A DNA stretch of 37,208 nt. It comes from Pirellulales bacterium (lineage in GTDB: Bacteria; Planctomycetota; Planctomycetia; Pirellulales; JALHPA01). The stretch covers positions 1-37,208 of the forward strand of contig JANRLT010000005.1 of assembly GCA_033762255.1 (NCBI GenBank), in the 5' to 3' direction. The translations under genes and the position numbers were made by a program. Below are positions 1 to 37,208 of the stretch, piece by piece. Every line of letters begins with the position of its first letter. Position 1 is the stretch's first letter. Under the pieces are notes generated by a model, which had not been told where the DNA came from, did no database searches, and was given only the letters and a program-made list of their open reading frames with translations.

Positions 1-129
1 CTAGCAAGCGCCGCTGAAAGAACGGTCGAAGGCTTGTGGGATAGAGTGGGACTCATCGAAGATCAATTCAAGCCAGCAGAATGTACCCGCTACCTACGCC
101 ACTGTGGTTACAATTTGACACTAGCATGA
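1..129 (+). CDS. C-terminal end of an IS630-type transposase (partial, 5' end outside window)
   Basis: The first reading frame is open from base 1 to a TGA at 127-129 and gives 42 residues. They include RTVEGLWDRVG and a final ECTRYLRHCGY. IS630/Tc1-mariner-type transposases commonly end in this pattern (an 'LW..IG' helix, then 'P.EC.NYF..AGY'). The catalytic DDE residues would lie upstream, outside the window. The assignment rests on this tail alone. The gene abuts the next frame with an ATGA-type overlap, and no clear terminal inverted repeat is visible in the few bases after the stop, so the right end of the element cannot be placed. Confidence 0.62.
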   Translation, partial: LASAAERTVEGLWDRVGLIEDQFKPAECTRYLRHCGYNLTLA

Positions 130-467
130 AAAGCGCTCTAGGAAATGTAATTATTTCCAATAATGGATTCCAGCTTTTAAGTGAATTACGTAATGTAAAC
201 GCATTAAGTATATCACACACAAAACTCTCAAAAGATAATATACGCTCATTGTCTTCCATTGGTGTATTTCGATTGCAGTTACCAAACTGCGGATTGAACG
301 ACGATCATCTTCCTTGCTTGAAAACGTTAAAATCAATCAAGTGGCTTGATTTACAATATAACTTTCTAAGTGATACATCAATTGATTTCCTGAAGAAAAA
401 GCTCCCGGGCTGCATAGTCAATACGGTCACGCCATTTGATGAAAGTTATCCGGGCATTTTTGAATAA
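126..467 (+). pseudogene. Leucine-rich-repeat protein fragment, probably 5'-truncated
   Basis: From ATG 126 this frame gives 113 residues. Residues ~20-105 contain about three leucine-rich repeats of the 'L..L..L.L..T.LSD..I..L' type, recognisable in LSISHTKLSKDNI, LQLPNCGLNDDHL and LDLQYNFLSDTSI. That pattern is common in planctomycete LRR proteins, which are usually much longer and secreted. Here there is no signal peptide, and the frame is open upstream of the ATG into the transposase tail (from about base 42). I infer that an IS630 element inserted into or next to a larger LRR gene and left its 3' end. The base composition is AT-rich, unlike the GC-rich genes further along. A short expressed protein cannot be excluded. 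Confidence 0.5.
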
Positions 468-652
468 GGGGCGCATAACAAATAAATTCCCGGTGAAAAC
501 ACACAAAAATGGTGCTAGCAGGCATTCTGGATATGAAATCCGGGTTCTTATTTTTCAAGCGATCCTAAATTACCTGAGTATGCGTCGCAGGGCAACCACA
601 TTCAGTTGCCACGTACCAAAATTAGTACCCATTAGGATTGACAAGGGCAGAA

Positions 653-898
653 CTAAAAAAATACACCGTAAAGAATTAAAAGTATCAAATATATTACAAA
701 TGCGACCCACGAATAAATCGCAAAATATCTGTACTTTTTTCCAACTGAATTCAAAGCTTCGGGATGAAAAATAAGCTGACTACCATATTTAAGGTATGAT
801 ATACCATCATTCCTATTGCTGAAAATTTTAAAATAGAAATACATCGTCGCAAATCCCGAGATGAATAGAAGTACAAATAGTATTCCCAAAATATACAT
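653..898 (-). CDS. Small two-helix membrane protein, unknown function
   Basis: The 81-residue product has two clear hydrophobic helices, about residues 1-24 (aromatic and Ile/Leu-rich) and about 56-80. A basic, polar loop joins them and contains SNRND and HPEALNSVGKKYR. The pattern suggests an inner-membrane miniprotein with the loop on one face. No family is recognised. The Shine-Dalgarno signal is poor (AGGTAG, ~11 bases before the ATG). It lies in the AT-rich island with the transposase and LRR remnants, so it may have been acquired. The intact hydrophobic pattern is what makes it more believable than the other short frames nearby. Confidence 0.5.
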   Translation of the reverse strand: MYILGILFVLLFISGFATMYFYFKIFSNRNDGISYLKYGSQLIFHPEALNSVGKKYRYFAIYSWVAFVIYLILLILYGVFF

Positions 899-940
899 AA
901 GGGTGGCTACCTATTTCTCATTGAATTACCGTTACAATCA

Positions 941-1164
941 TTAGGCTGCTTCCCAGTCCATTTCCGCAACCGGCTCCGTGGGTGATATCAAAATTACCGG
1001 TTGGGACGCAGCGGATAATGCAGGCCATTTGCAACGGGGGAATTAAGCGTTTTGTCAATTACTTCCACAGTTTCGCCATATCGAAAAGGCATATTACGCA
1101 ACGTAATAACCCCGTCTTCGAGGAGTGTGGTTTTCACGTGCTGTATGTTGATTATATTTTCCAT
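941..1164 (-). pseudogene. Antitoxin-like small protein, apparently frameshifted near its 3' end
   Basis: An ATG at 1164 sits 6 bases after an AGGA Shine-Dalgarno and opens a 56-residue frame ending at 994. Its residues GVITLRNMPFRYGETVEVI match the short beta-strand N-terminus of a common family of small antitoxin-like proteins ('G.I.L...P...G..VEVI'), which often precede PIN-type toxins. Those proteins usually continue 'YPLRG.P....PTEPV...DWEA'. Here the frame reads HYPLR and then stops. In the adjacent frame the bases continue as PVILISPTEPVAEMDWEAA, ending at a TAA at 941-943. A single-base deletion around 1003-1006 would explain this. No PIN toxin follows; the membrane miniprotein comes next. 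A functional 56-residue product remains possible. Confidence 0.55.
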
Positions 1165-1195
1165 GATATTCCTGGCGAAAAATCCCCACCCCCCC

Positions 1196-2404
1196 CTACG
1201 GCCCGCCAAAGACCTGAATCTGCTGCTGCCCATTGATAATGATCGTGTTGCCGGTGGCCGTATTGCGCAGGTGTTCCGGTTTCCACTCCCCCAGGGTGAT
1301 TTCCTTGGTCTGGGGGGTGGCGTTGCGTTCAAAGGTGACTTGAATTTTATCCCCGGGAAATTTCTCGGAGACGATTTTGGTCAGGTCCTGGAAGGAATCG
1401 ACTTTGGTCCCTTCGATTTGTGTGATCAGGTCACCCGGTTCGATCCCGGCGGCCATCGCGGCGGAGTTGGGCTGCACGGTGTTGACCAGGCAACCTCCGG
1501 TGGCCGTGGGATCGCTAGAGATCCCCAGCATCGCCCCGTTGCGGCGGTCGATTTCCGTATTAGGTAGCTGGGTTTTCAGTTTGGCCAAACCTTCCAGGGT
1601 GACCTTGGTCCCGTACATGCCTAACCGCGGGACTTGCTTGAGTTGGCCCAATTGGTCGATATCGCCGTCGCTAATAACCGGGCCAAAAAAACTGGCCCTT
1701 AGCAAAGTAGGAATCGTGCGCAGGAGTTGCAGATCCTCGGTGGTCCCTTTCCAGTCCTTGTGACGCAGGCTGATTTCACAGGCCTGGATCTCCCCCAATT
1801 CGCTGGCGGAAAGGATGTTACATTCCGCCCCCAGTTCTTGGAGTCGGGCAATGGTTTGCTTTTGGCGCAGGACGCGGCTTTTGGTAATGGCGGCTCCGGC
1901 CCGCTGGGCAAACCAATTTGTCTGCCGCTGCGTCATCGGCTCTAACGCCGCTTCCGCCGTCGCGGCTTCCAGGGGATTGGGCGACACCAGCGCGCTTTCT
2001 AATAGGCTTAAACAGCGGTGTGATTGCTCCAGGCTATTCCCCTGAATGGCGGCGGCAATGACCGGTATCGCATCCGCCCCCGCTTGTTGCAGATTTTTCA
2101 TCGCCGCTTCGCGGGCGGCAAATTCGTCCGCGTCCAGTTGGGCCACCCAGGCGTGGAACTTGGCGGTTTCTTCGGGGGAAAGCGACGGCGGGAGTTTAGC
2201 CGCGGGGGGGGTAACTGCGGCAGGTGGAGTTGCGGGGGGAACGGTTTCGCCGGTGGGGGTGGTTATTGCGGATTCTTGTCCAAAGGCCGCGGTCCCGCCC
2301 CAGAGCGCCAGTGTCAGGCAAAAGCTTTTTAACCAAAAGCCGCTTCGCCAAATGAGCTTCATTCCCGAATAAAGAGAGTATTCGCTAGAGTATCGGCTGG
2401 CCAT
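1196..2404 (-). CDS. Secreted HEAT-like / LRR-like / PDZ-domain protein
   Basis: The 402-residue protein has an N-terminal signal sequence (hydrophobic core FCLTLALWGGTAAFG, likely cleavage near GQE at about residues 42-44) and a Pro/Thr linker (~45-75). An alpha-helical HEAT-like segment (~80-150) contains FAAREAAMKNLQQAGADAIP. An LRR-like segment follows (~205-285: ISDGDIDQLGQLKQVPRLGM...). A PDZ domain closes the protein (~295-375) with GCLVNTVQPNSAAMAAGIEPGDLITQIEG, the usual PDZ ligand-loop and 'GD.I..I.G' motif. There is no protease triad, so it is probably a periplasmic scaffold or substrate-binding protein. GAGG seven bases before ATG 2404 supports that start; ATG 2362 would give a tighter signal peptide. 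Confidence 0.8.
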   Translation of the reverse strand: MASRYSSEYSLYSGMKLIWRSGFWLKSFCLTLALWGGTAAFGQESAITTPTGETVPPATPPAAVTPPAAKLPPSLSPEETAKFHAWVAQLDADEFAAREAAMKNLQQAGADAIPVIAAAIQGNSLEQSHRCLSLLESALVSPNPLEAATAEAALEPMTQRQTNWFAQRAGAAITKSRVLRQKQTIARLQELGAECNILSASELGEIQACEISLRHKDWKGTTEDLQLLRTIPTLLRASFFGPVISDGDIDQLGQLKQVPRLGMYGTKVTLEGLAKLKTQLPNTEIDRRNGAMLGISSDPTATGGCLVNTVQPNSAAMAAGIEPGDLITQIEGTKVDSFQDLTKIVSEKFPGDKIQVTFERNATPQTKEITLGEWKPEHLRNTATGNTIIINGQQQIQVFGGP

Positions 2405-2564
2405 ACGTAACCTCGTAAATAACGGTAAGTACGATTTTCATTTCTATTATAGCTGATTGCGCGGGAGGGATTAAGATCATTCCCCACAATCCGCGGCCCC
2501 TCTGGACGCCGTCCGAAAAGGAATGTTACATCCCCGTCCTGGGACAATCCGAGGCATTTTTCTC

Positions 2565-2587
2565 GGAACTCTGGCGAGTTCCGCTAC
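2565..2587 (-). repeat. Dispersed hairpin, GGAACTC family, copy 1
   Basis: The arms GGAACTC (2565-2571) and GAGTTCC (2576-2582) pair perfectly around a TGGC loop and are followed by GCTAC. Read on the minus strand the unit is GTAGC-stem-loop-stem-G, the same layout as the hairpins at 4093 and in the two arrays, but with a different stem sequence. It lies in the divergent space between the PDZ protein and the next gene. Confidence 0.75.
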
Positions 2588-2604
2588 GCTTAGGCCGGTT
2601 TGCC

Positions 2605-2627
2605 GGAACTCTGGGGAGTTCCGCTAC
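2605..2627 (-). repeat. Dispersed hairpin, GGAACTC family, copy 2
   Basis: This is the same 7-bp stem (2605-2611 with 2616-2622) with loop TGGG and trailing GCTAC, 40 bases from copy 1. The two copies share stem and flank, and only one loop base differs (TGGC versus TGGG). The rest of the 2405-2727 divergent gap holds no gene I can support; it must carry the promoters of both flanking genes. Confidence 0.75.
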
Positions 2628-2727
2628 TTGGGGAAATTTCTCCCAAGTTTGGCTTGCTCTGGCGGCAAATTCCCTCCATGATGAATTTGCTATCTAAAGG
2701 GTAATTATTTTTGCAAAGGATTGAGCC

Positions 2728-3504
2728 ATGAAATTTCAACACTCTTTGGTCGGAGGCGTGGCTAGCTGTCTGCTGGTCGGAGGCGCATGGCCCCTCCTGG
2801 CACAGCAGGTGACCATCGGGGCCCCTTTCCAAAATTTTAACGATAATTTTCACGAGCAAGTCGGTGTGGGCTGGAATTTTGGCCTGAATACGCCTCCGCC
2901 GGTGGGATTTAATAATGATGGCGGTCCAGGAGCCATCGTTGGTTTAGGACTCAACGGTCAACCGCAACAGGGGATTAACTTTGGCTTTGGCGGGCCGAAT
3001 CCCCCCGGAGTTCCCATTCCCGGCAATCCCGCGGCTCCCGTGGGCCAACTTGGCTGGCAAGTGCAGGGAAACGGCTTTCGCGCCGGTTTTAATGTCTTTG
3101 CCGGACAGGGAAGCAGCCGGTCGAATGTCTCGCAAACGCCGATGATCACCACGCTCAACGGCTATCCCGGGTATTTTTCGGCTACTACCCAGCGGCCGTT
3201 TGTGACCAGTGTCATTCCGGTGGTGGGGGGCTATGGGTCTGGCTTTGTGCAGCCGGTGGTCGTGTACCCCTCGGGCCAAATTCCCTGGCCGACCGGCGGG
3301 GGCCAAGCAGTGAGTCCGATCGCCGCCAAGCTGGAACGATTGCGGGCCGAGCTAGCAGCGGGCATCCCTCCCGGGGATGATCCCTCGGTAGGAAGGCCTT
3401 CGCGCGTGGGCGAGCAAGAACCCGAACCACAACCAACACCTCCCCCCCGCCCACCGATGCAGGATCCGCCGTTGATTTTGCGAAGGGCGGATGCCGAGCG
3501 GTAG
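2728..3504 (+). CDS. Secreted Gly/Pro-rich hypothetical protein
   Basis: The 258-residue product starts at an ATG preceded by AAGGA about 8 bases upstream. Residues 1-26 form a signal peptide ending AWPLLAQQ. The body is rich in Gly, Asn, Pro and Phe (GWNFGLN, GINFGFGGPNPPGVP, GNGFRAGFNVFAGQG) and looks like beta-rich or low-complexity envelope material. A short helical stretch near residues 195-212 (IAAKLERLRAELAAG) precedes a Pro-rich acidic tail ending PPLILRRADAER. No enzymatic motif is seen and I do not recognise the family. It is transcribed away from the PDZ protein and just ahead of the anchored protein at 3581, which could be cotranscribed across the 76-bp gap. Confidence 0.7.
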   Translation: MKFQHSLVGGVASCLLVGGAWPLLAQQVTIGAPFQNFNDNFHEQVGVGWNFGLNTPPPVGFNNDGGPGAIVGLGLNGQPQQGINFGFGGPNPPGVPIPGNPAAPVGQLGWQVQGNGFRAGFNVFAGQGSSRSNVSQTPMITTLNGYPGYFSATTQRPFVTSVIPVVGGYGSGFVQPVVVYPSGQIPWPTGGGQAVSPIAAKLERLRAELAAGIPPGDDPSVGRPSRVGEQEPEPQPTPPPRPPMQDPPLILRRADAER

Positions 3505-3580
3505 TTGGGGGACTATTTATCTATTTTGCGTTTCCCGAAATACACATTCATCCTAATGCCGCTAGCGGCGTGAGCCATTT

Positions 3581-4096
3581 ATGTCCGAGCGCGAACGTTG
3601 GATCGTTTACCCGTTATTGTTTTTTGCGTTAGGGACTGCGCTGCGGGAAAAAATTGGCTTTCCCGAAACGCGCACGATTTCCCAACAAATGTTGGCTGGC
3701 CAGGTTGTGGCGGAGGTAGTCCGCACCAAGCAACTGGTCATCGTCAATGACCAGCAGGTGCCGCTGGCGACGTTGGGGATTAACCAAAACGGCTCCAGCG
3801 GCCAGTTGCAACTGATGCAGACCAGTAAATATTCGCCGGGCGTGTCGGAACTGCGTTATATTGTGGGGGTAAATCCCAGCGGCGGGGTGGACATCCGTCC
3901 GCCGTTGACCGTCAATATTCCGGGAATGATGCTGTTGCCCACGATAGAGCAATCGCGCGAGCAGCCGATTCAATCAGGCAAACCGGGCAAACCGCTCGAG
4001 GTGCCGCCGCATCTCAAACAAGAAAATCCGCCAGTCCCCGACCTTAAATTAGAGGAGTTTTTGGATTTACCCATCAAGAAAAAATCGGATAAGTAG
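3581..4096 (+). CDS. Membrane-anchored hypothetical protein of planctomycete type
   Basis: The 171-residue protein has an N-terminal MSERERWIVYPLLFFALGTALREKI, a single uncleaved hydrophobic segment after a charged start, which resembles small anchored planctomycete proteins I have seen but cannot name. Residues ~30-125 alternate hydrophobic and polar residues (VVRTKQLVIVNDQQVPLATLGI...), which suggests a beta-sheet domain outside the membrane. The tail is Pro-, Lys- and Glu-rich. The TAG stop at 4094-4096 lies inside the GTAGC that opens a hairpin repeat, so the repeat supplies the stop codon. The function is unknown. Confidence 0.72.
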   Translation: MSERERWIVYPLLFFALGTALREKIGFPETRTISQQMLAGQVVAEVVRTKQLVIVNDQQVPLATLGINQNGSSGQLQLMQTSKYSPGVSELRYIVGVNPSGGVDIRPPLTVNIPGMMLLPTIEQSREQPIQSGKPGKPLEVPPHLKQENPPVPDLKLEEFLDLPIKKKSDK

Positions 4097-4174
4097 CCGG
4101 CAGCGTCCCGCTGCCGAACTGCCAAAAACTGGATAAGTAACCATCCGCGTCCCGCTGCCGAACTGCCAAAAGAA
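4086..4174 (+). repeat. Tandem ~44-bp duplication carrying CGGCAGC-family hairpins at a gene 3' end
   Basis: Copy 1 (about 4086-4129) includes the last codons and stop of the gene at 3581, then the perfect hairpin CGGCAGC-GTCCC-GCTGCCG (4098-4116) preceded by GTAGC, then AACTGCCAAAA. Copy 2 (about 4131-4174) repeats GGATAAGTA, the GTCCC loop with the GCTGCCG arm, and AACTGCCAAAA. Its left arm has decayed and its stop is TAA. The duplication therefore includes coding sequence, so it arose after the hairpin was in place. Confidence 0.75.
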
Positions 4175-4230
4175 GGCAGCGTGCGTGCGTTGTCCATGCC
4201 GCACAAACTAGTAAACGCGATGATGATAGA

Positions 4231-4760
4231 CGGCACCGGGACGGTGCCTGCTACGTTGCCCACGGCACCGGGACGGTGCCTGCTACGTTGTCCACGGCAC
4301 CGGGACGGTGCCTGCTACCTTGCCTACGGCACGGGACGGTGCCTGCTACGTTACTCACGGCACCGGGATGGTGCCTGCTACGTTGCCCACGGCACCGGGA
4401 CGGTGCCTGCTACGTTGCCCACGGCACGGGATGGTGCCTGCTACGTTGCCCACGGCACGGGACGGTGCCTGCTACGGTTCTCACAGCACCGGGACGGTGC
4501 CTGCTACGTTGCCCACGGCACCGGGACGGTGCCTGCTACGTTACTCACAGCACCGGGATGGTGCCTGCTACGTTGCCCACGGCACGGGATGGTGCCTGCT
4601 ACGTTGCCCACGGCACGGGATGGTGCCTGCTACGTTGTCCACGGCACGGGATGGTGCCTGCTACGTTGCCCACGGCACCGGGACGGTGCCTGCTACGTTG
4701 TCCACGGCACCGGGACGGTGCCTGCTACGTTGTCCACGGCACCGGGACGGTGCCTGCTAC
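4231..4760. repeat. Array of 17 tandem 31/32-bp hairpin repeats between convergent genes
   Basis: I count 17 units. Each has arms GGCACC and GGTGCC around a GGGAC or GGGAT loop, followed by TGCTAC and a variable 7-9-base spacer (GTTGCCCAC, GTTGTCCAC, GTTACTCAC and others). Some units lack one C in the left arm, which gives 31 instead of 32 bases, but all keep a stem of at least 5 bp. The mean period is close to 31.2 bases, about three DNA helical turns. The array begins 134 bases after the stop of the gene at 3581 and ends one base before the stop codon of the minus-strand lipoprotein. The plus strand has no stop codon in any frame, so long frames here are artefacts. There are no unique spacers, so it is not a CRISPR array. 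Confidence 0.92.
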
Positions 4761-4761
4761 T

Positions 4762-5874
4762 TTAATTTCCCCAGCGGCGGGCCCGGTAGATGATCAGCCC
4801 ATGCGCCGCGTGATAGAGTCCACCGCATTCGACCGGGTCGTTTTTGGCAATTTCCATCAGGGTGACCAGACGCTCGCACGACCGTGTGACCCACGGTTCG
4901 GCCAGTTCCTGGTCGGTCAGGGCGGCGGTTAAAAATTCCAGGATATGCCCTGTCGTGCTGATTTTATCGTCGATGCGGGGAGCATTTCCGGGACGGGTAA
5001 AATAGTTGGTCGAAAAAGTCCCGTCGGCGTTTTGCTCGCGCTGGGCCTGCGTGACAAACTCCTGGATTCGGGCATGCACCACGGCCCAGGCGGGAGGGAG
5101 CTTGTTGACGTCTTGAATTTGATTTTCGTTGCGATATTGATTGAGCGCGACCGCCAGGGCATAAAGCCGATGCGTCCCCCCGCAGGATCCCCCCACGACG
5201 GGCGCTTGGGCCTCCATCAGGGCTAGTTTTTCGATGTTCCAGGTTTCGCCGTTGCGGTTTTTCCAGGTGTCGGTCAATTTCCAATAGCTGGGATGGCTGA
5301 GCGCCATCAGGGTCCAGGTCGCTTCCATGCCCGGCACCAGATCCCATTGGGCTTGGTTGCGCAGATCGGCGATGGTGTAACTTTTTTTCCCGATGACGAT
5401 TTTATCCGCGGGGGTCAGGCCAGTCTGGGACAAATACCCCAACCACTGGTCGGGGTGCCCCTGCCCCGTTTTGGAGCCTTCCTCCACGGGGACTAAAACG
5501 CCATGCGCGGTGGGGCGCAAATTCCACCCCGTCAGCGGATTGCCCGCTTGCAAATAACCCAGCGCGGGGACAAGTTGGCCCTCGTGTTCAATCAGCAAGT
5601 CCGGGCCAAAGGCCAAAATCGCATGCACAATCTGCCAAGCCGCGTGATCGCGCGTATTGAGCCGCCGTTGGTTAAGCGTATGATCCACGATGGCGTCGAT
5701 GCGCGTCTGCAACTGGCTGCTATCCGGCAATGGTTTGGTGGGGACGGGCGTCGCGCTGGAAATAAGCCGCGAATCGCAGCCACTGAGTGCTAGGCTGATC
5801 GCCATCATCCCGGCGTAAGCCAACCAGCCCGGAACTTGCCGGTCGGTTGATTGTAATTTTGAATTGTGTCGCAT
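4762..5874 (-). CDS. Lipoprotein, alpha-helical, unknown function
   Basis: The 370-residue protein has an N-terminal hydrophobic stretch ending in a lipobox, LALSGC with Cys33, so it is probably lipid-anchored and periplasmic. The rest is mostly helical with repeated His/Trp/Gly-containing turns (HAAWQIVHAILAFG, TTGHILEFLTAAL, ECGGLYHAAHGLIIYR), reminiscent of alpha/alpha-toroid proteins such as terpene-cyclase-like folds. The catalytic Asp-rich motif of that family is not seen. Two Cys in GGSCGGTHRLYALAVALN could be structural. The stop codon lies one base from the hairpin array, so transcripts of this gene would run straight into the array. It is transcribed divergently from the kinase gene at 6170. 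Confidence 0.75.
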   Translation of the reverse strand: MRHNSKLQSTDRQVPGWLAYAGMMAISLALSGCDSRLISSATPVPTKPLPDSSQLQTRIDAIVDHTLNQRRLNTRDHAAWQIVHAILAFGPDLLIEHEGQLVPALGYLQAGNPLTGWNLRPTAHGVLVPVEEGSKTGQGHPDQWLGYLSQTGLTPADKIVIGKKSYTIADLRNQAQWDLVPGMEATWTLMALSHPSYWKLTDTWKNRNGETWNIEKLALMEAQAPVVGGSCGGTHRLYALAVALNQYRNENQIQDVNKLPPAWAVVHARIQEFVTQAQREQNADGTFSTNYFTRPGNAPRIDDKISTTGHILEFLTAALTDQELAEPWVTRSCERLVTLMEIAKNDPVECGGLYHAAHGLIIYRARRWGN

Positions 5875-6169
5875 GATGACTAGGTGGGAAATCCTTGTGT
5901 GCCACTGCTGGCTTGCCCGGCAGTCCTAAATGGCTGGTGGGGAGGTCGCATGTGGCCAAATAGCCAGCCGGGGCCAGCCGTTACGTTCGTTATAATCGCG
6001 TCAAAACACCCCTTACAAACGGTACGGGTTGGCCCAACTTGCCTATTTCTAGAATCAGTTGGGAAACTCGGGGTGGACTGTCGATCTTAATCCGTGGAAA
6101 TTCCCGCGTCTATTGGGTGAGAACCGCGGGCCGAGATATGCGGGTGGAAATGTAACCTGGTGCAACGTC

Positions 6170-7399
6170 ATGGCCGCCCTCAGCAATCGACCGCAGCAAC
6201 TCTCCGCAAATGTTGAATTTGCCCCTCCCGAAATTCTGATCATCGACGATGACCCGCATGTGGCGGGCCTGTTGGTGGATTTGCTGGGGGAAGAGTTGGG
6301 CCGGAATTGCCATTTGCACTGTTGCGGCACCCTGGGGGAGGCCCGGCAAATCCTGGCCCGCGCTCCGCGCATCGGCTGTATCTTGTGTGATCAAATCTTG
6401 CCCGATGGCCTGGGAACGGAATTTATTGCCGAGGTCTCGGCCCGTGGTTTGGCCGCAATTTTGATGACGGGGCACGGCAGCGAGGAAGTCGCCGTGCAGG
6501 CCATGAAGGCGGGAGCCTGCGAATATGTCAACAAAATCAAGCTGAGCGGCGTCGAACTGGCCAACATGATCCGCCGCGCTGTCGCCAGCGCGCGGGTGAC
6601 GCGGGAAATCGCCGAACCAGCCCGAGAATTACGCCAGGCCCGCCAAGACCTGGATCACTTTTTACGGGCCATTTCACATGATCTGGGGGCGAATATGCTC
6701 CTGCTGGAAAGCTCCGTCGAGGCCCTCAAGCAAGAGCCTGAAGTCGAAAAAATCCCCGCCGCCCGGGCAAATTTTTCGCACATGGAGGCTTGTTTGCGGC
6801 AATCCAATAAATTCCTGGGAGACCTCGTCACCTTGGCCCGGACCGGCACAATCGAGATGCAGGCCGAATGCGTGCAACCCAGTCAGATCGCCGAACAGGT
6901 ACTGTTTGAACAACGCCGCCTGCTGGAAAGTCGCGGCATTGAAGTAGAGTTACAGGGAGACATGCCCTCCGTGATGGTCAATGCCCTGCGGCTCAAGCAG
7001 GTCTTTACCAATTTGGTGCGCAACGCCGCCAAACATGGCTGCGCCGCCGAACAGCCCCGTATCCGCATCGAAGCGATAACCCACCGGCCAACGACCCTCG
7101 AACCAGCAAATTCGCGGGCTAATCCCGCTTTTGAACAGAATCATGATGTCTGGCTGGCGGTTCGCGATAATGGCCGAGGAATTCCCCCCGCGGATCGGGA
7201 AGGTGTCTTTTTGCCCGGCAAACGCCTGGCTTCCGCCCATCCCGAGGGGAGCGGCATGGGCTTGGCCATTGTTAAAAAAATCATCGATTTTTATGGCGGG
7301 CAGATTTTGATTGAAGACTATTCTTTTGAAAAACCAGAATTGGGAGGGACAAGCATGCTGTTTAGCTTGCCCCGGGGAGCGACACGATCTGAATCGTAG
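6170..7399 (+). CDS. REC-histidine kinase hybrid (receiver domain first)
   Basis: Using ATG 6170, the 409-residue protein has a receiver domain at ~21-140 (acidic Asp26-28, phospho-acceptor Asp74 in CDQILPDG, the MTGHGS switch threonine, Lys122). A HisKA dimerisation helix follows at ~155-225 with the phospho-acceptor His170 in FLRAISHDLGAN. A HATPase_c domain ends the protein, with N box NLVRNAAKHG, G1 box VRDNGRGIP and G2 box GSGMGLAIVKK. There is no transmembrane segment or PAS domain, so it is cytoplasmic and probably takes its phosphate from another kinase before relaying it. The frame extends upstream to a TTG at 6059, but those 37 residues look non-domain and the ATG is more credible. 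No response-regulator partner is adjacent. Confidence 0.88.
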   Translation: MAALSNRPQQLSANVEFAPPEILIIDDDPHVAGLLVDLLGEELGRNCHLHCCGTLGEARQILARAPRIGCILCDQILPDGLGTEFIAEVSARGLAAILMTGHGSEEVAVQAMKAGACEYVNKIKLSGVELANMIRRAVASARVTREIAEPARELRQARQDLDHFLRAISHDLGANMLLLESSVEALKQEPEVEKIPAARANFSHMEACLRQSNKFLGDLVTLARTGTIEMQAECVQPSQIAEQVLFEQRRLLESRGIEVELQGDMPSVMVNALRLKQVFTNLVRNAAKHGCAAEQPRIRIEAITHRPTTLEPANSRANPAFEQNHDVWLAVRDNGRGIPPADREGVFLPGKRLASAHPEGSGMGLAIVKKIIDFYGGQILIEDYSFEKPELGGTSMLFSLPRGATRSES

Positions 7400-7555
7400 A
7401 TAATTTCCGGCTTGCTAGCGAAAAGGCAAAAACCTTGGGCAAACACCCCCGCGGCTGATTGGCCCAACTTGAAGTGATAGCTTTAAAAGTGCACGAGAGC
7501 CGCTGGTGGGTTAAGAATTTTTCCGTTCCGCGCTCCGGGAAGGCTTGCTGAAAAA

Positions 7556-7595
7556 GGGCTTTCCCTGTCAAATGCAAGTTCATTGCAAAAAGCCC
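7556..7595 (+). promoter_or_regulatory. Nested inverted repeat upstream of the ZIP transporter (possible operator or leader hairpin)
   Basis: The outer arms GGGCTTT (7556-7562) and AAAGCCC (7589-7595) enclose the inner arms TGCAA (7573-7577) and TTGCA (7583-7587). It lies 76 bases before the ATG of the metal transporter. It could be a metalloregulator site or an RNA hairpin. No known Zur or Mnt consensus is matched. Confidence 0.35.
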
Positions 7596-7671
7596 GCGGT
7601 CGCATTCTTGCAAAGCGGCAGCCCCGGCATTTTGCCCGCCCATCAAAAAACATTTGCATTCTTTGTGCCCT

Positions 7672-8742
7672 ATGACGCCTGCTGGTTTGGCTGCGATTTA
7701 TTGTGTGCTAATTGTGGGGGCGTCGCTCCTGGGGGGTTGGTTGCCCCGTTTTATCCGGTTGACGCATGTGCGGATGCAAGTGGCGATTAGCTTTGTCGCG
7801 GGGGTGATTTTGGGGATTGGGCTGTTGCACCTAGTGCCACATGCTTACTTTGCCTTGGGAAATTTGGACCATGTGATGCTGTGGCTCATGGCGGGTTTTT
7901 TGCTGATGTTTTTTTTGCAGCGGCTGTTTCATTTTCACACGCATGAAATTCCCGAACCGAACAGCCATTCGGATGGTCAGACGCCAGGAACGGATCCGGC
8001 AAATGTTGGTTTAACCATTTTGCCGACGACTGGGACAATTTCGCACCAGCATGGGCCTGAATGCCAACATGGAGAATCTGGACATCACCATGATCACGAG
8101 CATGCGCTCCCTACCGGCTTGTGGGGATGGTTGGGGGTGTTTTTTGGGTTGGCCCTGCATAGCGTGATCGATGGCTTGGCCTTGGGGGCGGCGATTCAGG
8201 CGGAAGCGACGGAGGGGATCGTTTGGGGGGCGGGACTGGGGTATTTCTTGGCCGTGTTTTTGCACAAGCCGTTTGATTCGCTCTCGATCACTAGCCTGAT
8301 GCAGCACGCCGGATGGTCGGAGTGGCATTGCACGCTGGCAAATTTGGCCTATGCGGCGGTGGCTCCGCTGGGAGTGCTATTATTCTTTATGGGAGCGGCG
8401 CAGATTGGGGATCAATCGCTCTGGCTGGGGGGGACGTTGGCCTTTGGCGCGGGGGCTTGCCTGTGCATCGCAACGAGCGATCTATTGCCGGAATTGCAGT
8501 TTCACAGCCACCACCGCGTGGCCTTGTCAGTGGCATTGCTGTTGGGGTTGGGATTGGCTTGGGGGCTAGTCCTGGTGGAACAGCAGGGGCATGATCATAA
8601 CAGCCATGGGCATACGGGAAATATTCACACGGGTCAGGGGCATACGGGACATGATCACTCCAGTCATAGCCACACGACTCAGGGAGATACGGCGCCAGGT
8701 GGCGATCATCATGACCATAGTGGGCATGACCACGGTCCGTAG
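7672..8742 (+). CDS. ZIP-family divalent metal transporter with His-rich loop and tail
   Basis: The 356-residue product from ATG 7672 (a TTG six codons upstream is less likely) has about eight hydrophobic segments. The ZIP signature is visible in two helices: ALHSVIDGLALGAA (the HS..DG motif of TM4) and FLHKPFDSLSITSLM (the HK..DS motif of TM5, where many homologues have HE..HE). The loop after TM3 has HFHTHEIPE and HGPECQHGESGHHHDHEHA. The C-terminal tail from about residue 304 has some twenty His in HDH, HGH and HTG repeats. His-rich segments usually bind Zn or related metals on the way to the pore. Expected role: metal movement into the cytoplasm. The gene ends 149 bases before the second hairpin array. 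Confidence 0.88.
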   Translation: MTPAGLAAIYCVLIVGASLLGGWLPRFIRLTHVRMQVAISFVAGVILGIGLLHLVPHAYFALGNLDHVMLWLMAGFLLMFFLQRLFHFHTHEIPEPNSHSDGQTPGTDPANVGLTILPTTGTISHQHGPECQHGESGHHHDHEHALPTGLWGWLGVFFGLALHSVIDGLALGAAIQAEATEGIVWGAGLGYFLAVFLHKPFDSLSITSLMQHAGWSEWHCTLANLAYAAVAPLGVLLFFMGAAQIGDQSLWLGGTLAFGAGACLCIATSDLLPELQFHSHHRVALSVALLLGLGLAWGLVLVEQQGHDHNSHGHTGNIHTGQGHTGHDHSSHSHTTQGDTAPGGDHHDHSGHDHGP

Positions 8743-8891
8743 TTCCGCCATGTGTGCCAAAATTCATTATAGAAAGCGTGATGAGTCCCCAGTTATCGGG
8801 CTAGGGCTTCTCGAAGATGGTGTCTCAGTTCCGCCGATGGTAGCGACGGATTGCTGTTAGACTTCAACCCCGCGCTCGGCCGCACATCACA

Positions 8892-9167
8892 CGGCACCGG
8901 GACGGTGCCTGCTACGTTGCCTACGGCACCGGGATGGTGCCTGCTACGTTGCCCACGGCACCGGGACGGTGCCTGCTACGTTACCTACGGCACGGGACGG
9001 TGCCTGCTACCTTGTCCACGGCACCGGGACGGTGCCTGCTACGTTACCTACGGCACCGGGACGGTGCCTGCTACGTTGCCCACGGCACCGGGACGGTGCC
9101 TGCTACGTTGCCCACGGCACCGGGACGGTGCCTGCTACGTTACCTACGGCACGGGATGGTGCCTACT
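8892..9167. repeat. Second array of 9 tandem 31/32-bp hairpin repeats between convergent genes
   Basis: Nine units of the same GGCACC/GGTGCC hairpin with TGCTAC and 7-9-base spacers are counted, eight complete and a ninth degenerate. Spacer variants differ partly from the first array (GTTACCTAC occurs here, GTTACTCAC there). The last unit has lost three bases and runs into the minus-strand gene, whose TAG stop at 9163-9165 lies in what remains of the repeat's GTAGC. It sits between the convergent ZIP and four-helix membrane genes, the same placement as array 1. Confidence 0.92.
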
Positions 9168-9783
9168 CCAATCCCTGGTCCGCGCGAATCATCGCCACAT
9201 GGTCCATGAACAGCCCGATGAGCGCTCCTTGGGCCCGCAGGTAGCTCCCCTGGATAAAAAAACAGAGGCCCACCCAGCCAATGGACAGTAGCGCCGCCGT
9301 GTAATGCCAGACGATCCAGGTTTCGCTGGGAAAGCTGCCAGCGCGGGGGTCGTTGCGCAGCGGATCGGACAAAGCCCCGAGCGCGGCCAGCCCGACCAGA
9401 CTCAGCATGGAGAGCACGCCCCAGGGAAAGCTTTTGCGCTTGTTGATTTGAGCCTCTTCCATCCATTCCTCCGGGACACCATACGTTAGGCCGACTTCCT
9501 TGCACCAGCGGCTGGTTCCGATCATATAGGTAATGGCCAGGCTATTGACCAGCATGACCAAAATCGCCGAGCCAATCCCCATCAGGCGATGCGTGTTGAG
9601 GTACGTCGTGGCGGGCCGGTGTTCCGCCTGAAATGCCTGAATGCGGACGGTGTCGCCGGACTGTTGGACCCGGTACGCCTGCCGCATGAGATCAGGATAA
9701 TCGCCAATGGATAACCCGACCGCCAAAGTCGCCACGAGCATGATCAGGGCCACGACGGCCAACGGGGTAAATATGCGAATCAC
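9163..9783 (-). CDS. Four-helix integral membrane protein, unknown function
   Basis: The 206-residue product has hydrophobic helices at about residues 5-26, 67-90, 120-138 and 152-175. The first loop (~30-60) is polar and periplasmic in the simplest topology. His residues sit at the start of the second helix (LNTHRLMGIG) and the fourth (IVWHYTAALL). Such placement can ligate heme in four-helix membrane cytochromes, but the match is only suggestive. The start used is a GTG at 9783 with no strong ribosome-binding site. The stop codon is contributed by the last unit of the hairpin array. I do not recognise a named family. Confidence 0.7.
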   Translation of the reverse strand: MIRIFTPLAVVALIMLVATLAVGLSIGDYPDLMRQAYRVQQSGDTVRIQAFQAEHRPATTYLNTHRLMGIGSAILVMLVNSLAITYMIGTSRWCKEVGLTYGVPEEWMEEAQINKRKSFPWGVLSMLSLVGLAALGALSDPLRNDPRAGSFPSETWIVWHYTAALLSIGWVGLCFFIQGSYLRAQGALIGLFMDHVAMIRADQGLE

Positions 9784-10516
9784 GGTGATTGATACAAAAG
9801 GGGGGTGCGGAAACGCGCAGGCCGCGTAGTTTTATAGCCCGCAAGCGTGGCAATACGTCTATTCTTAGAATAGCACCCCGGCGACAATTCGTGTAGGAGC
9901 GGGGGACTGGTCAATTCCAGATTGACGCGTTGGAAGAGACGGAATGATGTTGATTTCCAGGGACTACCGTGGTGCGGGCTTCAGCAAGTAGGCCAAGGGG
10001 ATTGGATTACCACCGAGTCGGGAGTCTGACGCGGTGAGAGCGTGTTTGGCAAAGAAGCTTGTTCGCGGAAGACTCCTGACCCCCTACGCCTTGTTCAGCC
10101 ACTCCCGACCCCTGCGCTACTTGCAAACTGCGATAGGAATCGGCCCGTTGGCCCTTCCCTTTTCATTTTCCTTTAACCTAGGGCGACGCTGCGCTTGCCG
10201 CAATTCTAATAAGCACGTCTGGGATAGGTCGGGCCCTTGGCCCGCAAGTAAACTTTGCACATTGCGAAGTTTTGAAAGGTTTGAAGCAAAGGTTCCGGTA
10301 ATCCGCGCCTGTAGTACTTCACCGCCGATGCCATCGGCGGCTTTGTGAATGTAGTTATCGCCGATGCATTACCGCGAAGCGGTTTCGCAACATAGCCCAG
10401 CGGTTGGAGCGCAGCGAACAACCCTGGGAAAACTAAAATCCAAACACCATAAACCAAATACCTAGCTCCGCTACGTTTCATAACCGCATTGCGGTAGAAT
10501 TCCCCATTCATCATTC
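9784..10516. other. Gene-free 733-bp stretch with dispersed repeats
   Basis: No credible gene is seen. The left part holds the upstream region of the gene at 9783. The right part (about 10300-10480) reads like a decayed dispersed repeat. It contains the hairpin at 10322 and a second small hairpin ACCGC-GAA-GCGGT at 10371-10383. Short frames across it show no start signal or protein-like composition. Confidence 0.6.
10311..10354. repeat. Hairpin CCGCCGAT/ATCGGCGG with flanking GTAG on both sides
   Basis: An 8-bp perfect stem (10322-10329 with 10333-10340) surrounds a GCC loop. It is extended outward by TTCA (10318-10321) and TGAA (10346-10349), and bracketed by GTAG at 10311 and 10351. It lies ~170 bases downstream of the giant gene's stop and could act as a processing or termination signal, though no T-tract follows. 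Confidence 0.55.
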
Positions 10517-13500
10517 TTACTTTGGCTTTTCGTCCATCCCCTGCAAGACTTGCTGTTCCAGGTGCGGTAGCTTGCCCAGTTCGCCGTTAAAGCGTTCGGG
10601 CCAAACCCGCCCGCGCAGTTGATTTAAGGTCTCCCGCGCTTCCCCCCAGGCCTTGGTTTGAATTTGCGCCTCCGCCAGGCGCACCAGTCCCGTCGGTTCC
10701 AGGCTGCGCAGTTCCGCCACTTTTTGCCACAGGGGAATCGCCAACGCCCACTGTTGCCGCTGGCCGCGAATTTCCGCGAGCGCGGTAAAGCTTTCGGACT
10801 CGGTCGGGGCGGCCTCGATGATGGAGGTCAACGCCCGCTCCTCGGCATCCGGGCCAAATGTTTTCTGGTCGGCGGCCAGTTTTTCGGCCAGTTTGCTATA
10901 CAGACTGGCGTTGCGGCGATCCTGCTCGATCCACTTCTGTAGCACCGCCACGGCCTGTTTGGTATCGCCCAGCTTTTCCAGCGATTCCAGCCAGACACCA
11001 AAAATTTGTGCATTTGTGGGCTGCAAATCGTAGGCATGCTGAAACTGGGTAACCGCTAGCTCATGCTGGTTGGAAGTGGCCAAGACCTGGGCCAGTGTCA
11101 GCCGCAAAATCGGCCAATCCTGATTCGTCCGCGCGATGCGGGCGTCCAGTTCCTGGATAAAAGCCGGCAGATCGGCGATTTTCTCCACGATCTCCCGCAG
11201 ATTTCGCAGCGTGTTTTCGCGTTCACTATAACGCGGATCCCAGCAACTGACCGCACTGAGGGCCGCGTCCACCGCCGCTTCGTTTTTATTTTGGGCGATT
11301 AACGCCTTCGACAGGGAAATATACAAATCCGATAAAAAGCGGTCCCCCTGCCCGGCGGCGGTATTGTCAGCCAGCCGCAGGGAAATGGCCTCGGACAAGT
11401 ACTTTTCCGCCTCGGGATACAATTCGACGGACAGGCAGGCATCGCCCAGCGATTGAATATTGCCCACCAGCCAGCGCCCCCCGGCATGAAAATGTTTGTC
11501 CGTCGCGGCCAGCAGTTCGGACAATTGTTGTGGTCGTTTAGCGGCAAAGTACGCCTGCATGAGCCGCGTGCGGTGCCGCATTTCATCGGGACGCGCGGCG
11601 ACAAATTGCTCCAAGAGCGCGATCGCTTCGGGCGAACGGTTCCGGTCGATCAAGTGCTGGACCAGCACTTCCTGTCCGCCAAAGTCCAGCAGTTGAGCTT
11701 TATCGGCGGCGAATAAAATCTCAATCGAGCGATCATAGCGATGCAGCCCGCTCCACAGGTATTCGGCGATAAACATGATATGCCGATGGGAGTTGACGTT
11801 TTGGGCCAGGACCTCGTTGGCGATGGCCACCATTTCCTCCGCTTTGGCGTGCCAAAAATAGGAATAGTCGATATGCGTCATTTCCCGCTGCGTGGTTTGC
11901 AGGGTTTGCAGTTCCTGCCGCAGGACGTCGGCGACGATCTTCCACAGCCGCGGCTCCAACTCGCGGTATTCGTCATTATCGGCGGTGATGGACGCGCGGT
12001 ATTGGGCCAGTAACCCCCCCAGATTTCGCCAGGCGTTGTTCCAGTCGTACCGCAGCCGGTCGGGGTATTGCTCGTACCGTTCGATAACGTACCGCAGCGC
12101 GGCCACCAGCCCGAGGGATTCCTTTACGATGGATGCGGGCAGCGTCACGGTGTTGGCATATTGCTGCACCTGCTTTTCCAGAATGCCGGGCATGACCGTG
12201 AATGCCAGTTTACGCACTTCTGCCATGGTCGCGGGTAATTTGCGTTCATGGCCAATCCCCAGGGCATCCACCCACAGGCGGGTAAGCTCGTAACGCTCGT
12301 GTTCCTGGTCGGCGGCGTCGATTTTTTGCTGATAAAATCGTGTGACCGCAGGTAGTAACTCGTTCCCCGCCCCAATGCTGACCGAGCCTTGCTCGCGCAG
12401 CGCTCGATTATACAGTTCGGCCAGGCGATATAGCACCCGCTGGCGCAGGCTGGTGTTGGCAGCCTGGTCCATGACCGGAATCAACAGGTCTTCGCCCGCG
12501 CTAAACTGCTTTTGATATTCATGCATGCCGATCAGGCTAAAGAAATTGTCAATTTCCTCGATGGGCCAAGAGTTTTCATGCTGGGCCAAAAAACGCTCGC
12601 AGGTGACGCGCATCCGCCGCAAGCCATCCTGAGGACGCTCTAGATTGTAAAATTCCAGTTCGGCGATCGCGCGGCCTAGGTGCAGGTCATCGGTACTGCC
12701 GGGCTTGACCAGTTTGGTCAATTCTGCCAATTGCCGCAGTTGCTCGGCGGCCAGTTCCCAATGCGGCACCCTGCCCAGCTTGGTCAGGAATATCCCCATG
12801 AGCGCTGGCTCGTTCGGTTGCCATTCGCGATTAAAGGCGCGCTGCAGGGCCGCCACGCTGGCCGTAATATGCGGACCGGGCTGGTTGAGGACCGCCGCGG
12901 CCTGATATTCGACCAGGGCCTCTACCAGATCGAGCGCGCGGGCGTCGGTGGTAGTGAGCTTGCCGGTGCGAATTTGTTTAATTTCGGCCAGAATTTCATC
13001 GGCGGTGGATTCCACGCGTATCACATCCAGCGTCCCGTGCAGAGTCTCCATAAAGCGGTAAATCTGCTGCGCGGAGCGGCCTAGGACCGCGCGGGGAATG
13101 ATCCGCAGCAGGCGAAAATCCGCGCTCGAGAGATACAACTGCCGCAGTTCGCTGAGGTAATTTTCGGGTTGGCTCGATTTTTCAAAGAGCGCGCGAATCG
13201 CCAAGAGTTGGTTGTCGTCGATGGTGGTGGGGAGTGTTCCCCCCGACTGCCAGCGATAGCAAACATTATTAAAAATGTTATTAAGCTGTGATTCCGGTAG
13301 CAGCCGCCAGGCCCGCAGTCGCGCGTCGTCGTATTTGTCGCGCTGATTGAGCGCCAAATACCACTGCGCGAGTGTCTGGTAGTCCCCTGGAGTAAGCAGC
13401 TTGCGGCTGGCGGCGGTTTCAAACAGCGTGACCGCCGTGGACAGGTCTCCCTGTTCGGCCAGCAACTTGGCTAGGGCCACTGGCCAGGGGGACGTTGGTT

Positions 13501-16500
13501 CCGCCGCCGCGCTCCAGACTCGCACGACGCGTAGCAGTTCGTCGATTTGGTTGGTGGCGACCAGCCACTGGTATTGCAGTTTTTGCCAGGGGAAACGCTC
13601 TTCGGCGGGAAAATCCAAACCAGCGGCGATGAATTTGGCCAGCCGTTCCTTCCAGTTGGCTCCCACCGATTCCCGCGCGGTCAAGGAAAGTATCGTGATA
13701 AACGCCCGCTCCCGCAGTTCCCCGGCGATTGCCGCCGCCTGAATCTTTTGGGCTTGGGCCAAGAGCTGGGCCGGATTTTGATCGTCGATCAACTCTAACT
13801 CGGTGGCGGGATCGGCGGGAGAATTGCCTCCGACACCGGGGAGTTCTGGCTGCAGGGGTTTTTCTTGCTGTTCCCGTTCGGTGGCGTCATCCTCGGCCGC
13901 GCGGAAGGGGACCTCCCCCACGATTTGCCAGCAGAACTCCAGTGTTTCGGTCAGGTTGGCGTCGGTGGGAACCTGCAGATAGGCCTGTTCCACGCGGATC
14001 CAATTGGCCAGCGCGGCGGCCTGCTCGGCGGGTGGCGTGCGGCTGTCAATTTCTTTGACTGGCTCTGCCGCGGGATTTCCGGCTGCGGGCTGATTGACAT
14101 TGCCAGCCTGGGCCAATACTTTTTCATGCTCGGAAATGTAACGCTCGATCAACTGCGCGCGGGCGGTATCGCGGATTTTCTGTTCCTCGGCGGCGCGCTC
14201 GGTGCGCGTGAGCTTATTGACGCCCCCTTGATCCCGCCACGCGGTCAGGCCCGCTGTGATCCGCATTTGCAACAGCGCATCGGTATAGCGGTGCAATAGG
14301 CCCAATTGTTCGAATAGGGGGAGTTGTTCATCGGAGGTTGTGCGCAATTCACGCAGGATCGTGAAGAGTTCATCCTCGATGGCAGGCGTCCAGGGAAGGC
14401 CTAGCAGGTGATCGACCAGTTCGCGGCGGAGTTGGGTCACTTGGTTTGCCGGCGCGGTTTGCAGGCGTTCGCGGAGGAACGGCAGCAACTCGGTGTCGGC
14501 GAATTTATTGACATAGATCAGCCGCAGTGCGTTCCCCAGCGCGGCCCGATCGGCATCGGTTTTGACCGCGCGAAAACGCTCGCGCAGGATTTTTGCGATA
14601 GGCTGCCACAAGGCTGCTGGCACCTCGCTGGCGGACAGATACTTGCGATTGTTGATCGGTTCGGCCACGGACAACTGCCCGGTCAGGGCGTGTTCCGTCG
14701 CCAGGGACGTTTGCTCTGGCGTCAGCTGGTCCGCACGCTCGCGCAGCTGGGCAAAAAACCACGCCCGCAGTTCATCACCCGGCGTGCTATCCAGTATGTT
14801 CGAGCCTAAAATCGTTTGCACATAAGAAAAGTTGTGCTGATGGTCAAAGAAGTGGCGGGTCGCTGCGGCCAGGGTGGGATGCCACTTATGCGCGCCCAGT
14901 TGCAGGTTGAGCCGCCAGACGCCCCCCCGCATATAGTTGAGCGCGGCATCCAGCTTGACGCGCTGTGTCGGCGACAGCTTAGAGGCAACTTGCCCCTCCG
15001 CCAGCCACTGCGCGGCCAGTTTGTCGGCTTCGGCTAGTTTGTTATTGAAAACCAGGGCCGCTAGGTATTGCTCGTGGGCGCTGCGGGATTCGGGCAACTG
15101 CTCTATCGCCGCCGTGGTCCGCTGTAATACTTCCGGCCAGCGGCCCAGTTGCGCTAAATAGTCCAAGTATTTTTCTTGCAACGCTTCACGGTGGTATTGA
15201 TCCAGTTTGACGGGGCGATCCAGCTCTTTTTGGAGCCAGGCAAAGGCAGGGGTGAACTCGCCCAGGGCCACCAGCCGATCGGTGTATTGCGTTTGGCGGT
15301 AGACTTCCCAGGGAGCGGCTTCCGCCAGTTGCCGGGCACGGTCCAGGACCTCGCGCTGGCGATTCAGGTTTTGCAAGAGGTAATACTCGTTCTGCACAAA
15401 GGTATCCATGGCGTTTGCGAATTTTGGCGCGCGGTCATAAACCGGCCGCAAAATTTGCAACAGTTCCCACTGTTCTTCGGGACTGGAGACTGTTTGTGCC
15501 TGGCTATAAATCCAGTTGGCCAGCGGCAATTCCTGCGGCTGCGCGTTGGCGGCCAGTTGTTTGGCCGCGGCCAACAAGATGACGCGGGCTTCCTCGTTGC
15601 GGCGCATCGTGGAGAGTATGAGCGGCCGCAGCCATTTACTACCCGGTTTGGCCGCGGTCAGTTTTTCTAGTTCGGCAACATGGGTCAGGGCCTCATCCCA
15701 TTGCTGATTGAGGCAATTATGCACCAACAGCACCAGCCGGTCGTTGATCCCGGCCTGCCCGGCGGCGGCAGCGGCCCGCGCGGGGGCGAGTGTGGGGAAC
15801 GGCGCGGTTACCAGGATCGTTTGCGCGCGGGGGGCCAACTCCGTTTCCAGCTTTTTGGTAAAGTCGGCGGCGGTCAGTTCAGCCACGCTGCGCGTGACTT
15901 CGTGAATGGACTGTCCCTCGGCGTTGTTGGTTTGCAGTTTGGTCCACCACCACACTCCCCCTGCCCGCACAAAGTCGCTGTAATCGTCGGTGCCAACCAA
16001 CTTCCCATTTTGATGGGTCTCGCGGCGGAGCAGGACTTTGCGTTCAGTGTCGATGGTATACTCGTGGCGATAGTTATCGTCACTGGCCAGGATCAGCTTG
16101 GCCCGGTTGGGGCCCGCCGCCTCCACTGTCGCGGTCAAGTAAACCTGATTCGCCAGCAGTGTGGTAATGGAACCATCATTAAATGTTGTGGGAAACGTGG
16201 TCAGTTCCCGCCGCAGCGCGGGCCGCGCGGTCCCCCAACCCGACATGAGCGAAAAGACTCCCCGCTGATCTGGCTGGCAATAATTGACCAAGACTTCGCT
16301 ATTGTCCAACAGCGACCGTGTCAGCCACCCTTGGGAAGAAAAGAGCGTTAGATCCTCGCCGATGCCATACTCGCGGCCCCACTGTGGTTCAAAACTCTTT
16401 TCCCGGCGGATAACCTCGACGCCGCCGGGATGCTGGAGCAAGGTTTCCGTGATTAATAGCGACTTGGCCAGGGCGATGGCCTCTGGAGACCACTTGGTGG

Positions 16501-19500
16501 GTTGCGGTGTGGGCCAAGTTTCTCGCGCGGCGGGGGCCGAAATACTGGGCAAGAGCGCGTCCAGCCACTGCAGATAGTCGGGGGATTGTTCATAGTAGAT
16601 TCCCCGCCCCGCCATGCTGTAGGGTTTACGGAGCATGGGAGTGGTATCATCGAAAAGGGAATATCCAGCTCTAGCGCCTGAGGCACTGAGACCGGCAAAT
16701 CCATCAAAGTATGTGCCATTACTAATAATCGGCTGGCCAGCATAGGCTAATTCTGATTCACTGCCACCAAAAGGTTCATCCATTAGCATCCGCACGGACT
16801 TGCGGTCGGATTCTCGCTTGAGTCGCAACCCCAGCGATAATTCCTCGACACCAAATTCTCCATTCTGGCCATTGACATCCCAAAATTCGCTTTTGTTTTC
16901 GGCCGAAAGCTTTTGGCTAACTTCTTTATCCGACACCGAGAGACTTTCACGGCGGACCAGTTCTTCACGAAAATAGTTTTCCCCATCGGATTCCGCTAGA
17001 ACATCAAGCATATCCCCTCCCCCGCCCATGCCGCCTAGCATTGGCCCACTCGCCCAGACATCAAAGCGGCCATCGGTAGCGCTCATACTCCCCAAGGGTC
17101 CACTGGCGGGCATTGCCCCCCGCTGAAAGAAGAATCTATGCAGCGTATCCTTGGACCGAAACTCTGGCGAGCCAAGATAGCTCCTCCTGTAATGGGATTG
17201 CTCTGAAAATAATTCACTATTACGGCCCAGCTGCGACCATTGGGCCAAAAGCGACGCCCGCAGGCCCGAGCGCCAGGCCCCCGCCTGTTGCCTTTGTTGC
17301 TGCAAGAGTTCAAAGTTGGCCTTGGCGGTGGCGGCGGCAAAAAACTCCTCGCCATCGCGCATCAGGTAGCGCCGCTGCACCTTGAACCGCTGCCGGTCGG
17401 CGTCGGTCTCCAGCACCAAGAGCGACGTATACGGCGTGATGATATGAAATTCTTCTGAGAGGGCGATAATTTGGTCGCGGATCGCCGGATTTGTCCCTTG
17501 CTGCAACAGAAAGTCCAAATGCCCCCGTGCCCAGAGGCGCGGGATGAACGAGTTGCCAGCGTCATTATCCGGCAGATTCAGCCGCGCGGCGTAGCGCACG
17601 GTTTCCTGGCCCCGTTTGCCGGTGATGATGACTTCGCCAGTTTGGTTATCTCCGGTTGGCAGATAACGCCCCACGATGATCTGTTGCGTCCCCGCGGCCA
17701 GATTGGGCAGGCGTTCGGGATAGACCGCGGCCACTTGCAATCCGCGAAAATCGACCGCCAAATCCGTCAAACCGGGATTGGCGATTTCCTGTAGCAACTG
17801 CTTGGCCACCAGTACCGGAGTTTGTTCGCCCGTGATCTGCCGCAAGGATCCACGGCCCGCGTTGGCAATTCCCCGTAGCACCGCCAATTCATAGGTATTG
17901 TCCACGGTGACCGCGTGAAAGGTGAGGTTTTTGCCCAGCTGGGGTGTTTCTTTATGGTCTGTAGCGGGGGCTGGCGCAGGTGCTTCTTTGCCATCAATAA
18001 CGTCCGTGGTGGGTGCCTGCCCACTCGCGGGTGCCTGCACGGCTAATTGCCGCGTTAGATGTTTCACAAACTGTTGCGGATCACTTTGGCCGGCGGTGAC
18101 GATCCCATCGCCGATGTAAACGACGGTCGCTCCGGCGGGAGCTTTTTCCAGGACACTGGTAAACGCCAACTCCAGGTTTGTCCAACCCAGCGATGGCCGG
18201 GCCTCGAGGAATTTTTGCGTTTTTTCCAGGTTTTCCGGTGTGGGGGCTAGGGGTTCCACATTCGCCCAAGTGGTCTGGACATCGGCGGCGGCCAGCAGAT
18301 AGCGGTCGTCCGCACCTAGGCTGCCGACGAGGGCGGTGACAAATTCCCCCTGGAGGCGGCGTTGGTCGGCGTCGAGGGAAGCCGAGGTATCGCAGAGGAG
18401 CACGAGATTGAGCGGCGTGCCGTCGGGAAGTGTCTCGCGCTGCCATTTGTCCGCGCCCGTGGGGGGCATCAGTTGCAAAAGAAAATAACCGTCGCTGCCG
18501 CGGCGATGGGCGATCGCCGCCAGATCGGGCCGCTGGTCATCCAGTTCAAACACCAGCTCAAAGTCTTGCTCCGGAGTGAATTCTTGCGCGCTAAAGTCGA
18601 TTTGTGCGGCATGGGGTGTTTTACTGATCCGCACCGGATGTGTGGGGGAACTGACGGTCTTGAGCTGGGTTGTGGAATCGACGATGACGGACAGGGACAA
18701 TTCGCGCAAGGGAGTCTGCCGTAACAGTTCGCTCCGGAGGGCGTAATTGTAGCGAAACGCATTTCCCCGCAGGGGTAAAACCTGCGTATAGACGATTTTG
18801 ATCCGCTTTTCGGATTGGGCTTCGATGGGAAATACCCGCGCCTTAAAGAGGTTGCCGGCGGTCCATTCCAGCAGGCCGGGATCGCGACGCTCGCGAAGGA
18901 TCGTTTCATAAATTTCGCGGGCACGCTGCTTTTCCACCACATCGGCCTCGACCAGTTCGTTGCCAATCCACATGCCAAACCCGCTGATGGAGGCGTCCTG
19001 GGGGAGAGGAAAATGAAAGATCCCCTCCAGGCGGCTGTTCGTCCGGTTGACAAAGGATTCTTCGATGGTGGTGCGGGCGATTTGGTCCTTGATTTCGACC
19101 GTGACTTTGTGATAGCCCACGGTCAGGGGGACATTGCGACCGTCCGGCATGGTGACGACCAAGGAGCCGAGCATTTCGTTGACGGCGGTGCCGTCGAACC
19201 CCGCTAGCCATTTGGGTTCCACAGGCGTAACGGCCAATTGATTGGCGGGCGTCGTGTGCAGAATTTTTTGGCCGGAGGCGATTTTTTCGGAACCTTGCAG
19301 CGGGCCGAGCAGCGTAAATTCCGGCAGTTTGTCGGTCGGTTGTTTGACGCGGACCTCCCCCCGATGCAGCTTGGCCTGGGATGGGGTCAGGCATTCGACC
19401 AGCGTTCCCGGTCCCAGCGTCAGTTCGGTTTGCGAATTCAACGTAAGCTTGACCGCGTTGGCCCCGCGCAGTTCCGTGCGAATCCAGTCGCCGGGTTGAA

Positions 19501-20641
19501 TGGCAAGGTCCCGCGTAACCACGGTCCAACGCTTGCTGAGCGCGGGACGCAACAGCACAATCCCCTGGCTGTCGGTAACTTGGCCGATGCGGTCCGCGTT
19601 GGGCAGTTGGCCCGCGGCTACGAGATTTTGCGGCACTTGAAATTTCTCCGCGGGGATGACGGGGTTAATGGCGACTAAATGCAGTTCGGCCAGGGGGGCG
19701 CCTGCGCCCCGCCCCTGCCCCGCCGGCCACGCGGCCAGCGCCACTAATTCATGCGTAGACTGGTTAGCGTAGGCCTCGATCTCTATTTCGCTGGTGGCGC
19801 CGGTGGTGGTTTGACCTGGTAACGTTACGCGATAAACTTCGCACAGTTCTCCCTCGTATTCCATCACTTCGCTGGGAAGCGCGGCCCGCAGACGCTCGGC
19901 GTCGGTCACGCCCGTGTCCAATAAGGCCAGCAGGTCAATCTGTTGCGAAGGAGAAATAAACCAGGGGGAATCCTGCTGGGTGACGCTTTGTTTGGTTTCG
20001 TCAATTTTCCAAAAGCGCGAGCCAATCGCCACGCTGTAACGTTCCGGGGATTCGTTCATCCGCACCAAGCCGGGCGCGCGGACCAGGACTTCGGCCTGGG
20101 AAGGATTGCCACCGGTGTTTCGCTTTAGCAGAAACTGCAGCGAATCATGTTGCCGCAGCTTGTCCAGCACATTGCCAAACGGGACCGCGCTGACGGCGGG
20201 GGGATTGTTATGAAAAAAGGCAACATAGATCGCGACGCTGGCGGCCAAGGCCACTAATCCACGCCAGAGAATCGGTAACATAAATGACCTAGAGGGTATG
20301 TTGACCGCGGCGACGGGTGTCAGCGACGCCGTCGCGGAAGCGGGTGGGGAAGATACAGTTGGGGTTTCGCCAGGCCCAGGCGGCAAGGAAGAGGTTTCCT
20401 CCCGCGAAAGTTCCCGGGAGGCTTCGATTGGGGGGGCAATGCCGGGGGCACACTGGATAAAACGCGCCAAGCTCAGCTCGCGGATGCGCGCCAAAGCCCG
20501 GGTGGCGTCGGCTTCCGTGGCCGCCGGTTCCGGCTCTTGCAAATGTCCGAATAACTCCGCCAGCCGCGCTTCCGATGTTTTATCAGGAGCGTTGTTTAGC
20601 CCGGAGTGTGGGGATTCGAATTGTTCGTCGGCTGCGGACAT
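10517..20641 (-). CDS. Giant membrane protein: anti-sigma-like head, FecR-like region, VIT, vWA and long helical-repeat tail
   Basis: From ATG 20641 the product has 3374 residues. The head (~1-115) is cytoplasmic and resembles the N-termini of membrane anti-sigma factors (SEARLAELFGHLQ). A single transmembrane helix spans ~120-143. A FecR-like beta region follows (~370-465, GDWIRTE...VKLTL...ELTLGPGTL). A VIT domain lies at ~485-625 (EMLGSLVVTMPDG, EADVVEKQRAREIYE). A vWA domain starts near 745 with the intact MIDAS DTSAS at ~751-755 and YIGDGIVTAG downstream. A ~600-residue mixed region and then a helical TPR/HEAT-like tail of roughly 1800 residues fill the rest. The start is 52 bases after the sigma-factor stop, and the two are surely cotranscribed. 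An in-frame ATG at 20743 and TTG at 20764 would overlap the sigma gene. Likely an envelope sensor that holds the sigma factor; its signal is unknown. Confidence 0.85.
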   Translation of the reverse strand: MSAADEQFESPHSGLNNAPDKTSEARLAELFGHLQEPEPAATEADATRALARIRELSLARFIQCAPGIAPPIEASRELSREETSSLPPGPGETPTVSSPPASATASLTPVAAVNIPSRSFMLPILWRGLVALAASVAIYVAFFHNNPPAVSAVPFGNVLDKLRQHDSLQFLLKRNTGGNPSQAEVLVRAPGLVRMNESPERYSVAIGSRFWKIDETKQSVTQQDSPWFISPSQQIDLLALLDTGVTDAERLRAALPSEVMEYEGELCEVYRVTLPGQTTTGATSEIEIEAYANQSTHELVALAAWPAGQGRGAGAPLAELHLVAINPVIPAEKFQVPQNLVAAGQLPNADRIGQVTDSQGIVLLRPALSKRWTVVTRDLAIQPGDWIRTELRGANAVKLTLNSQTELTLGPGTLVECLTPSQAKLHRGEVRVKQPTDKLPEFTLLGPLQGSEKIASGQKILHTTPANQLAVTPVEPKWLAGFDGTAVNEMLGSLVVTMPDGRNVPLTVGYHKVTVEIKDQIARTTIEESFVNRTNSRLEGIFHFPLPQDASISGFGMWIGNELVEADVVEKQRAREIYETILRERRDPGLLEWTAGNLFKARVFPIEAQSEKRIKIVYTQVLPLRGNAFRYNYALRSELLRQTPLRELSLSVIVDSTTQLKTVSSPTHPVRISKTPHAAQIDFSAQEFTPEQDFELVFELDDQRPDLAAIAHRRGSDGYFLLQLMPPTGADKWQRETLPDGTPLNLVLLCDTSASLDADQRRLQGEFVTALVGSLGADDRYLLAAADVQTTWANVEPLAPTPENLEKTQKFLEARPSLGWTNLELAFTSVLEKAPAGATVVYIGDGIVTAGQSDPQQFVKHLTRQLAVQAPASGQAPTTDVIDGKEAPAPAPATDHKETPQLGKNLTFHAVTVDNTYELAVLRGIANAGRGSLRQITGEQTPVLVAKQLLQEIANPGLTDLAVDFRGLQVAAVYPERLPNLAAGTQQIIVGRYLPTGDNQTGEVIITGKRGQETVRYAARLNLPDNDAGNSFIPRLWARGHLDFLLQQGTNPAIRDQIIALSEEFHIITPYTSLLVLETDADRQRFKVQRRYLMRDGEEFFAAATAKANFELLQQQRQQAGAWRSGLRASLLAQWSQLGRNSELFSEQSHYRRSYLGSPEFRSKDTLHRFFFQRGAMPASGPLGSMSATDGRFDVWASGPMLGGMGGGGDMLDVLAESDGENYFREELVRRESLSVSDKEVSQKLSAENKSEFWDVNGQNGEFGVEELSLGLRLKRESDRKSVRMLMDEPFGGSESELAYAGQPIISNGTYFDGFAGLSASGARAGYSLFDDTTPMLRKPYSMAGRGIYYEQSPDYLQWLDALLPSISAPAARETWPTPQPTKWSPEAIALAKSLLITETLLQHPGGVEVIRREKSFEPQWGREYGIGEDLTLFSSQGWLTRSLLDNSEVLVNYCQPDQRGVFSLMSGWGTARPALRRELTTFPTTFNDGSITTLLANQVYLTATVEAAGPNRAKLILASDDNYRHEYTIDTERKVLLRRETHQNGKLVGTDDYSDFVRAGGVWWWTKLQTNNAEGQSIHEVTRSVAELTAADFTKKLETELAPRAQTILVTAPFPTLAPARAAAAAGQAGINDRLVLLVHNCLNQQWDEALTHVAELEKLTAAKPGSKWLRPLILSTMRRNEEARVILLAAAKQLAANAQPQELPLANWIYSQAQTVSSPEEQWELLQILRPVYDRAPKFANAMDTFVQNEYYLLQNLNRQREVLDRARQLAEAAPWEVYRQTQYTDRLVALGEFTPAFAWLQKELDRPVKLDQYHREALQEKYLDYLAQLGRWPEVLQRTTAAIEQLPESRSAHEQYLAALVFNNKLAEADKLAAQWLAEGQVASKLSPTQRVKLDAALNYMRGGVWRLNLQLGAHKWHPTLAAATRHFFDHQHNFSYVQTILGSNILDSTPGDELRAWFFAQLRERADQLTPEQTSLATEHALTGQLSVAEPINNRKYLSASEVPAALWQPIAKILRERFRAVKTDADRAALGNALRLIYVNKFADTELLPFLRERLQTAPANQVTQLRRELVDHLLGLPWTPAIEDELFTILRELRTTSDEQLPLFEQLGLLHRYTDALLQMRITAGLTAWRDQGGVNKLTRTERAAEEQKIRDTARAQLIERYISEHEKVLAQAGNVNQPAAGNPAAEPVKEIDSRTPPAEQAAALANWIRVEQAYLQVPTDANLTETLEFCWQIVGEVPFRAAEDDATEREQQEKPLQPELPGVGGNSPADPATELELIDDQNPAQLLAQAQKIQAAAIAGELRERAFITILSLTARESVGANWKERLAKFIAAGLDFPAEERFPWQKLQYQWLVATNQIDELLRVVRVWSAAAEPTSPWPVALAKLLAEQGDLSTAVTLFETAASRKLLTPGDYQTLAQWYLALNQRDKYDDARLRAWRLLPESQLNNIFNNVCYRWQSGGTLPTTIDDNQLLAIRALFEKSSQPENYLSELRQLYLSSADFRLLRIIPRAVLGRSAQQIYRFMETLHGTLDVIRVESTADEILAEIKQIRTGKLTTTDARALDLVEALVEYQAAAVLNQPGPHITASVAALQRAFNREWQPNEPALMGIFLTKLGRVPHWELAAEQLRQLAELTKLVKPGSTDDLHLGRAIAELEFYNLERPQDGLRRMRVTCERFLAQHENSWPIEEIDNFFSLIGMHEYQKQFSAGEDLLIPVMDQAANTSLRQRVLYRLAELYNRALREQGSVSIGAGNELLPAVTRFYQQKIDAADQEHERYELTRLWVDALGIGHERKLPATMAEVRKLAFTVMPGILEKQVQQYANTVTLPASIVKESLGLVAALRYVIERYEQYPDRLRYDWNNAWRNLGGLLAQYRASITADNDEYRELEPRLWKIVADVLRQELQTLQTTQREMTHIDYSYFWHAKAEEMVAIANEVLAQNVNSHRHIMFIAEYLWSGLHRYDRSIEILFAADKAQLLDFGGQEVLVQHLIDRNRSPEAIALLEQFVAARPDEMRHRTRLMQAYFAAKRPQQLSELLAATDKHFHAGGRWLVGNIQSLGDACLSVELYPEAEKYLSEAISLRLADNTAAGQGDRFLSDLYISLSKALIAQNKNEAAVDAALSAVSCWDPRYSERENTLRNLREIVEKIADLPAFIQELDARIARTNQDWPILRLTLAQVLATSNQHELAVTQFQHAYDLQPTNAQIFGVWLESLEKLGDTKQAVAVLQKWIEQDRRNASLYSKLAEKLAADQKTFGPDAEERALTSIIEAAPTESESFTALAEIRGQRQQWALAIPLWQKVAELRSLEPTGLVRLAEAQIQTKAWGEARETLNQLRGRVWPERFNGELGKLPHLEQQVLQGMDEKPK

Positions 20642-20693
20642 GCCAGTGCTTTGTGATGAAAACTTACAGTTGTCAAAAGGACAGGTGCAATCG

Positions 20694-21314
20694 TTACTCT
20701 GGCAGGGGAACGGCGGTGACGGAAATGACAGCGTGCGGGCCATGGTTGGCGGTGGCCCGGTCAAAGCACGCGCGAAATTCGCGGCGCGCCCGGGCCAGTT
20801 TGGATTTGGTGGCCTCCACCGTGGTCTGCCAGGCGGCGGCCAGTTCCTCGAGGCTTTGTCCGTCTAAATACTTGCCCAACAGCAAAGCCGTATAATCGCC
20901 GGGCAAGTCGCTCAATAAACCGCGCACCAGTTCGCACAATTCCCGCCGCTCCATGCGCGTTTCAGGCAGTTCCAGATCCAGCCAGCGACCTATGTCCCAC
21001 GCCCCCTGCTCGGCCAAGGTCTTTACCCGTACCGACCGCGCGGTCTGCCGCCAGTGGTTGGCAACCTGCTTATGCGCGATGCCCAATAGCCACGACCAAA
21101 GCGTCCCGCGAGCGGGGTCAAACTGGCGGGCGGACTGGGCGGCGGCCAAAAAGACTTCTTGCACGACATCCCCGGTCGCCGAGGCCTGGTTTCCCAGCAG
21201 ACGCGAGACGTATCGCCATAGGCCGCCGCTGTATTGGTCATACAGCGCGGTCCAGGCCTGGGTGTGTCCTTGTTGCAAACCCAGCGTCACGGCTTGGTGG
21301 TCAAATTCGGCCAA
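20694..21314 (-). CDS. ECF-type RNA polymerase sigma factor
   Basis: The 206-residue protein has a sigma-70 region 2 at ~20-95 (ALYDQYSGGLWRYVSRLLG, VVQEVFLAAAQSARQFDP, GTLWSWLLGIAHKQVANHWRQ) and a region 4 helix-turn-helix at ~140-200 (LPGDYTALLLGKYLDGQSLEELAAAWQTTVEATKSKLARARREF). Region 3 is absent, as in ECF sigma factors. It directs RNA polymerase to a small regulon, probably including its own operon. The start used is a TTG at 21314 because no nearby ATG covers region 2; no Shine-Dalgarno is visible. The next gene has an anti-sigma-like head, so it is the probable regulator. Confidence 0.9.
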   Translation of the reverse strand: MAEFDHQAVTLGLQQGHTQAWTALYDQYSGGLWRYVSRLLGNQASATGDVVQEVFLAAAQSARQFDPARGTLWSWLLGIAHKQVANHWRQTARSVRVKTLAEQGAWDIGRWLDLELPETRMERRELCELVRGLLSDLPGDYTALLLGKYLDGQSLEELAAAWQTTVEATKSKLARARREFRACFDRATANHGPHAVISVTAVPLPE

Positions 21315-21477
21315 GGGGGTCGATTGTGGAAAAAGTGCTGATGGGCGCGACTTCCGAGAGTTATTAGACGCAAGAGTCGGTAAAGTGTCGCAAAAACTTG
21401 GGTCAACAATCTAAACCCCGAAATATTTGCTAAGTTTATATCCCACATGTAGTTACAGAAATTGTACTTAACGCGCA

Positions 21478-21513
21478 TAAAATAAAAAACCCCAGCGCGG
21501 CTGCGCTGGGGTT
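21478..21513 (-). terminator. Intrinsic terminator of the repeat exoprotein gene
   Basis: CCCCAGCGC (21490-21498) pairs perfectly with GCGCTGGGG (21503-21511) around GGCT, extended by two A-T pairs to 11 bp. Read on the minus strand the hairpin is followed by TTTTTTATTTTAT. It lies 56 bases past the stop of the gene ending at 21569 and ahead of the sigma operon, so it separates the two transcription units. Confidence 0.9.
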
Positions 21514-21568
21514 GGTCTTTGCAGATCAGTTTTTCTATGTCAAAAGCGTCAATTGCCTGACAGGGGAA

Positions 21569-22894
21569 CTAGCCGGGCTCAACGCCATTTTCCTCTGGAG
21601 CGCACTTGCCCAGGTAGGTAATGGATTCAAAGCCAACTTGTTGGAAGGAGCCAAACAGATTGCCCAGGATGTCCAGAGCGTCGGTTTTGCTGCCGCCATC
21701 GAGGAAGGCTTTACCCTTGACTAGGTTGCCATACAGGTTGACTTCGTCATCGCCATGGCCAAACACGCCAAAGAGTTCCTCCACGGCGGAGTAAACTAAG
21801 CAGAGCTTGTCGTTATCGCTGCCAGAGTCGATATGCAGTTTCTTGGCGGTGCTGCCAAGGATATTCAACGTGTCGTTGCCATGGCCGGTAAAGATGGTCA
21901 CGTTTGACTTGCCCAGCATATTGTTGGCAATGAACGTGTCCCCGTCCGCCCCGGTGTCGATATGCACATCCCCCCACAGGTTGTTGATGACCTGGGCGAC
22001 ATAATCAATTCCGGAACCGGTATGGATGGTGGTTTTCTTGTAATTTGCGCTGGCGGCATGGCTCCACAGGTCGTTGCCGCTGCCGGTATCGACGATAAAA
22101 TCGCCAAAGCTGGACAGGTAATAGACATTGATCATGTCGTTACCAGCGCCTGCTGTAAAGTGGAACAGCTTGCCAGCCGTGCCATTGTAAATCGAGGCGA
22201 TATCGTTGCCATCTTCCAAGTGGACAATGAAATCGTCATCGACAAACGTCAATCCGGCCAAAAATTCATCTAATCCCGAGCCAGTATTGACAATCAAGCT
22301 GCCATCCACCGAGACATAACCGTTATTGGCCATGTAGATTGGGACTTCTGTTGGGGTAAGTTCCCCTTCCGTGTCGACTCGGAATTCATCCGGTGGCACT
22401 TCTTCATCATCATCATCATCATCCGGAATCAGTGGCACGTACTTGCCAATCGTGACGATGTCATCGTCTTCGTGGGTGTTGATTTCCACATTGTCACATA
22501 CGCCAATATCGCAAATGGTGACTGTGTCATTTCCGGCATGGGTGTTGATGATCAGGTCGTCTTCTAGGCGTAAGGACTCAACAACGACATCGTCGTCCCC
22601 CTTAAAGGTGTTGATGACGATACTTTGGCTAACTCCATTAAAAATCACGGGAGCGGCCAAACCATTGACCAAGGTCGCCGCGCCGTTCGTAAAAACGCCT
22701 TCTACCCTAACTTGATTGGGGACACCGGTCCCTTTCACCAAGACGCCATTCCCCAGGTCATCCCCCTTGAGTAGCAATACCCCGTCGTGAAAATCGGCGG
22801 TGATATTACCGGCAAAAGGTAACCGTGATTCCAAACTTTCAAATCGGGCGGAAAAATTATTCACACGCCCACGCTGCTGGCGAAAAAATCGCAT
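21569..22894 (-). CDS. LEPR-like secreted protein with Gly/Asp-rich beta-roll-like repeats
   Basis: The 441-residue protein starts at an ATG preceded by GGAGG eight bases upstream. The N-terminus carries RFESLESRLPFAG, close to the LEPR-XLL motif that marks planctomycete exported repeat proteins. About 12 repeats follow, with motifs such as NTHAGNDTV, HTGSGIDYV, GHGNDTLNI and GHGDDEVNL. They resemble calcium-binding RTX-type repeats, but the GGXGXD nonapeptide is not strict. A run of six Asp followed by two Glu (~residues 158-165) is encoded by a GAT trinucleotide repeat at about 22399-22419. Likely an extracellular or cell-surface adhesive protein. It has its own promoter and terminator. Confidence 0.83.
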   Translation of the reverse strand: MRFFRQQRGRVNNFSARFESLESRLPFAGNITADFHDGVLLLKGDDLGNGVLVKGTGVPNQVRVEGVFTNGAATLVNGLAAPVIFNGVSQSIVINTFKGDDDVVVESLRLEDDLIINTHAGNDTVTICDIGVCDNVEINTHEDDDIVTIGKYVPLIPDDDDDDEEVPPDEFRVDTEGELTPTEVPIYMANNGYVSVDGSLIVNTGSGLDEFLAGLTFVDDDFIVHLEDGNDIASIYNGTAGKLFHFTAGAGNDMINVYYLSSFGDFIVDTGSGNDLWSHAASANYKKTTIHTGSGIDYVAQVINNLWGDVHIDTGADGDTFIANNMLGKSNVTIFTGHGNDTLNILGSTAKKLHIDSGSDNDKLCLVYSAVEELFGVFGHGDDEVNLYGNLVKGKAFLDGGSKTDALDILGNLFGSFQQVGFESITYLGKCAPEENGVEPG

Positions 22895-22973
22895 TCGTAA
22901 ACCCTCCGGAAGGTAAAGATAAATAAAGTGGCCCGCATGACCTCCTGGCGGCTGCTCCTGTTTAAGGCTTTAC

Positions 22974-23002
22974 TGTAAGAAGGTTGACGCAGGACGTCAA
23001 TA
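22974..23002 (-). promoter_or_regulatory. Sigma-70-like promoter with inverted repeat over the -35 box
   Basis: On the minus strand TTGACG (23002-22997), a 17-base spacer and TACAGT (22979-22974) give 5/6 and 4/6 matches to the consensus. The start would lie ~75 bases before the ATG at 22894. The -35 box is one arm of a perfect inverted repeat, TTGACG-CAGGA-CGTCAA (22986-23002), a likely repressor or activator site. Confidence 0.6.
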
Positions 23003-23065
23003 ATCTGGGTAAGATAGAGAAAATAAATTATTTATTACGTTTTATATTATTGCCTAAAATAAGGA

Positions 23066-24190
23066 TTATTCCGCTATTTTGAGGCTTGTTATCACATTTT
23101 CTGTAACATCCAATAATTCTTGTTTGGCCGGATAAAATTTGAAAATCCGACTGTCGATTTCCGCGGGGGTCAGGGGGTCCACCAGTTCCACGATCAGGCA
23201 AATCGGCCATTGCTCGGGAGGCAACGTGGAATCATCGGCGGGGGGACGGCGATATTCCCATCGCAGCGGCAGAAAATCGCTTTGTCGTAGATACAGCGTC
23301 AGAGCCGCGGGTAAATGCGGTGGCCATTGAAATGGTACGCCTGGTTCTGCGCTTTTTTCCCCGGCGGGAGGGGGAGCCAGGGATTGCAGCGAGCTTGGTT
23401 GCCAACGGGCATGCAACGCCCAGGCCGCTGTTTGCCGGGGTTCCAGCGTCCCCCCGACGACGGATTGCAATTGCCAATGTTTTTCCACGTTTTGCAAAAA
23501 CTGCGGCAGGCCGGCCCAGGCCCAGATTTCGCCTGTATCTAGGGGATCATAGCCGAGGGATTTTAATTGCGCGTAGCGGAGTCGCTGCAGGTCCAGGCGG
23601 GTGATGAGCGGCCCGCCAATCGTACGGGCGGAGGTCCACACATACCGCCCGTCGGCGATTTGCAGCCAGGGTGTGGCCTGCGCTCCGTGCTGGACGCGCA
23701 TTTCCCAGCGGACGCGGGTGTCGGCCCCCGTCCCTGTTTGCCAGTATTGTCCCGAGCCGATCAGTTGCTGGTCCAGCAGGTCCACTTGCATCCGGATGGT
23801 GGCAGTTAACGCGGGGCGTAGGGATAATTCTTGTCTGGCACGTTCGAGCAGGCTAGTGGCGATTTGTTGTTGCTGTTCAGGGGGGACGGGGTTGCTTTGG
23901 GAGGTGAGATTGTTTGCCGGGGAATTATCCGCGACCAAGCGGGAGGCCAGGCCGCTAGCAGCTAGCGAAGCGGTCCGGGGGGGTTGGCTGGACGTTGGGG
24001 CGGCCAGGCTTTTGCTAGCGGAGGATGCATTTACAGAAGCCAGCCATACCTGCGTGGACTGCCATAGATCCCGTGTTTTGGCCGAAAAATCGAGGCCTAA
24101 GGGGGATTGTTCCGCGTCCTGCAGCCAAATGGCCAGCAGAATACCGCACAGAATTGCCAAACTGGGAAAGATGATCTTCATGTGCGGCAT
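23066..24190 (-). CDS. DUF1571-like secreted protein (LolA-like fold suspected)
   Basis: The 374-residue protein has an N-terminal hydrophobic segment (IIFPSLAILCGILLAIWL), then a Ser/Ala-rich linker to ~residue 105. A globular domain follows with ATSLLERARQEL, a beta-rich core (MQVDLLDQQLIGSGQYWQTG) and ICLIVELVDPLTPAEIDSRIFKFYP near the C-terminus. This order (helix, then strands describing a lipoprotein-carrier-like sheet) matches planctomycete DUF1571 proteins as I remember them. ATG 24190 is used; ATG 24181 would also keep the signal segment. No Shine-Dalgarno is seen. Function unknown, possibly envelope lipid or lipoprotein handling. Whether it is cotranscribed with the exoprotein 170 bp downstream is unlikely, as that gene has its own promoter. 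Confidence 0.68.
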   Translation of the reverse strand: MPHMKIIFPSLAILCGILLAIWLQDAEQSPLGLDFSAKTRDLWQSTQVWLASVNASSASKSLAAPTSSQPPRTASLAASGLASRLVADNSPANNLTSQSNPVPPEQQQQIATSLLERARQELSLRPALTATIRMQVDLLDQQLIGSGQYWQTGTGADTRVRWEMRVQHGAQATPWLQIADGRYVWTSARTIGGPLITRLDLQRLRYAQLKSLGYDPLDTGEIWAWAGLPQFLQNVEKHWQLQSVVGGTLEPRQTAAWALHARWQPSSLQSLAPPPAGEKSAEPGVPFQWPPHLPAALTLYLRQSDFLPLRWEYRRPPADDSTLPPEQWPICLIVELVDPLTPAEIDSRIFKFYPAKQELLDVTENVITSLKIAE

Positions 24191-24574
24191 TTAACGGATT
24201 TACCAAAGATTCCCGTCATGACGGGCCGACCAACACTTACAGGAGTTGTGGATTTATGCGCGGTCGAGCCCGTGTCATGGTCCCCTTCCGCGGTTGTCGC
24301 CACCTGCCCCGGCAAGCGGAGCAATCGCGGGCAAAAAATTCCCGCTGGCCACCCCGCGCGGGCCAAATCATAAAGTCCGCGCGTCCTAGCGTCCAGTCAA
24401 ATCCTTGTTTTGTCACAGTTTGGCGATTGTTTCGCCCGCAAATGTCCGGCACGAGTCCGCCGGTCAATTGCGCACGCGTCCGTAAGACCAAGACGGCGCA
24501 CGGTGCGAAGGTTCTTCCCCCGCGGGAGCGACTGCTAGCACTAGACCCACATTCAGGACTCAGGGGGGAATCGC
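24191..24574. other. 384-bp divergent intergenic region
   Basis: It separates the minus-strand DUF1571-like gene from the plus-strand lipoprotein trio and must hold promoters for both. I see no convincing -35/-10 pair, no hairpin repeat of the GTAGC type and no gene. Confidence 0.6.
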
Positions 24575-25861
24575 ATGCAAGCGAAGTTTCGTTTTGGAGT
24601 GCTGCTGGCGGGCTTGGCCACGATGGCCACGGGCTGTCATTTGCCGCACAACGCGCCGGGTGAACACGCGCAGCGTCTCCGGCCGCTGGTAACACCGCAT
24701 ACCAATGTCCTGCCGCCGGCCCAAATGCTGATGCATCCCGGCCCCGGCGTGGATGGCCCCGGCCCGGGGGTCTTTATGACGGGGAGTCCCACCGATGGCG
24801 GAGGGGCAGGTTGCAATGGCCAGGGGGCCAGCTCGCAAATCGGGTTTGTGGGGATGGACGGTATGAAAGTGACCTGGGATGTCACCACGCCAGGGGCATT
24901 TGATTCCGCCCCGCTGATTTTTCCGGGACGTTACAACTTTGGCCAGGGGGCCATCTATCGGCTCAAGCTGACCGATATTCCGGGCAACGCCGGGGTAGAG
25001 TTATACCCCACCTTGGAAGTCGCGCCGACCACTCCCCGGACCGAGGCGTTCCTCGCGCATAACTACATTCCGTTCCAGTTGACCAACGAGGACTTTGCCC
25101 AGGTCCTGTCCGGCAACTTTGTGACCAAGGTCATTTACCTGCCCGACGCCGAACACCAGGAATTGGCCCTGGCCGGGGTGGAAACCCTGGTCAGCACGCG
25201 GCTGGACCCTGGTCTGGACCCGATCGTGGAAGCCGATCGCAAAGGCTCGATCCTGGCGATTATTCGCGTCGGTAATAAGGACCTCCAGGCCCCGGGCGGG
25301 AACGGTGCCGGTATGGTGGTTCCGCTGGGCTATGCCGCGGGTGCGGGAGCTTGCGGACCCAATGGCGATAGTTGCGGACCAAACGGCGGTAGTGGCGGTG
25401 GACTGCAGGCCTTTATGGCGGGTGTTACGGCTCCCAGTTATGGCATGCCGATCACCGGCACGCCCATTGGCTTGCCTGGTCCGGCGCACATTCCGCTGGG
25501 GCATCCCGCGGGTTTGCAGCAGCATGTCATGCGCAACCACACGCACATGCATATTCCCGGACCGACCGAAAAGCTGAAGATCAATGTCGCCCAGCGTCCC
25601 GGTCTAAGCTATCCGGCCCAGCCGCATCATGTGCGGATTATCGAATCCAACCGTGTGCCGCACATTCCGTTTGTGCAGCCCAAGGCTGACAAAACGCACA
25701 TCCTGCCGGGGGAATGGCCGCCGGTCCGCACACATCATGGCGGCGCCGCCGTATGTGATGACGGCAACTGCGATCCCAGCAGCTACAGCACCAGCGCGGA
25801 TTGCGAACCGGGTGCCACCGTCCCCGCCGCGCCGACCGCGGCGGATTACGACGCTGAGTAA
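24575..25861 (+). CDS. Lipoprotein sharing a domain with the next gene; His/Pro-rich C-terminus
   Basis: The 428-residue product starts at an ATG preceded by AGGGGGGAA. The lipobox LATMATGC puts the lipidated Cys at 21. The central domain (~residues 110-240) includes GAIYRLKLTDIPGNAGVELYP, TNEDFAQVLSGNFVTKVIYLPD and DPIVEADRKGSILAIIRVG. The same blocks occur in the next gene as VYRYKITNIPNQPGLEIYP, TDEEMSLALGGKFVTRVIYIE and DPLAVADRLGRPIAILRIG. The C-terminal third is rich in Gly, Pro and His and has Cys in ACGPNGDSCGPNGG. Likely an outer-membrane-associated structural protein, function unknown. It is the first of three codirectional genes, 184 bases before the second. Confidence 0.78.
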   Translation: MQAKFRFGVLLAGLATMATGCHLPHNAPGEHAQRLRPLVTPHTNVLPPAQMLMHPGPGVDGPGPGVFMTGSPTDGGGAGCNGQGASSQIGFVGMDGMKVTWDVTTPGAFDSAPLIFPGRYNFGQGAIYRLKLTDIPGNAGVELYPTLEVAPTTPRTEAFLAHNYIPFQLTNEDFAQVLSGNFVTKVIYLPDAEHQELALAGVETLVSTRLDPGLDPIVEADRKGSILAIIRVGNKDLQAPGGNGAGMVVPLGYAAGAGACGPNGDSCGPNGGSGGGLQAFMAGVTAPSYGMPITGTPIGLPGPAHIPLGHPAGLQQHVMRNHTHMHIPGPTEKLKINVAQRPGLSYPAQPHHVRIIESNRVPHIPFVQPKADKTHILPGEWPPVRTHHGGAAVCDDGNCDPSSYSTSADCEPGATVPAAPTAADYDAE

Positions 25862-26045
25862 CCGTTGGAGATTTTGATGCGATTCACCAGCCGGATGCGT
25901 CTTGGTCGCGCGTCCGGCTGGCTCCCATCAACACGGGGAAAAACGATTATCTATCCTTTTTCTGTCAGCCAGATTCATGGCCGGGAAAAGGGAGTGTAAT
26001 GCGACCAGCCGATCCGCGACTTGTCTATTTTTTGCGGCAACGACC

Positions 26046-26921
26046 ATGACCGATCCAGCCATGATGATATTGAGCGGTTTATTGCGCTTCTGGCGCGGCT
26101 GCTGCTGCGCCGCCTTGCTTTTGCAGCCGGGGTTGTGGCTGCTCGCGCAAGACAACTATCCCCATTTTCAGCATGGCGGAGCCTTGCCACCCGGAGAAAT
26201 CGGCCAAAAACGGCTGCTGGGGGGGGGACCGCTGCCAGGGTATTTTCAACCAGTGGAATTGATCGCTCCGGGCGGAAGCCAGGTCAGCCTGGCTATCGAG
26301 GGGCAATTTACCCAGCCGCTGGCGGCTCCGGTCAAGCTGGGCCTGTTGATTGGCTCGGTTTATCGATACAAAATCACCAACATTCCCAACCAACCGGGGC
26401 TGGAGATTTATCCCACCGTGGAATTAATTGACCGGACGTATCCTCCGCGGGGCGAGGAATTTCGCTTTCCGGTTCCCATTGAACTGACAGATGAAGAAAT
26501 GTCCCTGGCGCTCGGGGGAAAATTTGTCACCCGCGTCATTTATATCGAAAACCCGCAAGCCGCGCTCCCCCAGCATTACCAGGAACAGTCCTTTTTTGAG
26601 GTGCGTCCCGGCGATGATCCGTTGGCCGTGGCGGATCGTTTGGGGCGGCCGATTGCCATTTTGCGAATTGGTGGTCGATTGCCGACCAACAGCCAAACCC
26701 CGGGCAACGATTTCTTGTTTGGCTCTCCAGCGATGCTCCTTAGCCAAGATGTGGTGCGGCAGCTTTATCCCGACCTGGCTCCGCCGCAGCTACTACCTGC
26801 GAAAAATTCCCTAACGCAGTCACTTCCCAAAATGACAACTCGGCCCGCTGCCATCCGCCTCAATAGCCCCGCCGCCGCCGTGGCGACGGATTCGCCGCCA
26901 AACAATGCGGGTACTCGTTAG
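26046..26921 (+). CDS. Secreted paralogue of the preceding lipoprotein
   Basis: From ATG 26046 the product has 291 residues with a signal peptide (FWRGCCCAALLLQPGLWLLAQ). The frame is open further upstream to a TTG at 25902 and an ATG at 25977, but those leave the signal segment far inside. The shared domain (~residues 95-215) aligns block by block with the upstream lipoprotein, so the pair arose by duplication. The lipobox is replaced here by a cleavable-looking signal ending LLAQ. The tail is Ser/Pro/Ala-rich. The two probably act in the same envelope structure, one anchored and one free. Confidence 0.75.
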   Translation: MTDPAMMILSGLLRFWRGCCCAALLLQPGLWLLAQDNYPHFQHGGALPPGEIGQKRLLGGGPLPGYFQPVELIAPGGSQVSLAIEGQFTQPLAAPVKLGLLIGSVYRYKITNIPNQPGLEIYPTVELIDRTYPPRGEEFRFPVPIELTDEEMSLALGGKFVTRVIYIENPQAALPQHYQEQSFFEVRPGDDPLAVADRLGRPIAILRIGGRLPTNSQTPGNDFLFGSPAMLLSQDVVRQLYPDLAPPQLLPAKNSLTQSLPKMTTRPAAIRLNSPAAAVATDSPPNNAGTR

Positions 26922-26997
26922 CGACCACTTGATGACAATGACGGTTTAACAGCGGATTCCCTCGGCTCATCCAATAGATTTTGACAGGTACTGACCC

Positions 26998-28578
26998 ATG
27001 CGTGTTTGTTCGATACTCCTTGCCTGTCTGACAATCGTGTCCGTGTCGGGTGGTTGCCGTTCCGGGGGGCGTAGGCCTGTCTTTCGTCCCACGACCACCG
27101 TCATGCCCAGCACGGCTGCCCTCCACGAGGCACCGCATAAAAATCCCGAGCTGGCGGGGGATCCCTCCGCCGGACAAGCGACAGAGACGTCATGGGAAAT
27201 TGCCGACCAAGGAAATACGTACGCGGCAACCACCATGCCCGCCGCTCCCCACCTGAATCCGCTCCGCCCGCATCAGCCACGGAGCCAACCGCAGTTTGAC
27301 GCCGCGGTGCTACCCGCCAGCGCGCAAGAGCCAGCAGCGGAAATTTCCACCCCGCCACCTGCCGCGGTTAATAACCCTAAAACACCCTATTCGCCCGATC
27401 CGGACACGATTAACCCGCCCCTCGAGTCGATTCCCTATCATACCGGCGGCACCGCCCAAATGGCCCCCGTGGGGAGTATGCTGGTGGGTAATTTTCCGCC
27501 GGGTGGAGCTAACTGCCCCACCTGCGGACCGCAGGGAAATATCTCCCCGAATAGCTGTCCCGCGGATGCAGGAGGAGTAGGCTCTTGCGACGCATTCGCC
27601 TCGTCGGCGGCCTGCCCCTTACCCCAAGGGTTATGCCAGGGTCCCTGGAAGCCGGACGGTTTGCGTTGTCCGTGGCCGGCGGATGAATATCTTTGTGACG
27701 GGGGAGACCAACTGGCGCTCGCCCGCGTGCAGAATGACTGGACGGTCCAGGGGTTGGATGCGGAGGATACCGTCGTGCATTATGACAGCGAGGATGGGCG
27801 GGTCTATGTGGAACCGAGCAACCGCGTCTGTATTTATGCCCCCCGCTTTGCGGCTGTCCGCCGGGTGGATGGGCTGTTTGCCGAAAATCAACTGGTCAAA
27901 GCAGGAGGGGTGGATCGGCCCCTGGGACCGGAACTGGTCAACGAGAAATTGTTAGCCAGCACCAAGGTGCAGCCGTTAGCGCCGGTGGAAGATCTGGGGG
28001 CGAAGCAAACCAATATCTATGAGGGGCAAAATCACGGTATTCCCCTTATTGGCGAACAAAACCCGCGCTCGTTTCAGGATCGGCTCAAGCCCGCCGCCGC
28101 GTTTGACCAGTTGATGGCGGCCCGGTTGGATGATTCACTCAAGCCGTTTCTGGCGACAAAGGCCCTAGACGCCATTGTCTGGACGGCCGACCAGGCAGTG
28201 CAGGTGGAAATTGACAATGTCAAAGCGGCGGCCGACTTGGCCACCCAGGCCCCGCAAATTGTGTTTGAGGTGTGTCCCGGCCAACCCCAAATCCGGCTGG
28301 TCAAGGCCGCTTCCACCAACTCCGCCCAGCCCGGTGAAATTGTCCAGTTCGTCCTGCGATATGAAAACGTGGGCCAGCAAACCATTGGCAATGTCACGAT
28401 TATTGACAGTTTGACGACGCGGCTAGAGTATGTGCCGGAAAGTCAGCAAAGCAGCCGTGAGGCGAAGTTTTTAACCCAGGAGAATGCGGGGGAATCGCTG
28501 GTCCTGCGGTGGGAGATCGCCGAACCAATCAAACCGGGTGAAGGGGGGGTGATCGTGTTTAAGTGCAAAGTGCGGTAG
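26998..28578 (+). CDS. DUF11-domain lipoprotein
   Basis: The 526-residue protein starts at an ATG preceded by AGGT about 8 bases upstream. The lipobox is VSVSGGC with Cys20. Residues ~30-160 are Pro/Thr-rich, ~160-220 contain spaced Cys pairs (NCPTCGPQG, CPADAGGVGSCD, ACPLPQGLC), and ~225-350 form a globular region (WTVQGLDAEDTVVHYDSEDGRVYVEP...). The C-terminus (~425-526) is a DUF11-type immunoglobulin-like domain with VLRYENVGQQTIGNVTIIDSLTTRLEYVPESQ. DUF11 domains are common in cell-wall or outer-surface proteins of planctomycetes and chlamydiae, often with Cys cross-links. With the two preceding genes it forms a likely envelope operon. Confidence 0.82.
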   Translation: MRVCSILLACLTIVSVSGGCRSGGRRPVFRPTTTVMPSTAALHEAPHKNPELAGDPSAGQATETSWEIADQGNTYAATTMPAAPHLNPLRPHQPRSQPQFDAAVLPASAQEPAAEISTPPPAAVNNPKTPYSPDPDTINPPLESIPYHTGGTAQMAPVGSMLVGNFPPGGANCPTCGPQGNISPNSCPADAGGVGSCDAFASSAACPLPQGLCQGPWKPDGLRCPWPADEYLCDGGDQLALARVQNDWTVQGLDAEDTVVHYDSEDGRVYVEPSNRVCIYAPRFAAVRRVDGLFAENQLVKAGGVDRPLGPELVNEKLLASTKVQPLAPVEDLGAKQTNIYEGQNHGIPLIGEQNPRSFQDRLKPAAAFDQLMAARLDDSLKPFLATKALDAIVWTADQAVQVEIDNVKAAADLATQAPQIVFEVCPGQPQIRLVKAASTNSAQPGEIVQFVLRYENVGQQTIGNVTIIDSLTTRLEYVPESQQSSREAKFLTQENAGESLVLRWEIAEPIKPGEGGVIVFKCKVR

Positions 28579-28596
28579 AGTACAAGATGCAATTAA

Positions 28597-28623
28597 CAAT
28601 TGATAATTAAAAATTAATAATTG
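28597..28623. repeat. AT-rich imperfect palindrome after the DUF11 gene
   Basis: A 27-base AT-only stretch pairs with itself at 10 of 13 Watson-Crick positions plus one wobble. It starts 19 bases after the stop codon, in a GC-rich neighbourhood. It could be a weak terminator stem or a remnant of a dispersed AT-rich repeat. Confidence 0.45.
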
Positions 28624-28691
28624 ACAAACTCATTTTTACTTCAGCGCCGCTTGCCCCCAGCACCCCTGTACCTGGGCCCCCCTGCCCTCTA

Positions 28692-28713
28692 CCACCCCTC
28701 ATGGGCGGTTTTT
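28692..28713 (+). terminator. Possible weak terminator of the lipoprotein trio
   Basis: CC-A-CCC (28692-28697) can pair with GGG-C-GG (28703-28708) with one mismatch, followed by five T. It lies 114 bases past the DUF11 stop and 17 bases before the next promoter. The stem is short. Confidence 0.35.
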
Positions 28714-28729
28714 AATCTGAATTGCAAAT

Positions 28730-28759
28730 TTGACACTAGCCCCGTTGTTCAAATACAAT
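28730..28759 (+). promoter_or_regulatory. Strong sigma-70-like promoter for the pilM-like operon
   Basis: A perfect TTGACA (28730-28735), an 18-base spacer and TACAAT (28754-28759, 5/6) point to a start near 28766. That leaves a leader of about 344 nt before the ATG at 29110. Confidence 0.7.
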
Positions 28760-28813
28760 AGTTTACTGGGATAGTGTCCAGAGACTTTTCTTGCCGCGGC
28801 CACTCCGAACGCG

Positions 28814-28870
28814 GCCACCATCCCGTAAAAAATCGCCCAACAGCCTAGCTGTTGACAGGCGATGGCTGGC
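28814..28870 (+). promoter_or_regulatory. Structured leader RNA element ahead of the pilM-like gene
   Basis: A long hairpin can be drawn: GCCA/TGGC (28814-28817 with 28867-28870), then CCAT/ATGG after a bulged C, a 12-base one-sided internal loop (28822-28833), CGCC/GGCG, a 3-base ACA bulge and finally CAACAGC/GCTGTTG around a CTA loop. That is 19 pairs with defined bulges. No known riboswitch is matched; I tested the GEMM c-di-GMP core motifs by eye and they are missing. Function is inferred only from position and pairing. Confidence 0.5.
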
Positions 28871-28996
28871 TTTGCCGGGCGTTTTGTGCCTTCCATCGGG
28901 CGGATCCGGGGGGATTTGCTGGATTGTAGGGACTGGTGGCGAATTTGCCCTAAACCAACCTCCGGTTTTAGCTGTAGTGAGTGTAGTGCCGGTGCC

Positions 28997-29022
28997 GGTC
29001 AAAAACTTTGTAAGTTTTGACC
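28997..29022 (+). promoter_or_regulatory. 26-bp palindrome in the pilM-like leader
   Basis: GGTCAAAA (28997-29004) pairs with TTTTGACC (29015-29022). After one bulged A, CTT and AAG continue the stem around a TGT loop. It lies 87 bases before the ATG and could be a protein operator or a second leader hairpin. No T-tract follows, so it is not a terminator. Confidence 0.5.
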
Positions 29023-29109
29023 TGCCATTAATTTCAGACGAGCCGCGATTGGCTATTTGCCAGTTGTCGCGGTCATAACAGAGCGCGGACCAAGTGGAGG
29101 AGCGTGGCA

Positions 29110-31365
29110 ATGGCCAAGGGTGAAGCATTTTGGGGAATTGATATTGGGCAAAGCGCGCTCAAGGCGCTCAAATGCCGCGCGGCGGATTCCCCCGATAAAA
29201 TCGAGGCGGAGGCGTTTGATTTTATTGAATATCCAAAAATTCTCAGTCAACCCGACGCCGATCCGGTGGAGTTGATCAAGGACGCCCTGGAGGAATTTTT
29301 AAAGCGCAACCAGGTAAAAGGGACACGGGTGGCGATTTCCGTTCCGGGGGACCGGGGTCTGCCCCGCTTTGTCAAACTGCCTCCCGTCGAATCCAGCAAA
29401 ATTCCCGATCTGGTCAAGTTTGAGGCCCGCCAGCAAATTCCCTTCCCGCTGGAAGACGTGGTGTGGGATTTTCAGCAAATGCCCGGCGGGACCGAGGAAG
29501 ACGGCTTTTCCATGGAGACCGAAGTGGGCCTGTTTGCCATGAAACGGGACCAGGTCTTTCGTTCGTTGCGGCCATTTACCAACGCCGGCATCGAAGTCGA
29601 TATCGTGCAGTTGACGCCGATTTCGCTCTTTAACTATGTGGTCTTTGACCAGATGCAGGATTTGCCCCCGCCGGAAAACTTCAACCCGGAGGATCCCCCC
29701 GAATCGCTGATCGTCATGTCGCTGGGGACCGACACCAGCGACTTGGTCGTGACCAACGGTTATCGCGTCTGGCAGCGCAGCATCCCCATTGGCGGCAACC
29801 ACTTTACCAAGGCGATCACCAAAGATCTGAAAGTGACCTTTTCCAAGGCGGAACACCTCAAACGCAACGCCATGAAGGCGGAAGACCCCCGCGCCATCTT
29901 TCAGGCCATGCGGCCCGTCTTTAACGAACTGGTCACCGAAGTCCAACGCTCCCTCAACTTTTTTAACAGCATCAATCGGACCGCCAAACTAGGCAAAATA
30001 TTGGCCCTGGGCAACACCATGAAGTTGCGCGGCCTCCAAAAGTACCTGGCCCAAAACCTGGGCATGGATGTGGAGACGGTGGAGGATTTTCGCGGCTTGA
30101 CCGGCAGCGGCGTGGTCAAGTCTCCCGCCTTTCAAGAAAACCTGGCCTCCTTTGGCGTGTCGTATGGGCTGTGTATTCAGGGGCTAAATCGCGGCGTGTT
30201 GTCGACCAACCTGCTCCCCGGCGAGATCCTGCAGGCCCGCGAAATCCGGGCCAAAAAACCGTGGGCGGTGGCCGCGGCGGCCTTGCTGCTCGTTGGTTGC
30301 GGATTTAGTTATGCCGGGGCGTGGAGGATGTACAAGACCGCGGACTTGGCACCTTATCAACAAGTTTTTGGCCAGGTCAAAGACGTCGCCCAAAAGTCCA
30401 AGACCGAACTGGAAGAATTTACCGCCCTCCAAGAGAGCTACAAAACGGTCGATAACCTGGGTCAAAGCATGGCGCAAATCGCCGAACGCCAAATGCTTTG
30501 GCCGGTGCTGGTGCATGCCGTACAGCAGTGCCTGCCCCAAGCTGGCAAAACCCCCGAGGAGATCATTGCCCAATCTCCCGAGGTGGGGAAGCGCGATGTG
30601 ATCTCGATTGGCTCGGTCGATTGTGAAATGGTGCCCGACCTGGCCGTGTGGTTTACCGGAGTCAAAAGCAAGTACGAAAGCCAACATCCCAATTTAAAGA
30701 AGACCACCGCGCCCGCCGCCGATGCGGCTCAGGCTGAAGCGGTTCCCCCGGCGGATGCCAGCGCCGCGGCTCCCCCCGCCGATCCCAACGCTCCCCCTCC
30801 CGCCGATGCCAGCGCCGAAGCCCCCGCCTACGGGCCGAAGGGCAAAGGCTATGTCATCGAACTGCGCGGGCACCACTATCACAATAACGACTCCTCGGCG
30901 GATAGCGGCGTGCAGTATTTGCAAAAAACGTTTATCCGCAACCTGGAAAACAAGAAAATCAAAATCAAAAATCTAGATGGCAAGGAAGAAACCGTCACCC
31001 TCAAGGAACTGGGAGTCGATTTTCCGGTCATTTACGACCAGACCTCGATTGAAAGCGTGATGATTCCAAATCCCTACGCGGCCAGTGTCAACGCCACCTC
31101 CGCGGTTGTGCCCAAGCCCCCCGGCGCGGCTCCCATGACTCCCGGCAATGCGGCGCAACCAATGCCCCCGATGGCAACCGCGGCGGAAATTATCCCCGAG
31201 ATTCCCGCTAAGAAGTTTTCCTTTGTGCTGCAATTTGCCTGGACGCCCCAGACCGAGACACAGCGGGCGGCGGAACGCGTCCGCGTGGAAAAGGAAAGAA
31301 TAGCCAAGGAAGAGCAGGAAAAAGCGGCCGCCGCTAACAACGCCAGCACTGAGGAAACCAACTAG
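29110..31365 (+). CDS. pilM: PilM-like actin-fold ATPase fused to a membrane segment and extracytoplasmic domain
   Basis: ATG 29110 follows GGAGGAG by seven bases; a GTG two codons upstream is too close to that site. The product has 751 residues. Residues ~1-355 match type IV pilus PilM: phosphate-1 FWGIDIGQSALKALK, DLVKFEARQQIPFPLEDVVWDF, phosphate-2 SLGTDTSDLVV and adenosine motif ILALGNTMKLRGLQKYL. A transmembrane helix lies at ~385-402 (AAAALLLVGCGFSYAGAW), then a helical segment and an Ala/Pro-rich linker (~535-575). The C-terminal domain resembles nothing I can name. In other bacteria PilM binds a separate PilN; here the membrane partner seems fused. Two more single-pass membrane genes follow in the same direction. 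Confidence 0.85.
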   Translation: MAKGEAFWGIDIGQSALKALKCRAADSPDKIEAEAFDFIEYPKILSQPDADPVELIKDALEEFLKRNQVKGTRVAISVPGDRGLPRFVKLPPVESSKIPDLVKFEARQQIPFPLEDVVWDFQQMPGGTEEDGFSMETEVGLFAMKRDQVFRSLRPFTNAGIEVDIVQLTPISLFNYVVFDQMQDLPPPENFNPEDPPESLIVMSLGTDTSDLVVTNGYRVWQRSIPIGGNHFTKAITKDLKVTFSKAEHLKRNAMKAEDPRAIFQAMRPVFNELVTEVQRSLNFFNSINRTAKLGKILALGNTMKLRGLQKYLAQNLGMDVETVEDFRGLTGSGVVKSPAFQENLASFGVSYGLCIQGLNRGVLSTNLLPGEILQAREIRAKKPWAVAAAALLLVGCGFSYAGAWRMYKTADLAPYQQVFGQVKDVAQKSKTELEEFTALQESYKTVDNLGQSMAQIAERQMLWPVLVHAVQQCLPQAGKTPEEIIAQSPEVGKRDVISIGSVDCEMVPDLAVWFTGVKSKYESQHPNLKKTTAPAADAAQAEAVPPADASAAAPPADPNAPPPADASAEAPAYGPKGKGYVIELRGHHYHNNDSSADSGVQYLQKTFIRNLENKKIKIKNLDGKEETVTLKELGVDFPVIYDQTSIESVMIPNPYAASVNATSAVVPKPPGAAPMTPGNAAQPMPPMATAAEIIPEIPAKKFSFVLQFAWTPQTETQRAAERVRVEKERIAKEEQEKAAAANNASTEETN

Positions 31366-31391
31366 GGGTGGGTTTTTGACCCCTCTGTTTT
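31364..31391 (+). terminator. Possible weak intrinsic terminator or attenuator after the pilM-like gene
   Basis: AGGGGT (31364-31369) and ACCCCT (31379-31384) form a 6-bp stem overlapping the stop codon, with CTGTTTT after it. The loop is itself T-rich. It may reduce, not end, transcription into the next gene 95 bases away. Confidence 0.3.
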
Positions 31392-31460
31392 GCCAGTTGC
31401 TGCCCTTGGTCTTTACCCCGCTACTATAGGATTCAACCAGCATTTTGTGGAAAGAATGTC

Positions 31461-33212
31461 ATGACAAAAATTGAGCAGATCAAAGATTTTTTGGATAAGT
31501 ATTTGTTTTGGATCCTCAGCGGCATTGTGGTGCTGGCGGGGTTGTTTTCTTGGTATTGGGGGGGAGGCCACCTCAATCAAAAATACGCCCAGGCCGTGGA
31601 AGAAATCAAAAAGAATAAACAAGAGGTGACGCAAATCACTAGCCAGGGGATCGACGGCAAGCATCCCAATGATGATATGGCCAGCAAGCTGACCAACTTG
31701 ATCAAACAGAACCGCGAACAAACCCTCAAAGCCTGGAAACAACTGTATGATCGCCAATATCGCGATATTTTTGTTTGGCCCGCCAAACTGAGCGAGGAAT
31801 TTCACGCATTTATTAAGGACAATTCCCCCGCGGATGAAATCGAATTTAACCTTCGGGTCGAATATCAAAACTTTATCCCCAATGAGTTTAAGCGGATCGT
31901 GGAGGATGTCTTTCGCGCCCAGTGGCCCCAGGAGGACGAAACATCCGGAGGCAGCCCCTTGATTCGTCGCGGACCGGGAGCCGGCCGCGAGGGAGGCGTC
32001 CTCCGCTCTCCATCCGCCCAGGCCGCCTCGGCCCTCCCCACCGTTCCCGACAAACTCATCTGGGTCGGCCTGGAGGAAATTAGCCAACGCTATAAATGGA
32101 GCGAAGTCCCCACCTCCACCCAAGTTCGCCTGGCCCAAGAGGACATGTGGGTGTATCAGCTATTTGGCCAGATCATCAGTCAGGTCAACACTAACGAACA
32201 AGGGGTACCGTACGAGCCGTACCTGCGTCCGTTACGGGCTATATTGGAACTTTCGATTGAATGGTACGCGGCGGAGGAAATGCCGAACGGCACGGGCGAA
32301 AAGCGGTTTTTGCAGGCGGAAGCGGCGGCCCCCAGCGGAGCCGAAGCCGCCCCCGCGGAAGGTGTGACCGATCCCAACGCCCCGCTGACCCGTCCCGCGC
32401 GGGAAAATGCGGTGGCCGCCAGTAGCAGTCGGGGAGCGCGGCGGGGATTTCCCTCGCGCGATGCGGTTGCTCCCTCGAGTGATGCCCCGGAAGCCGCTGC
32501 GCCAGCCACGGGGGGCGCGGCCATTGATACGGAGTTGCTGAATTGGCGGTATGTGGACAATGACAGCCGTCCGCTGATGGCCGCGGACTTGACATCACCG
32601 GAAAAATCCAAAGGGTTGTATCGCTTGATGCCATTCACGTTGCGAGTGCAAACAGTTCCCGCGGGATTTGTCAAACTGTTGCAAGCTTGCAAGGATGCGC
32701 CGCTACCGGTGGAAATCCGCCAAATTCGAATCAACCACCAACTTAAGGATGAATTTTTTGCCGGAGCCACTGGAGTGAGTGGCTTTAGCTCTGGTGGGGG
32801 GACCGAAGAAATACCGGCAATGCAGCCGGGTGAAATTATTGTGGAATTGCGAGGGGTGTTGTACTTGTTTCAACCCTTTGACGAAAAGCTGGTCCCCGCC
32901 GTCGGTGCCGGGGATGCTCCGGCGAATGACGCCGCCACTGAAACCCCCATGAATGAAACCACTCCCGCGGATAATGCCCCCGCGCCCGAGAATCCGGATA
33001 ACCCGCCGATGACCGATCCCGCGGCACCGGCAGACGCTGTACCGCCGGCTGACGCTGCACCACCGGCTGATGCCGCGGCACCCATGGATAACGCGGTACC
33101 ACCGGCTGACGCGGCGGCACCCAGGGATAATGCCACACCTCCTGATCCAGCGCCGGCTCCACCCCTGGATGCGGTCCCGCCAGCGGACGCTCCGGCTGAG
33201 TCGGGCATGTAA
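31461..33212 (+). CDS. Single-pass membrane protein of the pil-like cluster (PilO-like segment)
   Basis: The 583-residue protein has a short cytoplasmic start, a transmembrane helix at ~14-34 (YLFWILSGIVVLAGLFSWYWGGG) and a coiled-coil-like stretch just after it (~36-85, YAQAVEEIKKNKQEVTQ). The middle (~175-310) is mixed. Residues ~400-425 read FVKLLQACKDAPLPVEIRQIRINHQ, similar to the ferredoxin-like module of PilO/PilN proteins. From ~490 it is low-complexity Ala/Pro/Asp. This topology (short N-terminus, helix, coiled coil, small domain) is that of pilus inner-membrane alignment proteins. Assignment is by analogy; sequence similarity needs a profile search. Confidence 0.7.
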   Translation: MTKIEQIKDFLDKYLFWILSGIVVLAGLFSWYWGGGHLNQKYAQAVEEIKKNKQEVTQITSQGIDGKHPNDDMASKLTNLIKQNREQTLKAWKQLYDRQYRDIFVWPAKLSEEFHAFIKDNSPADEIEFNLRVEYQNFIPNEFKRIVEDVFRAQWPQEDETSGGSPLIRRGPGAGREGGVLRSPSAQAASALPTVPDKLIWVGLEEISQRYKWSEVPTSTQVRLAQEDMWVYQLFGQIISQVNTNEQGVPYEPYLRPLRAILELSIEWYAAEEMPNGTGEKRFLQAEAAAPSGAEAAPAEGVTDPNAPLTRPARENAVAASSSRGARRGFPSRDAVAPSSDAPEAAAPATGGAAIDTELLNWRYVDNDSRPLMAADLTSPEKSKGLYRLMPFTLRVQTVPAGFVKLLQACKDAPLPVEIRQIRINHQLKDEFFAGATGVSGFSSGGGTEEIPAMQPGEIIVELRGVLYLFQPFDEKLVPAVGAGDAPANDAATETPMNETTPADNAPAPENPDNPPMTDPAAPADAVPPADAAPPADAAAPMDNAVPPADAAAPRDNATPPDPAPAPPLDAVPPADAPAESGM

Positions 33213-33536
33213 TTGAGATAGGCATCAAGGGGGGATAGTCATTAATCGTGGGAATAAAGCCAGATGGCGGTAACGGGGCCTATTTACGAAAGAACCGGTT
33301 TTGTAGGGCGGGGTGCGGTTGGATTTGGCTGGACGGAAAAAATATGATTGCGTGACACACCGCAAAATTTTAGGATAAAGTTTATCTACCGGGAGATGAT
33401 GCCTTTATCGTCCGGTGGAGTGTAAGGCTTGATGAATCAGCGAAATCGCGGAACAGTGGGGGGCGGGTGAATCGGGCGGATGTTGGTTTTCTTTGTGCAT
33501 AGTTACGGAAATCTTTCTTGAGGAACAGTGAATCCC
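33213..33536. other. 324-bp gap inside the pil-like cluster
   Basis: No gene is seen. It includes the 13-bp perfect palindrome GATAAAGTTTATC at 33374-33386, in an AT-rich patch, which may overlap a promoter or operator for the following gene. The gap's length suggests that gene can be expressed separately. Confidence 0.5.
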
Positions 33537-35540
33537 ATGGCCAAAAAAGCAAAATCCGCGGGTATCATGGATTTGGTCAAGCAACACGTCGAAAAAGGTG
33601 TTTTTGCCCTGGTCGTGGTGGCGTTGCTGCTGTTTATTTGGTCCTCGTTTCGCAAGGGATTAGAGCCCGAATTGGCCGTGGCCGAAATTGATAAACTTTC
33701 CAAGGAAGCGGACGAGTACATTACCGTTACCAAGACGCTCCCTCCCAGCTTGACCGTCAAGGTGGAGCAATATCCCGACCAGGCGCAAAAAGTTTTTGCG
33801 GACGGGGGGTTGCGGGATGTCCTTGAGCCTACGGCCTGGAATCCGCTCGTTGTTACTGAAATCCAGAAACGCAGCCAGCCCATGTTGTTCCCTATTGAGG
33901 AACTCTACGCGCATACAGTGATCATGAATGTTTCGTTGAATGATCAAAAAGCCCTGGAAGAAGCGGAAATTGCCAAATTGGAAAAAGACAAACAAGAGGC
34001 CGCTCGCAAGGCAAAGGAAGAAGAACGCCGCCAACGCGAGGAAGCCCGTCGGGCCGCTGCCGCCGCCAGGACTGGTGGCGGTATCCAGGCGGGTGGTGGT
34101 CCCCGAAATCCTGGGGCGTTGTTTCCACCCGGTACCGGTGGGGCCAAAGGGAGCGAAAAGAGCGGCGATAAGGGTGTTGGTGGCATCATCCCTGGCGCTG
34201 TCGAGGAAGAATCCGTCGATCATCCCTCCATGGTTCGGGGGGTCACGGGCGTGCGCTCGGTCTCGCAACATGCCGCGGTCGTGACGGGACTTATGCCCTA
34301 TAAAAAACTCTATTCAGAATACCGCCGTAACCTCACCGAAAACAAAGAGGTCCTGGCGGACCGCCAACCCATCTTGGATGAACCCTTGATTGTCAGTTAT
34401 GCCGTGGAACGGGCCGAAGTGGTCAATCCCGCCGAACCGCTGGATAAACTCGCCTGGCAGGACATCACCAAAACTAGCGAGCAATGGTTCCTCGACAATC
34501 GCTTTCACCTGGAAAAACAAGAAGAGGTGGTGCCACAGCCCTTTATCGCCGACCGGACCGCCATTGTGGGCAAGGCACGTCCCATGGCCGCGCCGGTCGC
34601 GGGGGCTCTGCCCGCACCCCCCGCTTCCCAAAGTTTGACGTACTTTCTGCCCAAATTGACTGATCGGCTGTGGCGGCGCGACGCCACCCATCCCCGCGTG
34701 CCGCTGGTGACGGATTTACCCCCTGATGAGCAGGCCCTGGAACAAGCGGGAGACGTGTTTGCCGGTGAAGAATCGCAAAACATTATCGTCAATGAATCCA
34801 CCGAGGAACCCGTGGATGCGGCCCTGGTCGATGATCCCTCGGTGGAAATCCCCGAATACAAACTCTTTCGATTTATGGATGTCACTATCGAGCCGGGCAA
34901 GGCGTATCGCTATCGCGTGACGCTGACGTTTTATAACCCCAACTACGGCGTCGATCCAAAATATCTAAAGGAAGCCGACAAAAACAAATTCCCCGAAATC
35001 AAGGGTTCGCCCAGCGAACCCAGCAACTTAGTGACGGCCAAACCCGCCAGCCGAATCTATGCCGAGGAAGTTCGCGTCTCAAACCGCCCCACGGAACGTT
35101 CCAACGCCAAAATCTGGCATTGGGCCATCGATCCTTCCCGCGGCATGGCGCTCATGAAGGACTACTCCGGGGTGGAGGTTGGCGATTTATTGGAAAATGT
35201 TGCCACCTTTAAGAACAATATTGTGAATTATCTGGTCGGCGGCACCCAAGAAATCACCAACTTTCTTTTTCACACCGGGGATGGGTTTTTGGTCGATATT
35301 CGCGGCGGCGATAAGCACCCGACGCTGGGCACAACCTCTTCGGGGGAAGTGATTTATCAGGAAAATGGGCAGTTACGGACCAGCCATGCCCTGCGTGACA
35401 AAGTCCGCGCCGAGCAATGGAAAAAACTGCATATCATTGATGAAAGCCAGCAAGGCTCTCCCTATGGCAGTGGCGTGCCTGGATTTAGCGTCCCCGGTCT
35501 GGGCCGTCCGGGCGAAATCATGCGGCCTGGATCGCGATAA
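33537..35540 (+). CDS. Single-pass membrane protein with charged coiled coil, third gene of the pil-like cluster
   Basis: From ATG 33537 the product has 667 residues; a GTG at 33528 is nearer to the GAGG site (4 versus 13 bases) and is a real alternative. A transmembrane helix lies at ~19-37 (GVFALVVVALLLFIWSSF). A strongly charged coiled coil (~138-180, EEAEIAKLEKDKQEAARKAKEEERRQREEARR) leads to a Gly-rich stretch (~180-220). A beta-rich region near ~440-480 reads FRFMDVTIEPGKAYRYRVTLTFYNPNYGVD. The final part includes NYLVGGTQEITNFLFHTGDGFLVDIRGGDKHP. It probably spans the periplasm beside the two preceding proteins, as PilP or GspC-type proteins do. No homology is claimed. Confidence 0.72.
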   Translation: MAKKAKSAGIMDLVKQHVEKGVFALVVVALLLFIWSSFRKGLEPELAVAEIDKLSKEADEYITVTKTLPPSLTVKVEQYPDQAQKVFADGGLRDVLEPTAWNPLVVTEIQKRSQPMLFPIEELYAHTVIMNVSLNDQKALEEAEIAKLEKDKQEAARKAKEEERRQREEARRAAAAARTGGGIQAGGGPRNPGALFPPGTGGAKGSEKSGDKGVGGIIPGAVEEESVDHPSMVRGVTGVRSVSQHAAVVTGLMPYKKLYSEYRRNLTENKEVLADRQPILDEPLIVSYAVERAEVVNPAEPLDKLAWQDITKTSEQWFLDNRFHLEKQEEVVPQPFIADRTAIVGKARPMAAPVAGALPAPPASQSLTYFLPKLTDRLWRRDATHPRVPLVTDLPPDEQALEQAGDVFAGEESQNIIVNESTEEPVDAALVDDPSVEIPEYKLFRFMDVTIEPGKAYRYRVTLTFYNPNYGVDPKYLKEADKNKFPEIKGSPSEPSNLVTAKPASRIYAEEVRVSNRPTERSNAKIWHWAIDPSRGMALMKDYSGVEVGDLLENVATFKNNIVNYLVGGTQEITNFLFHTGDGFLVDIRGGDKHPTLGTTSSGEVIYQENGQLRTSHALRDKVRAEQWKKLHIIDESQQGSPYGSGVPGFSVPGLGRPGEIMRPGSR

Positions 35541-36155
35541 ACCCAACTCCAGGCCTGGATGCCGCCAGCTAGAAAACGCCTTGCGGAAAATGACTTTGAT
35601 TATCCGCAAGGGTTCATCAACCAAAGCCCCCCGAACCAGCAAGAACCAGTTTTTGTCGCTGTTGAGGGGGCGATGAGTCGCTTTTTCCGCGGTACTTCCG
35701 CCCCTAGGAGGACAACCGTCGGTTTGCTAGAATAAGGCGTATCACGCCCCAGGTTATCCCTAGGGTTAAGCGGACCCGAATTGCACGGTTGTTATTGTGG
35801 CTCAGGAAGAGGAGCGTTGGCGACGCCCTTTTTTCTGCTAGTCACGGGTTTTGGTCGTTACCTGTCATGTCAACGCCTGACGGGTCATGTGGAACATCTC
35901 GGCAATGGATTATTTTGTATAAACAAAGTTACCAACCGGGGCGTTAAAGTGAATTACCCGGGCGTGAATTAGTAAAACAGACAGGGGATTTACGAAATTC
36001 CTTGGGTATTTTAAAAGTGTAATCAGGTGTATGATATAGGCAATTTTAGGGGTAGTTATGTTTTATGGGTATGTATGTTTATTGGGTATATAAGTAAGTA
36101 ATTCCGTATTACTTGATACGTGTTTTACGGTTATTTGGTAAGTGTTTTTTTATGA
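35541..36155. other. 615-bp stretch without genes before tRNA-Lys
   Basis: No protein gene is supported. The last ~170 bases (35980-36150) are AT-rich and almost lack C on the plus strand, with repeated TTTATGGGTAT-like words, and probably hold the tRNA promoter; I cannot fix the boxes. The inverted repeat at 36096-36114 lies here. Confidence 0.55.
36096..36114. repeat. Inverted repeat AAGTAAT-TCCGT-ATTACTT upstream of tRNA-Lys
   Basis: Seven-base perfect arms around a 5-base loop, 41 bases before the tRNA. The right arm can also pair differently as part of CGTAT-TACTTG-ATACG, so two hairpins are mutually exclusive. Confidence 0.5.
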
Positions 36156-36228
36156 GAGCTCGTAGCTCAGTCGGTAGAGCAACGGACTTTTAATCCGTGG
36201 GTCGTGGGTTCAAGTCCCGCCGGGCTCA
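36156..36228 (+). tRNA. tRNA-Lys (anticodon UUU)
   Basis: A complete 73-base cloverleaf is visible. The acceptor stem GAGCTCG pairs with CGGGCTC (one G-U), the D arm contains AGCTCAGTCGGTAGAGC, the anticodon stem is ACGGA/TCCGT with loop CTTTTAA (anticodon TTT), and the T arm is GTGGG-TTCAAGT-CCCGC. The discriminator is A and CCA is not encoded. The tRNA is separated by only three bases from the inverted repeat that opens the following small RNA unit. Confidence 0.97.
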
Positions 36229-36242
36229 GTCGGTCGTGAACG

Positions 36243-36271
36243 TTGACAAGCGTTCATACGTTTGGGATTAA
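36243..36271 (+). promoter_or_regulatory. Promoter of small RNA unit A
   Basis: TTGACA (36243-36248), a 17-base spacer and GATTAA (36266-36271, weak -10, 3/6). The whole box region is repeated nearly unchanged in unit B, which supports it as functional. Confidence 0.6.
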
Positions 36272-36277
36272 GAGAGA

Positions 36278-36408
36278 GGTACTCGGTGTGGCTGTTCTCA
36301 GGTACGGCCGCTCCCCGCGTCCCCCACTCGAAGCCCCGGCCGGAATTCCTAACCGGCCGGGCATATTTCACGACCCTTGGTCCGGCATGCGCCGGGCCAA
36401 GGGTTTTT
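36278..36408 (+). ncRNA. Candidate small RNA, unit A
   Basis: The predicted transcript is ~130 nt. It contains CTGTTCTCA, a 9-bp perfect hairpin CCCGGCCGG/CCGGCCGGG (36335-36343 with 36353-36361) with loop AATTCCTAA, the word TTCACGACC and a terminator. No open frame with a ribosome-binding site is seen, so it is likely non-coding. The conserved loop AATTCCTAA would be the natural contact region for a target RNA or protein. No named RNA family is recognised; 6S RNA, tmRNA, SRP and RNase P features are absent. Confidence 0.55.
36374..36408 (+). terminator. Intrinsic terminator of unit A
   Basis: CCCTTGGTCCGGC (36374-36386) pairs with GCCGGGCCAAGGG (36391-36403) over 13 bp with one G-U pair, loop ATGC, then five T. 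Confidence 0.93.
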
Positions 36409-36451
36409 GTTTGGTCAGACGTTTATGGTCGTGAAATCGCCTGAAAAGTGA

Positions 36452-36480
36452 TTGACAGGCGTTCACACGTTTGGGATTAA
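36452..36480 (+). promoter_or_regulatory. Promoter of small RNA unit B
   Basis: TTGACA (36452-36457), a 17-base spacer and GATTAA (36475-36480), the same as in unit A apart from two spacer bases. Confidence 0.6.
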
Positions 36481-36486
36481 GAGAGT

Positions 36487-36615
36487 GGATGAAGGCTGTG
36501 CTGTTCTCATGTGTGGCATTGCCCGCCTCCCCCCTCGAAGCCCCGGCCGGAATTCCTAACCGGCCGGGCATATTTCACGACCCCGGATTGGCCCTGCGCC
36601 ACTCCGGGGTTTTTT
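36487..36615 (+). ncRNA. Candidate small RNA, unit B
   Basis: The predicted transcript is ~129 nt with the same order as unit A: CTGTTCTCA, the identical CCCGGCCGG/CCGGCCGGG hairpin (36542-36550 with 36560-36568) and a terminator whose stem sequence differs completely from A. Retained structure with changed terminator sequence supports two independent transcripts from one ancestor. Which of the two is expressed, and when, cannot be read from the sequence. Confidence 0.55.
36581..36615 (+). terminator. Intrinsic terminator of unit B
   Basis: CCCCGGA (36581-36587) pairs with TCCGGGG (36603-36609), with an inner GGC/GCC pairing, and is followed by six T. Confidence 0.9.
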
Positions 36616-36631
36616 ATTTAAGGGTTAGTTT

Positions 36632-36934
36632 ATGAATGAAAAGCCCAACAGAACGCCCACGAGCGAGGTCCGCGCTGTACTGCACTTTGGGATTCGCAAC
36701 GGCTCCCCTGGCTCGGTGCATGTGTTACTGCCGGCAATTCCCCAAGTTAGCTCGATCTTCAATGTGGAAGATAATGGCCATAATTCACGTTGGATTGTTA
36801 AATCCGTGGAATATGAACTATTTCAGTTATCGGTGGGCGTCGTCAATAACAAACGCACCGCTTCTGCACGGTTGAGCATTGATTTGATCCCCCTGAAAAG
36901 GCGCAGGCGGGTTACGAGTAAAGATTTGCCCTGA
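36632..36934 (+). CDS. Small hypothetical protein, 100 residues
   Basis: The product looks globular and beta-rich in the middle (VRAVLHFGIRNGSPGSVHVLLPAIPQ, SVEYELFQLSVGVVNNK) with a basic tail (KRRRRVTSKDLP). No signal peptide or membrane helix is present and no family is recognised. The start is an ATG 17 bases after the unit B terminator with a weak AGGG upstream. It ends four bases from the converging next gene. Confidence 0.5.
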   Translation: MNEKPNRTPTSEVRAVLHFGIRNGSPGSVHVLLPAIPQVSSIFNVEDNGHNSRWIVKSVEYELFQLSVGVVNNKRTASARLSIDLIPLKRRRRVTSKDLP

Positions 36935-36938
36935 CCCC

Positions 36939-37181
36939 CTAAGCTTTGTTTTCCTTTTCCAACGAGTAATCACAGCTAATTTCAGCCCGAATAGAAAATT
37001 CGGGGTCGATCCTCTCTAGCCGTTTGTCGATCCCCCATATTTTAAGAGCCTTGAATAACTCATGGACATCTTGAAATGTGCCTTGAAAGTCGATGCGGAT
37101 TGCTTGTGGCAAAACCGCGGCCATGATGACTTTGCCGCCCTTGCTACTCATCGACTTTGCTTTTGTTTTGCGCTTGGCCAT
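36939..37181 (-). CDS. Small basic-start hypothetical protein, 80 residues
   Basis: From ATG 37181 the product starts with a Lys-rich MAKRKTKAKSMSSKGGK and continues as a compact alpha/beta domain (IRIDFQGTFQDVHELFKALKIWGIDKRLERIDPEFSIRAEIS). An in-frame GTG at 37205 near the window edge would add eight residues. No strong ribosome-binding site is seen. It converges with the preceding gene with only four bases between stop codons. Both may form a small accessory module with the tRNA and small RNA units. Function unknown. Confidence 0.5.
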   Translation of the reverse strand: MAKRKTKAKSMSSKGGKVIMAAVLPQAIRIDFQGTFQDVHELFKALKIWGIDKRLERIDPEFSIRAEISCDYSLEKENKA

Positions 37182-37208
37182 GATCGTAGAGCTACGGACT
37201 AACACACC

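Follow-up and report, generated by a model that had tools for sequence, protein, structure and literature searches.

Twin RNA units behind a planctomycete tRNA-Lys gene as possible copies of a terminator/leader module of tRNA-targeting integrative elements

What are two near-copies of a short, terminator-bearing sequence doing directly behind a lysine tRNA gene? The question arises near one end of a 37,208-nt stretch of a Pirellulales genome, called the window throughout, where a first-pass annotation had proposed an undescribed, duplicated family of small RNA genes (Table 1). The duplication lies where it had been placed, with 91-nt copies that are 84% alike and 207 nt apart and 37-nt copies that are 92% alike and 209 nt apart. 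Unit 1 and unit 2 agree at 6/6 positions in TTGACA, 15/17 in the spacer, 6/6 in GATTAA and 29/47 in the middle, against 50/50 in a block whose complete identity had also been described correctly. This is a high similarity for two genes within one genome, as tandem sibling sRNAs require. At the Rfam 15 gathering score the tRNA is the sole match and neither unit is matched; a relaxed Rfam search adds only matches far under the cut-offs. Elsewhere in the window, a minus-strand ORF of 3415 aa (10517-20764) covers over a quarter of the sequence.

Table 1. Positions of the features discussed, in window coordinates
Feature	Position	Strand	Remark
tRNA-Lys(UUU)	36156..36228	+	without encoded CCA
Attachment-type core	36186..36230	+	45 nt identical on contig C58, 44 nt on C43
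Unit 1	36232..36412	+	head-to-tail copy with unit 2
TTGACA-17-GATTAA, unit 1	36243..36271	+	doubtful promoter; GATTAAG matches the relatives' (G)GAATAAG/GGATAAG start
P1/P2 region, unit 1	36272..36329	+	loop motif GCTGTTCTCA; fold weakly supported
50-nt identical block, unit 1	36327..36376	+	hairpin P3 36333-36362, loop 36344-36352
Terminator T1	36374..36410	+	first strong terminator after the tRNA as well
Unit 2	36427..36620	+	head-to-tail copy with unit 1
TTGACA-17-GATTAA equivalent, unit 2	36452..36480	+	same alignment to relatives
P1/P2 region, unit 2	36481..36536	+	fold weakly supported
50-nt identical block, unit 2	36534..36583	+	hairpin P3 36540-36569, loop 36551-36559
Terminator T2	36581..36617	+	from the fold
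100-aa ORF	36632..36934	+	starts 14 nt past the T2 T-run; AAGGG ahead

Both units are predicted to fold stably, with MFE z-scores of -5.67 (36270-36410) and -4.42 (36479-36617) and 0/200 shuffles as stable. Each MFE fold contains the hairpin with the loop AATTCCTAA and one terminator at the end of the unit, as claimed. T1 and T2 differ at 14 substituted positions while keeping the fold, and none of 400 permutations is as stable in either direction. The terminator scan lists T1 whole and, at T2, only a smaller hairpin; the stretch holds 6 terminator-like sites, compared with 2.1 ± 1.9 in shuffles. The idea that middles and terminators had diverged yet kept their roles is supported for the terminators but not for the middle hairpin, where 283 and 189 of 400 permutations are at least as stable. 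In the 5′ region, 68 and 24 of 400 permutations of the differing letters reach the same stability. Shuffled sequences match the stability of the block hairpin in 3/500 cases, that of the middle in 44 and 49 of 500, and that of the 5′ inverted repeats in 6 and 10 of 500 (cut close) or 56 and 41 of 500 (cut longer). On these permutation and shuffle counts, the terminators and the block hairpin are sound and the remainder is weak.

The promoter assigned to each unit fares poorly. TTGACA is exact, but the second hexamer at 17-nt spacing is GATTAA, which agrees with TATAAT at 3/6 positions, and the promoter scan lists neither unit's combination. The stretch of the relatives that aligns to GATTAA reads (G)GAATAAG or GGATAAG, and in one copy it supplies the stop codon that ends a 100-aa ORF; given this alignment with TAAG and a stop codon, there is perhaps no -10 element at all. 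The words GGTCGTGAA/TTCACGACC, proposed to pair between the start and the end of the RNA, do occur four times, with no further copy in the window (expected, 0.29; at least four in 0/100 shuffles). Their pairing conflicts with the claimed promoter, since an RNA starting near 36275 would leave GGTCGTGAA untranscribed and thus unable to pair with the tail of that RNA. Variation of a coding type, checked as a possible refutation, was not found: two gaps of one base each put the reading frame out of register across the block, and the ten overlapping ORFs of at least 25 aa score -0.24 to +0.02, below the genes of the window (0.26 ± 0.08 for 100-codon pieces; off-frame, -0.22 ± 0.09). We therefore rejected coding units.

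Relatives of the units place them in a setting of their own. R2, a model built from the two window units, gave one outside match over 56 other genomes, in genome G014, at an E of 0.27 that alone is not significant. Here GAAGCCCCGCCCGGG-CCTCTCA-CCCGGGCGGGCATTTTTCA aligns to GAAGCCCCGGCCGG-AATTCCTAA-CCGGCCGGGCATATTTCA of the window, and the order is tRNA-Arg(ACG), ~100 nt, unit, 100-aa ORF, second unit (80% over 113 nt) and tyrosine integrase. The last 20 nt of this tRNA are not repeated exactly within the 20 kb examined. A hairpin pattern searched across all of IMG/VR has one match, in contig L128, again in a tRNA-end setting, and a looser pattern leads to the same place; the hairpin common to G014 and L128 reads GAAGCCCCGsCCGG-loop-CCGGsCGGGCAT(T/A)TTT. 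L128 presents a tRNA-Arg-like 3′ half (9485-9537, by eye), GGATAAG, the hairpin region, P3, a T-run, AAGGAAGGAA and an 88-aa ORF, followed by an opposite-strand ORF, a second tRNA-like piece and an integrase. Its unit scores 34.9 bits with R2. Because the pattern that led to L128 was itself derived from the window and G014, scores of R2 and of the later model R3 are not independent evidence; only the common setting counts as independent.

A tRNA 3′ end precedes the unit in 3/3 places, which bears on the question, raised together with the original proposal, of whether copies always follow a tRNA. The integrases of G014 and L128 are 46% identical and both lie downstream of the unit; an IMG/VR search for more relatives of this integrase returned L128's own contig only. 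The two tRNA-like 3′ pieces of L128 are 81% alike. Lying ~0.9 kb apart (L128:9485-10421), they flank a single unit and a convergent pair of small ORFs, an arrangement that looks like a mini-cassette preceding an integrase. An ORF pair of the window (36632-36934, +; 36939-37181, -) is arranged like the convergent pair of L128.

Comparison of the five units reveals a common order in the three places: tRNA 3′ end, TAAG, hairpin region, P3, and a small ORF preceded by an SD-like sequence. MAFFT aligns TAAG and P3 in 5/5 units, and RNAalifold recovers P3 alone. Eight of the ten P3 pairs are invariant, another appears as G-C in two units and as C-G in two others, and the 5′ arm carries an extra C in 4/5 units. 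Covariation across the five units is confined to one P3 pair and is not significant, as 160/500 shuffles reach the score. P1/P2 sequences differ among units. In G014 and L128, GUUGG pairs with CC(G/A)AU just ahead of GAAG, enclosing a strong stem, and the two G014 copies show one compensatory change in P1/P2, GGCTCCCC/GGGGGAGCC versus GACTCCCC/GGGGGAGTC. The would-be P1 of the window, GAG/CUC, is absent from one core fold of unit 1. The number of shuffles, out of 300, in which P1/P2 is as stable is 1 and 15 for G014, 0 for L128, and 27 and 89 for the window. P3 and its U-run are themselves terminator-like in G014 and L128, with no separate terminator seen by eye before the ORF, whereas in the window the U-run after P3 is poor and T1 and T2 are separate terminators. 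The sequence conservation of P3 is unexplained, because a plain terminator needs none.

This anatomy bears on whether the units are tandem sibling sRNAs, two ~140-nt RNAs base-pairing in trans in the manner of OmrA/OmrB. Such RNAs would account for the conserved ends, the diverged middle, the terminator of each unit and the lack of a coding signal, and a C-rich stretch could pair with SD-like strings. The weak -10 does not suit them, nor does the organization of the relatives, where the unit is a leader ahead of an ORF and where, in G014 and L128, P3 and the ORF have no separate terminator between them (by eye). We consider this reading improbable.

The small ORFs behind the units invite another explanation. 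In 3/3 places a terminator stands just ahead of an ORF, as in attenuator or riboswitch leaders, with 14-27 nt from T-run to start codon and an SD-like sequence between them; the distance is 16 nt in G014, with AGGAG ahead of the 100-aa ORF, and 27 nt in L128. The three ORFs are mutually unrelated in sequence and belong to no Pfam families. The 100-aa ORF of the window and the opposite-strand ORF of 80-88 aa have intermediate codon scores (0.09 and 0.11) and no PHROG family; across 295 other genomes each finds a single weak match (E 0.008, with two internal stop codons, and E 0.003, respectively). The units could thus form a regulated attenuator, the terminator of a leader RNA being switched by a ligand, a protein or a tRNA-derived signal so that the small ORF is regulated. 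The terminator spacing and SD-like sequence agree with this, P3 keeps its sequence in a way that an ordinary terminator does not, and the identical block could pair with the 5′ arms of both terminators (-16.5 and -15.5 kcal/mol). The window nevertheless shows no clear co-evolved antiterminator: the predicted pairing of each middle with its own terminator 5′ arm is weaker than that with the arm of the other unit (-10.6 versus -13.3; -8.9 versus -12.4). With three unrelated ORFs, no common regulated function is seen either, and regulation of this type appears unlikely.

The tRNA gene itself is the only lysine tRNA with UUU among the 30 typed of 46 tRNA loci, and the scan finds no terminator between it and T1. 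Its 3′ half is repeated at C58:6197-6241 (45 nt exact) and within C43:1147-1200 (44 nt exact); judged by these repeats, tRNA-Lys is an integration site for mobile DNA. The att copy on C43 leads into a tyrosine integrase (Pfam Phage_integrase; phrog_1, E 1.7e-38), and the one on C58 leads into a short terminator (by eye) and then a SelR/MsrB gene. The window contig, C5, ends 0.6 kb past unit 2, before any integrase is reached. The simplest order would be tRNA-Lys, the twin units with a first element, the C43 att copy, a second element, the C58 att copy and msrB; we infer this succession of C5, C43 and C58, since C5 stops at 37208 and its end matches no other contig. Among the relatives' tRNA-query loci, msrB is a neighbour in 0/29 (one locus being from the same genome as the window), and a tRNA, a tRNA-Ala, lies next to 1/19 homologues of the upstream gene.

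A search of its own genome with the C43 integrase yields 13 matches, among them the integrase itself and the tRNA-Lys stretch. Nine have a tRNA within ~200 nt (Phe, Cys, Val twice, Asn, Glu twice, Arg and Leu); of the rest, L115 lacks a tRNA and L121 shows a tRNA-Phe fragment by eye. By this count the genome is heavily loaded with predicted tRNA-targeting elements. The nine tRNA genes near tyrosine-integrase matches are on contigs C70, C65, C29, C21, C8, C49, C51 and C44 of G000 (L111-L114, L116-L120). A near-identical stretch of terminator plus repeat follows the att piece of tRNA-Lys on C43 (L037) and the tRNA-Phe on C70 (L111), and the integrases of these two loci are 53% identical. The C43 and G014 integrases are not detectably related (E 0.31). 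Short direct repeats often lie between tRNA and integrase at junctions of the window's genome (by eye).

Repeats also underlie a reading at the DNA level, in which the units hold arm-type sites of a recombinase and the hairpins reflect the inverted repeats of those sites. The P2-loop word of G014, GCCAGTTGTT, recurs at positions 1585(-), 1160(-), 970(+) and 835(-) of L005, and CGCTAGTT of L128 at 9681(+), 10543(-) and 10674(+), in each case between the tRNA end and the integrase; the direct repeats at several tRNA-integrase junctions point the same way. The corresponding word of the window, CTGTTCTCA, is instead confined to the two units and absent from the C43 and C58 stretches, the first 6 kb of C43 contain no GGTCGTGAA even when 1 mismatch is allowed, and arm-type sites would leave the terminators and P3 unexplained. 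We regard this reading as a long shot. The inverted repeats also brought a retron-type RNA into consideration. The extra P2-loop words near the G014 integrase (L005:822-980), one of them inverted, are possible arm-type sites.

Searches for further copies returned little. R3, a model of all five units that matches its own sequences by construction, recovers over 97 sources those five and one 18.1-bit match that is coding by eye. It has no other match at nine other tRNA-integrase junctions of the window's genome or at 28 tRNA-query loci of other genomes, and the module is therefore not a general feature of such junctions. Nothing convincing came from BLASTN with the units in 38 other genomes, from R2 at E ≤ 0.05 in 295 and 391 other genomes (overlapping sets) or from two contig pattern searches; these null counts say little, as the two-sequence R2 also missed G014 among the 295. 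An earlier IMG/VR pattern gave 0 matches, and plasmids and phages gave none. We discarded the IMG/VR matches L003, L039 and L040 (inside long ORFs), L085-L089 (10.3 bits at best), L129 (C-rich repetitive sequence without a tRNA) and 11 contig pattern matches (~13 guessed by chance), none planctomycete by title and the best, at 17.7 bits, within an AATTCC-type repeat run.

We favour, with a probability of slightly under one half, the reading that the units are copies of a tRNA-proximal terminator/leader module of tRNA-targeting integrative elements, which ends the host tRNA transcript before a small cargo gene. An element entering the 3′ half of the tRNA gene would separate the tRNA from its native terminator, and the module, composed of TAAG, a P1 stem with a P2 hairpin, the conserved P3 and a U-run, would supply a new end for the transcript. 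The spacing from T-run to start codon, and the presence of P3 with its U-run or of T1/T2 after the tRNA 3′ end, fit a module that replaces a displaced terminator. The reading builds on features present in the DNA (the duplication, the terminators, the common P3 and order, the att copies, and integrases in 2/3 places); from these it would have the tRNA transcript run on and terminate in the cell, and the window copies would belong to such an element. Little room for a promoter exists between the last terminator and the ORF, so expression of the cargo ORF would probably require either read-through from the tRNA promoter or transcription starting within the module.

Elements entering tRNA genes are well known to restore the tRNA 3′ end, and they must preserve tRNA function; restoring the terminator of the tRNA is, to our knowledge, much less discussed. 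A conserved RNA module with a different small gene each time would make cargo expression from a host tRNA promoter testable, and the module would serve as a signature for locating such elements. A stronger and rather unlikely version is a new class of structured RNA between captured host tRNA and small cargo gene, in which the host tRNA promoter drives the cargo and the RNA terminator gates it; if true, the element would use the tRNA as both landing site and regulated power supply. What stands of the first-pass annotation is a duplicated, apparently non-coding, terminator-bearing unit without an Rfam match, of which further copies exist; the claim of independent promoters is weak. Two separate sRNA genes are no longer the simplest reading. 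G014 and L128 show the unit as a leader with a terminator, placed after a tRNA 3′ end, ahead of a small ORF and close to an integrase.

In the PMC literature, where terminators brought by integrative elements were not targeted, we recognised no description of this module. The Rhodopirellula-1 motif (Weinberg 2010) resembles the module in being a candidate structured RNA, listed for Proteobacteria and Planctomycetes (PMC2864571). OmrA/OmrB, PrrF1/PrrF2 and AbcR1/AbcR2 are, like the units, arranged head to tail in two copies whose ends are conserved and whose middles have diverged. OmrA and OmrB are expressed RNAs of 88 and 82 nt with known targets and conservation in enterobacteria (PMC4211561), whereas the putative RNAs of the window lie between a tRNA and an ORF. 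3′ETS-leuZ, which a title in a reference entry presents as a 3′ external transcribed spacer of tRNA transcripts (PMC7213987), is comparable as an RNA straight behind a tRNA in one transcript; the trailer here would differ in coming from mobile DNA and in being long and structured. The sgm-sRNA of SGI1, likewise an RNA encoded by an integrative element, lies in the mobilization module with oriT (PMC10954446), whereas the window module sits at the attachment site. Attenuators and tandem riboswitches, like the module, place a structured leader with a terminator directly ahead of an ORF, an arrangement that the window has in duplicate; they differ from the module in that the ORFs downstream of the module are unrelated.
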